Assembly (NCBI GenBank): GCA_031263585.1
Contig: JAISFN010000145.1
Span: 1-64,000 of the forward strand
DNA length: 64,000 nt
From: Prevotellaceae bacterium
Lineage (GTDB): Bacteria; Bacteroidota; Bacteroidia; Bacteroidales; UBA932
Direction of reading: 5' to 3'
Below, one piece after another: positions 1-64,000 of the stretch (the first letter of the stretch is position 1; each line of letters starts with the position of its first letter). The notes under the pieces are model-generated. The model did no database searches. It had not been told where the DNA came from and was given only the letters and a program-made list of their open reading frames with translations. The translations under genes were made by a program, and so were the position numbers.

Positions 1-38
1 ATTAGACTCGTAAATTGGTTAAATATAAATGTTTTTAA

Positions 39-248
39 CCGGTATTTCCACCGAAAACAAATCGTCTCGATCCTTTGGAATATGACAAAGAACGCTATAA
101 GCGCCGAAACGAGGTCGAATGCCTTTTCAGACGCCTCAAAGGCTTTAGAAGGGTATGTACCCATTACGACAAACTTGACATTATATTCCTCAATGTCTTA
201 AATTTAGCCCTGATCGTCGATGCCTTATTTTGTGTGAACACGCCCTAG
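39..248 (+). pseudogene. IS5-family-like transposase, C-terminal remnant
   Basis: Frame 3 reads ...DPLEYDKERYKRRNEVECLFRRLKGFRRVCTHYDKLDIIFLNVLNLALIVDALFCVNTP*, matching the IS5/IS427-type C-terminus (YKxRNEVExLFRRLKxFRRVxTRYDKL); upstream stops, no start. Confidence 0.65.
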
Positions 249-339
249 TAAAGATTTAAGCTGACAGGATTCAAAAAAAGAATATGTAAGGATTAAAAAT
301 AGATTAAACCGATGCCAGCAGGACAAAAAATTATCAGGA

Positions 340-800
340 ACAAATCGAGATTACCGGAATTGGCCGCGATGTAAGGGGACGTATCCAAAGCATGTAAAGT
401 AATGGGATGCGGCCGCGATAGTTGTTACTGCTTCAAGGCGCTGTACGAACGGGGCGGAGAGTTGGCTCTTGCGGAAATATCCTGCAAAAAGCCCATCATC
501 AAAACAGAGTTGAAGTTCGTATTAAACAAGCGGCAGTTGAGCTGGGCATATCCAATCCGGCTCTCGGACAAGTTAGGGTGTCCAACGAGTCAAGGAAACA
601 GGATATTTTGGCTTCACCGGGCGGAGTTCGCAGCATCTGGCAGCGTAACGACATGGAGATCTTTCAAAAACGCCTGAAAGCTTTATCGTCCAAAGTGTCG
701 CAGGAAGGTATCATCCTGTCGGAAGAGCAGGTAGCGGCGCTGGAAAAAGCCAAGGTGGAAAAAGAGACTCACGGAGAAATCGAGGCTCATCATCCCTGCT
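340..800 (+). pseudogene. IS481-like transposase, frameshifted N-terminal remnant
   Basis: Two frames together read CYCFKALYERGGELALAEISCKKPIIK / NRVEVRIKQAAVELGISNPALGQVRVSNE...PGGVRSIWQRNDMEIFQKRLKALSSKVSQEGIILSEEQVAALEKAKVEKETHGEIEAHHPCY, resembling the HTH/linker of IS481-type transposases; frame broken near 500. Confidence 0.6.
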
Positions 801-841
801 ATCAAGTCAAGTCAGGGATGCAGGGACACAATTTGCAAGTA

Positions 842-2149
842 TTATTTTTTGTCGATAATGGTTGCAACGACAGCATCACCCGTAACATTTACCGATGTAC
901 GCAACATATCCAACGGCCGGTCGATTCCTAAAATCAAGGCCAACCCTTCAGCAGGGATTCCAACCGAGGTTAAAACCATTGTCAAAATTACATAGCTGCC
1001 TCCGGGAATGCCGGGAGTACCGATTGACGATAAAACCGTCATGCCGATAATAATCAATATCTGCATCAGGCTAAGGTCGATACCCAATACCTGAGCGATA
1101 AAAAGTACGGCAATTGCCTGGTAGCAACTTGTACCATCCATATTAATGGTAACTCCCACGGGCAGCACAAAGCCTGCCGTCTCCTGCGATACTTCCAAAT
1201 CTTTTTCCACAGCTTCCATAGTTACCGGCAGTGTTGCTGCACTGCTGCTGGTGGTAAAAGCAAACAACTGAACCGGATACATGGCTTTCATAAACTTTTT
1301 CACGTTCATGCTCGTAAAACAACGGATAAGTAAAGGGTAAAAAAAGAGAATCAGGATGAACAAGGCTGCAATTACGGTTAGAAAATAAACCCCCAAAGCC
1401 GAGAAAATACTTAAATCACCTTTAAAATCGGTAAGCAAACCGGCCATTAACGCGGCAACCCCAACTGGAGCAAAGCGGATAATATAATCGACCATGCGGA
1501 GGATTATATCGTTAAGCCCATCGAATAAGTCGAGTACGGGTTTCACCTTAACCGGTAATATGGTAAGTGCTGCAATACCGAAAAAAACAGCGAAAAATAT
1601 TATCTGCAACATTTTCGAATTATCGGATGCCGCCTTGAAAAAATTGTTCGGCACAATATCATCCAGAAAAGCCAGCGGCCCCTGGTTATGGGCTTGTTCG
1701 GCTTCGAGCTTCTTTTCGGATGCAATCGACTGATAATCTTCCTGTATATGGATAATCTGGGTTTTATCAACTAATTTGCCGGGTTTTATTAGTAACCCCA
1801 TGGATACCCCAAGCAACACAGCGATTACTGTAGTACAGATGTAAATTACGATTGTACGCCCACCTATACGCGAAAACTTGCCGATATCCTTTAACCCGAG
1901 GACACCTTTGACAAGCGATATAAAAACCAGCGGTATGGCAATCAGTTGTAACAAGCGGATGAATATCTTGCCCCAGGGGTATATCCAATGTTGCGTAAAT
2001 TGTACCCCCTTTGTAAAATGCAGGGCAATAATGCCGATAGCGATACCTGCAATCATTCCGAGGAGTATTTGTAAATATAGAGGAGTGGTTTCTCTTTTCT
2101 TTTTTTCAAGCATAGGGGTTATGTTTTTTACAAAGGTAAAAGAAAACAC
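842..2149 (-). CDS. dicarboxylate/amino acid:cation symporter (SDF family)
   Basis: 435 aa, multi-TM; YPWGKIFIRLLQLIAIPLVFISLVKGVLGLKD, TSSSAATLPVT, VGVTINMDGTSCYQAIAVLFIAQ motifs. Confidence 0.92.
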   Translation of the reverse strand: MFSFTFVKNITPMLEKKKRETTPLYLQILLGMIAGIAIGIIALHFTKGVQFTQHWIYPWGKIFIRLLQLIAIPLVFISLVKGVLGLKDIGKFSRIGGRTIVIYICTTVIAVLLGVSMGLLIKPGKLVDKTQIIHIQEDYQSIASEKKLEAEQAHNQGPLAFLDDIVPNNFFKAASDNSKMLQIIFFAVFFGIAALTILPVKVKPVLDLFDGLNDIILRMVDYIIRFAPVGVAALMAGLLTDFKGDLSIFSALGVYFLTVIAALFILILFFYPLLIRCFTSMNVKKFMKAMYPVQLFAFTTSSSAATLPVTMEAVEKDLEVSQETAGFVLPVGVTINMDGTSCYQAIAVLFIAQVLGIDLSLMQILIIIGMTVLSSIGTPGIPGGSYVILTMVLTSVGIPAEGLALILGIDRPLDMLRTSVNVTGDAVVATIIDKK

Positions 2150-2219
2150 TTAAAATCTGAATAACCGAATAGTTGAAAGTTGAAAATGGCATCACGTATC
2201 ATGATATGCGACACACGAC

Positions 2220-2251
2220 AAATCCCTCTGTTGTAAGGATTGGAGGGATTT
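2220..2251. terminator. hairpin AAATCCCTC...GAGGGATTT
   Basis: 9-bp perfect stem in the intergenic gap. Confidence 0.4.
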
Positions 2252-2281
2252 CACCCTTCATCATTAACAAATTATCCTAAA

Positions 2282-2309
2282 AACGAGTGAACATACATGC
2301 CCACTCGTT
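2282..2309 (-). terminator. hairpin AACGAGTG...CACTCGTT downstream of the glycogen cluster
   Basis: 8-bp perfect stem in the gap after the last minus-strand glycogen gene. Confidence 0.4.
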
Positions 2310-2431
2310 AAGTTAATACATTATCACGCTTTTAAAATCTTAAATCACTTTATACTATATAATCTTACAAGTTATTATAATAATTATTACCAGTAAATTA
2401 TCAACTATCAATTAACAATCACATAATACGA

Positions 2432-5400
2432 TTATGCCCATTTTACCAAGCAAAAATCTTGCCGGTGTGGTAATCGAGGGTTTTTTATGTAAATGCGTAT
2501 GCCGACCGACAATATACCCGTATTTTCGGGAATATATTTTAGCGAATAGATAGCAATGCTGCCCTCGTGTGATATACACTCAAATCCTTTCTGAGCTATT
2601 ATCTTCATCTCGCCGTTTACCAATTGTTCGGCCAGTACAAATTCAACACCAACCTCATCGGGTCGTAACAAGCCCAATGTCATCACAACTTCGGTTTCGT
2701 ATTCTCCACCCAACAAAATAGGCTCTTTGGTAATGCTGGGTTGGCGTACCGATATTACCTCAACACTGTCCCACTCTCGTAACACCTTGCGTTTCCATTG
2801 TGCAAGGTCTTTAGCTTCCTGGTAATCGTTTGCAGCCATTTTTTTATGGCGTTTTTCCAGTTTATAGTAAAAGCGCTCCTCGTAATCGGTTAACATTCTG
2901 TTTGTCGTAAAGTTGGATGCAACTTTATCTATCGAGTTTTTAATGCGTTGTACCCATTCTTCCGGAATATTGTTCTGCGTATTCCGTTTGTAAAACAAGG
3001 GGGCAATTTCGTTATCAATAACGCTATATATGGTTTCGGCATCCAGTTCGTTCTGGAAATCATCATTTTCATACATGCGCTCCATCGGCAATGCCCATCC
3101 GGCATCGGGTTTATACCCTTCAACCCACCAGCCATCGAGTACGCTAAAGTGCATAACTCCGTTCATCACGGCTTTCTCGCCGCTGGTTCCCGAAGCCTCT
3201 TGCGGACGTGTAGGTGTATTTAACCAGATATCGACACCTTGAACCAGTTTCCGGGCAAGGTTCATATCGTAATTTTCGAGGAAAATTATTTTTCCCAAAA
3301 ATTGCGGATATTTCGAAATTTCGATAATGCGCTTGATTAAATCCTGCCCTGCCTTATCGGCAGGGTGTGCTTTCCCTGCAAAAATAAATTGTACGGGATG
3401 AGCAGGATGATTAACAATTTCGTTTAACGTATCAAGGTTTTTGAATAACAAATGGGCACGTTTATAGGTGGCAAAACGCCGTGCAAAACCAATGGTTAAT
3501 TTTTTACTGTCGATTGTTTCGAGTATTTCAACAATTTCGCGGGGGGTATAATAGTTAACCCCTTTTTTATCCGTTAGCCGACGTTTTATATGACTTATCA
3601 GGCTTTCACGCAACTCATTACGTATTTTCCATATCTCGCCATTATCCACGTCTTGTATCTTTTTAAACACGGCCTTGTCATAATGGTGGTTTGCAAAGCC
3701 TTCGCCAAATTCACGTTCATACAGTTCTTTCCACTGTCTGGCTGTCCATGTGGGGTAATGCACACCGTTTGTAACATAACTTATGTGCAATTCGCCAGGT
3801 AAACATCCGGGATACATACCGCTAAACATTTCGCGCGACACTTCACTGTGCAACCAGCTTACACCATTGACTTCCTGTGAAAGATTCAGCGCCAAATTGC
3901 TCATCGAGAATTTTTCGCCAGGATTATCGGGGTGTACACGTCCGAGTCCTATCAGTCGTTCCCACGAAATTTGGAAACGTTCGGGGTAATGCGATATGTA
4001 TTTGCGCAACAAACCCTCGTCAAAGGCATCGTGCCCTGCCGGAACAGGTGTATGTGTTGTAAACAGCGATGACGAACGGACTACTTCTTTTGCCTCATCA
4101 AACGATATATTTTTGTCAACCATTAACTGATGAATCCGCTCAAGTCCTATAAATGCCGCGTGCCCCTCGTTACAGTGGTAAACATCGGCGCGTACGCCCA
4201 ATTTTTGCATGACACGTATACCGCCTACACCCAGCAGCAATTCCTGTTTCAACCGGTTTTCCCAGTCACCGCCATACAGGTGATGGGTAATTGTACGGTC
4301 TTCGGGGGTATTTTCTTCAATATCGGTATCTAGCAAATACAACTCAACACGTCCTACACTGGCACACCAGAGGTGGGCTTTCAGCATGCGCCCCGGGAAA
4401 GCTATCTCGATAGTTACCCAGTTCCCATGCTCGTCGCGTACCGGTGTTACGGGAATTTTGTCGAATTGTTGCTGTTCGTAGATGGGTACCTGATCTCCGG
4501 CTGCCGATAAGCGTTGTGTAAAATAGCCGTAACGGTACAATAACCCGACACCTATAATATGAGTACCCTTATCGCTGGCCTCTTTCAGATAATCGCCCGC
4601 CAAGATACCCAAACCGCCGGAGTAAATTTTGAGCGAATTATGCAAGCCGTACTCCATGCTGAAATATGCAATAAAAGGATGTTGCATGTCTTTCTTCTTG
4701 CTCATGTAATCCTCAAAACGAGCATAAACCCTGTTAAGACGGACTACAAATTCCTTGTCTTTTTCAAGCTCCTGGTAACGCTGGTACGATATCATATCCA
4801 GCATTTGTATCGGGTTATATTCGGCGCGTTTCCAACAGCAATTATCTATCGAGTCGAATAAATCAATGGCATCCTGATTCCAGCACCACCACAAATTTCT
4901 TGAGAGCTTGTCTAACGGAACCAAGTTTTCGGGTAAAGTACGCCGTACAAGAATTTGCGACCAGTTCGGTGTTGTATCGCCCGACATCGACTGGGTATAC
5001 GACATGATTTCTTCGGGCGCTTTAAAATCGTTGTCCTTATAACGTTCCGATACTTTTTCCAAAGCAATATCATAGGCTTTTTGGTAATATTCGATTAAAT
5101 TATCCCAAAGGGCTGTGCGTGAAATGTCGTAAGCATTTTCTTTAGCTTGCTGATACTCGCTTTTGAGCATTTTGGACTGCTTAAGGATACGCGCTGCAAT
5201 TTTTTCAACAACAATATTGTCGTTCGTATCGGTACGGTCGATAATGGATATGCCCGGGCGCACCCCTTCGTAATGTGTTTTTACCCATAGCCCAAAACCT
5301 GCCAAGGTTGTTGTAATTGTCGGAACTTTAAAGGCCAAACTTTCGAGGGGCGTATATCCCCACGGTTCGTAATACGACGGAAATACCGACAAATCGAGCG

Positions 5401-6688
5401 CCGCTAGCATGTCGTAATACTGAACATCGAAAATTCCATCGTTACCGTTAAGGTACGAGGGTGCAAAAAATATTTTCACCTTGTCGTTTTTCGTATTCTC
5501 CAGCTTATTCGCCTTGATACGATTTAATACCGGATCGAATTGGGGATCGTACAAATTGTGGGTAAGATAGGGGTTTGCCAAAGGCTTCCTCTCATCTTGC
5601 GGTATCTCCAGATTTGCAATTAATTCTTTCGAAGCGCCGAGATGCCCTGCCGGAACCAAGATAAAGGCCACAACTTCCCGTGTTAGTTCTTCGCTTTGGT
5701 TCAATTTCCCAAGAGCATCAATAAGGACATCAATTCCTTTGTTTTTAAATTCGTACCGCCCGCCAATGCCTACCAAAAGCGTATCATTGCTTAACAATGT
5801 ACCCAATATAGCCTCGGCAACATCAATAAATTTTTTGCGGTGTTTTTTCTGTTCGTCAATAAAAGCCTGGTCGTTTACGGCAACCAGATCCTGAAAACCG
5901 TTCGGTGTAACAATATCTACAGGTTTTGAAAGGAAATGCTCGCACTCTTTGGCTGTTATGTCGCTTACAGTGGTAAAAACATCCGAAGCTTGTGCGGTTA
6001 TTTTTTCAAGCGATTGTTTCGATATCACGCTAAAATCACGGGCAACATTGTCGGGATTATAGCTGGCAAGTTTATCGTATAACGGGAGGTTGTTGCCTGC
6101 AATGCAACGGCCTAGCACCGTGGCATGTGTTGTAAAGGCGCAACCTACCTGGGGCATGTACTGCCGCAAATAAAGCAAACCTGCCCCCGTCATCCATTCA
6201 TGGAACTGGGCAATGATACGGTCGCGAAAAGAACAATGGAAACGGACATAACTTTCGATTACCTTACCCGATGCATACCCAAACAAAGCCGGTTCGATGT
6301 AATCCCATTGTCCTGAAATGGAATCGAGTTTATATTGCTCCCATAAAGATTTGAATATATTGTCTTTTTCCGAAAAAAATGTTGTAAAATCAACTAAAAT
6401 AACAATCGTCTTTCCGGATATATTCCATTTTCCGGTACGTATTCTCAATCCCTCCTGAGCAGCCTTTGTTTTCCAGGCTTTCATCAAATGTACTTCTTCG
6501 ATAAACTCAGGGTTGGCCTCATTTTCTTTCAACACATCGGGACCGATGAGTATATGTGCATTTTTTAACAGTTTTGCTTGGCAGGATGCTTTTGTAGAAA
6601 TAACCGTGTGTATTCCTCCTACTTTGTTACATACTTCCCAACTAACTTCAAATAAATAATCGGGGATGCGTAATTTTTCGTCTTGCAT
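2432..6688 (-). CDS. glgP: glycogen synthase (GT3-like) - alpha-glucan phosphorylase (GT35) fusion
   Basis: 1418 aa; N-term LFEVSWEVCNKVGGIHTVISTKA (GT3-like), C-term FSMEYGLHNSLKIYSGGLGILAGDYLKEASDKG, VYHCNEGHAAF, EASGTSGEKAVMNG (phosphorylase). Confidence 0.92.
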   Translation of the reverse strand: MQDEKLRIPDYLFEVSWEVCNKVGGIHTVISTKASCQAKLLKNAHILIGPDVLKENEANPEFIEEVHLMKAWKTKAAQEGLRIRTGKWNISGKTIVILVDFTTFFSEKDNIFKSLWEQYKLDSISGQWDYIEPALFGYASGKVIESYVRFHCSFRDRIIAQFHEWMTGAGLLYLRQYMPQVGCAFTTHATVLGRCIAGNNLPLYDKLASYNPDNVARDFSVISKQSLEKITAQASDVFTTVSDITAKECEHFLSKPVDIVTPNGFQDLVAVNDQAFIDEQKKHRKKFIDVAEAILGTLLSNDTLLVGIGGRYEFKNKGIDVLIDALGKLNQSEELTREVVAFILVPAGHLGASKELIANLEIPQDERKPLANPYLTHNLYDPQFDPVLNRIKANKLENTKNDKVKIFFAPSYLNGNDGIFDVQYYDMLAALDLSVFPSYYEPWGYTPLESLAFKVPTITTTLAGFGLWVKTHYEGVRPGISIIDRTDTNDNIVVEKIAARILKQSKMLKSEYQQAKENAYDISRTALWDNLIEYYQKAYDIALEKVSERYKDNDFKAPEEIMSYTQSMSGDTTPNWSQILVRRTLPENLVPLDKLSRNLWWCWNQDAIDLFDSIDNCCWKRAEYNPIQMLDMISYQRYQELEKDKEFVVRLNRVYARFEDYMSKKKDMQHPFIAYFSMEYGLHNSLKIYSGGLGILAGDYLKEASDKGTHIIGVGLLYRYGYFTQRLSAAGDQVPIYEQQQFDKIPVTPVRDEHGNWVTIEIAFPGRMLKAHLWCASVGRVELYLLDTDIEENTPEDRTITHHLYGGDWENRLKQELLLGVGGIRVMQKLGVRADVYHCNEGHAAFIGLERIHQLMVDKNISFDEAKEVVRSSSLFTTHTPVPAGHDAFDEGLLRKYISHYPERFQISWERLIGLGRVHPDNPGEKFSMSNLALNLSQEVNGVSWLHSEVSREMFSGMYPGCLPGELHISYVTNGVHYPTWTARQWKELYEREFGEGFANHHYDKAVFKKIQDVDNGEIWKIRNELRESLISHIKRRLTDKKGVNYYTPREIVEILETIDSKKLTIGFARRFATYKRAHLLFKNLDTLNEIVNHPAHPVQFIFAGKAHPADKAGQDLIKRIIEISKYPQFLGKIIFLENYDMNLARKLVQGVDIWLNTPTRPQEASGTSGEKAVMNGVMHFSVLDGWWVEGYKPDAGWALPMERMYENDDFQNELDAETIYSVIDNEIAPLFYKRNTQNNIPEEWVQRIKNSIDKVASNFTTNRMLTDYEERFYYKLEKRHKKMAANDYQEAKDLAQWKRKVLREWDSVEVISVRQPSITKEPILLGGEYETEVVMTLGLLRPDEVGVEFVLAEQLVNGEMKIIAQKGFECISHEGSIAIYSLKYIPENTGILSVGIRIYIKNPRLPHRQDFCLVKWA

Positions 6689-6880
6689 AATGAATATATA
6701 TTGATAATTTAATATTGTGGTCGGTCGATTATTTTGAAAATATATTCATCTGAAAAACAAAACAATCGGCAACTCAAATAATTCTTCCTTATGTTTACAT
6801 GGAAATATAAAAACAACCAAAGCCACAGTTTAGTTTTTATACCGTGACTTTGTTTGTTAAAAACTTCAGCGTAAAGCCAA

Positions 6881-8503
6881 CTATTTTTTTGCAGTTTTTT
6901 TAGTTGCGGGTTTAGCTGTTGTTGCTTTTTTGGCTGGACTGACTTTTTTAGCAACAGGCTTAGCTGTTGTTGCCTTTTTAGCCGGAGCGGCGGCTTTTTT
7001 AACGGTAGGCTTAGCTGTTGTTACTTTTTTAGTCGGAGCGGCGGCCTTTTTAACGGCAGGTTTGGCTGTTGTTGCTTTTTTAGGCGGAACTTTTTTCTCT
7101 TCTTTCTTTGCTGCTACTTTCTTTTTTGCAGCTTCTTTCTTTGCAACTCCAGGAAGTGGTCCTTCTTTTGCCAGGTCTGCCAATGTTGTTCTTTTTGCCA
7201 TTTCTAAACTTTTTTTGATTTGTAATGAAGAATTACTAATTTGATTTGTGGATGCAAAGTTGGAAAAATTTTCAACATTTTTTTCATTTTTCAGCTCCGT
7301 ATCGATTTTTTTATCAACAAGTTTATTAACACGGATAAGAAAATCGCTTACGATGTTCATATAATTAATGTACGCCTCGTAAGGATTGGCATAGGGATTG
7401 AAGTATTTATGCACGTTTCCGTCGGAGAAAAATTTTGTACACATATAATAAAAATGGTCGCTTGCCTGTAATCTTCTCCAATCTGTCATCAGTTCCTCAT
7501 CATTCAACTCCGCAATAACATCGCCGTATTCATATATCGAATTAAAGGCATCGTCCTGCAATTCGTTTCCTACCCATGCGCTTAAATCGCGCTCTTCGTC
7601 TGCCCACGAGATAGCGAAAGGCACGTGTATCGGCGCTACCGGCTGATGTTTTTTTGCAGCTTCGCATGGTGTCAGGAATTCGAAATTTGTTGATGAAAAA
7701 ACTTTTTCGGGTAAATAGCGCATAAACTCGAAAATGCCCGTCTCGCGCCGCTGATGTTCGCCGAAAGTTTCGTAATCCATAAAAATATTTACAATTTCTT
7801 CTTTCGGGTCAAGCTCTTTTAACCACCCCACATATTTTTCGGAGGTAACAGGCCATTCTGACCACGCACGGTCGGAAAAGCGAAACGAAATATCGTCGCT
7901 TAAGCGGAAATTGCGCAGCAATACTTTTAACCGAGAGTTGATGGAATTGGTGTACATATAGTTCGGGCTTTTCCATCCTAGTACGTGTTTGGCTCCCTCG
8001 GTAAGCATGGTTGTGAATCCCATACCGGCTACTTTGACCCCTATCTCGTCGGAATAAATCAACTCGGTTAAGCGGAAAGTCGTAGGTTTTTGCCCGAAAT
8101 ACCATTCGATTAACTGGCTGTGCAAAGCAACCTGGCGCTCGAATTCGGCCACGTCTTTTAAAACGGCCAGCGAGTGGGCATACGTTTCGCATAAAAACTC
8201 GACGCACCCTGTAGCGGCAAGTTCCCTGAAGCTATCGAGGGCTTCGGGGGCGTATAATTCCATTTGTTCAATTGCCTGCCCTGTTATCGAAAATGCAAGT
8301 TTAAACTGTTTGCCGTATTCTTTTATCAATTGCAGCAATAGTTTATTCATGGGGGTATAACAACGTTCCGCAATTTTACGCATAATGGAACGGTTGTTAA
8401 ACTCATCGTAATACTGGTGGCTGCTTCCAATGTCAAAAAAGCGGTAACGACGCAAACGAAACGGTTGGTGTACCTGGAAATAAAAACATAACGTCTTTTT
8501 CAT
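6881..8503 (-). CDS. glycoside hydrolase family 57 protein with Lys/Ala/Pro-rich C-terminal tail
   Basis: MKKTLCFYFQVHQPFRLRRYRFFDIGSSHQYYD and MDYETFGEHQ are GH57 motifs; tail is KKATTAKPAVKKAAAPTKK repeats. Confidence 0.9.
   Translation of the reverse strand: MKKTLCFYFQVHQPFRLRRYRFFDIGSSHQYYDEFNNRSIMRKIAERCYTPMNKLLLQLIKEYGKQFKLAFSITGQAIEQMELYAPEALDSFRELAATGCVEFLCETYAHSLAVLKDVAEFERQVALHSQLIEWYFGQKPTTFRLTELIYSDEIGVKVAGMGFTTMLTEGAKHVLGWKSPNYMYTNSINSRLKVLLRNFRLSDDISFRFSDRAWSEWPVTSEKYVGWLKELDPKEEIVNIFMDYETFGEHQRRETGIFEFMRYLPEKVFSSTNFEFLTPCEAAKKHQPVAPIHVPFAISWADEERDLSAWVGNELQDDAFNSIYEYGDVIAELNDEELMTDWRRLQASDHFYYMCTKFFSDGNVHKYFNPYANPYEAYINYMNIVSDFLIRVNKLVDKKIDTELKNEKNVENFSNFASTNQISNSSLQIKKSLEMAKRTTLADLAKEGPLPGVAKKEAAKKKVAAKKEEKKVPPKKATTAKPAVKKAAAPTKKVTTAKPTVKKAAAPAKKATTAKPVAKKVSPAKKATTAKPATKKTAKK
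6905..7090 (-). repeat. imperfect ~60-bp tandem repeats encoding the (V/A)KKAAAPxKKxTTAKPxxKK tail
   Basis: Repeated ttagctgttgttgcttttttagccggagcggcggcttttttaac units. Confidence 0.75.
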
Positions 8504-8701
8504 ATTTTTTATTATTTATTTACCGATCTGTATGTATAAAATATTTACTTGCCGGGGTTATCAGTTTTCTCAAGATTTATACGAGTACGATCTGCTAAAA
8601 TCGATAAATACCCTCATCTACAAAACAACTATATAGACTTATGTATAGTATAATAGTCATTATTATCAGGATGTTTACGATAATCAATATGCAATTATCA
8701 A

Positions 8702-9985
8702 TTATATAAGTTGCTGATAAATTGATTTCACAATATGTGCCGTATCATCCCAACTGAGCGAATTAACTTCTTTCATCCCATTTTTGTTCAATGTTTTTGC
8801 CAGGATCGGGTAAGCCAGCAAGCCGTGTATGGCGTCGGCCATGGCATCGACATCCCAAAAATTGACTTTAAGCGCATGCTTTAGCACCTCGGCTACACCC
8901 GATTGTTTCGAGATGATAACGGGTACGCCGGTACGTATGGCTTCGAGAGGCGAAATACCAAAGGGTTCCGAAACCGAAGGCATTACATATACGTCGCTGT
9001 GGGCATACATCTGATTCACCTCATCGCCTTTTAAAAAACCCGTAAAATGGAAATTTGTACCTATACCCAGCCGTCCTATACGTCGTACCATACGGTTCAT
9101 CATATCGCCGCTGCCTGCCATAACAAAATGCACATTGGGCATACGTTTGAGAACTTTTTTAGCCGCCTCAATAAAATATTCGGGGCCTTTTTGGAATGTA
9201 ATACGCCCTAAAAAGGTTACAACTTTTTCACTGATACTGCGCTCGACATTGATGGCTTTGCGTCCCGAAAAATCGACGGCATTGTGAACGGTGTACACTT
9301 TCGACCTGTCAATACCGTAGCGGGTAATTACAATGTTGCGTGTAAGATTGCTGACGGCCATAATAGCATCGGCCATTTCCATCCCGAAGCGTTCGAGGTC
9401 GTAAACCGTACGGTTCACATTTTCGCCGCTACGGTCGAATTCGGTTGCATGAACATGTATTACCAAAGGCTTACCCGATATGCGTTTGGCGACAATCCCT
9501 GCCAGGTATGTGAGCCAATCATGCGCGTGAATTATGTCAAAATCATACAAACGAGCGATTGATGCCGCTACAAAGGCATAACGTATAACTTCTTCCATGA
9601 GGTTAGTACCGTATTTACCCGAAAAATTGTATTTCCTGCCCAGATGGCTAAACCCTTCTGTTTTTTTACTGTCGCTACTTTCCTTCATCAGTTCCTCATA
9701 ACCCTCAATTCCGAGGTATGGGATAAGACCAGAACTTACGGGCAAAAACTGTATATTTTTCCAAAACTCTTCAAAACCTGCAACATTATCAGGCGTTTCA
9801 ACATCACTTGCATTAATAATCTTACCAATGCTGCTATCTTCGTCTCCCATTGCCTTGGGCATAACAAAAAGTATCTCAACCCCCTGTGCGGCCAATCCTT
9901 TTGTCAGTCCGTAGCTGGCTGTACCTAATCCCCCCGAAATGTGCGGTGGAAATTCCCACCCAAACATTAATACTCTCATAAACAA
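8702..9985 (-). CDS. glycosyltransferase family 4 (glycogen synthase-like)
   Basis: 427 aa; MRVLMFGWEFPPHISGGLGTASYGLTKGL, IIHAHDWLTYLAG, SVSEPFGISPLEAIRTGVPVI. Confidence 0.9.
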   Translation of the reverse strand: MFMRVLMFGWEFPPHISGGLGTASYGLTKGLAAQGVEILFVMPKAMGDEDSSIGKIINASDVETPDNVAGFEEFWKNIQFLPVSSGLIPYLGIEGYEELMKESSDSKKTEGFSHLGRKYNFSGKYGTNLMEEVIRYAFVAASIARLYDFDIIHAHDWLTYLAGIVAKRISGKPLVIHVHATEFDRSGENVNRTVYDLERFGMEMADAIMAVSNLTRNIVITRYGIDRSKVYTVHNAVDFSGRKAINVERSISEKVVTFLGRITFQKGPEYFIEAAKKVLKRMPNVHFVMAGSGDMMNRMVRRIGRLGIGTNFHFTGFLKGDEVNQMYAHSDVYVMPSVSEPFGISPLEAIRTGVPVIISKQSGVAEVLKHALKVNFWDVDAMADAIHGLLAYPILAKTLNKNGMKEVNSLSWDDTAHIVKSIYQQLI

Positions 9986-10102
9986 ATTATTATTTGTAAA
10001 TTATTAATCGTTAGTCATTAATGGTTAAATGTCAAGAGTTATGCGTTATCTATCAAATATCAATTAATGAATACTTTGTCCTTTACATTTAACGAATATG
10101 AC

Positions 10103-12046
10103 TCATTCATGGTCGGCAATCATACGCATAATGCGCAACAATTCACTCACACTCCATGCCTGCGATATACACCCTCCTGAGTTATGCGGGGGATCGCCGT
10201 CGTATACTTCGGAGATGGAACAAATACCGCTCATAGTCATATCTTCTTCAAAATCGTTAACCAGCATTTTTGCTTTGTTTAAAAACGCTTTGCCGTGCAG
10301 TTTGAAATTTGCTTCGACATAATGGCCCAAAAGCCATACCCACGCAGTACCTTGATGGTAGGCATTGTCGCGGGTCTCCTGATTACTCTCGTAAACACCC
10401 TGGTATAACGGATTACGGGGCGATAATGAACGGATGCCCTTCATGGTAAGCAAGTCCTGGGCTACTTTATCAAGTATTTTTTCCTTGATATCATCGGTAA
10501 TCGGACTGAACGGCAAGGATACCGCCATTAACTGGTTGGGGCGCACAAATATATTTTGCCCAGCCTCGTCCACATAGTCGGCAAGGCATTGGCGGTCTTC
10601 GCACCAGAATGTAGGATAATAATTTTCTTCGATAAACGCCGGGATATCCTTCCATGCTTTTACAAATTTAGTATCGCCTTGCTCTTTGGCTAATTCCAAC
10701 GTATAGCAAACGGCATTATACCATAAAGCATTTATTTCAACCGCATACCCGGCGCGTTGAGTAACGGGTTTGCCGGCAACAACGGCGTCCATCCAGGTAA
10801 GTGCTTTGCCCGTTTCCCCTGCCCAGATAAGTCCGTTCTCGTGCATACTGATGCTGGAATTTTCCCCATCTCGGTAAGCTTTGAGTATGGATTTCATTTT
10901 TTTACCGTAATCCTTCCAAACACTGGCATTATCGTCAAGCACTGCGGCATATTGTTGAATTGCCCAGAAATACCATAAAGGTGCATCGGCGGAATTGTAT
11001 GCAGCCTGATCTTTTCTACCGATATTCGGGAATAACCCGCCTTTCAACTCATGCGACATGGTGTCAAGCACGGCTTTGCAGGTTTTAACATCATCATCTA
11101 CGGCAAGCGTTAACCCAGGTAGGGCGATAAACGTATCGCGCCCCCAACGGCCAAACCAAGGGTAACCGGCAACAACTTCGGTATTGTGCCCGCGGTGGAT
11201 GATAAACTGCGAGGCTGAATTGCGCAGGCAATTTAAAAAACTATCCTTGGGCGGACGGCTTAATAATTCCTTTTCAAACTTACGCGAAAGAGTATTGGCC
11301 GGATGCTCTTTCAACGATGCTGTAAAAACAATGCTCTCGCTTTTTTTTATCGGCATTTCGAAGTATCCTGGGGTAAATAAATCCTCCTGAAAATCGTACC
11401 CTCGTTTTAATTCCTCGGTATATTCGATATTGTAATACCAGTCGGGGTTGGCTATAAACTCGTTTTTTTTGTTTATCTGCATGTATAACGACGGGTAGCC
11501 GTTATATAATTTCGATGAAATACCATTTTCCACAACTTTATAATGGGTATCGGCATACATGTTGGCACGGCTCAGTTTATGAATGTTACGATATGCCAGA
11601 AACGGGCGCAACCGTATTTTTGTAGGCGAATGCACATCCATTAACGTATAGCGTATCATTAACTGTGCCTCGTTATGTATCATAAGTATTTCTTTACGCA
11701 ATACTACACCTCCTACCCGGTAAGTAATGGTAGGTGTGGGCTCGTATTCGAAATCGATAATATACTTGTGCCCGCGAGGCTCGTAAACATTTGGGTATTT
11801 ATGAATGCCTAAATTAAAAAGCTGTTCGTGTTGTATTATCGTTTCATCGAGTGATGATAGCAATACATGGTTTTCGCCGCCGAACTCCTCAATAGGGCAA
11901 ATTAATAAACCGTGATATTTACGGGTATTACAACATACAATGGTAGTACTCATGTATCCGCCTGCACGGTTTGTACTCAACATTTCGCGCGCAAGTGAAT
12001 ATTCGAGATTTACCAGCTCACTTTTATTAAATTTTAAATAGGCCAT
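10103..12046 (-). CDS. glycogen debranching enzyme (amylo-alpha-1,6-glucosidase)
   Basis: 647 aa; EYSLAREMLSTNRAGGYMSTTIVCCNTRKYHGLL, WFGRWGRDTFIALPGL, SVSEVYDGDPPHNSGGCISQAWS-like C-term. Confidence 0.93.
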   Translation of the reverse strand: MAYLKFNKSELVNLEYSLAREMLSTNRAGGYMSTTIVCCNTRKYHGLLICPIEEFGGENHVLLSSLDETIIQHEQLFNLGIHKYPNVYEPRGHKYIIDFEYEPTPTITYRVGGVVLRKEILMIHNEAQLMIRYTLMDVHSPTKIRLRPFLAYRNIHKLSRANMYADTHYKVVENGISSKLYNGYPSLYMQINKKNEFIANPDWYYNIEYTEELKRGYDFQEDLFTPGYFEMPIKKSESIVFTASLKEHPANTLSRKFEKELLSRPPKDSFLNCLRNSASQFIIHRGHNTEVVAGYPWFGRWGRDTFIALPGLTLAVDDDVKTCKAVLDTMSHELKGGLFPNIGRKDQAAYNSADAPLWYFWAIQQYAAVLDDNASVWKDYGKKMKSILKAYRDGENSSISMHENGLIWAGETGKALTWMDAVVAGKPVTQRAGYAVEINALWYNAVCYTLELAKEQGDTKFVKAWKDIPAFIEENYYPTFWCEDRQCLADYVDEAGQNIFVRPNQLMAVSLPFSPITDDIKEKILDKVAQDLLTMKGIRSLSPRNPLYQGVYESNQETRDNAYHQGTAWVWLLGHYVEANFKLHGKAFLNKAKMLVNDFEEDMTMSGICSISEVYDGDPPHNSGGCISQAWSVSELLRIMRMIADHE

Positions 12047-12336
12047 ATTTTATGTTGATTTGGTTTATTTGTAAAATATTTATCGCTTATTTGTTAACCG
12101 TTAATCGTAAAGTATTGATTTGTTAATTAGCTAATGAGAAAATCAGAGAATGTGAGAATTATTTTCAAATTTACTAATTTTATCAAATTAAAAAAAGTCG
12201 TGTGCCGCATATCGTGATATATGATATCATTTTAAGTTATCAACTTTCAATTCTCAAATAGTTACGAACGCTCTAAATTATAATATTTTCGTTACAAAAA
12301 CAAATTTATTATCATGTTTTTTATCGTTTTATAGAT

Positions 12337-14319
12337 TTATTTTTCGATTTGAAGCGCTAAAGCCGTCCGCGCCGGGATATAAACCTTCAGTATGTTTTTT
12401 GTACCAGTTACTTGCGTAAAATACCGACTGTTTTCGTCAATGCGGCCAAACCCGTCGAACCGAGCAGAATCGGAACTTAGCGCCACGCGATAACTTCCGG
12501 GATCAATTTCGAAACCGTAATCTGGAAATGACTTCGACGGATTAAAATTGAAAATAAACAGCAAATCGCCTCGTTTAAACACTAAAACCTGGTCGGAATT
12601 ATTTTGGACAATAGCAAACGGCCGGAAATCGAAAAATTGCCCTTGTTTTACCAGTTTGAGCATGGCTTTGTCAAACTCACCTAAAAACCGGTAACGCAAA
12701 TTGGCATTTTCGGTCATGCTCCATTGCCTGCGTGCATATTTGTATGACCACTTGTTCCCCTCGCGCGGAAAATCAATCCACTCCGGATGTCCGAACTCAT
12801 TACCCATAAAATTAAGGTAACCGTTACCTGCTGTGGCAAGGCTGATTAACCTAATCATTTTATGCAAACACATCCCCCTATCAATGACAATATCGCGTTC
12901 GAAAATGTTCATTGATGTGTACATTTTATCTCCCATCAAACGGAAAACGATAGTTTGGTCGCCTACCATCGCCTGGTCATGACTTTCGGCGTAGCTTATG
13001 GTTTTTTCATCTTTGCGTTTGTTGGTTAGTTCGTAAAACATATCACCTACATGCCATTCCTCGTCAGGTTTGAACTTTATGTTTTTTACCCAAAAATCGG
13101 CAACGCCCATAGCCATCCTGAAATCGAAACCGATGCCCCCGTCCTTTAGCGGTATGGCAAGGCCGGGCATACCGCTTACATCTTCGGCAATGGTAATTGC
13201 ACCGGGATATACCTGATGGATAAGCCGATTAGCCAGTGTAAGGTATGCAATGGCATCCTCATCCTGGTTGCCGTCATAATACATCAAATAATTGGTAAAA
13301 TCGCGGCCTATGCCATGGTCGTAATATATCATGCTGGTAACCCCATCGAAACGGAATCCGTCGAAATGAAATTCTTCAAGCCAATACTTGCAGTTCGAAA
13401 GCAAAAACAGTATGGTTTCGTCTTTCCCGTAATTAAACAGGCGCGAATCCCAAACCGGGTGTACCCCCTGCTCGCCCGGATGAAAATAAAGGTCATAGCT
13501 TCCGTCAAAACGGCTTAATCCTTCGCTCTCATTCCGCACGGCATGCGAGTGTACCATATCTAATATCACGGCAAGGCCCAGGTGGTGGGCTTCGTCAATC
13601 AGTTTTTTAAGTTCGTCGGGTGTGCCGAATCGTGAACTTACCGCAAAAAAGTTCGATACCTGATAACCGAACGAGCCGTAATACGGATGTTCCTGTATAG
13701 CCATCAGTTGTATAGTATTGTAGCCATTTTCGGCGATACGCGGCAATACTTTACGCCGGAAATAATCGAACGAGGCTATCTCCTCCTTTTCGGACGACAT
13801 GCCGATATGCGCCTCGTAAATCAACGGATTGTTGACCTGTTGCGGACGTTTATATTTCCATTTATAAAGTTTTTCGGGCTGCCATACCTGTGCTGAAAAT
13901 ATTTTGCTTACAGGGTCCTGCACTACTCGGCGGGCATATGTTGGTAGACGTTCGCCCGTACCCTCGTCCCAAATAACCAAAAGCTTATACAAATCGCCAT
14001 GATGCAGTACATCCAAAGGCAATCCGATTTCCCAATTACCGTTATTTGTTTTTTTTAGCTGATAGTTTTCATTCAGAGCCCAGCTTGAGAAATTTCCGAT
14101 GAGGTATATTTTATCGGCATGAGGCGCCCATTCGCGGAAAACCCATTTGTCGGGATATTTATGTAACCCATAGTATAAATAATTGTTTGCAATATCGCTT
14201 AATTGCTTGCGATTAGTTAGTTCAGACTCTTTTAACACTGCTTTTTGTAAGCGCCGCAATATAATAGGCCAATATCTTTCGAGGTCGGAATCGTTGAGGA
14301 CTAATGGGGGTAATTTCAT
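12337..14319 (-). CDS. glgB: 1,4-alpha-glucan branching enzyme (GH13)
   Basis: 660 aa; FREWAPHADKIYLIGNFSSW, YEAHIGMSSEKE, FDGFRFDGVTSMIYYDHG, AEDVSGMPGL, ESHDQAMVGD. Confidence 0.93.
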   Translation of the reverse strand: MKLPPLVLNDSDLERYWPIILRRLQKAVLKESELTNRKQLSDIANNYLYYGLHKYPDKWVFREWAPHADKIYLIGNFSSWALNENYQLKKTNNGNWEIGLPLDVLHHGDLYKLLVIWDEGTGERLPTYARRVVQDPVSKIFSAQVWQPEKLYKWKYKRPQQVNNPLIYEAHIGMSSEKEEIASFDYFRRKVLPRIAENGYNTIQLMAIQEHPYYGSFGYQVSNFFAVSSRFGTPDELKKLIDEAHHLGLAVILDMVHSHAVRNESEGLSRFDGSYDLYFHPGEQGVHPVWDSRLFNYGKDETILFLLSNCKYWLEEFHFDGFRFDGVTSMIYYDHGIGRDFTNYLMYYDGNQDEDAIAYLTLANRLIHQVYPGAITIAEDVSGMPGLAIPLKDGGIGFDFRMAMGVADFWVKNIKFKPDEEWHVGDMFYELTNKRKDEKTISYAESHDQAMVGDQTIVFRLMGDKMYTSMNIFERDIVIDRGMCLHKMIRLISLATAGNGYLNFMGNEFGHPEWIDFPREGNKWSYKYARRQWSMTENANLRYRFLGEFDKAMLKLVKQGQFFDFRPFAIVQNNSDQVLVFKRGDLLFIFNFNPSKSFPDYGFEIDPGSYRVALSSDSARFDGFGRIDENSRYFTQVTGTKNILKVYIPARTALALQIEK

Positions 14320-14671
14320 CTTCAGAACTTTTAAATATTACAGATAAAGCATACAAATGCCCGAAAAGCAAGAAAAAACTTTACTATAACCTAATAAATA
14401 AACAAACAAACAATGGAATAGTAGGAAAATTCAACTTAATATAGAGATTACAAAGATAAATAAAATAAAATTACCCGAAACATGTTTTATAGTGTATTCA
14501 AGGCAATCACATGAAAAACGATTAAATGTAAAATTGTTTATATAAGCAATATAAGTCTAATTATAGATGTAAAAATAAAAATACCGGATTACCTGCAGTG
14601 AGCTCGCAAAGTTCGGGTACCTCGCCTATAGCTTATAATAATGTAAAGTTTTTATATATCTAACCCTTACC

Positions 14672-14857
14672 ATGTTATCATCAGGGCAAGCACATCAAAA
14701 TAATGTTGATTTATTAAATATGAAATTTTCAGTATGTTACAAGCTTATCATTTTATTATTTAGAATCATTCTAATATTTTTAAAAATGCTAATATTTTGA
14801 TAATAACAAAATTATATGTATAAAATATTTTTGATGCGTTTGCCCTGATGTTATCAT
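14672..14857. mobile_element. 166-bp MITE (14682-14847) with ~26-bp TIRs and a perfect 10-bp target duplication ATGTTATCAT
   Basis: Left CAGGGCAAGCACATCAAAATAAT, right (revcomp) CAGGGCAAACGCATCAAAAATAT; ATGTTATCAT at 14672-14681 and 14848-14857; no ORF inside. Confidence 0.8.
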
Positions 14858-15168
14858 TGCTTTCGGCGAACTCGCAAGTTCAGTTCTGAATGAAGTAAAT
14901 GATTTGAAAAAGAGATACTTAATTTCACTTAGCATGACAACTTGCTAGCGGTTTAGTATCCATTCTCAACTTTCAATTTTCAATTAATAAAGTCTAATAC
15001 GTATATTTCAATATTTGAAATTCCGTATCCCCTTCTTTAACTATATTTGCTTCTGTAAGATTTTGGGCATCAATATACGAAAGTCCGGTATAACAATAAA
15101 AAATTTTATCAGTTAAACAACAGATATTTATCGGAAAGAAAAAGAGCAATGGGTAACGTATATGGAAA

Positions 15169-15189
15169 CAGGCGAAGTTCTTTCGCCTG
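15169..15189. terminator. hairpin CAGGCGAA-N5-TTCGCCTG
   Basis: 8-bp stem in intergenic DNA. Confidence 0.35.
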
Positions 15190-15299
15190 CTTTGGTTTAC
15201 ATCGTTTCAAATAACTCTTTGACAAAAAAATGAACTGCTGAAAGTTTTTAAATAGAAATGTTTTCAAAATGAGTCATTTTAATTTACATATCAGTTGTT

Positions 15300-16529
15300 T
15301 CAGAAAGATTGCCTCATCAAGAAATCTTTCAAATGTATTTGTTCAATTCCGTTGTAATCGCCCGAACTAAATTCATCCATTGTTACTACATATTTCGGGT
15401 AATTGTTTTCTATTTTCAGCAGGTTGCCAAATTCCCGTTGAATGGCGCTGTTTTCGGAAAACATATAGCAAACCTGAATATAAACCATTCGTCCGTTTTT
15501 TTCAGCCACAAAATCGACTTCCAACGATGATAGTTGCCCTACATGTATTTTATAACCCAAGTGCAGCAAGTGAAGATATACGGCGTTTTCCATGAGTTTG
15601 TGAATGTTTTTGCGTACATCAAAACCACGAATGCAGTTGCGCAAGCCCAAATCTTCAAAATAATATTTCTCGCCAACCTCGAATATCTTTAACCCTGCAA
15701 TATCGAACCGTTGTACTTTATGTATGAAATAAGCATTTGACAAGGGCTTCAAGTAGTTCAAAATGGCTTGTGTGGAAACCGAAGTATATTGTGATTTCAA
15801 ATATTTGGCAATATTACTCGCAGAAAACATGTTCCCGACATTATCCGCTAAAAATTCCACCAAATTTTCAAGAAACGCCACATTCCGAATATTTTCGCGT
15901 GCCACCACATCCTTCAAAAGAATGGTGGAATAAACGTTGCGCAGGTACTCAAATACGGAAAATTCTTCCAATCCGATGACGTACATATAAGGCATTCCGC
16001 CAAGTGTAAGGTACTTGCTTAATGATTGGGTAGTGTTTTCCAACGAAAAGAAGCGGCAAAATTCATCATATCCCAATGAGTGTATCTTAAACTCAATATA
16101 CCGTCCTGCCAAGAATGTAGCCAATTCACCCGAAAGCATGTTAGCATTGCTGCCACTGCAAAATATATCGCAGCAATTTTCTGCCAACAGACTTCGTAAA
16201 GTCTTCTCAAAGCCTTTTATTTCCTGTATTTCATCAACAAACAGGTAGTTTTTTACATCAAGTTTCAGCAGGCTTTTAACTTCTTTGTAAAACACTTCAT
16301 CGTCTGTAATGTGTTGATGCGGTTTCAACTCTTTGCTGATGTAAATGATGTTAGCCGACGGCGCAGTTTCGCGTATTTCCTTGATGATTTGGAAAAGGAT
16401 ATAACTCTTTCCCACACGTCGCTGACCTGTAATGACCTTGATAATTTCCTTATCAATAAACGGTTTTATCCGTTCCGTGTAAACGGGACGCGGAATGAAC
16501 GGTCTTGCTTTTAGTATTTCGTCTATCAT
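15300..16529 (-). CDS. AAA ATPase with DUF4143-type C-terminus
   Basis: ITGQRRVGKSYILFQI (P-loop), YLFVDEIQEIKGFEKTLRSLLAE (Walker B), GRYIEFKIHSLGYDEFCRFF, YYFEDLGLRNCIRGFD, VDFVAEKNGRMVYIQVCY. Confidence 0.85.
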   Translation of the reverse strand: MIDEILKARPFIPRPVYTERIKPFIDKEIIKVITGQRRVGKSYILFQIIKEIRETAPSANIIYISKELKPHQHITDDEVFYKEVKSLLKLDVKNYLFVDEIQEIKGFEKTLRSLLAENCCDIFCSGSNANMLSGELATFLAGRYIEFKIHSLGYDEFCRFFSLENTTQSLSKYLTLGGMPYMYVIGLEEFSVFEYLRNVYSTILLKDVVARENIRNVAFLENLVEFLADNVGNMFSASNIAKYLKSQYTSVSTQAILNYLKPLSNAYFIHKVQRFDIAGLKIFEVGEKYYFEDLGLRNCIRGFDVRKNIHKLMENAVYLHLLHLGYKIHVGQLSSLEVDFVAEKNGRMVYIQVCYMFSENSAIQREFGNLLKIENNYPKYVVTMDEFSSGDYNGIEQIHLKDFLMRQSF

Positions 16530-16760
16530 ATTTGATGTTTTTCTACAAATATAACAATTTGTCAATTACAATTGACAAAAATCGAATTATTTTTTATCAG
16601 CATGATACAAGTCTTCTTTCGTTTGGTAAAGTTACGAGCTATAAATGTGTCCAGAATGTCGTTTCGTCATAAGCAAAGTGGGGTTTCGTCAAAAAAATTT
16701 TATGTAACCTTGAATTGCGCTGAATTTTGCCGTGCCAAAAGTCTTATCAATAATCAAGGA

Positions 16761-17224
16761 TATGAAAATTAAGTTCTATTCAAGCGTTTTGCTTTTGGTT
16801 GGAATCAGCATGTTGTATGCAATCGGACTCAGGATATCGGAAGCGCTCAATCTGCCGTAAAGATATTCATTTGGATGAAAACTATCTGGTGGTAAGGGAT
16901 GCCAAGAACCGGACGGAAAGGATGGTTCCCATATCCCAATCCTTATTCGACATATGCAAGCAGTACGTCTTTTACAGAGAAAAACTCCCCTTGAAAATAG
17001 ACAGGGAGTCCTTCTTTTTAAGCTTGTCGAGACGCAGATGCAAGGGGAAGCATACGATACATCGCTGGTTTAAGCTAGTATTAAAGGATGCGGGAATACC
17101 CTATACGGGAAACCACCACGGACCAAAGTCAGAAAGACGCCATCTGGGTACTCAAACAGAATGGCAGCATCTGAGGTGGGAGTGGACAAAACCCTTATCA
17201 GGTGTTGCAGGGCTTACGAAATGA
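16761..17224 (+). pseudogene. tyrosine recombinase/integrase remnant (frameshifted)
   Basis: LYAIGLRISEALNLP* then RKDIHLDENYLVVRDAKNRTERMVPISQSL...IHRWFKLVLKDAGIPYTGNHHGP, an XerC/D-type core split by a frameshift. Confidence 0.6.
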
Positions 17225-17622
17225 AACGCCTCGGACTAGTCAATAAATCACTGATTATATGACTAAAAACCAATATATTTTGCAAAGCCTATCCCAACGC
17301 AAAGATTCGCCGCTTCAACTCGCAAAAAAATATTCCATTCCTGAAACAATTATTTTTTGTTTTTATTCAAAAAGGATTTATATTTATCCCTAGTTTTTAA
17401 ATCAAAAAGCATCTTTAATCATGTCGAAATCTTTCGAAAATTTCTTACAGGCAATGTCCGGTGTAGCGTTCTGTAAACCACTGAGTGGCACGATCTTTAT
17501 AGAGAGAGCTACCTGCTAACTTCCATATAAAAAAAATTCAAATTTCAAACTTCCAGGGAACTATATTTTTCCTATGGGTTCCTTTTGTTTTATATTCCGG
17601 AAAGTTTAGAACAAAAACTTTC

Positions 17623-18291
17623 TTGGAATTCCGGATATCGATTTCTACAGGATGGAAAAATCAATCAAGTTACACGTATATACATAATTCACAATTCAGG
17701 AAAACGATCATCTCTGTTTCGTTTAAGTATTTGAGCGACGAAGCGCATTATCAGTTCCTGCATTTGTTTCATCAGTTACTGATGGAATTTCCTTCGCGAG
17801 CAGCATTGTCTCTGTGTTTTATCCCGAATTTGTCGATTTGCCGCATCGGGAAGAGCAAATATCAATGCGCAGAAGAGCAGCGACTACACGCACCGTACCG
17901 CCGAAGCCGACCATCGCGACGACCGTCTGATAACGAGCATCCACGAAAGGGTCGGTGCCGCGCTGCATCACATTTGGCGAAATCCAGGCCAGATCGCTAT
18001 TTCAACGACCACAACCACCATTCCGCACTCAAAAACATCAGGACGGCAAACGTGGAGACAATTTCGGTACAGCAGTTCACCGGAGAGGCAATCACGCCCA
18101 TTCCAACGGTACATCTCGAAGATGTGGAACTGTTTTTTGTCAAAGATTTTACCCTTGCTTACAATATCCAGCGGGGCGTCGCCGAAATGAGCGTCGTTGG
18201 AAAGGGTAATTATGCCGGTAAAAAAATGTCATCTTTCATATCGAGTAAATGTAAACGTCCTGTCAGCGGTCTTGACCGGGAAAAAGTGTGA
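17623..18291 (+). pseudogene. degenerate coding region; 3' part resembles a bacterial Ig-like repeat
   Basis: VQQFTGEAITPIPTVHLEDVELFFVKDFTLAYNIQRGVAEMSVVGKGNYAGK fragment; another frame carries INAQKSSDYTHRTAEADHRDDRLITSIHERVGAALHHIWRNPGQIAI, suggesting frameshifts. Confidence 0.35.
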
Positions 18292-18419
18292 GATGAATGC
18301 CAATCATCAATAAAGACGGACAGAGGAGCAGACGCCTCTCAAAAAAACGGGCGGATTACTTCCCATGAAAAGCCATACGAGTAAAGGGGAAAATTCATTT
18401 TACCTAATAAAAAATAATC

Positions 18420-18782
18420 ATGAAATGGTATTTAAAAGTTTTAAGACAGTACGCTGATTTCAGCGGAAGAGCAAGAAGAAAAGAGTATTGGATGTTTGTA
18501 CTGTTCAATATCATCTTTTGCGTAGCAGCGGTAGTTTTGGATAATATCGCGGGATTAACCATATCAGAGGCAATCCCTTATGGCGTGTTCTATTCCCTGT
18601 ATGCGTTAGCGGTTCTTATACCCAGCTTGGCAGCGCTTGTCAGGCGGTTACACGATGTGGGTAAAGGCGGGGGATGGATATTTATATTCCTGATCCCGTT
18701 GATAGGGGGTATTTGGTTACTGGTTCTTATGTGCCTGGATAGCGAGCCAGGAAGTAACAGATTCGGACAAAGTCCAAAATAA
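18420..18782 (+). CDS. DUF805 family inner-membrane protein
   Basis: MKWYLKVLRQYADFSGRARRKEYWMFVLFNII...LAALVRRLHDVGKGGGWIFIFLIPLIGGIWLLVLMCLDSEPGSNRFGQSPK. Confidence 0.88.
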   Translation: MKWYLKVLRQYADFSGRARRKEYWMFVLFNIIFCVAAVVLDNIAGLTISEAIPYGVFYSLYALAVLIPSLAALVRRLHDVGKGGGWIFIFLIPLIGGIWLLVLMCLDSEPGSNRFGQSPK

Positions 18783-18812
18783 AATGATGCGATGTTTTTA
18801 AAAAATCGGATC

Positions 18813-18844
18813 TTATGGAGACGCAGAGTTCTGCGTCTCCATAA
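18813..18844 (+). terminator. strong hairpin TTATGGAGACGCAG-AGTT-CTGCGTCTCCATAA
   Basis: 14-bp perfect stem, 4-nt loop, just downstream of the DUF805 gene. Confidence 0.7.
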
Positions 18845-18886
18845 AATCCGACATAATGAACAATAAATAATAAAATAAAAGGGAAA

Positions 18887-18990
18887 ATGAAAAAATAGTA
18901 TTCGTATTACTCGCAGCAGTAATTGCCGGTTGCGCAACAGGCGTAACAGACAAAGCGACAAAAAAACAGCTTTGGAAGAAACCGGGTTAA
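18887..18990 (+). pseudogene. small lipoprotein gene, frameshifted in the A-tract after the start
   Basis: One-base shift gives MKKIVFVLLAAVIAGCATGVTDKATKKQLWKKPG* with lipobox IAGC. Confidence 0.45.
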
Positions 18991-19075
18991 AAGCATAGAA
19001 GAAACAACGTACGATGCGATAAAAAAATTCGGTGAAATAACCAAAGGAAAACGACAGGAAGGTTCAAGCGCAGAT

Positions 19076-19291
19076 TCAAGTAGTCAATGCAACTTGTTTG
19101 TAAAACCTATTTACCGGCGCCTCAAAATTAAGCAATTTTCTTGGCCTTCTGTTAATTTTGATTTGAAAAGATTTGATATCATCATCAAAGTTGTTAAAGC
19201 TTTGTTTTTTAGGAATGTACTGTCTAGCGAGTCCATTTGTATATTCGTTGAGCCCTCTTTCCCGGAAGGAATATGGAAACGTTTCTATCAC
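19076..19291 (-). pseudogene. IS30-family transposase, C-terminal remnant
   Basis: RGLNEYTNGLARQYIPKKQSFNNFDDDIKSFQIKINRRPRKLLNFEAPVNRF is typical of the IS30 C-terminus (NExTNGLxRxYxPK...NxRPRKxLxFxTP). Confidence 0.75.
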
Positions 19292-19411
19292 AGTAAATAG
19301 TGATAAAGTATGGTTAGGTTCGCTGAATTAATCTGACATAATTACTACGTACATAAGCAGCGCATTTAGGCATATAGGCAAGAATAGGTCATTTGTATTG
19401 AAAAAAGTAAA

Positions 19412-19864
19412 ATGAAAAAAATAACAGCAACTATAATTTTTATCCTGATAATTGGCGCTGTCAACGCGCAAAGTTGGCAGGGAATTGTTACCCACAACGG
19501 ATACCTGTGTCATTCGTTAGGTTCGCTGGTCAATCACACTGTTTTGGCTGCCAAAGGAAAAGATGCGTTAGGCGCCGAATGGATTAATGTTAAGGTCAAA
19601 AGTCCATACCGGTGGAGCGATACGCACACTGCCAATGCAACAATCAACGGTATCAGCACGCAGCTCCACTACAGCAAAGGGCGGATATATTTATCCGTTC
19701 TTGTATGTGGAAACAAAGTGTGTAACAGCGAGATTTACGACAACATTATTCTCTATCAGAACAACGACTGGCAGGGTAACAGCAGAGCAGTAACACTCTC
19801 GTTAAAAACTTTGGAGATTAACAAACTGCCACTTAACAGTAAAGAATTTGAAACATACTGGTGA
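19412..19864 (+). CDS. secreted hypothetical protein
   Basis: 150 aa, signal peptide MKKITATIIFILIIGAVNAQ. Confidence 0.6.
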   Translation: MKKITATIIFILIIGAVNAQSWQGIVTHNGYLCHSLGSLVNHTVLAAKGKDALGAEWINVKVKSPYRWSDTHTANATINGISTQLHYSKGRIYLSVLVCGNKVCNSEIYDNIILYQNNDWQGNSRAVTLSLKTLEINKLPLNSKEFETYW

Positions 19865-20066
19865 AACATAAAAGTCCGAATAAGGAGCGGACGTAAAATA
19901 CAGCAGTTCCTCTGTTCTGCTAAAAAACAGAGAAAGTTCTTTGACATATTGGATTGTGTGAATTAAAGGGGATAATGCTACCGATTTGAAACAAAATACA
20001 GCTAAATTTACCCCTGATTTAGTACGATTTCTTTGAAAACATACCCCCTATTTGAAACAAAAATAT

Positions 20067-20074
20067 TATCTTTG
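20067..20074 (+). promoter_or_regulatory. Bacteroidota -7-like element TATCTTTG
   Basis: TAnnTTTG match 18 nt upstream of the ATG at 20092. Confidence 0.4.
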
Positions 20075-20091
20075 CAAAAATTTTGAGGAAT

Positions 20092-21438
20092 ATGTTTGAA
20101 AGAAATATGATTACGGAATTGGAGCAGTGGGCTGCGAAACAAAATCGCAAGCCATTGATCTTAAGGGGAGCTCGGCAAGTTGGCAAGACAACGCTCGTGG
20201 ATAGTTTCTCGAAAAAATTTGAGAATTATCTGTACCTCAATTTTGAAAAAAATCCGAGTGCGATGACTTTGTTTGAAAAGGAACAGGAGATTGCCGATCT
20301 TTTGGCTGAAATTTTTCTGTTTTGCAACAAAGAAAACAGGCCGGGTAAAACGCTTTTGTTTATTGACGAAATTCAAAACTCAAAAACGGCAATTACCGGA
20401 CTGCGCTATTTTTACGAGGCAAAACTGCCTGATTTGTATGTAATAACAGCAGGTTCACTGTTGGAAACGATGTTGAACAAAAAAATTCCGTTTCCTGTCG
20501 GGCGGGCTGAATATCTGGCTGTTCGCCCATGCGTTTTTAACGAATTTCTGCGGGCTGTTGGCGAAATGCAACTCGAAAAAGCCTTGCTCAATTGCAAAAT
20601 ACCGGAAGCATTGCACAGTAAAACCAAGAATCTGTTCAGTACTTTCACGCTTATCGGCGGAATGCCCGAAGTAGTTGCCGATTATGCCGCAAACAAAAAT
20701 TTCGTAGGGTTAAACAGTATTTACGAAAGTTTGCTCACAAGTTATCGCGATGATGTTGAAAAATACGCCAAAAACGATACTATGGGCAATATTATCAGGC
20801 ACATTTTGCAGGCAGGCTGGAAGTTTGCAGCAGAACGCATTACTTTGGGCGGCTTTGCCGACTCTTCGTACAAGTCGCGTGAAATGGGCGAGGCATTTCG
20901 TACACTGGAAAAAACTTTTGTGCTGGAACTTTGCTACCCCACAACCGACACGCTTGTTCCGGTGGCAAAAGACCTGAAACGCTCGCCGAAATTGCTGTGG
21001 CTCGATTGCGGATTAATCAATTATGCCGCAAATGTACAAAAAGAAGTGTTTGGAGCTGTAGATATTTTAGATGCGTGGCGGGGAAAAATTGCCGAACAGA
21101 TTGTGGCGCAGGAACTTTTAGCTATTGACAGCCGCGTTTCCAACCAGCGAAATTTTTGGATACGGAATAAAAAAGATTCCGATGCGGAAGTAGATTTTGT
21201 GTTGCAACACGACAGCAAAGTTATTCCTGTTGAAGTAAAATCGGGGCATAATGCGCACCTGCGTTCCCTGCGCCTGTTTATGGACGAAACGCCGCACGAC
21301 ATAGCCGTAAGAATTTGGTCTCAACCGTTTTCTCTTGACGAAGTTATAACGCAAAAAGGCAAAAAGTTCAGGCTAATCAACTTGCCGTTTTATTATGTGG
21401 GACAACTCGAAAAGATATTGAAACAATACTCGGAATAA
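20092..21438 (+). CDS. AAA ATPase with DUF4143-type C-terminus
   Basis: ILRGARQVGKTTLVDSF P-loop, LLFIDEIQN Walker B, PVGRAEYLAVRPCVFNEFL, DAEVDFVLQHDSKVIPVEVKSG; ATG at 20092 preferred over TTG at 20083. Confidence 0.88.
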   Translation: MFERNMITELEQWAAKQNRKPLILRGARQVGKTTLVDSFSKKFENYLYLNFEKNPSAMTLFEKEQEIADLLAEIFLFCNKENRPGKTLLFIDEIQNSKTAITGLRYFYEAKLPDLYVITAGSLLETMLNKKIPFPVGRAEYLAVRPCVFNEFLRAVGEMQLEKALLNCKIPEALHSKTKNLFSTFTLIGGMPEVVADYAANKNFVGLNSIYESLLTSYRDDVEKYAKNDTMGNIIRHILQAGWKFAAERITLGGFADSSYKSREMGEAFRTLEKTFVLELCYPTTDTLVPVAKDLKRSPKLLWLDCGLINYAANVQKEVFGAVDILDAWRGKIAEQIVAQELLAIDSRVSNQRNFWIRNKKDSDAEVDFVLQHDSKVIPVEVKSGHNAHLRSLRLFMDETPHDIAVRIWSQPFSLDEVITQKGKKFRLINLPFYYVGQLEKILKQYSE

Positions 21439-21555
21439 AGCAAAAATGCACGCCATTGCGGTATTGACCCGCAATCTCTAAATCACACAATCCAAATATA
21501 ATAAGCAGAGGATTGTGTGATTTATTATTTGTAGATAGTTGAAAGAAAAATAAAG

Positions 21556-21590
21556 CCCGAAGTAAGGAGCGGGTATAAAACATAATAGAA
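21556..21590 (+). promoter_or_regulatory. leader-cassette hairpin (copy B)
   Basis: gCCCG-aagtaaggag-CGGGt followed by ataaaacataatagaaATG. Confidence 0.5.
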
Positions 21591-22151
21591 ATGAAAAGGA
21601 AAATGTATAAAACAGTGATGATTGCCGTAGCGGCAATGTTTATCGCAGGCGCGGCAAACGCGCAAACAGAAAAAAGTAATTCCGAAAGCAAGACAGTAAC
21701 AGGACAACTTGCTCAAAGATTGGATAATTATGATCTCATCCATGTTTATTGGAGTTTTTATGATAAAGGACGTGTTCCTTCTGCATTAAGATGTAGCATC
21801 GTCAATGGGGATTTTACCGTTGTTTTGCCTGCTATTCCTCAAGATTACTTGCAAAAACCTTCTAATTTTTTTCAAAGCCCGGTAAAAACGAGTAATAATG
21901 TTAACATAGGACAAGCATGCTTTTTTGCTTATACTTCTGCTTCTCGAAAATATAGTGGAGATTTATATCCTGTGGGTAGGGGTGGTGAAGGACATTATAT
22001 TTACGCTGCCGGAGACATTAATATAACAGGAGAAACTCCTCTCGGCAAACTCAATTTATTGCTAAAACAAGGTTGGAATAGCGTTGTGAAGGATAAACAA
22101 CAAACATGGATTGTATTGGAAATACCATTTGATTGGATGTGGGATCAATAA
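21591..22151 (+). CDS. secreted hypothetical protein, paralogous signal peptide
   Basis: MKRKMYKTVMIAVAAMFIAGAANAQ near-identical to the two following genes. Confidence 0.6.
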   Translation: MKRKMYKTVMIAVAAMFIAGAANAQTEKSNSESKTVTGQLAQRLDNYDLIHVYWSFYDKGRVPSALRCSIVNGDFTVVLPAIPQDYLQKPSNFFQSPVKTSNNVNIGQACFFAYTSASRKYSGDLYPVGRGGEGHYIYAAGDINITGETPLGKLNLLLKQGWNSVVKDKQQTWIVLEIPFDWMWDQ

Positions 22152-22190
22152 TTTGTCCGAATAAGGAGTAGACGTAAAACATAAATAGAA

Positions 22191-22901
22191 ATGAAAATGA
22201 AAATGTATAAAATAGTGATGATTGCCGTAGCGACAATGTTTATTGCAAGTGCGGCAAACGCGCAAACACTGGACGGGACAACCTGGTCTTATGCTGAACG
22301 GGTATATGGAGACAGTAAGATTTCCGAAGTTACAACGTATTTTGCATTTACCTCGCCGACAAGTGTAATTTGGTATTTTGGCGCTCCCGACAACTTTGTT
22401 TTTCCGGTGGGTTTTGGTTCTTACGATGCTAAAAATAGCGTTATAACTTTTTCACACACAAACCCTTTGCATAAAAAAATTTCGTTGTATTACGGAGATA
22501 ACACAATAGTATTCGGTTTCCGTATTGTAAACGGTCAGGCACCAATGACTTGTAAGAATGAAAAAATAATGAGACGCTTTACGGGAGAACAACCGTTCAA
22601 ATTAAACAGGGAAAAATACAGTTTAAAACCAAATTCCAAATTGGCAGGAACAAATTGGCGTTATAATATTGATAATAATAATAAAGGTACATTATATTTT
22701 AAATCAGCGAACGAAGCGCTAATTGACGGAGAAATACATCCTTATGTCTGTTTGGGAAATAGCGTATCTATTAAGTCGGGTGACAATCTTGGAGAAAATA
22801 TGTTAGGAATATACAATAGCGAAAGTATTAAGTTATGTCGTGGCGGGATCGAAAATAAAATGCGTGATATATGTGTAATTATAGAAAGAATTAGGGAATA
22901 A
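22191..22901 (+). CDS. secreted hypothetical protein, tandem paralog
   Basis: MKMKMYKIVMIAVATMFIASAANAQ; KLAGTNW motif; aligns to 22946-23620. Confidence 0.65.
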   Translation: MKMKMYKIVMIAVATMFIASAANAQTLDGTTWSYAERVYGDSKISEVTTYFAFTSPTSVIWYFGAPDNFVFPVGFGSYDAKNSVITFSHTNPLHKKISLYYGDNTIVFGFRIVNGQAPMTCKNEKIMRRFTGEQPFKLNREKYSLKPNSKLAGTNWRYNIDNNNKGTLYFKSANEALIDGEIHPYVCLGNSVSIKSGDNLGENMLGIYNSESIKLCRGGIENKMRDICVIIERIRE

Positions 22902-22945
22902 TTATAGATGTCCGAATAAGGAGTGGACGTAAAACATAAATAGAA

Positions 22946-23620
22946 ATGAAAAGGAAAATGTATAAAACAGCGATGATTGCCGTAGCGGCAATGCTTATCG
23001 CAGGTGCGGCAAACGCACAATTAAAAGGAACGGTTTGGTCACACACCCAACGAGGCAATACTCACAGCGAATTGAAAGAGCAAACACAGTATTATGTCTT
23101 TACTTCGGAAACAAAAGTAATTGTGTTTCTTAGCGCGGAAAGGAATTATATGTATCCCGTAGGTTTTGGCGATTATAATCCCAAAAATCAAACGGTTACT
23201 TTCCTCGATTCCGACCCTTTAAGCATTATGGCAGGCAGGGAAAGGCGAACTCTGACAGCTAAATTCAGTATAAAAAACGGACAGGCAGAACTGTCTGCCA
23301 AAGGGGAAACTATAATATTCACCAAAGAAAAATACAGTTTAACTCTTTCTTCAAAATTAACGGGAACAAAATGGAACGCAACTTCCCAATACGGGCAATA
23401 CAATAATGTTACGGTTCAGTTCCGCACTGCCAATGAGGTGTTGATTGATGGCAAGGTATACCCATACGCACTTATTGGCAATCAGTTATCAATCAGTTTT
23501 GACTCTGATGAAGCGCTTTTGGGAGAACTCCATGATAACAGCAAAAACCGAATTTCTTTGTATTTTGGCTCTGCGTTCAATCATATAAAAGATGAAACAA
23601 GCATGGTTCTGGAAAGATAG
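22946..23620 (+). CDS. secreted hypothetical protein, tandem paralog
   Basis: MKRKMYKTAMIAVAAMLIAGAANAQ; KLTGTKW motif; aligns to 22191-22901. Confidence 0.65.
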   Translation: MKRKMYKTAMIAVAAMLIAGAANAQLKGTVWSHTQRGNTHSELKEQTQYYVFTSETKVIVFLSAERNYMYPVGFGDYNPKNQTVTFLDSDPLSIMAGRERRTLTAKFSIKNGQAELSAKGETIIFTKEKYSLTLSSKLTGTKWNATSQYGQYNNVTVQFRTANEVLIDGKVYPYALIGNQLSISFDSDEALLGELHDNSKNRISLYFGSAFNHIKDETSMVLER

Positions 23621-23643
23621 TGAATAATAAAACATAAATAGAA

Positions 23644-23952
23644 ATGAAAAAGGTAATTACATTTATTTTGGCAGGAGCAATGGCATTGGGTCTTGCTTCG
23701 TGCAATTCGATGGAGAGCGATGCCAAGGAATTAGTAAAGCGGGGATACGAAATTGGGAAAATATATAAAGTCCATGATAACAGCAAGTCTAAGTTTTCGA
23801 GTTCGGAAGAAAAGAAAATACGCAACTATACGGAATATGTCGGCAAAATGCTGGAAAAATACGGTAAAGACAGTGAAAGTCCTAAGAAATCCAATCAATT
23901 AGTTGAAAATGAATTAAATAATTTAAAATCTTCCGTAAGAGGACGGAAGTAA
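23644..23952 (+). CDS. small lipoprotein
   Basis: MKKVITFILAGAMALGLASC lipobox; 102 aa. Confidence 0.55.
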   Translation: MKKVITFILAGAMALGLASCNSMESDAKELVKRGYEIGKIYKVHDNSKSKFSSSEEKKIRNYTEYVGKMLEKYGKDSESPKKSNQLVENELNNLKSSVRGRK

Positions 23953-23965
23953 AACAAGTAAAATT

Positions 23966-24172
23966 ATGGCATACATTAGATTTCCTAACCGCGATTTAAG
24001 AGATGCTTTTTACGATGCAGTCAACAACGCTAAAACTGATGGCGGCGATTGGCTAATGCGTAATAATGTCAGTACTTATTCTGATGATTATATTAGTTAT
24101 GACCGCGATAATGTTCGAGATTTCGGTCTGTTTGGCGAGTTTATGGCAATGTACAAGGGAAAATTAGAATGA
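23966..24172 (+). CDS. small hypothetical protein
   Basis: 68 aa, tightly spaced after the preceding gene, behind a leader-like hairpin. Confidence 0.4.
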   Translation: MAYIRFPNRDLRDAFYDAVNNAKTDGGDWLMRNNVSTYSDDYISYDRDNVRDFGLFGEFMAMYKGKLE

Positions 24173-24374
24173 AAAATTCAACTCTGATTCAGGGGTAAGC
24201 CGCGGAAGTATTGCCTCCGATGATTGGGATAGCTTTGCGCCGCATTCAAGGGCGGAAACCATCGTGCAGGAAAGGAACATACCGTAGGTATCGAGGGGAA
24301 TAATTGTCGGCTGGGGCATCGCATCAGGCGGGCATTCCATAAAACTTGCCGCTTCTCCAAAATAATACGCGGCG

Positions 24375-24423
24375 TTTAAACATATTTTAAAGGGCTTTTA
24401 AAAGCCCTTTAAAAGCATTTAAT
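24375..24423. repeat. array of TTTAAA motifs at 11-bp period (locus 1)
   Basis: TTTAAA starts at 24375, 24386, 24397, 24408; TTTAAT at 24418. Confidence 0.6.
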
Positions 24424-24732
24424 CCCGCTTTCTTTTACAGCAATTTCGACTTTGTCTATTTAGCATACTTTGGAGAACGCCGCCTGAAATTTTAGCTTGT
24501 GCCAGTTGCCAAACATTTAAAAGCGGCAAATGCCCCGTTGGCATGGACAAGCAAGCTTATGGTCGCCGAAGCCTACACATTGCACGATGCTTTAATCGGC
24601 TATGTAAATAACGAAATCAAATTAAGAAATACGCGGCCGGGCTGCAAAAGCGTATACAAAATACCCGAAATGCGGCAAAAAAATAGCGTGGGGTTTGCCG
24701 GTTACAAGTTGGTAAAGCCAGCAAAATAAAAA

Positions 24733-24754
24733 ATCCGGAGCGATAACTCCGGAT
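24733..24754. terminator. hairpin ATCCGGAG-cgataa-CTCCGGAT
   Basis: 8-bp perfect stem after the 24499-24729 ORF. Confidence 0.5.
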
Positions 24755-24928
24755 CTCCTACCTAACCTGAAACTCAACCATGTAAAAAACAATCATTAAG
24801 AATTGATGTTTATCAATCTTTGCTACATTAAAAACAACAATACTCCGGATTTGTTGACGCCGCAATGTTAAAGTATTAAAAAAACAGCTTAATGGTCAAA
24901 AGGAAGGGTAAAATTGGCTTGTATTTCA

Positions 24929-25123
24929 CTAATATTCAAAAAGGATGAAGCTATCGAAAAATGCTTTGAAATACTCGCCGATAAAAATTCTCCACCTTGT
25001 TTTTGATAGTCCATTATGCTTACTCAACTTAGTTTTCAAATCAGTAAATTGCCCTTCTAATGCATTGTTTGTATTCGGAATGCCAAGTTCAAAATAGTCA
25101 TACCAAGCCCGCAAGTAAGGCAT
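24929..25123 (-). pseudogene. transposase C-terminal remnant (MULE/IS256-like DDE type)
   Basis: GIPNTNNALEGQFTDLKTKLSKHNGLSKTRWRIFIGEYFKAFF. Confidence 0.55.
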
Positions 25124-25196
25124 GTTCCGTTTTTGGCTTAAATAGGCGCTGCGAAGCCTCTTGCTGACATAGTCGCTCTTAACTGTATGCTTATCC

Positions 25197-25430
25197 TCAG
25201 TACGTTTTTTTCAACAGGTAAAAATATTTCAGATTGCGAAAACTGCCGTAGTGAAAACAAATCATAAGGGTAATAATTTCAGCATTGGACATGGCAAATG
25301 AGCGGTTTCGATGCCGTTTACCATCATTGGGAAAAATCTGGTGTTTTTCGATTTCTTTTGAGAGCTCCTTGCAAAAATCGTCCGCAATACAATACATTTC
25401 GATAATTTTATCGACGGCAAATTGTGCCAC
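25197..25430 (-). pseudogene. IS982-family transposase, N-terminal remnant
   Basis: DKIIEMYCIADDFCKELSKEIEKHQI...KRHRNRSFAMSNAEIITLMICFHYGSFRNLKYFYL. Confidence 0.75.
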
Positions 25431-25840
25431 AATTTTTATTTATATTATTGATTTATAGTTATATACTATAATGAAAATTAGCCAATTCGCCAATTTTTTT
25501 TCATGCTTTTTTTACGCCAAACTCAGGTTATGAAATTTTTTTTGTTAAAAAGAACTAAATACATTACATTTGTCTCCGGAATTTGTTCTCTGCGATAGAA
25601 GATAAAATTCCTTAATTGAATGACAGTTAAAACAGCCTAAAACCTGATTCAACTTGTGAATTTCTTTGGTAAAATTCCCGTTGGACAGTTTGGTATGCCT
25701 AAATCTTCACTACATGTAAACATGACTGTGGTGTCCCTAGGTATTATATTTATCGCAGCCTATATAATTCAAAAATTTTATTTGACCGGCAAATGCCGCA
25801 TATATCATTATTGCTTACATAGCAATATGTGTGGCATAAA

Positions 25841-25871
<31 letters not shown>

Positions 25872-25907
25872 CTGACGGCCAATATATAAAAAATAAAACA
25901 TTTAAGC

Positions 25908-25943
25908 AATACGCCTTGCGCAAATTTTTGCGCAAGGCGTATT
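25908..25943 (+). terminator. 17-bp perfect hairpin AATACGCCTTGCGCAAA-TT-TTTGCGCAAGGCGTATT in the upxY leader
   Basis: Perfect inverted repeat 42 nt before the upxY start; terminator/attenuator-like. Confidence 0.65.
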
Positions 25944-25985
25944 TGTTTATATTCCACTGCTAAACAAGGATTTTAAAAATTGATT

Positions 25986-26525
25986 ATGGCTTTCGCCAAC
26001 AATATCTTTTGGTATGCTGTTCGGGTTACCTATTGCAGAGAAATGATATTTAAAAAACATTTAGATGCTTTGAATATCGAAAACTTCATACCAATGCAAT
26101 ATACGCTGGTGGAAAAAGGTGGAAAAAAGCGAAAAAAATTAGTTCCGGTTATTCATAACCTCATTTTTATTAAAGTAACAAGAGGTGTCCTTGACGGAAT
26201 TAAACAAAAAGTCGAAAATGAAACTCCTATTCGCTATATCATAGATAAAGCTGTTAACCGTCCGGTTACAGTTCCTGATAAACAAATGGAAAATTTCATT
26301 AATGTATCCAAACATTATGATGAACAAATAGTGTATTTAGATATATCTACGCTAAAAAAAGGCGATAAAGTCCGTATCACCGGAGGACCTTTCTCCGGAA
26401 TCGAGGGAGAATTTTTACGCGTTAAAGGCGACCGTAGGGTCGTAGTTAACCTCGAAAATATTATGGCTGTGGCAACTGCATTTATACATCCGTCATTAAT
26501 CGAAATTCTTCATGAGCAAAAATAG
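25986..26525 (+). CDS. UpxY-like NusG-family transcription antiterminator
   Basis: FWYAVRVTYCREMIFKKHLDALNIENFIPMQY, KKGDKVRITGGPFSGIEGEFLRVKGDRRVVVNLENIMAVATAFI (KOW); first gene of the capsule operon. Confidence 0.9.
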   Translation: MAFANNIFWYAVRVTYCREMIFKKHLDALNIENFIPMQYTLVEKGGKKRKKLVPVIHNLIFIKVTRGVLDGIKQKVENETPIRYIIDKAVNRPVTVPDKQMENFINVSKHYDEQIVYLDISTLKKGDKVRITGGPFSGIEGEFLRVKGDRRVVVNLENIMAVATAFIHPSLIEILHEQK

Positions 26526-28527
26526 CAAAATACAAAGGCTGATAAGGCGCTTTATCCGGCAACGTTATCTAAATTACTGGATTGTCTTGTCAATTGACGC
26601 TTTTCTTTCAGCGATATCGTCAGCGGCGGCATATTTTGTAGTGAGCCGTTTGGTTCGAGTTGATAGTACTTTAAAAGAAATGTGCTGCATCTTAAGTATA
26701 TCATTTCTTATTAGCGGACTAGCGTCACTGGCGCTCAATACCTACCGGCACATTATCCGCTACTCTACCCTTAAAGATTTATGGCGGACGGCAGTTAATG
26801 TACTGTTTAAGATATCAGGGATGTTTGTTGCTGTGTTTTTTGTATTTAACTGGAAATATCTAACAGGTAATCAACTGATGTTATGTCTGATATTCGATGC
26901 AATGTTTACAGCCGTATTGATGGTTGGCGTCAGGGTACTTATGCTTGTTTGCCACGAGGCGCTTTTTAGGGAAAAATCTTCGGAACAGGAACCGATACTT
27001 ATTTATGGGATAAATGAAAAAAGTGTCGCATTAAAACTACGCTTGCAGGACAGTACCCGCTATGAAGTTATAGGCTTTTGCATTAACGGGAATAATTATA
27101 AATCGTACAAAGCGGCCGGATTGCCAATTTACCATTTTAATAACGAGATTTATTTTCAAAGAATTATCGAGCAAAAAGGAATAAAAGGAGTTTTGTTTGC
27201 CAAACAGCAAGATATATATAAAGAACGGGATAGATTAATTTTATACTGCGGAAGCAATAGAATAAAAACATTGATAGCTCCGGGTATTGACGAAGCTAAT
27301 GCTAACAATATAAACAAAGGAATCCGTACCTTAAAAATAGAAGATTTGCTCGGGCGTGAGGAAATCTGTATCAATATGGATGAGGTAATGGCCGATTTCC
27401 GCAATAAAACAGTTCTGGTAACCGGAGCGGCCGGGAGTATAGGCGGCGAGCTTTGCCGGCAAATAGCCACTTTAGGCGTCAAACAACTCATATTGTTCGA
27501 TTCGGCCGAAACGCCATTGCACAACATTCAGCTTGAACTGGAAAAAACTTTCTCCGGTTTGAACTTTGTCTCAATTATCGGCGATGTGCGGATAAAGGCG
27601 CGGGTTGAGATGGTATATGAAAAGTATCATCCTCAAATAGTTCTTCATGCCGCGGCCTATAAACATGTGCCGTTAATGGAATTAAACCCTTGCGAGGCGG
27701 CGCTTGTAAATGTGATTGGCACCCGCCATGTAGCAGATATGGCGGTGAAATACGAGGTTGAAAAAATGATTATGGTTTCAACCGATAAAGTTGTGAATCC
27801 TACAAATATAATGGGCGCTTCAAAACGTTTGGCCGAGATTTATATACAATCGTTAGGATGCGCTATTGAAAATAAAAAACTGAATGGTAAAACCCGCTTT
27901 ATCACTACCCGTTTTGGGAATGTTTTGGGCAGTAACGGTTCGGTAATTCCCCGTTTTAAAGAGCAAATTGAAAACGGCGGTCCGGTTACGGTTACCCATC
28001 CCGATATTATCCGTTTTTTTATGACTATTCCCGAAGCTTGCCGACTTGTTCTCGAAGCCGCCACTTTAGGGAAAGGTAATGAAATATTCGTTTTTGAAAT
28101 GGGTAAACCGGTTAAAATTGTTGATTTGGCCAAGCGGATGATAATTCTTGCAGGTTACAAACCCGATGAAGATATTAGAATAGAATTTACAGGCTTGCGC
28201 CCGGGCGAAAAATTATACGAAGAGTTATTGAACGCCGACGAAAATACAATACCTACAAACAATAAAAATATAAGCGCGGCTAAAGTGCGCCGGTACGAGT
28301 ACTCGTCGATAGTTGAAACTTACAATGAGCTCGAAATCTTGTCATGGCAAATAAAAATTGACGATACTGTACGTTTAATGAAGCAAATGATCCCCGAATT
28401 TATTTCGCAAAACTCAAAATACTGCGATATCGATAAAGAATTAAACCCGAACGTCAATGGTACAAAAAAAAGAATAGCTGTTGAGGGCGTTTATCAATTA
28501 CATTTTAATACCAATAACGAAATATAA
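26512..28527 (+). CDS. membrane-bound nucleoside-diphosphate-sugar 4,6-dehydratase/epimerase (PglF/WbpM/CapD-like)
   Basis: VLVTGAAGSIGGELCRQIA, HAAAYKHVPLMELNP, VSTDKVVNPTNIMGASKRLAE. Confidence 0.93.
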   Translation: MSKNSKIQRLIRRFIRQRYLNYWIVLSIDAFLSAISSAAAYFVVSRLVRVDSTLKEMCCILSISFLISGLASLALNTYRHIIRYSTLKDLWRTAVNVLFKISGMFVAVFFVFNWKYLTGNQLMLCLIFDAMFTAVLMVGVRVLMLVCHEALFREKSSEQEPILIYGINEKSVALKLRLQDSTRYEVIGFCINGNNYKSYKAAGLPIYHFNNEIYFQRIIEQKGIKGVLFAKQQDIYKERDRLILYCGSNRIKTLIAPGIDEANANNINKGIRTLKIEDLLGREEICINMDEVMADFRNKTVLVTGAAGSIGGELCRQIATLGVKQLILFDSAETPLHNIQLELEKTFSGLNFVSIIGDVRIKARVEMVYEKYHPQIVLHAAAYKHVPLMELNPCEAALVNVIGTRHVADMAVKYEVEKMIMVSTDKVVNPTNIMGASKRLAEIYIQSLGCAIENKKLNGKTRFITTRFGNVLGSNGSVIPRFKEQIENGGPVTVTHPDIIRFFMTIPEACRLVLEAATLGKGNEIFVFEMGKPVKIVDLAKRMIILAGYKPDEDIRIEFTGLRPGEKLYEELLNADENTIPTNNKNISAAKVRRYEYSSIVETYNELEILSWQIKIDDTVRLMKQMIPEFISQNSKYCDIDKELNPNVNGTKKRIAVEGVYQLHFNTNNEI

Positions 28528-28535
28528 GCTGATTT

Positions 28536-29327
28536 ATGAATAAGTATCTTGTTCCGATTTTCTTATTTATGTGCTTGCTTTCATCATGCAACACCTCAAA
28601 AAAAATTGTTTATTTACAGAACTCTGTGAATAATACTCCCGAAAAATTCGAAACGAATTTGGGCATTGTTATTCAGCCTAAAGACATGTTGTCGGTTATT
28701 GTTTCAAGCAGAAACCCGGAACTGGCGGCTCCTTTTAATCTGCCTATGGTATCGTATCAGGTAGGGAGCGAAATAACTTCGGCGGGAGGCGGTCAACGTA
28801 TATTAGGCTATGTAGTGGATAATAATGGTAATATTGATTTTCCCATACTAGGGCAAGTTAAAGTAGCCGGACTTACCCGTTGGCAATTATCCGAAATGCT
28901 TAAGCATCGGCTGATTAACGACGACTTGATAAAAGACCCAATCGTTACAGTCCAGTTCATGAATTTTAGGGTTTCGGTTATGGGAGAAGTTAATTCTCCC
29001 GGAACATACAATATCAATGGCGATAGGGTTACTTTATTGGAAGCCATTAGCTTAGCCCGCGACCTCAGCATATTCGGCAAGCGCGGTAATATTGCTGTTA
29101 TCCGTGAAAAAGATGGAGAAAGGACTATTTACCGCGTCGATTTACGTTCAACGGATTTATTCAATTCTCCTGTATATTATCTGCAGCAAAATGATATTGT
29201 TTATGTTGAGCCAAACAAAGTACGCGCAGGGCAATCGACAATTAACGAGAACAATTTTAAGTCGGTAAGCTTATGGATGTCATTAGCCTCGTTTATTACT
29301 TCATTGATCGTTCTTATTGTAAAATAA
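28536..29327 (+). CDS. polysaccharide export outer-membrane lipoprotein (Wza-like)
   Basis: Lipobox LLSSC; VIQPKDMLSVIVSSRNPELAAPFN, VMGEVNSPGTYNINGDRVTLLEAISLA. Confidence 0.92.
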   Translation: MNKYLVPIFLFMCLLSSCNTSKKIVYLQNSVNNTPEKFETNLGIVIQPKDMLSVIVSSRNPELAAPFNLPMVSYQVGSEITSAGGGQRILGYVVDNNGNIDFPILGQVKVAGLTRWQLSEMLKHRLINDDLIKDPIVTVQFMNFRVSVMGEVNSPGTYNINGDRVTLLEAISLARDLSIFGKRGNIAVIREKDGERTIYRVDLRSTDLFNSPVYYLQQNDIVYVEPNKVRAGQSTINENNFKSVSLWMSLASFITSLIVLIVK

Positions 29328-29363
29328 ACATCCTATTATAAAACTAAATACTTATTATAAAGC

Positions 29364-31718
29364 ATGGTAGAAAACCGGAAAGCAAAGAGTGAAGATTTTC
29401 AAATTAGCGATTTATGGATAAAACTTGTTCGTAACTGGTATTGGTTTGTATTATCAGCTATTGTGTGTTGCGGATTAGCTTTTTTGTATCTCGAAAGAAC
29501 GCCGAATTTATACGTTTGCAATGCGGCAGTCCTAATTAAGGATGGTTCGCGAAATACCGTGAATGAAGAGATGGCCGTTTTTCAAGACATCGGCATGTTC
29601 AAAGTCAACACAAATGTTAATAATGAAATAGAGGCATTTAGGTCGCCGCATTTAATGCAGGAAGTTGTTCAGCGCTTAAATTTGGATATAGAATACCGCA
29701 TTAAAAACCGGTTGAAAACAATAGAGCTTTATACGCAGTCCCCAATTATAGCCTCATTTCCGGAGGCTCAAAGTCAAGAATCATTTTCTTTTACGGCCAA
29801 TTTGCGTCCGGATAGCGGAATATATCTTTCGGAATTTATGAGAAATGGAGAAATTTTGGGGGAGCAACAACTAAAGGCCGCATTTCATGATACGATATCT
29901 ACTCCTGTGGGTCGTGTAATTATTACGCCTTCTCTTTATTATACAAAAGACTTTAACGCTCCCATCAATATAGTAAAGCGGCATAGCCGGGCTGTAGCGT
30001 CGGCATTTATAAGTAAATTATCGGTTTCCCTCTCCGAAAGAACAACCATAATCGATTTAAGGCTTACCGACATTTCAATCCGGCGGGCCGATGATGTTTT
30101 AAATACTTTAATCGCTGTGTATGACGAAAACAGGATAAAAGAAAAAAGCCAGATAGCTATCAATACGTCTAATTTTATTAACGAACGCCTTGCTATTATT
30201 GAGCAGGAATTAGGAGGTATCGATACCGACATAGAAAAATATAAAAGCGAGCATTTGTTGACGGATGTGCGTTCGGCCGGAGCGATGTTCATGAGCGAAT
30301 CAAGCGAGTATTCATCTAAAGCCTTCGAATTGAATAACCAACTCTCTATTGCCAAATATATCCGTGATTATTTAGTCGATCAAAATAAAGCGATGGAATT
30401 ATTACCGGCAAATTCCGGGCTAAGCAACCTTAATATACAATCGCAAATAGGAGAGTATAATTCATTATTGCTTAAACGGGAAAACTTAATAGCGAACAGC
30501 AGCGGGAAGAATCCGTTGATTATGGATATGAATAACTCGTTAAGCGCACTAAAACAGTCAATTATCCGCTCAGTCGACAACTTAATCGTAAGCCTTAATT
30601 TGGAAATATCGGGCATCAAGGCCCAGGAGTCGCAGACGGTAAAACGTATTGCATCCAATCCGGGGCAAGAGAAATATTTATTATCAATAGAACGCCAACA
30701 AAAAATTAAAGAGTCTTTATATCTTTATTTATTGCAAAAGCGTGAAGAAAATGAACTGTCGGGCGCTATTACCGTGAGTAATACCCGAATCATAAACCCG
30801 GCTATAAGTAATAATACTCCCGTTTCCCCTATTTTCAGTAAAATAATATTAGCCGCCTTATTGATCGGGCTAGCTATTCCCGCCGCTATAATCTGGATTA
30901 GAGAAACGCTTAATACAAGCATCAGGGGGAAAAAAGATTTAATCAATAATCTTACGATTCCTTATTTGGGCGAAATTCCTTTAGCTTCCAAAAGGGCTTT
31001 AAAAGTAGATAAAAAAGGGCTTATTATTGTTCAGGAACAGAGCCGCGATATTGTAAGCGAGGCATTCAGGGTTGTACGTACCAATATGGATTTTATGCGG
31101 ATGAGATCGCAGAACTTAAAATCCATAATGTTTACATCATTTAATCCAAACTCCGGAAAAACATTTCTAACGGTTAATATGGCTATGAGTTTCGCGCTGA
31201 CAGGCAAAAAAATAATGGTGATAGACCTGGATATGCGCAAAGCCTCGTTAAGCGAATATATATTATCGCCAAAAACGGGGATATCGAACTATTTAAGCGG
31301 AATGCTTACTAACATCGATGCAATAATATGCAAAGCGCCTTTTCATGCAAATATGGATATCATCCCGGTGGGAGTAATACCGCCAAACCCTGCGGAACTT
31401 TTACTAAGCGATAATCTCAAAATTTTACTGGACAAATTAAAGGAAAGCTACGATTATATTTTTATCGACTGTACTCCGGTTGAATTGGTTGCCGATACAG
31501 CTATTGTAGGGAAACAAACCGACCTTAGCATATTTGTAGCCCGCGAAGGTATGTTGGATCGTAGATTATTACCCGAAGTAGAAGGCCTTTATAAAAGCGA
31601 CGCCTTCAACAATATGGCGGTATTGCTCAACTGCTCGCGGCATGCCGCGCGTTACGGATACCATCGTTATGGCTATTATGGTTACGGGCATAGCGGTAAA
31701 TCGAGACGACGGAAATAA
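29364..31718 (+). CDS. Wzc-like chain-length regulator / tyrosine kinase
   Basis: Wzz domain, FTSFNPNSGKTFLTVNMAMSFALTGKKIMVIDLDMRKASL, Tyr-rich C-tail YGYHRYGYYGYGHS. Confidence 0.93.
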   Translation: MVENRKAKSEDFQISDLWIKLVRNWYWFVLSAIVCCGLAFLYLERTPNLYVCNAAVLIKDGSRNTVNEEMAVFQDIGMFKVNTNVNNEIEAFRSPHLMQEVVQRLNLDIEYRIKNRLKTIELYTQSPIIASFPEAQSQESFSFTANLRPDSGIYLSEFMRNGEILGEQQLKAAFHDTISTPVGRVIITPSLYYTKDFNAPINIVKRHSRAVASAFISKLSVSLSERTTIIDLRLTDISIRRADDVLNTLIAVYDENRIKEKSQIAINTSNFINERLAIIEQELGGIDTDIEKYKSEHLLTDVRSAGAMFMSESSEYSSKAFELNNQLSIAKYIRDYLVDQNKAMELLPANSGLSNLNIQSQIGEYNSLLLKRENLIANSSGKNPLIMDMNNSLSALKQSIIRSVDNLIVSLNLEISGIKAQESQTVKRIASNPGQEKYLLSIERQQKIKESLYLYLLQKREENELSGAITVSNTRIINPAISNNTPVSPIFSKIILAALLIGLAIPAAIIWIRETLNTSIRGKKDLINNLTIPYLGEIPLASKRALKVDKKGLIIVQEQSRDIVSEAFRVVRTNMDFMRMRSQNLKSIMFTSFNPNSGKTFLTVNMAMSFALTGKKIMVIDLDMRKASLSEYILSPKTGISNYLSGMLTNIDAIICKAPFHANMDIIPVGVIPPNPAELLLSDNLKILLDKLKESYDYIFIDCTPVELVADTAIVGKQTDLSIFVAREGMLDRRLLPEVEGLYKSDAFNNMAVLLNCSRHAARYGYHRYGYYGYGHSGKSRRRK

Positions 31719-32431
31719 TGTTCGGACTTTTTCGTAAAAGTATTATCAGCTCCGGCATATTAAACAATTTTACCGATATCCATACGCATATTATGTATGG
31801 GGTAGACGACGGTATGAGAACAATTGAAGAAAGCTTTGCCGCCCTCGACTTTTATGAAAAACAGAATGTAAAGCGCGTGTATTTTACGCCGCACATAATG
31901 GAGGACTTGCCAAACAATACCCCCGAGTTTTTAAATAAGCGGTTTGAAAAGATAAAATCAGTTTATAACGGAGCGCTTGAATTGAAACTTGGCGCCGAAT
32001 ATATGCTGGATTCTTCTTTCGCAAAACAGCTCGATAACGGTTTATTAACAATACTGGATAACAAGGTTTTGCTTGAAACTTATACAATGAACGAGCCTGT
32101 CGGCTTCGAATCGGCATTATACGCTATTCAAAAAAAAGGATATGATGTTCTTTTGGCGCATCCCGAGCGCTACAGCTACATGACGATGAATGATTACCTA
32201 AAATTTAAACGGCAAGGCATTTATATACAGCTTAATATATTATCATTATTAGGGGCGTACGGGCATTCGGCCAAAATAAAAGCGCAGGAGCTGCTTCATA
32301 ATAACATGTACGATTTCGTAGGGTCGGACATGCACAGCTTAGGCTTTCATTCAAAAAAATATCAAAACAAAGGGTTAAAAAATAGGGAAGCGGACTTATT
32401 AAGCAGTTTAGTTGAGAAAAATAACCGGTGA
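31718..32431 (+). CDS. CpsB/YwqE-like tyrosine-protein phosphatase (PHP)
   Basis: DIHTHIMYGVDDGMRTIEESFAAL, LLAHPERYSYM, GSDMHSLGFH. Confidence 0.92.
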   Translation: MFGLFRKSIISSGILNNFTDIHTHIMYGVDDGMRTIEESFAALDFYEKQNVKRVYFTPHIMEDLPNNTPEFLNKRFEKIKSVYNGALELKLGAEYMLDSSFAKQLDNGLLTILDNKVLLETYTMNEPVGFESALYAIQKKGYDVLLAHPERYSYMTMNDYLKFKRQGIYIQLNILSLLGAYGHSAKIKAQELLHNNMYDFVGSDMHSLGFHSKKYQNKGLKNREADLLSSLVEKNNR

Positions 32432-33411
32432 AAATGATATCGGGCAAAAAAATATTAGTAACAGGCGGCGCCGGCTTTATCGGCTCCCATTTATGCGGAA
32501 AATTACTGGACTTGGGAAATACGGTTGTTTGCCTGGATAATTTTTCAACAGGGAAATGGGAAAATATTCAGGCATTCTTATCTAGTCCTGATTTTATAGT
32601 AATAGAAGGCGACATTCGGAGTTTGAATGTTTGTCGAAAAGCTGTCGAGGGCATCGGCTATGTATTGCACGAGGCCGCCTTAGGCTCGGTTCCCCGTTCG
32701 ATAAAAGACCCCATTACAACAAATGAGGTTAATATTTCGGGCTTTTTAAATGTATTGCTGGCATCGAGGGATGCAAAAGTAAAACGCTTTATTTATGCGG
32801 CCAGCTCGTCGACATACGGCGATTCAACATTGTTGCCGAAAGTTGAAGACCTAATCGGTAAGCCGCTTTCGCCTTATGCCGTAACAAAATATGTGAACGA
32901 ATTGTATGCCGGTATTTTTTCAAAAACATACGGAATGGAGTGTATCGGCTTGCGTTATTTCAATGTATTTGGGCAACGGCAGAACCCCGATGGAGCTTAT
33001 GCGGCGGTTATCCCATTATTTGTAAAGAAACTGATTAAGCGCGAACCGCCGATAATCAATGGCGGCGGCGAATATTCGCGCGATTTCACATACATAAAAA
33101 ATGTTGTGCAAATGAACCTTCTGGCGCTATCCGTTCAAAACAAGGACGCCTTAAACACGGTATACAATACCGCGTTCGGGGAACGGACAACTCTAACGCA
33201 ATTGGTTAATTACCTCAAGGAATATTTAGGCGGATACGACCCTGAAATAAAAAACATAGAAATTGTTTACGGGCCGAACAGGGCCGGAGATATCCCCCAC
33301 TCTTTAGCCAGTATCGAAAAAGCCCGGAAATTACTGGGCTATAATCCCGAATACAGTATAAAAGAGGGTTTAAGGGAAGCCGTGGAATGGTATTGGAATA
33401 ATCTAAAATAA
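32428..33411 (+). CDS. UDP-GlcNAc/GalNAc 4-epimerase (WbpP/TviC-like SDR)
   Basis: KILVTGGAGFIGSHLCGKL, SPYAVTKYVNELYAGIFSKTYGMECIGLRYFNVFGQRQNPDGAYAAVIP. Confidence 0.9.
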   Translation: MKMISGKKILVTGGAGFIGSHLCGKLLDLGNTVVCLDNFSTGKWENIQAFLSSPDFIVIEGDIRSLNVCRKAVEGIGYVLHEAALGSVPRSIKDPITTNEVNISGFLNVLLASRDAKVKRFIYAASSSTYGDSTLLPKVEDLIGKPLSPYAVTKYVNELYAGIFSKTYGMECIGLRYFNVFGQRQNPDGAYAAVIPLFVKKLIKREPPIINGGGEYSRDFTYIKNVVQMNLLALSVQNKDALNTVYNTAFGERTTLTQLVNYLKEYLGGYDPEIKNIEIVYGPNRAGDIPHSLASIEKARKLLGYNPEYSIKEGLREAVEWYWNNLK

Positions 33412-33412
33412 T

Positions 33413-34687
33413 ATGAACGATATAAAAATTGCGGTTATCGGGCTTGGCTATGTCGGGCTGCCTCTGGCGCGTTTGTTTGCTACAAAATATACGGTTGTGG
33501 GTTTCGACGTTAATAAAAACAGAGTAAGCGAACTGACGTCGGGCAAAGACCATACGCTGGAAGTTGACGAACAAACATTACAATCCGTACTGAAACGGCA
33601 TGCCGATGATAATACCGGCCTGTTTTGCTCATGCAATATCGACGATATAAAAAATTGCAATTACTATATAATAACGGTTCCTACGCCTGTCGACAAAAAT
33701 AACCGCCCCAATTTAACCCCGCTATGCAAAGCCAGCGAAACCGTTGGCAGAGTTCTTACAAAATATAATATAGTTATCTATGAGTCAACAGTATACCCCG
33801 GAGCAACCGAAGAGGATTGCATCCCTGTTATTGAAAAAACTTCGGGATTAAAATTTAATACCGATTTTTTTGCAGGCTATTCGCCCGAACGTATTAATCC
33901 GGGAGATAAGGAACATACTGTTGAAAAAATAAAAAAAGTAACCTCGGGTTCTACTCCTGAAACCGCCGAAAAAGTAAATGCGCTATATGCATCGGTAATT
34001 AGCGCCGGGACGCACCTTGCTCCAAGCATCCGGGTTGCCGAAGCCGCAAAAGTGATCGAAAACTCGCAACGCGATATTAATATTGCTTTTGTGAACGAAC
34101 TGAAAAAGATATTCGACCGTATGGATATCGATACAAATGCCGTGCTTGAAGCGGCCGGTACCAAATGGAATTTTCTGCCGTTTAAGCCGGGGCTTGTCGG
34201 CGGGCACTGCATAGGGGTCGACCCTTATTACCTGGCGCAAAAAGCGCAGGAATACGGTTATCACCCCGAAATTATACTTGCCGGTCGCCGTATGAACGAC
34301 AGCATGGGCGAATACGTTGCCGACGAAGTGGTAAAAAAGATAATAAAACAAGGCATATGCGTAAAAGGCGCTAATATTCTTATACTGGGCATTACATTTA
34401 AAGAAAATTGCCCCGATGTGCGCAATACAAAAGTTGTGGATGTAATAAATGCATTAAAGGAATACGACGTTAATATTACAATATTTGATCCCTGGGCCTC
34501 CCCCCAAGAAGTAAAGCATGAGTACGGTTTGGATATCTTAACTGAAATGCCCAAAGCTAAGTTTGACGCGGCGGTGCTGGCGGTAGCGCATAGGGAGTTT
34601 AAAAATTTAGATATCGATTCATGTTCAAATCTTATGTATGATTTAAAAAGATGTTTGTATGAAAACGAGATTAACTCATCGAAATAG
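33413..34687 (+). CDS. nucleotide-sugar dehydrogenase (TviB/WbpO-like)
   Basis: IAVIGLGYVGLPLARLFATKYTVVGFDVNKNRV, ESTVYPGATEE, GLVGGHCIGVDPYYLA. Confidence 0.93.
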   Translation: MNDIKIAVIGLGYVGLPLARLFATKYTVVGFDVNKNRVSELTSGKDHTLEVDEQTLQSVLKRHADDNTGLFCSCNIDDIKNCNYYIITVPTPVDKNNRPNLTPLCKASETVGRVLTKYNIVIYESTVYPGATEEDCIPVIEKTSGLKFNTDFFAGYSPERINPGDKEHTVEKIKKVTSGSTPETAEKVNALYASVISAGTHLAPSIRVAEAAKVIENSQRDINIAFVNELKKIFDRMDIDTNAVLEAAGTKWNFLPFKPGLVGGHCIGVDPYYLAQKAQEYGYHPEIILAGRRMNDSMGEYVADEVVKKIIKQGICVKGANILILGITFKENCPDVRNTKVVDVINALKEYDVNITIFDPWASPQEVKHEYGLDILTEMPKAKFDAAVLAVAHREFKNLDIDSCSNLMYDLKRCLYENEINSSK

Positions 34688-34697
34688 ACTCTAATCA

Positions 34698-36230
34698 GTG
34701 TCGGATAATTCATCAAATAATAAACGAATAGCAAAAAATACGTTAATGTTGTATTTCCGTATGTTTTTGATTATGGGAGTTACTCTTTATACATCGAGAG
34801 TAATACTTAAAACTCTTGGCATTTCAGACTTCGGCATTTATAATGTAGTAGGGGGTATTGTTACTATGTTCGGATTTTTAAATGCGGCAATGTCTATGGG
34901 AACCCAACGTTTTCTGAATTACGAGATGGGCAAAAACAATTCAAAAGGATTGAAAAATGTTTTTATCATGTCGGTAAATATCCATATCATCATAGCTATT
35001 ATCGTTTTATTATTTGCTGAAACATTAGGATTATGGTTCCTAAACGCAAAATTAAATATTCCGGTCGATAGGATGCAAATTGCGAATTGGGTATATCAAT
35101 TTAGTATTTTTTCCTTTATCATCACAATAATTCAAGTTCCTTATAATGCGGCAATAATTGCTCACGAGCGAATGAATATCTATGCATATATAAGTATAGT
35201 GGAGGTTTTATTAAAATTATTGATAGTTTATTTATTAGTTTTAATTTCTGTTGATAAGTTAAAGTTATATGCCTTTCTAGTTTTTGCAGTTACCTTTATT
35301 GTTGCATTGATATATAGGATATATTGCATTCGGAAATTTGAAGAATGTAGGTTCTCTTTTTTTTGGGATAAAAAACTATTCATGAATATTATGGGATTTT
35401 CAGGTTGGAATTTATTTGGTCAAATCGCCCAGATATCAACAACTCAAGGCGTTAATATGGTATTAAATATGTTTTATGGAGTAGTTGTTAATGCCGCTGT
35501 GGGAATTACAAATCAGATAAACGGGGCTATCACTTCTTTCGTCCATAATTTTCAAACCGCTTTTAGACCCCAGATTACAAAATTGTATGCAAGCAATGAA
35601 AAAGATAAGATGAACAAATTAGTTTTTCAATCTTCAAAATTTTCTTTCTTTTTACTTTATCTGGTTTCGATACCCATTATTTTTAATATAGAGATGGTTC
35701 TGAAAATTTGGCTGGGAGACTATCCTGCTTATTCGCCCATTTTTTGTGAATTACTTATTATATATTCGTATATGGAAGCTATTGGAATGCCTTTAGTTAT
35801 TACAATTATGGCAAGCGGTAAGAATAGGAATTATCAGGTAATTGTTAGTATTATAATATTTTTAAATCTTATCCTTTCATATTTCCTTTTAAAATTTGGA
35901 TTAAATCCCGATATCGTTTTTTATGTAAAAATATTTCTATCTTTTTTTGTTTTATCAACCAGAATGTATTTTTCTAAAAAACAATCGGATATATCGCTTA
36001 AAGAATTTTCATTAAAAGTATTATGGCCTGTATCATTAATATTTGCATTTAGTTATACGTTTATCAGGATTGTAAAAATATATTTTTATGATAAGGTATC
36101 AATAATTTTTTCAACATTGGTTATTGAGGTGCTTTTATTGTTAATAATTTACTTCTGGGGGATGAATAAAAACGAAAAGTTTTATATAAATAATTCAATT
36201 TCAAAATTATACATGAAGTATTTCAAATGA
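34698..36230 (+). CDS. polysaccharide flippase (Wzx/MATE-like)
   Basis: Multi-TM; MLYFRMFLIMGVTLYTSRVILKTLGISDFGIYNVVGGIVTMFGFLN. Confidence 0.9.
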   Translation: MSDNSSNNKRIAKNTLMLYFRMFLIMGVTLYTSRVILKTLGISDFGIYNVVGGIVTMFGFLNAAMSMGTQRFLNYEMGKNNSKGLKNVFIMSVNIHIIIAIIVLLFAETLGLWFLNAKLNIPVDRMQIANWVYQFSIFSFIITIIQVPYNAAIIAHERMNIYAYISIVEVLLKLLIVYLLVLISVDKLKLYAFLVFAVTFIVALIYRIYCIRKFEECRFSFFWDKKLFMNIMGFSGWNLFGQIAQISTTQGVNMVLNMFYGVVVNAAVGITNQINGAITSFVHNFQTAFRPQITKLYASNEKDKMNKLVFQSSKFSFFLLYLVSIPIIFNIEMVLKIWLGDYPAYSPIFCELLIIYSYMEAIGMPLVITIMASGKNRNYQVIVSIIIFLNLILSYFLLKFGLNPDIVFYVKIFLSFFVLSTRMYFSKKQSDISLKEFSLKVLWPVSLIFAFSYTFIRIVKIYFYDKVSIIFSTLVIEVLLLLIIYFWGMNKNEKFYINNSISKLYMKYFK

Positions 36231-36685
36231 ATAAGTCCATTTTAGGATTGTATTTTGAAGAGTTCATCGTGGGTGAAGAAATATCGCATTCTTTATCTAA
36301 AACTATATTTGAAAGCGATAATAATTTTTTTAGTCTTTTGACGATGAATCATCATCCTGCCCATACAAATATAGATTATGCACAAAAAGAGCAACACGGG
36401 CAGATTTTAGTCGTAGGAACATTAGTATTTTCTCTAGTTGTTGGGATGACCGTTCCTGATATAAGCGGGAAGGCTATCGCTAATTTAGGATATGAGAATA
36501 TTCTACATTTGAATCCGGTATTTATTAATGATACATTATATGCTAAAACAAAAATTTTAGACAAATATGAATCTAAAACAAAGGCAGATCGAGGTGTTGT
36601 TTATGTGGAAACTACCGGATATAATCAACATGGAATAGATGTTATTTCATTTAAAAGAAGAGTATTAGTAAAAAAACAAAAATAG
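36227..36685 (+). CDS. MaoC-like dehydratase
   Basis: FEEFIVGEEISHSLSKTIFESDNNFFSLLTMNHHPAHTNIDYA (hot-dog fold signature). Confidence 0.88.
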   Translation: MNKSILGLYFEEFIVGEEISHSLSKTIFESDNNFFSLLTMNHHPAHTNIDYAQKEQHGQILVVGTLVFSLVVGMTVPDISGKAIANLGYENILHLNPVFINDTLYAKTKILDKYESKTKADRGVVYVETTGYNQHGIDVISFKRRVLVKKQK

Positions 36686-36690
36686 ATATT

Positions 36691-37587
36691 ATGAAAGTAG
36701 ACTATTTAACGAGGAGTTTAATGTTTGTACCTGCTCATAATGACAAACTAATGGAGAGCGCATTTACAAGTAATGCTGATGTTCTGCTTTTAGATATTGA
36801 AGATTCAGTACAACCTGATTCAAAAAAACAAAAAGCAAGAGATAATATTATTCAATATATTCAAAACAATAAATTTAAAAACAGAAAAATATTTCCGAGA
36901 GTAAATGATAGGGAAAGCGGACATTTGCTGAAAGATGTTTATCAGCTTACAATAGATGGAATAGAAGGATTCATGTATCCCAAGGCAAAGAAAGGAGAAG
37001 ATATTTATTTCTTTGGTAAGTTATTGGAGACAATTGAGGCTGAAAAAGGTTTTCCAATCGGCACGTTTAAAATAATACCTTTAATAGAAACGACAGGAGC
37101 GATAATAAATATTAAAGAAATATGCGAGGCATGTTTAAACAGAACTATTGCCGTTGCATTTGGTTGTGAAGATTATATGACTGATCTTCAAGGAAAACAT
37201 GATGCCGATGGACAAAGTATCTTTTCTGTTCGTTCTATTATTGCGATAGGAGCCAGGGCGGCGGGCATTATCCCAATAGATACTGTTCACATAAAAATAC
37301 ATGATCTTGAAGATTTAGAAAAAAATTTAGCAATAGCCAAAAAATTAGGATTTGAAGGTATGTTAGTTCTAAATCCCAAAGAATTACCTTTAGTTCATAA
37401 ATATTTTTCGCCAACAGATGAAGAAATTGAATGGGCGAATGAAATAATAAAGCATTCTATTGAAGCCGAAAAAAAAGGACAGGGTGTGGCTGTTATCGGA
37501 GATAAATTTGTTGGGCCCCCTATGGTAAAAATGGCAAATGATATCTTATTAAAATATAAAAAAATTAATGAGTATGATCACATATAA
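36691..37587 (+). CDS. CoA-ester lyase (CitE / malyl-CoA lyase-like, HpcH fold)
   Basis: TRSLMFVPAHNDKLMESAFTSNADVLLLDIEDSVQPDSKKQKARDNI, FGCEDYMTDLQGKHD. Confidence 0.88.
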   Translation: MKVDYLTRSLMFVPAHNDKLMESAFTSNADVLLLDIEDSVQPDSKKQKARDNIIQYIQNNKFKNRKIFPRVNDRESGHLLKDVYQLTIDGIEGFMYPKAKKGEDIYFFGKLLETIEAEKGFPIGTFKIIPLIETTGAIINIKEICEACLNRTIAVAFGCEDYMTDLQGKHDADGQSIFSVRSIIAIGARAAGIIPIDTVHIKIHDLEDLEKNLAIAKKLGFEGMLVLNPKELPLVHKYFSPTDEEIEWANEIIKHSIEAEKKGQGVAVIGDKFVGPPMVKMANDILLKYKKINEYDHI

Positions 37588-38476
37588 CGATTTAGTTAAT
37601 GATATAAAATCTTTAGGGATCAAAGAAGGCGATACGTTGTTTCTAAGAGTCTCATATAAAGCAATAGGAAAAATAGAAGCTGGTCCTAAAGCATTCATTG
37701 ATGCCTTATTAAACGTTATTGGAAAAGAAGGTACAATCATACTTACGGCATTCCCTAAAACATATAATCAATTACTTCGTTTTTTTTACAAAGGTAAAAT
37801 TTCATCAGCAAATAATTTAATGAAACCAATAACCGGAGTTATGCCCATATTTGCCTTAAAGTATCCATCTGCAATGGTTTCAAAAAAATTGCTATTTCCA
37901 TTTGTTGTTATCGGAAAACATGCAAAATATCTCACAGAAAACCATACCAATGAAAAGGATGGATATTGGTTGTTGAGAGAAGCAACTGAAAAATTTAATT
38001 CGAAATGTCTAAGAATTGGAGGAGAAAGTCTGACTGGAACCACCCATTTGGCTCTCACTGAAATGTTAAGAAAATATGATTATTATCAAACAAGATCATT
38101 CTATGGTTTATATATAAAAGAAAATGATAAAATAAGTTGGCAAATAAAAAATAATACTACTTTTTGTATAAAAGGTTTTAAGAAAATGTATGATCAATTA
38201 ATTTATCCCAATGTAGGTAAAAAAGAGGGAAAAGTAGGGAATGGATATGCAATAGTTACAGAGATGAAAGAAACATTGGCAAAAGAAAGAGAGATTTTAT
38301 TCAGAAATCCAATAGAAATTCTTTGTGAAGATTCTGATTGCGCGATATGTAGAACATCTTTTACTTTTTCTGATTCAACCAAAGGTAAATATTTAATCAA
38401 TCAATTGTTTAGATTGAAACTAGGCAATATTAAATTTATTCTTTTATATATTTTATATGGAAGAAAAATACAATGA
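37568..38476 (+). CDS. AAC(3)-like N-acyltransferase family protein
   Basis: SLGIKEGDTLFLRVSYKAIGKIEAGPKAFIDALLNVIGKEGTIILTAFP; GGESLTGTTHLALTEML. Confidence 0.8.
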   Translation: MSMITYNDLVNDIKSLGIKEGDTLFLRVSYKAIGKIEAGPKAFIDALLNVIGKEGTIILTAFPKTYNQLLRFFYKGKISSANNLMKPITGVMPIFALKYPSAMVSKKLLFPFVVIGKHAKYLTENHTNEKDGYWLLREATEKFNSKCLRIGGESLTGTTHLALTEMLRKYDYYQTRSFYGLYIKENDKISWQIKNNTTFCIKGFKKMYDQLIYPNVGKKEGKVGNGYAIVTEMKETLAKEREILFRNPIEILCEDSDCAICRTSFTFSDSTKGKYLINQLFRLKLGNIKFILLYILYGRKIQ

Positions 38477-38736
38477 GCAATATTTTGTAAGTTTTTATAA
38501 ACATACTAAAAGAGCTATTTAAAAATATAAAAGACAAGAAATTCGCCTTTATTAATTTTTGTGAAATGCTTGGATGATTGAAAACATATACTAGTCGTAT
38601 AATTAATCGGTTAATTTTTTATAAAAGACAAATTAGGTGAAATTTTTTATTGCTTTTATAAATTCAATTAGAGAAAACATATGAAACATGATTTATCCAT
38701 ATCATTTTTAAATAAAAGTATATTCCATTTTTTGTA

Positions 38737-40038
38737 ATGTTATTCTTTTTAGTGTTTTTTATCGAATTGGTATTTATGCAGGGGATATCTATGTTTTTTC
38801 CTGTGGGAGACCCTGATTTTTACGCCCTGCTTTTTATTTTTATAAATATACTATTTGTACTGTTTTATCTTTTCCGTATAAACCATACTATATTTAGCGC
38901 TCTGATATTCATGGGATTTTTACTCCGCGTCGTTTTAATGTTCGCTGATTATTACCACTGGTTTCCCATATTAAATTCAGGGGCCGATACTGAGAGGTTT
39001 AACCGACTTGCATTAAAAAACGCTTATGATCCAGGATTTGAAATAGGAGGATATGTCGGTTTTTTGAGAATTATATATACATTAACCGATGCTTCACGAT
39101 TAATAGCGCAATATGTAAATGTTTTATTCGGTTTAGGGCTAATTATAGTAGTTTATAAAACTTTGATTTTATTAGATATATCCCATAAGCTAACACAAAA
39201 CGTATTGTTAATAGTGATTTTTCTCCCTAATTTAATTATTTTTTCGGGGATATTATTGCGCGAGGCTTGGGTTGAGTTTTTTGTAGCTGCTTCGGTATTT
39301 TATTTTCTGAAATGGTATAAAAATGGCGGATATTGGCATCAAATCGCTGTTATAGGATGCGTGTTAGCGGGCGCTTATATGCATTCAGGAGTTATTGGCT
39401 TATTAGTTGGATATATTGTCGCTTTTCTCAGCTATACCCCCAGTTCGGGCAAGCTTAGTTTCTCCGGCTCTACAATAGCTAGCTTAATTGTACTTGGGGG
39501 ATTATTGATTGTTTTTATGAGTTATGGCGATTTATTTACAAAAAAATTTGCTGATTACGATTTTGAATCGGAAGAGGATTTTCTTAACAAAGTCAATAAA
39601 TCAATAGGAGGAGGTTCGGATTATTTAACTTGGATAAATACGAACAGCGTTTTCCAAGGATTTTTGTTTGCCCCGTTAAAAATGTTTTATTTTCTTTTTT
39701 CGCCTCTACCTACCGAATGGCGGGGAGCTAACGATATTATCGGATTTTTAATAGATGGAGCGCTATACCTTTATTTGTGCGTACAAATATTTCGGGCAAA
39801 AATAACTAATCAAGTACAGGAACGTTTTTTAAAAAGATACCTTATCGCGGCTTTAGCGCTAACAACATTTGTTTTTGCCTACGGCACTTCTAATGCAGGC
39901 ACCGCTTTCCGGCATCGGGCAAAAATAGTGTCGTTAATAATTGTAACTTACGCTATTTCTGTTAATTTCTCAAATAAAAATAAAAACAATTATATTGTAG
40001 ATGATACGAGTACTTCAGGTTTTTGCACGGATGGATAG
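38737..40038 (+). CDS. O-antigen/EPS polymerase-like membrane protein
   Basis: 433 aa, many TM segments, position between flippase and GT genes. Confidence 0.65.
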   Translation: MLFFLVFFIELVFMQGISMFFPVGDPDFYALLFIFINILFVLFYLFRINHTIFSALIFMGFLLRVVLMFADYYHWFPILNSGADTERFNRLALKNAYDPGFEIGGYVGFLRIIYTLTDASRLIAQYVNVLFGLGLIIVVYKTLILLDISHKLTQNVLLIVIFLPNLIIFSGILLREAWVEFFVAASVFYFLKWYKNGGYWHQIAVIGCVLAGAYMHSGVIGLLVGYIVAFLSYTPSSGKLSFSGSTIASLIVLGGLLIVFMSYGDLFTKKFADYDFESEEDFLNKVNKSIGGGSDYLTWINTNSVFQGFLFAPLKMFYFLFSPLPTEWRGANDIIGFLIDGALYLYLCVQIFRAKITNQVQERFLKRYLIAALALTTFVFAYGTSNAGTAFRHRAKIVSLIIVTYAISVNFSNKNKNNYIVDDTSTSGFCTDG

Positions 40039-41101
40039 AGGAGGGGCCGAAACAATGATTATGAATTATTACCGTGCAATTGACCGTTCAAAAATTCAAT
40101 TTGATTTTGTTGTAAATACAACTGACAAATGTGCGTTTGATGATGAAATCGAAAGCATGGGCGGTTTAATATTCCGATTTCCGAGATTGAATGGTATAAA
40201 CTTGTTATCGTATCAAAAAACATGGAAAAACTTTTTTAAAGCATATTCAGATTATAAGATAATTCATGTTCATTTTTTCAAAATTGCAGGCGCAATATTG
40301 CCCATTGCAAAATCATATTCAATTCCGGTAAGAATAGTTCATATGCATACAGCTCATCCTAACTATACTCTTCATCGAAAACTAGCATATGAATTTTTAA
40401 GATTTTATGCCAATAAAACTATGACGCACGCTTTTGCTTGCGGTAAAGATGCTGGATACTGTTTTTTTGGAAAGCGCCAATTTGAACTATTAAATAATGC
40501 TATTGATGCAGAAAAATTTAAATTTAATTTTTCGCGGCGAACTAAAATTAGAAACGGTTTAGGATTGGAAGATAAGTTTGTTGTTGGCCATATCGGACGT
40601 TTTATCTCACTAAAAAATCATACATTTATTGTAGGTATATTTAAAAAGATATCTAAACTCAATGAAAAAGCAATATTGCTTTTGGTTGGAGACGGGCCTT
40701 TGCGGCATGAAATAAAAGATAAAGTTGATGGGCTAGGATTGCAAGATAAAGTTAAATTTGTCGGCGTTCGTGCCGATATCCCTGATCTTTTGCAAGCTAT
40801 GGATGTATTTTTGTTTCCCTCTTTTTTGGAAGGCTTGCCTGTAACAGTAGTAGAGGCTCAGGCGGCAGGACTTCAGGTAATAGCCTCCGATACAATTACA
40901 AAAGAGGTAAATATTACTGATTTAGTTCAAAATTATTCGTTAAATGAACCGCCCTCTATTTGGGCTGAGGCCATTAACAGTTATGCAAAAGGATATATTC
41001 GCAAAGACACTTATTCCCAAATTGTAAATGCAGGTTATGATATTGAAATAAATGCCAAATGGCTTGAAAATTTCTATGAAAATGCTCTAAAAAATGGATA
41101 A
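40001..41101 (+). CDS. glycosyltransferase family 4
   Basis: FARMDRGGAETMIMNYYRAID, LPVTVVEAQAAGLQVIASDTITKEV. Confidence 0.9.
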   Translation: MIRVLQVFARMDRGGAETMIMNYYRAIDRSKIQFDFVVNTTDKCAFDDEIESMGGLIFRFPRLNGINLLSYQKTWKNFFKAYSDYKIIHVHFFKIAGAILPIAKSYSIPVRIVHMHTAHPNYTLHRKLAYEFLRFYANKTMTHAFACGKDAGYCFFGKRQFELLNNAIDAEKFKFNFSRRTKIRNGLGLEDKFVVGHIGRFISLKNHTFIVGIFKKISKLNEKAILLLVGDGPLRHEIKDKVDGLGLQDKVKFVGVRADIPDLLQAMDVFLFPSFLEGLPVTVVEAQAAGLQVIASDTITKEVNITDLVQNYSLNEPPSIWAEAINSYAKGYIRKDTYSQIVNAGYDIEINAKWLENFYENALKNG

Positions 41102-42188
41102 AATAAGGATTCTTTACTATGGCCTATCAACAAAGCAGGGAGGCATTGAGATTTATCTTAAAAAGATATTTGACAATATAAATAAAGAACAATTTGAACT
41201 TTCTTATATTAAGGTTGCAGATAAAGTTTGTTTTGAAGAATACCTTAGTAATCATGGAACCAGCTTCTTTCGTATACCATCTCGAAAGAACCCAATAGTT
41301 CATTATAAGTCGTTGAGAAAAATATTTTCAGAGAATCATTTCGATATCGTTCATTTGAGTATTAATACTTTAAGTTATTCTGAATTAATATTTGAGGCAC
41401 TAAAGCATGGGTGCAAAGTGATAGTCCATAGTCATAGTTCGAATAATGCTGGAAGTAGAATAACGATGATTCTCCATAAAATTAATAAGTTTTTATTGAG
41501 GGATAAGCCTATAACAAGAATTGCAGTTTCTAAAATTGCAGGACAATGGTTATTTGGAAAGCATAAGCCCTTCTCGGTTTACCCTAATGGAGTTAATACA
41601 GATAAATTTTCTTTTGATCTGATTGCAAGGGAATTAATTCGAAAGGAATACAATATAAAGAAAGATGAAATATTGATAGGACACATTGGTCATTTAGCGT
41701 ATCCAAAAAATCAATCTTTTTTAATAAAAATAATGTTTAAGCTATTAAACATAAATAAGAATTACAAACTTATGTTAGTTGGCGATGGCGCTGATAAAAA
41801 GAATCTCATAGCATTGGCTCAAAAATTTGAAATAGAAGATAGTATAATTTTTGCAGGGGCACAAACTCATACAAATAATTTTTATTGTGCATTTGATATT
41901 TTTGCCTTTCCCTCATTTTTTGAAGGATTTGGCAATGTTGTGTTAGAAGCACAAGTATCAGGACTTCCAACAATCGTTTCGGATAGTATAATTGATGAAA
42001 TTATAATTAGTAAAAATGTTATAAAAATGCCTTTAATTGAAGATTGTTGGGTTAATTATATTTTGAATTTATCATTAAACGACAAAAGGATTGAATCCCA
42101 AAATGTAGTAGAAAATGCCGGCTTTGGTGTAAATGTAGAAATTAAACGACTTGAATCGCTTTACGTAAAATGTATAACATGCTTATAA
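41094..42188 (+). CDS. glycosyltransferase family 4
   Basis: YGLSTKQGGIEIYLKKIFDNI, AFPSFFEGFGNVVLEAQVSGLPTIVSDSI. Confidence 0.88.
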   Translation: MDKIRILYYGLSTKQGGIEIYLKKIFDNINKEQFELSYIKVADKVCFEEYLSNHGTSFFRIPSRKNPIVHYKSLRKIFSENHFDIVHLSINTLSYSELIFEALKHGCKVIVHSHSSNNAGSRITMILHKINKFLLRDKPITRIAVSKIAGQWLFGKHKPFSVYPNGVNTDKFSFDLIARELIRKEYNIKKDEILIGHIGHLAYPKNQSFLIKIMFKLLNINKNYKLMLVGDGADKKNLIALAQKFEIEDSIIFAGAQTHTNNFYCAFDIFAFPSFFEGFGNVVLEAQVSGLPTIVSDSIIDEIIISKNVIKMPLIEDCWVNYILNLSLNDKRIESQNVVENAGFGVNVEIKRLESLYVKCITCL

Positions 42189-42433
42189 TAACCACAATCA
42201 TATTATTGAACTTATACAAAGAAAATATTCTATCTTATATAAAGGCGTAACAATTTTATTATGGATATCCCCTTCTTTTTTGAAGTCTTTTATAAGAATA
42301 ATAGCAAAAAGAAAGCAATATTGAATCATAAAATCTGGTAATAAAAGTATATTTAAAAGTTGTTTAAATTTTATATTTTAAAAATACTTAAATAGTTAAA
42401 TCTACATTTCAAAAGATAAGAAGTCATGGGTAA

Positions 42434-42522
42434 AAGAGATTTCTCGCTTCGTTCTGAATAACAATACCATGTTGCTTATTAATTACTTACACCGTAATGT
42501 CGACCAGTGGGAGACATCTCTT
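42434..42522. repeat. 89-bp segment bounded by imperfect 14-bp inverted repeats
   Basis: AAGAGATTTCTCGC ... GGGAGACATCTCTT (11/14 as inverted repeat) in an operon gap. Confidence 0.35.
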
Positions 42523-42583
42523 CTTCATAGCGAAAACCATATAATATAGTTATTTCAATAATTTTTAAACAGGTTCTTAGTTT

Positions 42584-43954
42584 ATGAATAAAATAGTACA
42601 ATTAGTTTATGATAATTCCCCTGTTTTAATTCAGAATGCCCTAATAAGCATTTATGGTTGCAAATTAAAAAAACAACGCTATGGAGAGGTGTATCTCAAA
42701 TATTTAGAATATTTAAAACATCGAGACTTATCCGATTTAAAAAAACAAAAGGAGATTCAAAATTACGAATTTCTTAACTTGTTAAATTACGCTGTTAGCA
42801 ATAGCTCTTTTTATAAAAATTTTTATAACGGCATCGATTTGTCCCAAATCAAATCAGTGGATGATATCCATTTGTTACCTGTATTAACAAAAGAAATATT
42901 GAGGGAGAATATCGATAAAGTACATACAATTTCTCCGAATGAAGGAGTGAGTAGTTTTACTGGAGGAACTACCGGAAAATCATTAAAAGTTATTTATACC
43001 AAAGAAAATAATCAGCGTAGAATGGCATATTTAGACTGGTTTAAATGGCTTCATGGATTTGAAAATGGGAAAATGAAATCTATTAGGTTTAATGGGAAAA
43101 ATTTTATTCCCTTTAAACAAAAGTCAAAGATATTTTGGAGGCAAAATAGCGCTATTAAACAGAGGTTATATTCAACATTCCATTTATCTCAAGATAATTT
43201 AAAATATTACGTAAAAAATATTAACAAGTATAAGCCAAGCGCCATTGATGGATTTTGTACATCTATATGCGAAATCGCAAATTACATGAAAAGAAATAAT
43301 ATCAAGTCGGAATTCACTCCTATTGCAATTTTTCCAACATCCGAAACAATATTAGCTATACATAGAGAGTTGCTCTCTGAAGTTTTCGGGGCGCCTGTAA
43401 GAGATCAATACGCATCTAGTGAAGGAGCTCCATTTATAATAGAATGTCCCTGCGGTAGTCTTCACGAATGTATTGACACAGGTGTGTTTGAGCATATTAA
43501 TACAGATAATGGAACAAAATTAATTGTTACAAGCTTCAATTCCTATGGCGCCCCTTTAATTCGATACGACATCGGAGATAATATTATTGAATCCGAACAA
43601 AAAAAATGCGGTTGTGGAATAGCCTTTCCAATTATTAAGGCTATTGACGGAAGGAGAGCAGATTGGCTAACATCCAAAGAAAGAGGAAATATCAACTTGG
43701 GAAACCTTTCTAATGTAATCAAATACATACCTAACTCTGTTATTAATATACAATTTGTTCAAAACACATTAGATGAAATTATGCTAAATATTGTATTTGA
43801 TGAAAAAATATATAAACCAGAGCATGATAAATTGATTTTAGACGAAATGAAAATACGTTTTGGCGGAAATATGAGATTTATAGTTAATAAACTAAAAAAT
43901 ATACCACGAACTAAGAGTGGTAAATATCAGTTTATTATTAATAATTTGCCATAA
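42584..43954 (+). CDS. phenylacetate-CoA ligase-like adenylating enzyme (PaaK/CapK)
   Basis: SFTGGTTGKSLKVIYT, YASSEGAPFIIECPCGSLHECIDTGVFE, RYDIGDN. Confidence 0.9.
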   Translation: MNKIVQLVYDNSPVLIQNALISIYGCKLKKQRYGEVYLKYLEYLKHRDLSDLKKQKEIQNYEFLNLLNYAVSNSSFYKNFYNGIDLSQIKSVDDIHLLPVLTKEILRENIDKVHTISPNEGVSSFTGGTTGKSLKVIYTKENNQRRMAYLDWFKWLHGFENGKMKSIRFNGKNFIPFKQKSKIFWRQNSAIKQRLYSTFHLSQDNLKYYVKNINKYKPSAIDGFCTSICEIANYMKRNNIKSEFTPIAIFPTSETILAIHRELLSEVFGAPVRDQYASSEGAPFIIECPCGSLHECIDTGVFEHINTDNGTKLIVTSFNSYGAPLIRYDIGDNIIESEQKKCGCGIAFPIIKAIDGRRADWLTSKERGNINLGNLSNVIKYIPNSVINIQFVQNTLDEIMLNIVFDEKIYKPEHDKLILDEMKIRFGGNMRFIVNKLKNIPRTKSGKYQFIINNLP

Positions 43955-43966
43955 ATTGCTTAATTT

Positions 43967-44563
43967 ATGTACAAGCGCATCAAACGCTTCTTCGACATTT
44001 TGTTATCGCTAATCGGGTTAATAATACTCGTTCCCGTTTTTTTTATTACGGCAATAGTAATTGGTATTGAATCGAAAGGCGGAGTATTTTTTGTTCAAAA
44101 AAGGTTAGGCCGTAAAGGCTTGCCTTTTAACATGTATAAGTTCCGCTCCATGGTAAAAAATGCCGAACGGCAAGGAACAGGCGTTTATTCCTATAAAGGC
44201 GATATGCGGCTTACTAAGGTAGGCCGGTTAATAAGAGCGGCAAGCATTGACGAGTTGCCCCAATTGATAAATATTGTTAAGGGAGATATGTCGATAATAG
44301 GCCCGCGGCCCGCTTTAACGTACCATCCCTGGCCGTTTGAGGAATATACCGAAGAACAAAAACGAATGTTCGACGTTCGCCCCGGAATAACCGGCTGGGC
44401 GCAAGTTAACGGACGCAAGCAAGTGCGCTGGCCCGAAAGAATTCAATTAAACATAGAATATGTTGATAATATGTCGTTCATGTTCGATATGAAAATATTG
44501 TTTATGACTTTTTCCAATGTTTTTTTAATGAGAGGCAATAACAATATCGGAGAAACCCGATAG
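43967..44563 (+). CDS. initiating sugar-1-phosphate transferase (WcaJ/PglC-like)
   Basis: MYKRIKRFFDILLSLIGLIILVPVF, VQKRLGRKGLPFNMYKFRSMV, SIDELPQLINIVKGDMSIIGPRPAL, RPGITGWAQVNGR. Confidence 0.94.
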   Translation: MYKRIKRFFDILLSLIGLIILVPVFFITAIVIGIESKGGVFFVQKRLGRKGLPFNMYKFRSMVKNAERQGTGVYSYKGDMRLTKVGRLIRAASIDELPQLINIVKGDMSIIGPRPALTYHPWPFEEYTEEQKRMFDVRPGITGWAQVNGRKQVRWPERIQLNIEYVDNMSFMFDMKILFMTFSNVFLMRGNNNIGETR

Positions 44564-44568
44564 GTTTA

Positions 44569-45387
44569 ATGATTACGTTCTTTTTTATTACAAATGACCC
44601 AAGAATAGCCGTGATTGCCGAAAATTCGGGAGTAGACCGTATTTTTATCGATTTAGAGCAACTAGGGAAGCAAGAGCGGCAAGGCGGCATGAATACGGTA
44701 CAATCAAAACATACTTTAAACGATGTAAAAAATATACGAAAGCTAGTAAACAAAGCGCAAGTATTGGTCCGCTCCAATCCCGTTTATTCCAAATCGCAAG
44801 AAGAAATCGACAATATCATTGCTAATGGCGCCGATATTATAATGCTCCCTTATTTTAAAACGGTAAATGAAGTTCAATATTTTTTGTCGCGCGTAAAAAA
44901 TAAAGCGAAAACTTGCTTATTATTCGAAACGGCGGAATCAGTATCCCTTGTTGATGAGATTTTGGACTTAGAGGGAATCGATGAAGCCTATATCGGGCTT
45001 AATGATTTGCACTTATCATATAATATGAAGTTTATGTTTGAATTATTGGCCGATGGAACAGTTGATTATCTATGCGAAAAGTTTAAGAAAAAAAATCTTC
45101 CTTTCGGCTTCGGAGGGATAGCGCGTTTGAGCCAAGGCCTATTGCCTGCCGAAAAAATTATAATTGAGCATTACCGTTTAGCTTCGACAAGAGCCATCTT
45201 ATCGCGCAGCTTTTGCGATACGTCGAAGATAGAAGACATGCAAAAAATAGAAAGTATTTTTAAATCGGGCATAGAGGATATACGCCGTTTCGAAAGAAGT
45301 ATTGAAGAGAAAAGCGGTAATCCTGATTTTTTTAAAAAAAACAGAGAAGAACTTATTCAACTTGTAAAGACTATAGCGAATGCTTAA
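44569..45387 (+). CDS. HpcH/HpaI aldolase/citrate lyase family protein
   Basis: DRIFIDLEQLGKQERQGG, ILVRSNP-like, ADIIMLPYFKTVNEVQYF, YIGLNDLHLSYN. Confidence 0.85.
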   Translation: MITFFFITNDPRIAVIAENSGVDRIFIDLEQLGKQERQGGMNTVQSKHTLNDVKNIRKLVNKAQVLVRSNPVYSKSQEEIDNIIANGADIIMLPYFKTVNEVQYFLSRVKNKAKTCLLFETAESVSLVDEILDLEGIDEAYIGLNDLHLSYNMKFMFELLADGTVDYLCEKFKKKNLPFGFGGIARLSQGLLPAEKIIIEHYRLASTRAILSRSFCDTSKIEDMQKIESIFKSGIEDIRRFERSIEEKSGNPDFFKKNREELIQLVKTIANA

Positions 45388-46300
45388 TTTGTTAATTACA
45401 GGCGCATTAAAATATGATAAGCTTTTTTTCGGAAAACTTGAGAAGTTAGGCGTAAATCTTTGTTTTGAGCAAAATGAATTAGAGCGCGTAAAAAGAGATG
45501 TAAGCGGATTCGATATGCTTATATGTAATGCATTGTTTCTTTACAATGATATCGATAAATTTAAATCGCTTAAATATATACAAATTACAAGCGTCGGCTG
45601 GGATCGGCTGCCTGTTGATAAAATTAAAGAAAAAAATATAATTCTCCGTAATGCAGGCGATATTTATGCTATTCCGATGGCTGAATGGGTAGTATCCAAA
45701 ATAATGGAAATTTATAAGCAGAGCCGTTTTTTTTATTCCAATAAACAAATTTGTACTTGGACTAAAAATAGAGATATTTTAGAATTATCAGGCAAAAATG
45801 TTCTTATTGCCGGAGCAGGGAATGTAGGTTTACAAGTTGCAAAAAGATTAGCCGCTTTTGAGATGAATATTGATGCCGTTGACAGCCGCGCCGTTAATTC
45901 GCCTTATATAAATAAATGCTATGCAATAAATGCTTTAATTGATATTTTACCATCGTATGACGTAATTGTGCTGGCATTACCGTTAACCGGCGATACAAAA
46001 TACTTGTTCGATAAAAACCTGTTTGGCAGGATAAAAAAAGCTTGCGTATTGATTAATGTATCTCGGGGAGACATCATTAAAGAAGACGACTTAATAAATG
46101 CTATTGACGATAATGTTTTTTTAGGCGTTGCATTAGATGTTTTTCATAAAGAGCCGCTGCCAAAATCTTCGCCCTTGTGGGGGTTCAACAATGTATTAAT
46201 CACGCCGCACAACTCCTTTATATCCGACAATGTTCAAAACCGACTGATGGATTTAATATACAAAAACCTATGCGTCTATGTGGCGGAATATAATGAATAA
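45380..46300 (+). CDS. D-isomer-specific 2-hydroxyacid dehydrogenase
   Basis: GKNVLIAGAGNVGLQVAKRLAAF, VLINVSRGDIIKEDDLI, DVFHKEPLPKSSPLWGFNNVLITPHNSF. Confidence 0.9.
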   Translation: MLNLLITGALKYDKLFFGKLEKLGVNLCFEQNELERVKRDVSGFDMLICNALFLYNDIDKFKSLKYIQITSVGWDRLPVDKIKEKNIILRNAGDIYAIPMAEWVVSKIMEIYKQSRFFYSNKQICTWTKNRDILELSGKNVLIAGAGNVGLQVAKRLAAFEMNIDAVDSRAVNSPYINKCYAINALIDILPSYDVIVLALPLTGDTKYLFDKNLFGRIKKACVLINVSRGDIIKEDDLINAIDDNVFLGVALDVFHKEPLPKSSPLWGFNNVLITPHNSFISDNVQNRLMDLIYKNLCVYVAEYNE

Positions 46301-47429
46301 TAAGAAACGAGAAAAAGTTTTTGTTTTAATATCTCCCAAAAACAGGACTGTTTATAATTTCCGTGGAGAATTAATTCGCGAAATAATACAAAAAGGGTAT
46401 AAGGTATATGCAACCGGTCCCAATTTGATTGATATTGAGCGAATACACAAGCTAGGGGCTTGTTTTATCGAAATCCCCAACAATAAAAACGGCATTAATA
46501 TCTTTTCCGATTTAAAATACTTCTTTTGCTTATTAAAACTATTCTTTAAATTAAAACCCGAGATAACGTTGGGATATACGGTTAAACCGGTAATTTATGC
46601 TTCCATAGCCGCTCGAATTGCGGGCGTAAAATCGGTTAATGCAATGATAACAGGCGCAGGGTACTTGTTTATCGCAAAAACCAATAAAGCTAAACTTTTA
46701 AAAAAAATAGTATTTATCTTGTATTCTTTAGGGCTAAAGTGTGCGCGCAATATTATATTCCAAAATGCTGATGATAAAAAGGAATTTATTGTAAATAAAC
46801 TGGTTTCGGAAAATAAATGTTATTTGATAAATGGTTCCGGCGTCAACATGACTAAATTTAGCCCTACGGATTATCCAAAAAAAATAAGCTTTTTTATGTT
46901 GTCGCGGATCATGCACAGCAAAGGCGTAAAAGAATATCTGGAGGCCGCGCGTATTGTAAAGCGGCAATACCAAGAAGTAAAGTTCATGTTATTGGGAGCT
47001 ATTGAAAGTATCCAGGATTCGATTCCCCAAGAATTTATTAAAGAGTATATAACTGACGGAACAATAGAATATTATGGAGAAACTTCGGATGTTAAATCAT
47101 ACTATTCAAAGTGTTCAATTTTTGTATTACCGTCTTATAGAGAAGGTACTCCTAGAACGGTGTTGGAAGCCATGTCGATGAAACGGCCGATTATTACAAC
47201 AGATGTGCCCGGATGTCGAGAAACAGTAATTGATGGGAAAACAGGCTTTCTAATCCCGCATAAAGATGCGAATACGTTAGCTGATAAAATGATCTTTTTT
47301 ATCGAGAACAAAGAACAAATTCCTATTATGGGAGAAGCTGCCTTCGGCTATTGTAAAGAAAAATTTGACGTACGAATTGTTAATAAGCAAATACTATCTA
47401 TTTTATTGAACCAACAAAATGAGGATTAA
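46278..47429 (+). CDS. glycosyltransferase family 4 (PglA-like)
   Basis: YTVKPVIYASIAARIAGVKSVNAMITGAGYLF, LPSYREGTPRTVLEAMSMKRPIITTDVPGCRETV. Confidence 0.92.
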   Translation: MWRNIMNNKKREKVFVLISPKNRTVYNFRGELIREIIQKGYKVYATGPNLIDIERIHKLGACFIEIPNNKNGINIFSDLKYFFCLLKLFFKLKPEITLGYTVKPVIYASIAARIAGVKSVNAMITGAGYLFIAKTNKAKLLKKIVFILYSLGLKCARNIIFQNADDKKEFIVNKLVSENKCYLINGSGVNMTKFSPTDYPKKISFFMLSRIMHSKGVKEYLEAARIVKRQYQEVKFMLLGAIESIQDSIPQEFIKEYITDGTIEYYGETSDVKSYYSKCSIFVLPSYREGTPRTVLEAMSMKRPIITTDVPGCRETVIDGKTGFLIPHKDANTLADKMIFFIENKEQIPIMGEAAFGYCKEKFDVRIVNKQILSILLNQQNED

Positions 47430-47688
47430 AAAAGGAATTAAGCTCCGGAATATAGCAGGCGAAAATGTAGTGATTATGCAAGGCCGGACGGGAGCCGATA
47501 TGACAAAGATAGTTTCGTTTAATACTACTGCCGAATGGTTGTGGAATAAGCTTTATGATAAAGAATTTTCGATAGAAGATATCGCCGGTTTATTAAGCGG
47601 AAACTTTAAAGTGGATAAGGCCGCCGCCGAGTCGGATGCCAAAGCATGGGTCAAAAAGCTATCCGATTGCAAGATACTGGAAGCATAA
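47419..47688 (+). CDS. PqqD-family protein (RiPP recognition element-like)
   Basis: 89 aa; KLRNIAGENVVIMQGRTGADMTKIVSFNTTAEWLWNKLYDKEFSIEDIAGLLSGNFKVDKAAAESDAKAWVKKLSDCKILE. Confidence 0.85.
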   Translation: MRIKKGIKLRNIAGENVVIMQGRTGADMTKIVSFNTTAEWLWNKLYDKEFSIEDIAGLLSGNFKVDKAAAESDAKAWVKKLSDCKILEA

Positions 47689-48758
47689 TTTTGCCCGACT
47701 CATTGGAAGTTGTTCAGCTTTTTGCACTTTTAAAGCTGGCATTGTGGGGAACTCCTCCCGATGATAATTTATTTTCTGTAGCCGATTGGCGAAAAATAAT
47801 TGATTTATCTACGTATCATGGCGTTATGGCTGTAGCTTTTGATGGCATGATGAAACTGCCCGTAAACCGGCAACCCAATCGGAATAGCAAACTGGGATGG
47901 GGGATAAATGTGGAGGCTGTTGAGCGCAGGTATGCCCGCCAAACGGCAGTTGCAAACGAACTGCTAACACTATTCCGTGAAAATAACATCAATATCTTGT
48001 TATTTAAGGGAATCGGGATTGCGCAGTATTACCCTGTTCCGGCGCATCGCGAGTTTGGCGATATCGACATATATTTATTTGGGAAACACCGGGAAGGAGA
48101 TAATGTCTTACTGCGCCGCGGAGCTACGAAAAATAAACATAACACCAACAAACATACAACGCTAAGCTACAAAGGCGTACCGATTGAAAACCATAGGTTT
48201 TTTTTAAAAGAAAAATTGCTGAATGATATTCTTTTAAAACAGCTATTAGGCAGTAAAGCCAGCGGCGCCGAAGAGATTTTAGTTTCCCCTCCCTGTTTTA
48301 ATGTATTGTATATAATGTGCCATATGCTCAATCATTTTACATGTTCGTTTGTTATCCGCTATTTATGCGATTGGGCATTATTGCTGAAAGCAAACGGCGG
48401 GAAAATCGACTTCGGAAATTACCGGGAAGTTTTGTCGCGTGCAGGGTATTTAAAAGCGGCCGATGCCGTAAGCTCATTAGCGGTGGCTTATTTGGGGCTT
48501 GATGCGGCAATTGCTCCTCCGTTTAAAGCAGACCCGCTTGTTGAAAATAAAATTATTGCCGATATGTTGAATCCGATATTGCCTCCGCAGGAAAAAGATC
48601 CATCGATAGTAAAAATAATCGCCTATAAATTCAAATTATTGAAATACCATAGGTGGAAATATAAATTGCTGTATCCCGGGCAATTCGCTAAAATAATTTT
48701 CAGCAAAGCTATGTCTTATATCCGCCGCCCAAAATCCATCTTTTTATTTAAAAGATAA
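47646..48758 (+). CDS. nucleotidyltransferase family protein (PF14907/NTP_transf_5-like)
   Basis: NINILLFKGIGIAQYYPVPAHREFGDIDIYLF motif; start codon uncertain. Confidence 0.8.
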   Translation: MGQKAIRLQDTGSIILPDSLEVVQLFALLKLALWGTPPDDNLFSVADWRKIIDLSTYHGVMAVAFDGMMKLPVNRQPNRNSKLGWGINVEAVERRYARQTAVANELLTLFRENNINILLFKGIGIAQYYPVPAHREFGDIDIYLFGKHREGDNVLLRRGATKNKHNTNKHTTLSYKGVPIENHRFFLKEKLLNDILLKQLLGSKASGAEEILVSPPCFNVLYIMCHMLNHFTCSFVIRYLCDWALLLKANGGKIDFGNYREVLSRAGYLKAADAVSSLAVAYLGLDAAIAPPFKADPLVENKIIADMLNPILPPQEKDPSIVKIIAYKFKLLKYHRWKYKLLYPGQFAKIIFSKAMSYIRRPKSIFLFKR

Positions 48759-48897
48759 AAGAATGCGGCTAAAAGAGGCTTTCAATAATTATATAGGAGC
48801 TGTATCCCAACGGTCTGGTTTTAGTACTTTTCATTCCCCACAGTACTTTTGAAACAGCTCCTTTTAAAATTACGCGGCGCAAAGGGTAAAATACCAA

Positions 48898-50577
48898 ATG
48901 CTGTCGATTATTAAAATACTTCCGAAGCAATATAGGCGGCAGGGCGTAGGGGTTGCGCTGTCGGCGCTGTTGCGGGCCATACTCAATTTTGCAGGGCTGG
49001 CCGCTATTATCCCTGTATTGATATTGATACTCGACCCTCAGGCAATCGGCAGTAATTCTGCTTTCGGCAAGTTCCGTTTGTGGGCAGGTGTCGGCGGCGA
49101 TACCACTTTTGCATTTGTAATTTGCATAATAATACTGGGCTTTATTATTGTTAAAAACGTGGCAAATGTAATGTTGGGGACATTCCAAATTAATTATGTC
49201 AACAAAATTTACCGGTTGTTTTCTAAACGGCTTTACATACGCTATTTCCAAAAAGGACTTCTTTTTATAAAAACAAATCACTCAACAGGTTTATCGCACA
49301 AAATCAATGGTGTATGTTTTACGTTTGCCCAAAATGTACTGTCGCGTTTCTTTACAATGATTGGCGAAGGAGCATTGCTGTTTTTCATGTGGCTTGCCTT
49401 ATTGTTTTATTCATGGAAGGCCGCATTGTTAAGCTTAGTTTGTTTTATGCCTATTATGTGTTTGTATTTATGGATGATAAGACATAGGCTGGCACACTGC
49501 GGAAAAGCTGAAAACGAGCTTAGGCGTAAGCAAGTTCGCATAGTTACCGAAACATTTAAAGGATATGCCGAGATACAGATTAACAATGCTTTCCCTTTGC
49601 TGCTAAAACGTTTTGGGGAAGGCTTGGGCGATATTACCCGTTTTCGTAAATATATCGATCTGGTTTTGCGCATTCCGGGCGCGGCGATGGAGTGCCTTGT
49701 AGCAGGCGGGATGATTTTGCTGGTACTACTAAGCAGAGGCGACAGTTCGGCTAAGGTGGCGTTTAGCATGTACGCCCTGGCCTTGTTGCGCATGCTGCCC
49801 GCCATACGTACACTAATTATCGGATGGACGCAAATTAAAAACAATTTATATACCGTCGATATTGTAAAAGAGGCAGTTGTACAAAATAATACCCCCGCTG
49901 GGGCGTTCGCAGAGCCTGTTTCGTTCAATGATAAAATAGAGTTAAAGAATGTAACATTCGCTTTCCCTGACACTGGCGAGCCGATAATCCGCAATTTATC
50001 AATAAGCATTGCCAAGGGCGAACATGTAGGCATACAGGGTATTTCGGGTGTTGGCAAAAGCACATTGTTTAACCTGTTACTGGGGTTTTACACACCGCAA
50101 CAAGGAAGTATAACAATTGACGGCAGGGAGTTGAACGCGACGACCTGCGAATTATGGCAAAGGATGATAAGCTACGTTCCACAAGATATTTTTATTATGG
50201 ATGCTACGCTTGCCGAGAACATAGCTTTTGGCAACGAAAATATCGACAGGGAAAAGCTAGCCGAAGCCTTGAACCAGGCCGACTTAATGGATTTTGTGCA
50301 AACGCTGCCCCACGGCATCGATACCGGCATAGGCGAAGGCGGTTGCCGCCTGTCGGGAGGGCAACGACAGCGGATTGGCATTGCACGCGCATTTTATAAA
50401 CAAGCCGAGGTGATATTTTTTGATGAGGTAACATCGGCGCTTGACCAGGGTAGCGAGGAAAAAATAAGCCGGGCGATAAACAAACAGGCCGACGGCAAAA
50501 AAAACACTACGCTTGTCATAATCAGCCATCGACCGTCAACGCTAAGGTTTTGCGACAGAGTGATAAAACTTGAATAA
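48898..50577 (+). CDS. ABC transporter, fused permease-ATPase (exporter type)
   Basis: N-terminal TM region; GISGVGKSTLFNLLLGFYTP, LSGGQRQRIGIARAFYKQAEVIFFDEVTSALD. Confidence 0.93.
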   Translation: MLSIIKILPKQYRRQGVGVALSALLRAILNFAGLAAIIPVLILILDPQAIGSNSAFGKFRLWAGVGGDTTFAFVICIIILGFIIVKNVANVMLGTFQINYVNKIYRLFSKRLYIRYFQKGLLFIKTNHSTGLSHKINGVCFTFAQNVLSRFFTMIGEGALLFFMWLALLFYSWKAALLSLVCFMPIMCLYLWMIRHRLAHCGKAENELRRKQVRIVTETFKGYAEIQINNAFPLLLKRFGEGLGDITRFRKYIDLVLRIPGAAMECLVAGGMILLVLLSRGDSSAKVAFSMYALALLRMLPAIRTLIIGWTQIKNNLYTVDIVKEAVVQNNTPAGAFAEPVSFNDKIELKNVTFAFPDTGEPIIRNLSISIAKGEHVGIQGISGVGKSTLFNLLLGFYTPQQGSITIDGRELNATTCELWQRMISYVPQDIFIMDATLAENIAFGNENIDREKLAEALNQADLMDFVQTLPHGIDTGIGEGGCRLSGGQRQRIGIARAFYKQAEVIFFDEVTSALDQGSEEKISRAINKQADGKKNTTLVIISHRPSTLRFCDRVIKLE

Positions 50578-50679
50578 ATTATATAATAAAAATGTTTTTA
50601 AATATAAAAGATAGATTGGATTTACATTTTAAACCCCATTTTTTATATTTAAAAACAATATATCTAACAATTAATAAAA

Positions 50680-50841
50680 ATGAATATTATGAAGAAAACA
50701 AACAACGAAATGCGTACCCTGATGGAGTACGAGGCGCCTACAATTGAAATTGTAGAAGTAATGGTAGAGCAAGGATTTGCGGCTAGCGGTCCTACATCTC
50801 CTAGTGAAGATGGTGATGGTGAAGATGGTGGCGACTGGTAA
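50680..50841 (+). CDS. short RiPP-precursor-like peptide (53 aa; 50 aa if starting at 50689), absent from the supplied ORF track
   Basis: MNIMKKTNNEMRTLMEYEAPTIEIVEVMVEQGFAASGPTSPSEDGDGEDGGDW*; 26-nt gap to the next gene, A-rich leader. Confidence 0.75.
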   Translation: MNIMKKTNNEMRTLMEYEAPTIEIVEVMVEQGFAASGPTSPSEDGDGEDGGDW

Positions 50842-50867
50842 TAAAACTAACAATTAAAGATAAATTT

Positions 50868-52871
50868 ATGAAAAAGATATTTTATTTATTCATTGCGGTT
50901 GCAATATTTTTAGCTTGTAATCAGAATAATGATTTTGATATTCAAAGCAATAATAGTTCTAATGCTATAAGTTTTGTCGTAGAAAAAATGGACTTAGAAG
51001 AAGGTTTTTGGGATACGCTCTCTACAAAAACCTCAATAAACAGCGAAAATGCTAAAATAAGTTGGGCTAAAGGTGATAGACTAGGTGTTATAAAAATAAA
51101 TAACAATGGTTTTGTACCCGGACAGAAGCATTTGTTTTCGATAGTTCAATGTGGCGAATACATATCTAACGGTGAATGTAGCCTTATTAGCGATCCTGAG
51201 AATTTCAAGAAAGGAAAACATTTAGCTTATTATCCTTATGATTTAGTTGCAGTAACTCAAGAGCAGTTAACATTCAATTTACCCGAACAAGTTCAGTCAA
51301 GTAATGGAACAATGGATAACTTTAGCAATTGCGATTTTATGTATTCAAACATTACAACTGTTGATGCTCATGACAATGTAGGAATTATTCATAAAGATGA
51401 CTCGGAAAATAATAGTGATAAATTTTATTTTAAACATGCGCTCGCTTTTTTAGAGTTTAATATCAACCATTTAACAGAAAATGAAACCTTATTCCATATA
51501 TCTATGGAATCAGATGTTGATATGTTTGGTCAATCTGTTTTTATAAACAGTACAGGAGATATTAACTATGGAAATTATACTAATACTACAACTTTACACG
51601 TAAACTATACCTTTGGCAACAATGACAGCTACAAAGCTTATTTATTAATAAGTCCGACTCCCGAGAGTGGAAAAGGGGAAAATATTACTATTAGATTAAC
51701 TACAGACAAGGCTATTTATGAAATAGTGAAACAAACGCCTCCGGTCGGTTTCCAGTCAGGTTATCGCTATAAAGTTAATATTACAGGATGCGACCCTGTA
51801 ACTCAAACATGGGATGGTTCTTCATGGTCTTCTCCTTCTATTGAAGGTAGCATTATTAAGATATCTAATGCCAGCGAATTATCATGGTTAGCACGTTTAT
51901 GTAATAATGCAAATTTTGCAGGTAAAGGAGATATCACTGAATCGTCATTGGAAGGTTACACTGTAATATTAACAAATGATATTTATTTGAACAACAAGGA
52001 ATGGACTCCGATAGCAAATGCTGCCGGTAAATTTAACGGGATATTTGACGGAAATGGGAAAACGATATATGGATTAAGCATTAGTAATGCAGAAAATTTA
52101 AACAAAGGATTATTTGGAGTTAATAGTGGAGTAATCAAAAATGTAACCATCTACAATCCGTCTATTTTATCTAACAAAAACAATGTTGGCGGTATTGTTG
52201 GTAATAATCAAGGGATAGTTGAAAATTGTCGGGTTTTCGGAGGCACAATTACCGGTAATTCGATTGTTGGAGGTATTGCAGGAAATAATCTGGGTACAAT
52301 TATAGCTTGTGTTAACACATCGGCGATACAAGCAACTAATTCAACTGGTAATAGTTTTGCCGGCGGTATTGCAGGGGTAAACGGCGCCGATTCGGACGCT
52401 ACCCACTATCTGATAATAGCCTGCCTTAATAATGCTGATATTACTGCTACTCATGCAGGCGGTATTGCCGGAAGACAAATTACCAGGACTACAAATGATA
52501 AATCGCTTTCAGCTATAATTTCGTGTGTAAATAATAGTGAAAACATAAGTGGTAATGTTGCCGCAGGTTCTATTGTAGGGCAATTTCAATATGGTTTTGT
52601 AAAATACTGTTTGTACAATAATAACGAACTTCTTATACATGGTACAAGAAATGTAAGTAATACTGATTATGCTCCAATAGAAGGTATAGGCGGTACAAAT
52701 AATTCCAATTCTAATAAAGCTTATTCCGGTATTTCGGACATTACTAAGGCATTTTTTAATAATTTCCTGAACCCCCCTCTAACAAACGATAATTCTATGT
52801 TCAAGACAGATGCTAATGATTGGAAATGGAGTGCAGCAGCAGGAGTTTTACCTGCATTGACGACGAATTAA
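50868..52871 (+). CDS. fimbrillin-like surface lipoprotein with GLUG-type repeats
   Basis: Lipobox IFLAC; repeats GLFGVNSGVIKNVTI, GGIVGNNQGIVENCRVFGGTITG, GGIAGNNLGTIIACVN. Confidence 0.85.
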   Translation: MKKIFYLFIAVAIFLACNQNNDFDIQSNNSSNAISFVVEKMDLEEGFWDTLSTKTSINSENAKISWAKGDRLGVIKINNNGFVPGQKHLFSIVQCGEYISNGECSLISDPENFKKGKHLAYYPYDLVAVTQEQLTFNLPEQVQSSNGTMDNFSNCDFMYSNITTVDAHDNVGIIHKDDSENNSDKFYFKHALAFLEFNINHLTENETLFHISMESDVDMFGQSVFINSTGDINYGNYTNTTTLHVNYTFGNNDSYKAYLLISPTPESGKGENITIRLTTDKAIYEIVKQTPPVGFQSGYRYKVNITGCDPVTQTWDGSSWSSPSIEGSIIKISNASELSWLARLCNNANFAGKGDITESSLEGYTVILTNDIYLNNKEWTPIANAAGKFNGIFDGNGKTIYGLSISNAENLNKGLFGVNSGVIKNVTIYNPSILSNKNNVGGIVGNNQGIVENCRVFGGTITGNSIVGGIAGNNLGTIIACVNTSAIQATNSTGNSFAGGIAGVNGADSDATHYLIIACLNNADITATHAGGIAGRQITRTTNDKSLSAIISCVNNSENISGNVAAGSIVGQFQYGFVKYCLYNNNELLIHGTRNVSNTDYAPIEGIGGTNNSNSNKAYSGISDITKAFFNNFLNPPLTNDNSMFKTDANDWKWSAAAGVLPALTTN

Positions 52872-52890
52872 TGAAAAAGTTCATATAACA

Positions 52891-52924
52891 AAAAAGGCAT
52901 CCCCAAAAGGATGCCCTTTATTTC
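52891..52924 (+). terminator. hairpin aaaGGCATCCccaaaaGGATGCCctttattt
   Basis: Stem-loop directly after the lipoprotein gene. Confidence 0.6.
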
Positions 52925-52931
52925 TTAAATT

Positions 52932-53798
52932 ATGTTCCAATACACTATTGCTTCATTAAGCATTAACGTTTCGGGTAAGGGTTTAAACCATATAACAGGG
53001 TTTATGCCTTTTGCGGCGTCGGCAGGTACGGCGCCTTTGCTTGATGTCAGCCTGGATACCCCGCTCGATAATTGGGATATGCCGCCTTTATACAGCTTCG
53101 TTTTCGACGACGAAGATATTTTGTGCGATTTTGCTTGCGCCTGCGGCGCTTACCTCTTTCGTATGGAAGCGCCCGGCGGGCAATTACTCTTAACGGAAAC
53201 CGTGTTCGTAAATAACGCTTTTTACATGCGCACCAATATGGGCGGGCACACGCCTGCCCGCTGGTTGCGCTTTGCAATGTGGGTAACATTCGGTATTGCC
53301 GCACTTTCGCAGCGAACGGTAGCCATGCATGCATCAACAATTATGTACGGGGGTAAGTCGGCGCTTTTTTTGGGCGAATCGGGTACGGGCAAAAGTACCC
53401 ATACCCGCTTGTGGCTAAACAATATCCCCGATACCGAACTGCTTAACGACGATAGCCCGTTCCTGTCCGTCAAAAACAATAAGGTATTTGTTTACGGATC
53501 GCCCTGGAGTGGTAAAACACCCTGCTATAAAAACGCCTGCACACCTATTGCGGCTATCGTACGGCTATCGCAAGCTCCTAATAATAAAATTAACCGGCTA
53601 AAAAGCATTGCGGCATTGGGGGCCTTGTTGCCATCATGTCCTCCGGCCTTTATGTACAATAGCCTACTCTCGGATCAAGTGTATGAGATATTGTCGGTTG
53701 TTTTGCAAAAAGTACCGGTTTATACACTCGAATGCCTGCCCAATGCTGCCGCGGCTCAATTAGTACTGTCATCGCTACAATACGACGGCTATTTATGA
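52932..53798 (+). CDS. HPr kinase/serine kinase-like protein
   Basis: ALFLGESGTGKSTHTRLWLNNIPDTELLNDDSPFLSV...VYGSPWSGKTPCYKNACTPIAAIVRLSQA. Confidence 0.85.
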   Translation: MFQYTIASLSINVSGKGLNHITGFMPFAASAGTAPLLDVSLDTPLDNWDMPPLYSFVFDDEDILCDFACACGAYLFRMEAPGGQLLLTETVFVNNAFYMRTNMGGHTPARWLRFAMWVTFGIAALSQRTVAMHASTIMYGGKSALFLGESGTGKSTHTRLWLNNIPDTELLNDDSPFLSVKNNKVFVYGSPWSGKTPCYKNACTPIAAIVRLSQAPNNKINRLKSIAALGALLPSCPPAFMYNSLLSDQVYEILSVVLQKVPVYTLECLPNAAAAQLVLSSLQYDGYL

Positions 53799-54259
53799 AA
53801 CTAATCCCGAATGAAGCTTATTTTGCCGAAATAGCTGATATGCTCTCGGATGGTCAAAGCGTGCAACTGCGAGTAAAAGGCGGCAGTATGCGCCCATACC
53901 TGCGTAATGAGAAAGATATTGTTGTGCTGTCTCCGTTTAATCCATTCAAATTGAAAAAAGGCAGGATTGTGCTATTCAAATACCGGAACCGTTATCTTCT
54001 TCACCGGATTGTAAAGTGTGAAAATAACCGGTTCATGATACAAGGCGACGGTGTTTGTAAAGCTAGCGAAAAAGCATTACCAAGCGATGTTATCGGCATG
54101 GTGGATACAATAATCCGTCCGGGTAAAAAAACAGTTCCAGCCAATAGTCTTTGTGCCATGTTATATTGGAAAATCTGGCTTTTTGCAATACCAATAAGGC
54201 GCTATTTATTAGTATTTTATGATAAGTTTTATATCAAAAATAACAAAATATATCCATAA
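53795..54259 (+). CDS. S24/S26-family peptidase-like protein
   Basis: LRVKGGSMRPYLRNEKDIVVLSPF, KKGRIVLFKYRNRYLLHRIVK (Ser + His motif); ATGA overlap with the kinase gene. Confidence 0.8.
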   Translation: MKLIPNEAYFAEIADMLSDGQSVQLRVKGGSMRPYLRNEKDIVVLSPFNPFKLKKGRIVLFKYRNRYLLHRIVKCENNRFMIQGDGVCKASEKALPSDVIGMVDTIIRPGKKTVPANSLCAMLYWKIWLFAIPIRRYLLVFYDKFYIKNNKIYP

Positions 54260-54319
54260 ATTTTTTTAATAACTTAATTGTTGTTCAGAAAACAATAATA
54301 CCAACAAACCTGTAATATC

Positions 54320-54931
54320 ATGAAAAAGTGTATTTTTATTTTACTCGCAATTTTTACTATAAATTTTGTTTTTGCCCAAGAGCAACCGGAAGATGTTAAG
54401 CAAAACGCATCCTCAGATTTACAACGCTTTGCCATTAAAACAAATTTCTTATACGACATGACTGGAACAGTAAACCTAGGAGTTGAGTTTGGCTTATCTT
54501 ATAATTTGTCGTTAGACGTTTCAGGGAATATAAATCAATGGAAATATTCAACGGACAGTCAGCTTAAACATATCTTAATTCAACCTGAATTACGCTACTG
54601 GTTGAAAGAACGTTTTAATGGGCATTTCTTTGGAGTACACCTGCATTATGCAAATTTTAACATAGGAGGCATCGAGGTCGGTCTCTTCCACCTGAAAGGC
54701 ATCCGCTATGATGGTAACTTATTTGGGGGCGGATTATCCTATGGCTATCGCATGGTTGTTTCTAAAAATGTCCATATTGAAGCAACTGCAGGGCTTGGTT
54801 ACGCGAACCTTGCTTATAATGTATATTATAAAAAAACAGGTATAAAATCTGGACCTGGATATGAAAGCCGTAACTGGTTTGGTCCAACAAAAATCGGTTT
54901 AAATTTCATATATGTATTTAATCACAAGTAG
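54320..54931 (+). CDS. DUF3575-domain secreted protein
   Basis: IKTNFLYDMTGTVNLGVEFGLSYNLSLDVSGNINQW; YDGNLFGGGLSYGYRMVVSKNVHIEATAGLGY. Confidence 0.85.
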   Translation: MKKCIFILLAIFTINFVFAQEQPEDVKQNASSDLQRFAIKTNFLYDMTGTVNLGVEFGLSYNLSLDVSGNINQWKYSTDSQLKHILIQPELRYWLKERFNGHFFGVHLHYANFNIGGIEVGLFHLKGIRYDGNLFGGGLSYGYRMVVSKNVHIEATAGLGYANLAYNVYYKKTGIKSGPGYESRNWFGPTKIGLNFIYVFNHK

Positions 54932-54978
54932 TACCATATCTAATTTTTGATTTTTAACTTTATAAAAATCAAGCTTGT

Positions 54979-55016
54979 GAAAAGCAGATGGCTAAATAAA
55001 TTCATCTGCTTTTTTA
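54979..55016 (+). terminator. hairpin AAAAGCAGATG...CATCTGCTTTTTT
   Basis: Perfect stem with T-tract ~50 nt after DUF3575. Confidence 0.8.
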
Positions 55017-55201
55017 TGGAAAATAAGCCTTCCGGTCAAAAATTGTTAATTGTCTTCGGCTAATTTGCAAAGCTCGGTTGATTATTGTAAATGTAATGAT
55101 AATGAAGTATATACTAAGTATTTGTGTAGTTATATAGTTGTAAACTATAAATCTACTTAAAATGAATTTTCATTGAGATTTATCAAAATTAGATGAGCCA
55201 G

Positions 55202-55683
55202 CAGGTCAAACGCATGAAAAGCATCAAGAAGGGTCGACACCTAGCATTTCCATGAGGCGGCCGTCCGGCTAGCTACCCATTTTCCGTTTGGTTTTGATGT
55301 TTGGATTTTCCTTGCGGAACTTGTATCTTTTGAGCATTGTCAGGGCAGTTTTGAATATGGTGGAGAAATTCATGGGCGGGTTTTCCTGCCGTTTTCGGGA
55401 AGCATCCCCGCTAAAGTAAACGTCTAACTGCCGACGCTTTTATTTTCGATGCCCCAGCGCGAGCAGATAAGACGGTTAAAGTCCCCTGGTTTTGTCCTCA
55501 GGGAGGGTATGTAATAGCGGACGGTTGTTCCTTTCTGCTGTAACCACTGTGCAAAATCTAGTATATCCATCTCGTTTAAGTATTTTATTATAAAACAAAT
55601 ATACAAAAAATTATCCGCTCTTGCAAGGATAATTATGACTGTTTTTTAGCTAAAAAATTTACCTTTTTCATGCGTTTGCCCTG
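55202..55683 (-). mobile_element. internally deleted ISAs1-type element with TIRs CAGGTCAAACGCATGAAAA / TTTTTCATGCGTTTGCCCTG
   Basis: TIRs flank transposase C-terminal coding remnants: RYYIPSLRTKPGDFNRLICSRWGIENK (55424-55606, -) and IFKTALTMLKRYKFRKENPNIKTKRKMGS downstream. Confidence 0.7.
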
Positions 55684-55699
55684 AAAAGATAAAAGAAAA

Positions 55700-55930
55700 A
55701 TGGAAATAGAAGATAAATTATTGAAAGAAATAGGTCTCAGGATAAAAAATATAAGACAGGAAAAGGGTATACCTCAGCAAGATTTGGCCGATACCTGTAA
55801 TTTCGAAAAATCGAATATGTGCCGTATTGAAAAAGGAAAGAACAATTTAACCGTTAGAACCCTATTCAAAATCAGCAGGGCCTTAAAGGTTACTATTAAA
55901 GAACTGGTTGATGTTTTGGAAAACATTTGA
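55700..55930 (+). CDS. XRE-family HTH transcriptional regulator
   Basis: GLRIKNIRQEKGIPQQDLADTCNFEKSNMCRIEKGKNNLTVRTLFKISRALKVTIKELVDV. Confidence 0.9.
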   Translation: MEIEDKLLKEIGLRIKNIRQEKGIPQQDLADTCNFEKSNMCRIEKGKNNLTVRTLFKISRALKVTIKELVDVLENI

Positions 55931-55959
55931 TTTAAGCATTGAAATTTTGTTTGCTTATA

Positions 55960-56140
55960 TAATCGGAAAATAGAAATGTCCATTTTTTTAAGAACTTTAT
56001 TAAAATTTTTTTGCGCTCCAGCTTTGATTGGCTTCCATTACCTGGCCTCCTTATGTTTAAATGAAAAGCTCCGAACCAAATTCGGGGCTTTTAAAATACG
56101 TTTAAATGGCGTTTAAAGAGCGTTTAAGCACTTAGACAAC
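55960..56140 (+). repeat. dispersed repeat copy 1 incl. hairpin AGCTCCGAAccaaaTTCGGGGCT and 11-bp TTTAAA array (locus 2)
   Basis: Matches reverse complement of 63587-63775; TTTAAA/TTTAAG starts at 56090, 56101, 56112, 56123. Confidence 0.7.
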
Positions 56141-56141
56141 A

Positions 56142-56462
56142 TTATATCCCAGTAGGCTGCGCCTGCGGCGCATGAATGATATTTTTTGAATTATTGTTTT
56201 GGTAGTAAAAAACTCCTTCTTCTACTTTATTCGTATTAATGCTGATTTCGATATATTTACTGGTTTTGCCATATGTGTCGTTCCCGAAATATAATGCTAT
56301 TCCCTTGCTATGCCCGATATATCCCATATGATGTGCAGGGTAGACAAGTCCGTTAACCGAAAAGCTATTTTGCTTGGTGGGGTCATCGCCGTTATTGTCC
56401 GATGAGCAGGAACTAAATATGAGGGGAAGCGTGCACAACAGCACAATAAATAATTTTTTCAT
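56142..56462 (-). CDS. small lipoprotein
   Basis: MKKLFIVLLCTLPLIFSSCSS lipobox; 106 aa. Confidence 0.55.
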   Translation of the reverse strand: MKKLFIVLLCTLPLIFSSCSSDNNGDDPTKQNSFSVNGLVYPAHHMGYIGHSKGIALYFGNDTYGKTSKYIEISINTNKVEEGVFYYQNNNSKNIIHAPQAQPTGI

Positions 56463-56930
56463 TGCCTTTATTGTCGGCAGATAATAGGCCTACGCCTTTC
56501 AAAACGGCGATTCTCATGGTCAAAAACATAGGTTCTGCGGAAGTGATAGCTGCCGCTTAGTTTACCTTCGACGGTATTGCGAACCTCCAAATATCGCCGA
56601 TCTATATTAGCTAATTCTTTCATAAATACTCCCTGACATGAGCGTGCCTGTAAGAATGATTAGTATTGAAAACAGGCTAATATTATGATATATAAAAATT
56701 TAACCGCCGTAACATCAGATCTCAAATTCAATCTTTTTTTATTTGATTAGCAAATAATTACCTTCTTTTTCCAGCTCTGTTTAAGCTGTTAAAGTAGAAA
56801 TAGTTATGGATTTTGTTTTATAGTTCTTTTATTGATAAGATGCATTTTTGACTTGTTTAGCTGCATAGGTCTGTAAAATTATTTTTGATAAAGCGCGTGC
56901 GGAGAAAATGCATAAAAAACAACCAGCTTA

Positions 56931-58277
56931 TTATAGCCTTTTTTTTAAATCGGCGCTTTGTTTTTCATATCCGGGTTTAGCTAATAAGGCAAACATATTC
57001 TTTTTATACGCCTCCACTCCGGGTTGGTCAAACGGGTTTACATCGAGTATATACCCACTTACGCCACAGGCTTTTTCGAAGAAATAAATTAATGCGCCTA
57101 AGTAATATTCCGATATTTCCGGTATTTCGATGCGTATGTTGGGTACGCCCCCATCAATATGGGCGAGCATAGTACCCTGTTCAGCCATTTTATTTACCTC
57201 GTTTATGCGTTTACCGGCCATAAAATTAAGCTGATCCAGGTTTTCGTCATCGTGCGGAACGGCCAGTTTGTGTAAGGTATTTTTTACACTAATAACGGTT
57301 TCGAACAACATCCGTTCTCCATCCTGAATGTATTGCCCCATCGAGTGTAAATCGGTGGTAAAATCAACGCCTGCGGGGAAAATTCCTTTCCCCTCTTTCC
57401 CTTCGCTTTCGCCGTAAAGTTGTTTCCACCATTCGGTTAAAAAGTGCAGCTTAGGGTTGTAATTAACCATAACCTCCACTTTTTTACCTTTACGGTACAA
57501 AGCATTACGTGCTACGGCATATTGCAGGCAGATATTCTCCTCGTACGGAACGTCGGACATAAGCGCTTCACCCATATCAACGGCGCCTTTTACCAATTGG
57601 CGGATATCGAAACCGGCAACGGCAATAGGCAGCAAACCCACGGGGGTAAGTACCGAAAAACGCCCCCCTACATCATCGGGAATAACAAATGTTTTGTACC
57701 CCTCCTTGGTGGCCATTTGCTTCAGCGCCCCCTTCGATTGGTCGGTAATGGCAACTATGCGTCTTTTTGATTCGGTTTTGCCATATACATTTTCAAGGTA
57801 GTTTTTTACAATGCGGAAAGCAATGGCTGGTTCGGTTGTTGTTCCTGATTTCGAAATTATGATACAACTAACCGGACGCCCATTAAGCATTTCAAGTAAC
57901 TCGAATAAATAATCTTCGCTGAGCTGGTGTCCGGCAAAAACCACTAACGGGTTTTTACGGTTATGCAATAATGGATCGAAGCTGTTGGAAAGAGCATCGA
58001 TTACGGCTTTTGCTCCTAAGTACGAACCGCCTATCCCGATAACAATGACAATTTCAGATAATGATGACAGCTCCGAGACGGTATTTTCAATATCCATTAA
58101 TTCGACTTCGCTGATAGAACTGGATAAATTTACCCAGCCTAAAAAATCGTTGCCTTTGCCTGTTTTATCGTGTAATTTCCTTAAAGCATCCAATGCAGCC
58201 GGTTTCAGATTTTCCAAATCATTTTTGGCTACAAACTGGTTAATATTTTGCAGGTTGATTTTTATCTCGTTCAGCAT
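56931..58277 (-). CDS. pgi: glucose-6-phosphate isomerase
   Basis: [60 protein letters not shown]. Confidence 0.95.
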
Positions 58278-58375
58278 ATTCTATATCTATGTTAAGGGTG
58301 AAGTATTAATGTGTTTATTTGATTATTCCTTTATTAGCACAACAGCATATTGGCTAATCTACATTATATTAAATT

Positions 58376-59404
58376 TCACACTAATATTTCCGTCAGTTTT
58401 TGTATTTCTTCTTTAACGGGTGAATCCTCGTACAATATCCGGTAAACGGTATCGGCAATAGGCATGGCAATATTGTGCTTTTTATTAATCTCGTGCATAC
58501 ATTTTGTGGCATAATACCCTTCGGCAACCATATTCATCTCTACCTGTACTGCGCTAACCGAATAGCCTTTTCCAATCATTCCCCCGAATGTACGATTACG
58601 GCTGAATTGCGAATAGCTGGTTACCAGTAAATCTCCTAGATACGCCGATTTGGCGGTGATACGGGTCAGGCTGAAATAACTGCTGTTTAAGAAACGTTTC
58701 ATTTCCTCAAAAGCGTTGCTTACTAATACGGCCATAAAATTGTCGCCATAGCCTAGGCCATGACAAATGCCTGCGGCAATAGCATATATATTTTTCAATA
58801 CGGTAGTATATTCAACCCCGTATATATCGGTAGAGGCAATAACCCGTAAATAGTCGCTTTCGAAATAACGCGATATAACTTCGGCTAACTGGCGACGCTT
58901 GCACGAAAAAGTAAGGTATGACAAGCGCTCCATAGCAACTTCTTCGGCATGGCATGGCCCCGAAATCACGCCTATTTGCGAATAAGGAACATTGTATTGC
59001 CGGTGGAAATACTCCGAAATAGTTTCGTTTGACAAGGGTATGATACCCTTTATGGCCGATACAATAAATTTGTCCGATAAATCGGTTCCGGTAAAATTTT
59101 TGAATGCATCTAACAAAAATGCCGACGGAATAGCCAGTATCACTACATTTGCCCCGCCTATTACTTCGTTGATATCGGTTGACATGCGGAGCTTGTTAAC
59201 ATCAAACGAGGTAACAGTAAGATAGCGCGGATTGTGCTTGTGATGTTTGATAAAGTCGATAGTTTCATCGTTGCGGATGTACCACCCGATATTATCCAAC
59301 TTGCTTAACAACAGCTTTACTAATGCGGTAGCCCAGCTGCCGTTGCCAATTACACAAAACTTAATATCGTGTGTATTTGTGATTAAATCTTTAGGAAAAG
59401 GCAT
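58376..59404 (-). CDS. gpsA: NAD(P)H-dependent glycerol-3-phosphate dehydrogenase
   Basis: CVIGNGSWATALVKLLL, SAIKGIIP, GVISGPCHAEEVAMERLSYLTFS, LKNIYAIAAGICHGLGYGDNFMAVLV. Confidence 0.94.
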   Translation of the reverse strand: MPFPKDLITNTHDIKFCVIGNGSWATALVKLLLSKLDNIGWYIRNDETIDFIKHHKHNPRYLTVTSFDVNKLRMSTDINEVIGGANVVILAIPSAFLLDAFKNFTGTDLSDKFIVSAIKGIIPLSNETISEYFHRQYNVPYSQIGVISGPCHAEEVAMERLSYLTFSCKRRQLAEVISRYFESDYLRVIASTDIYGVEYTTVLKNIYAIAAGICHGLGYGDNFMAVLVSNAFEEMKRFLNSSYFSLTRITAKSAYLGDLLVTSYSQFSRNRTFGGMIGKGYSVSAVQVEMNMVAEGYYATKCMHEINKKHNIAMPIADTVYRILYEDSPVKEEIQKLTEILV

Positions 59405-59415
59405 AGTGTGTGTTT

Positions 59416-59631
59416 TTATTTTGACACCGGGCTATGCGACAATTGATGATAAGCAACCACAGTTGTTTTATTATCGTTTTTAACGGTTTCCGAACGTTTG
59501 CATCCCGAGCATTTTACCGAGCGTTGTAAACGTTTGGGGTATGTGCTGCTTTTACTGGATGAACACGAAGTCGCTAAAACTCCAATTATTACAAGTGTTA
59601 CAAATAACAAAACAATACGGATATTTTTCAT
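59416..59631 (-). CDS. small lipoprotein
   Basis: MKNIRIVLLFVTLVIIGVLATSCSSSKSS lipobox. Confidence 0.6.
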   Translation of the reverse strand: MKNIRIVLLFVTLVIIGVLATSCSSSKSSTYPKRLQRSVKCSGCKRSETVKNDNKTTVVAYHQLSHSPVSK

Positions 59632-59953
59632 GACTATTCAATATTTGTTGGCAAAGATACAAAATAAGCCAATTGCAAGTATTTATAATCATTTAAATGT
59701 GTTAAAACTTTATAAATAGCTATTGCAGATAATTTAATTTGATACATATATGAATTTTAGACAATGGATTTATAAATCCTTGCTGGCATTTATATCGCTA
59801 GTTTTCATATATTTTGAATAATGTGATAAATGTAATCCAAAATATAATAATACATTTGTAATTTCCGATTTGTACCGAACTGATATAAGACAAATTCATG
59901 AAAAAACAATCCAGTGTAAAATATAATTTCATGCGGTTTAAACACTAAAATTT

Positions 59954-61042
59954 ATGGAAAAAACAATTTTACAGATTTTTGCATCACGGGGTTGGGGCGG
60001 AGGCGAACAATATGTATACGATCTCTCGAAAAGACTTATAGAACAAGGCAATAATGTTATTTTTTCCGGCAAAAAATGCTCCGTTATCGAAAAAAAGATA
60101 GCCTCTCTCGGTAACTATTTTGCATTGCCATTAAAGGGTATTATCGATTTATATTCGCCTTTTAAACTTTGCCGCATTATAGAAAAATACAATGTCGACA
60201 TTGTTCACATTCACCAGTTTAAGGATGCTTTTACCACCATGTTCGCCAATATCTTACTAAAACGTAAAGTAAAAGTGGCGCTAACAAGGCATTTGGTAAA
60301 AAAAGGTAAAACAAACTGGCTTTACGGCTACGCATATCGGTCGGTCGATAAAATCATTTTTGTATCGGAACTGGCAAAAAATGTTTTTTTATCGACAAAA
60401 CCGCATGTCAATTCGCAAAAAATATTGGTTATCCATAATTCAATACCTTCAAAAACATCGCAGACTGAGCGGGTTGATTATCGTAAAAAATTCAATATTG
60501 GTGAACAAAATATAGTTTTGGCGTTTGTCGGGCGCTTGGACAAGGAAAAAGGTTTGGATGTTTTGTTCGAGGCATTGAATTTATCTATAAATAAAAACTT
60601 TATACTGCTTGTTGCCGGAATCGGAAGCGAACAGTATAAATCTCATCTTGTACAATTATTATCGCAGTCAGAGCTTAACGATAAAGTTATTTTCCTTGAT
60701 TTTATCGAGAATGTTGCCGAACTGGTACAACAGGTTGATATTGGGATTATGCCGTCCATTTATCCCGAATCGTTCGGGCTTGTTGTGCTTGAGTACATGC
60801 GGGGCAGGAAACCTGTGATAACAAGTGATAACGGGGCTCAATCGGAGTATATTCAAAATAACCGTACAGGAATATTGGTTCCTCCGAATGATGCTGCCCG
60901 GTTAGCCAGTGAAATTGATAAATTAATGCTGGATGAAAACCTCCGGAACAGCATAGGAACCAGTGCAAGAGAATATTTTACTGAAAACTTATCGTACGAT
61001 ATGTTTTTTACTAAAATTCTTGATGTTTATAAGGCTCTTTAG
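59954..61042 (+). CDS. glycosyltransferase family 4
   Basis: FASRGWGGGEQYVYDLSKRL, FVGRLDKEKGLDVLFEAL, IYPESFGLVVLEYMRGRKPVITSDNGAQSEYI. Confidence 0.9.
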   Translation: MEKTILQIFASRGWGGGEQYVYDLSKRLIEQGNNVIFSGKKCSVIEKKIASLGNYFALPLKGIIDLYSPFKLCRIIEKYNVDIVHIHQFKDAFTTMFANILLKRKVKVALTRHLVKKGKTNWLYGYAYRSVDKIIFVSELAKNVFLSTKPHVNSQKILVIHNSIPSKTSQTERVDYRKKFNIGEQNIVLAFVGRLDKEKGLDVLFEALNLSINKNFILLVAGIGSEQYKSHLVQLLSQSELNDKVIFLDFIENVAELVQQVDIGIMPSIYPESFGLVVLEYMRGRKPVITSDNGAQSEYIQNNRTGILVPPNDAARLASEIDKLMLDENLRNSIGTSAREYFTENLSYDMFFTKILDVYKAL

Positions 61043-61207
61043 TAGCTGTTAGGAAATCATATATGATTTTGTTTTTTAAAAAGCTCCACTGATAGTTAGG
61101 TAGAGTTCATGTCTTACAAAATCGGTTTGTGTAAAAATTTGTCAAAAAAAATGTCCAGACTTAGTATTTTTTCACATCAAAAGAATAATGTAATCAGCTT
61201 ATTTTTT

Positions 61208-61215
61208 TATCTTTG
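61208..61215 (+). promoter_or_regulatory. Bacteroidota -7-like element TATCTTTG
   Basis: TAnnTTTG match ~120 nt upstream of the nucleoside kinase gene. Confidence 0.4.
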
Positions 61216-61331
61216 CAATACCTATCCGAAGATTAGGCTTTATCCTGTTCTCTTCGGATTTTTTATGCTTTGGCATAGGTACATACGAGTATCGGAAGTA
61301 AAAAAATGGAATGTTTATTAAATAAAATCAT

Positions 61332-63005
61332 ATGAATTTAGTTGAAATTACATGTACAAATAATAACCGGAAAAAAGAATATTCCCATGGAACCACATTG
61401 TATGAAATAGCTCGGGATATGGATCTGCAACTTGGCTCGCCCGTTTTGGCAGCTTTAGTAAATAATGAACTCAAAGAGTTGTGGTATGAGGTGTATAACC
61501 CTAAAATTGTACAGTTTATAGACATCAGCCATCCCGACGGGATGCGTACTTACCAGCGGTCATTAGCTTTTTTGTTGCAAAAAGCCATACGGGATGTGCT
61601 GTCGGAATGCAGGCTGAAAGTAGAACATTCGGTATCGAAGGGATGGTATTGCGAAATTACCAATGGCAAAGACTACCCCGAGATAAACGAAATTAATGCG
61701 ATTGAACGCCGTATGCACGAACTGGTAAAACAGGATATTCCGTTTGTAAAGAAAAAATTACCGACTAACGAAGCGATAAAGGTGTTTGAAGCAGAGGGAT
61801 ACGAACAAAAAGCTCTTTTGCAAAAAACCCGGTCGCGTTTCTTTACATCAGTATATTACTTAGGCAATACTCCCGATCACTTTTACGGGCCTTTGGCGCC
61901 TACAACAGGATGCCTGAAAACCTTCGGTTTATTCAGTTATTATCACGGGATTTTACTGATGTTCCCTCGGTCTGACAATTATAATAGACTGGAACAGATT
62001 GTTGTGCAAAACAAAATGTTCGAAATATTTCAGGAGCATAAGGACTGGAATACGATTTTAGGCGTAGGAGGCATCGGCTCGATTAATCACACCATACAAA
62101 CTGGTAACGGACTGGGATTAATTCAGATAAACGAAGCTTTACACGAAAAAAAATATGCCCATATAGCCGACATAATAGCAGCCAAACACGATAAAATAAA
62201 ATTAGTTTTGATATCGGGACCCTCGTCGAGCGGTAAAACAACAACATCCAAACGTTTGGCAACCCAGCTGAAGGTAGTGAAAGTAAACCCGGTAGTAATT
62301 GAACTTGATAATTATTTTGTTGATCGCGAGCATACTCCGCGCGACGAACACGGTGAATACGATTTTGAACATTTACATGCCCTCGACCTTGAATTTTTTG
62401 GACGGCAAATGTTCGATTTATTCGATGGCAAAAAGATACAGTTGCCCAAATTCAATTTCTCCGAAGGTAAGCGCACACTTAGCGACAAGTTTATCAAACT
62501 GGGGCCAAACGATGTGTTGATTATGGAAGGTATACATGCCTTGAACCCCGAATTAATCAAAGGTGTACCCGACGATGTGATTTTCAGGATATATGCATCG
62601 GCATTAACATCGGTGGCAATTGACGAGAATAACCGTATTCCTACAACTGATAACCGTTTAATCAGGCGTATTGTACGCGATGCAAACATGCGGGGCTACA
62701 CGGCGTTGGACACAATACGGCGCTGGCGAAGCGTACGGAGGGGCGAAGACCGGAATATTTTCCCGAACCAAGAGAATGCCGATATCATGTTTAACTCGTC
62801 GTTATTGTATGAGCTTAGTGTTTTAAGACGCTATGTTGAACCTTTACTGCGTAAAGTACCGCCCACTGAACCCGAATATGCCGAGGCTTTACGCTTATTA
62901 AAGTTTATCAGCTATTTTGAACCGATAAGTGTTGAAGATGAAAAGATGATTCCCCCCACTTCCGTTATCCGCGAATTTATCGGAGGCAGTAGTTTTACGT
63001 ACTAA
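61332..63005 (+). CDS. nucleoside kinase (uridine-kinase-like with TGS/ThrRS-like N-terminal region)
   Basis: SHGTTLYEIARDMD (TGS-like), LISGPSSSGKTTTSKRLATQLK, ELDNYFVDREHTPRDEHGEYDFEHLHALDLEFF. Confidence 0.92.
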   Translation: MNLVEITCTNNNRKKEYSHGTTLYEIARDMDLQLGSPVLAALVNNELKELWYEVYNPKIVQFIDISHPDGMRTYQRSLAFLLQKAIRDVLSECRLKVEHSVSKGWYCEITNGKDYPEINEINAIERRMHELVKQDIPFVKKKLPTNEAIKVFEAEGYEQKALLQKTRSRFFTSVYYLGNTPDHFYGPLAPTTGCLKTFGLFSYYHGILLMFPRSDNYNRLEQIVVQNKMFEIFQEHKDWNTILGVGGIGSINHTIQTGNGLGLIQINEALHEKKYAHIADIIAAKHDKIKLVLISGPSSSGKTTTSKRLATQLKVVKVNPVVIELDNYFVDREHTPRDEHGEYDFEHLHALDLEFFGRQMFDLFDGKKIQLPKFNFSEGKRTLSDKFIKLGPNDVLIMEGIHALNPELIKGVPDDVIFRIYASALTSVAIDENNRIPTTDNRLIRRIVRDANMRGYTALDTIRRWRSVRRGEDRNIFPNQENADIMFNSSLLYELSVLRRYVEPLLRKVPPTEPEYAEALRLLKFISYFEPISVEDEKMIPPTSVIREFIGGSSFTY

Positions 63006-63586
63006 ATAGTTTGTATGGAAAATGGTATAAGACAAAGAGGCTATCTCAAAAGTTGTATTTTAATCCGTTTTGTCATTCAGAACAAAGTTAAATGTCTTAA
63101 AAACAAATACTTATCTCCTATCGGCATAAAAACTTGATAGCAGTTTAATATTAGTGCATCATTGTAAGCTCGCCGAAAACAATCCGAGTGAAAACTATAA
63201 CTTCATGCTGTTGCACTTGGGTATAAAAGTATTGGGGTTACAAAATCAAGGTGAATTGATTATCTTTACAGGATAGGGTGGCAATGTAAAAAGCATGCTG
63301 ATGTAATCTTTTTATATATAGCTCATTATAATCAAATTCAAGAACTCCATATAGTTGTTATTTAGAATGATTACAAGCAACGGAATTGTAAATGACTGAT
63401 TATATGATATCTTTTAAATTAAATATTTTGTTTTGGTGATTTAATAAATATTAAATTCGCTTTTACATAACTGGATGCCAATAAATTGATGCAATATACT
63501 TTTTGAAACATCACCAATAGTAGAAATATCATTTTTATAAATCGCATATTATCATAATATTATATTAGAGATATTTTTTAGTGAGG

Positions 63587-63775
63587 TTGCCCTGAGTGTT
63601 TAAAAGCTTATTAAAGGCTTTTTAAAAGCTTTTGAAACGTATTTTAAAAGCTCCGAATTTGATTCGGGACTTTTCGTTTAAACTTGAGGCTGCCTATTTA
63701 ATGGGCGCCAATCAAAACCGTATAGCCCAGAAATGTTTAATAAAGTTCTAAAAAAAATAGACATTTCATTTTGAC
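63587..63775 (-). repeat. dispersed repeat copy 2 (inverted vs 55960-56140) incl. 11-bp TTTAAA array (locus 3)
   Basis: Reverse complement shares aaatgtctattttttttagaactttattaaa, gattggcgcccatta, ccgaatcaaattcggagcttttaaaatacgttt with copy 1; motifs at 63599, 63610, 63621, 63632, 63643. Confidence 0.7.
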
Positions 63776-64000
63776 GATTATAAGTATTGATTGATCCAGA
63801 CATTTCCGGTACTAACAGGCGGTCATTTTACGAAGGCATCAACTACTGGGCTTTCAATTTTCCAGCTTCCGCGAATGCTGGCGGTCAAATGCTCAACTGT
63901 GGCTGAAGTTAAAAAAGAACTTCTAGCGCAACATCTCGTGGCAATTGGTAAAGAACTACATTGGCTGATTGCCGATACACAGGGCAATACTACGCTTTTT

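Follow-up and report, generated by a model that had tools for sequence, protein, structure and literature searches.

A lipoprotein-paired small peptide family of Bacteroidota as candidate precursors of an RRE-guided, RiPP-like system

A 53-residue open reading frame (ORF) in the genome of a Prevotellaceae bacterium probably encodes the precursor of an RRE-guided, post-translationally modified, RiPP-like system that acts with cognate surface lipoproteins; we put the probability of this reading at roughly 0.7. It is directly supported by a family of relatives, their two-part anatomy and the selection acting on it, the pairing of peptide and lipoprotein genes, the association with a cassette of modification genes, and the conserved catalytic motifs encoded in that cassette. 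The ORF lies in a stretch of 64,000 nucleotides, analyzed as a whole and hereafter called the window, and was pointed out in a preliminary description made from the sequence alone. To our knowledge, few RiPPs have been characterized from gut Bacteroidales. Here, a large family of putative precursors for which neither Pfam nor NCBIfam holds a model goes together with a compact cassette of kinase, RRE, peptidase and exporter genes, and this cassette is present in cultured species such as Phocaeicola massiliensis DSM 17679. If the reading is correct, these peptides are candidate substrates for HPrK-related kinases and stand-alone PqqD proteins found in the absence of lasso machinery, and they connect the modification of peptides with surface lipoproteins and with fimbriae.

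The peptide ORF occupies a 290-nt gap between the genes of an MsbA-like ABC exporter and a lipoprotein (Table 1), with an A-rich stretch just before its ATG. Its translation matches exactly the 53 residues reported in the preliminary description, which had placed the ORF in this same gap behind an A-rich leader. The peptide had no family match in Pfam or NCBIfam, and scanning 71 relatives for a known peptide family returned a single weak match (PT-VENN, Pfam), which we took as chance. Because the family profile has matches in 152 of the 300 genomes searched from the window's bacterial family and the N-terminal block is under purifying selection, a chance ORF can be rejected, and the ORF is confirmed on these sequence comparisons as a real gene. 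The start codon may be the second ATG (50689, MKKTNNEM...) instead of that at 50680, since many homologs begin with MK shortly ahead of the conserved Tyr.

Table 1. Features of the peptide locus and the neighboring cassette, in window positions.
Feature	Position	Strand	Alternative start	Basis and remarks
PqqD-family protein, stand-alone RRE (leader-peptide chaperone)	47419..47688	+		PF05402, E = 1.7e-9
NTP_transf_5 (uncharacterized nucleotidyltransferase)	47646..48758	+		PF14907, E = 4.2e-41
MsbA-like ABC exporter	48898..50577	+		PF00005, 2.2e-31; TIGR02203, 1.9e-82, under its cut-off
Precursor-like peptide, 53 aa	50680..50841	+	50689	Translation and family relatives
Conserved 20-residue block YEAPTIEIVEVMVEQGFAAS, residues 17-36	50728..50787	+		Putative RRE-recognition segment and conserved Ser36
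Hypervariable tail GPTSPSEDGDGEDGGDW, putative core	50788..50838	+		Family tail composition and pN/pS 0.54
Fimbrillin-like lipoprotein, C-terminal GLUG-type repeats	50868..52871	+		PF13149 Mfa_like_1 on residues 1-311; Glug weak
HPrK/PEPCK-superfamily kinase-like protein	52932..53798	+		Invariant motifs; TIGR04352 in family members
S24/S26 signal-peptidase-like protease	53732..54259	+		PF00717, 3e-5; TIGR02228, 3.7e-9, below cut-off
DUF3575 protein	54320..54931	+		PF12099, 1.5e-57; system membership uncertain

Across 126 clustered homologs, the peptides share an ungapped 20-residue block, YxxPx[VI]E..[VI]E[VI]x[VI]ExGFAxS, in which the motif that the preliminary description had named as recurring in Bacteroidota (YExPxIExVExxxExGF) is recognizable. 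Tyr and Pro of YxxP are present in all 126, an invariance partly built in by anchoring the alignment on this motif, and the next hydrophobic position is V, I, L or M in 120. Counted from the Tyr, Glu stands at +13 (E30) in 122 homologs, Gly at +15 (G32) in 107, Phe or Ile at +16 in 117, Ala at +17 in 98 and Ser or Thr at +19 (Ser36) in 112, rising to 120 when +20 is included. The tails that follow average 17 residues, lack Cys, consist of 2% Lys+Arg, 24% Asp+Glu and 18% Gly, and carry an aromatic residue among the last three positions in 84 of the 126 homologs. Seven independent close pairs, with small counts, gave a pN/pS of 0.12 in the block vs 0.54 in the tail, which has the sense expected of a leader and a core; the coding constraint on which the preliminary description had made its peptide depend is thus present in the block. 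A conserved putative leader followed by a variable putative core is also the precursor layout expected of RRE-dependent RiPPs. In the window peptide, the boundary falls at about residues 33-36 (F-A-A-S), in line with the leader/core split drawn earlier. In one genome (L086:9376-9462 / L174:9983-10069), a peptide copy has the conserved Ser as its very last residue (...VEQGFAAS*) and is not followed by a lipoprotein; this copy is either decayed or a tail-less form.

The figure of 152 genomes was obtained with a profile built from 71 members (profile A2), which supersedes a single-sequence search at a loose threshold that understated the distribution (112 of 300 genomes). Single genomes yielded up to 21 profile matches (about 20 copies), whereas with profile A1 the genome of the window showed a single copy. 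Further relatives come from additional families of Bacteroidales and from one more group within the class, and named carriers include P. massiliensis DSM 17679, P. faecalis, Bacteroides ndongoniae and B. rodentium. In B. ndongoniae, four peptide genes lie within 15 kb (L188, 2133-17220), each beside a large lipoprotein gene; this local expansion lends itself to tests of how specific peptides are for their lipoproteins. The family appears undescribed: open-access papers searched on RiPPs of Bacteroidales, small ORFs linked to fimbrillins, PqqD together with HPr kinase, and HPr-rel-A gave no account of it, although one may exist beyond these papers.

The genes flanking the peptide encode the machinery expected of such a system. 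Compared with the PDB, the PqqD-family profile is closest to the lasso RRE TfuB1 (2.7e-6) and then, weakly, to TbiB1, both lasso B1 RREs, and the window protein gave weak matches to NCBIfam lasso_PqqD models; a predicted PqqD-fold RRE encoded alongside the peptide is a hallmark of RRE-dependent RiPPs. The NTP_transf_5 ORF overlaps the PqqD gene, so its true start is probably further in. The ABC exporter showed no match to a C39 peptidase domain. In the kinase-like protein, Walker A GxSGxGKSTH, NDD and GxPWSG are invariant across 14 aligned homologs, of which 13 match TIGR04352 HprK_rel_A weakly (best 3e-8). The window protein itself scores 13.7 bits against that model's curated cut-off of 200, so its assignment as an HPrK-related kinase is a remote, sequence-based one; its AlphaFold model, from a shallow alignment, has a mean pLDDT of 50, and a genome-contig scan with the kinase alone gave no match. 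The protease likely starts at 53795 (MKLIPNEAYF) and scores 24.1 bits for PF00717 (S24; cut-off 23.3). Its GxSMxP Ser and HR His/Arg boxes are invariant in all 12 homologs aligned, and it matches SEC11 and SPase I in the PDB. DUF3575 genes were also seen near peptide-lipoprotein pairs at three other loci. Directly 5' of the cassette lies an exopolysaccharide/capsule-type cluster (25980-47429) in which, read by eye, UpxY/NusG-like and Wzc-like proteins, glycosyltransferases and two CitE-like lyases are encoded. Further upstream, three secreted proteins in tandem with near-identical signal peptides (MK.KMYK..MIAVA.M.IA.AANAQ) form a local expansion (21591-23620).

From relatives of these proteins we infer RRE binding, Ser phosphorylation, cleavage, export and a role with the lipoprotein. 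YxxP is the characterized recognition motif of lasso RREs (PMC12710340), and its presence in the peptides supplies the putative leader recognition motif of an RRE-dependent RiPP. The YxxPx[VI] strand of the block would be the docking site of the PqqD-type RRE, which would present the peptide to the HPrK-related kinase; the most likely target of this kinase would be the near-invariant Ser36 at the leader/core boundary. In BsfA, whose YxxPxL motif starts at -17, Ser3 is phosphorylated by an HPrK-type kinase, and the reaction is faster with the RRE (PMC10368454). Ser3 of BsfA therefore corresponds to Tyr+19, the position held by Ser or Thr in 112 of the 126 peptides, an analogy that amounts to a single coincidence of spacing. 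HPrK-type kinases and nucleotidyltransferases decorate lasso peptides, and in pseudomycoidin the nucleotidyltransferase acts on the phosphate (PMC8498205); NTP_transf_5, where present, may likewise decorate the Ser phosphate. Trimming near G-F-A-x-S would probably be the work of the SipW/SEC11-like S24/S26 peptidase, with two candidate cut sites: after Phe33, in the lasso register, or after Ser36, in the A-x-S register of a signal peptidase. The ABC protein would then export the peptide, which would most likely act at the cell surface with the fimbrillin-like lipoprotein, as a ligand, cap or assembly factor.

The phosphosite is where the best-surviving alternative departs from this scheme. It accepts a peptide that is RRE-guided, cleaved and exported, and takes the conserved Ser as merely part of an A-x-S cleavage site, with the kinase modifying tail residues or the lipoprotein; it is compatible with our reading in all but the phosphosite. 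The small residues at the Ala (98/126) and Ser (103/126) positions fit the -3/-1 rule of signal peptidases, and a SipW/SEC11-like peptidase is indeed encoded in the cassette. However, several Bacteroides-type members replace the Ala with Q, E or I (GFQAS, GFEGS and GFIES) and keep the Ser/Thr, which favors Ser as the modified residue. Moreover, members without Ser/Thr at position 19 mostly have a Ser at 20 or 21 instead, a pattern that a modified hydroxyl explains better than a cleavage rule does. We regard the cleavage-site explanation as rather unlikely, if the most serious competitor. The preliminary description had suggested that the Ser/Thr residues of the core would suit the neighboring kinase; the link to the kinase holds up, with the boundary Ser a better candidate than the variable Ser/Thr of the tail.

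The most constant neighbor of the peptide is a downstream lipoprotein gene. In the window, this gene begins 26 nt past the peptide stop codon, and the N-terminal part of its product (residues 1-311) matches PF13149 Mfa_like_1 with E = 2.3e-12 (47.9 bits, gathering cut-off 27), a domain that the full-length scan missed. For 127 peptides, the sequence extends far enough downstream to judge: behind 104 of them, an ORF with a lipoprotein signal follows on the same strand within 300 nt, and about ten more judged by reading bring the total to ~114 (about 90%). The gap has a median of 19 nt. The majority of the paired lipoproteins that were scanned matched fimbrillin models at best below cut-off; the term "fimbrillin-like" therefore holds for the window gene and is an analogy for many of the others. 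Because nearly every peptide gene has a lipoprotein gene as its partner, the peptide most likely acts with its lipoprotein; a surface ligand, cap or assembly factor is our guess at the most economical role.

The association with the cassette is very strong at the level of whole genomes. Within the 300 genomes of the family, the kinase occurs in 139 of 152 peptide genomes vs 27 of 148 others (odds ratio 48, inflated by relatedness), leaving 27 genomes with a kinase and no detected peptide and 13 with a peptide and no kinase. Outside the family, where 52 genomes were compared, the profile of the kinase matched 14 of 15 peptide genomes vs 3 of 37 others (p = 5e-9, kinship ignored), and the three matches in peptide-less genomes were much weaker. 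Of 54 genomes, 17 have their nearest peptide ≤10 kb from the kinase, whereas uniform placement predicts 1.4. In P. massiliensis and P. faecalis, all seven genes form one run (peptide-lipoprotein-PqqD-NTP_transf_5-ABC-HPrK-S24); the order peptide-HPrK-S24-PqqD-NTP_transf_5-ABC occurs in two other Bacteroidia (MS502-39 and PG1894_26), and peptide-lipoprotein-HPrK-S24-PqqD-NTP_transf_5-ABC in a further genome, with similar runs in two more. The preliminary description had tied the peptide to its PqqD and kinase-like neighbors and had looked to homologs near similar gene sets for support; both are borne out by these counts and by cassette-adjacent peptides in many genomes. The most constant cassette parts are PqqD, kinase and peptidase; NTP_transf_5 is often missing and the ABC gene sometimes. 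In one genome, the HPrK-like kinase and the S24/S26 peptidase are fused into a single ORF (L146:9236-10747), which supports the two acting together. Other, unusual in-frame fusions of the kinase (L205:7889-10066, L206:6678-8849 and L208:7564-9624, all on the minus strand) have an upstream part that reads as IspG in two genomes and TruB in one. In five genomes, the cassette stands on its own and the peptide-lipoprotein pairs are scattered, which implies a central cassette acting in trans; since many peptides lie far from the cassette, such action must be assumed.

This scatter, together with a lipoprotein pairing more constant than cassette adjacency and a window cassette that comes after an exopolysaccharide cluster, could suggest that the peptide serves the fimbrillin-like lipoprotein in unmodified form, as a small chaperone, plug or targeting factor, the cassette having its substrate elsewhere, for example in the exopolysaccharide or the lipoprotein. 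We consider this improbable, as it sits poorly with the very strong genome-level co-occurrence with the kinase inside and outside the family, with the three cases in which the peptide directly precedes the kinase gene, and with the pairing of a lasso-like RRE in the cassette with a YxxP motif in the peptide; a gap-free block with a hypervariable tail would also be unusual for a plain partner protein. A regulatory leader ORF for the fimbrillin gene (attenuator or arrest peptide) would suit a short ORF a median of 19 nt 5' of a surface-protein gene, but a conserved first part with a variable C-terminal end is the reverse of a typical arrest peptide, no Rfam element was found, and both the kinase co-occurrence and the loci with a kinase directly following are left unexplained, making this explanation very unlikely. 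Other candidates were also discarded: an RNA leader element (no Rfam match), a defense system (PADLOC matches only of the ABC-ATPase type) and plasmid carriage (one weak match only).

Least credible of all is a lasso peptide precursor: the PqqD protein is closest to lasso B1, the kinase, nucleotidyltransferase and exporter recall phosphorylated lasso clusters, and the YxxPxL-type leader motif is present, but the window genome lacks both the B2 peptidase (PF13471, above cut-off in only 1 of 14 cassette genomes and there on a non-cassette contig) and the lasso cyclase (PF00733, a partial sub-threshold match on another contig and none among the window neighbors). In one genome (G089), PF00733 cyclase-like and PF13471 B2 matches lie within 3 kb on contig C1 (~8345-11987), possibly a genuine lasso cluster separate from the kinase cassette on contig C13.

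Returning to the RRE-guided, RiPP-like reading, we tentatively propose, at somewhat less than even odds, an apparently undescribed class of Bacteroidota peptides that are Ser-phosphorylated and possibly further decorated, in which one central cassette matures up to ~20 different lipoprotein-paired precursors whose products are displayed on fimbrillin-like surface proteins or assembled with them. Several known systems share parts of this arrangement. Type V pilus fimbrillins (Mfa/Fim) resemble the window's downstream lipoprotein through PF13149, but no small peptide with an RRE-recognition motif was found described beside fimbrillins in the literature searched. Mined Bacteroidales RiPP clusters (radical SAM and peptidase-containing transporter types) also have leader/core precursors, yet the survey mentions no type with an HPr-type kinase, a stand-alone PqqD or an S24 peptidase (PMC10352776). 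The NCBIfam system HPr-rel-A (TIGR04352, with PqqD_rel_X TIGR04353) and SynChlorMet (ScmC, ScmD) likewise combine an HPrK-related kinase with a PqqD-like chaperone, and the window kinase and PqqD match their models remotely, far under the curated cut-offs. We know of no precursor named for HPr-rel-A, nor did the open-access literature yield a paper on it, whereas a precursor family is visible here. Closest are the phosphorylated lasso clusters (paeninodin, BsfA of Bradymonas and pseudomycoidin), which share a PqqD/B1 RRE, an HPrK-type kinase, an ABC exporter and often a nucleotidyltransferase, as well as a YxxPx[LVI] precursor motif with, as in BsfA, a Ser at Tyr+19 (PMC10368454, PMC8498205). 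In place of their B2 peptidase and lasso cyclase, the window genome has an S24/S26 peptidase, and the putative precursors here are many and scattered, each with its own lipoprotein gene.
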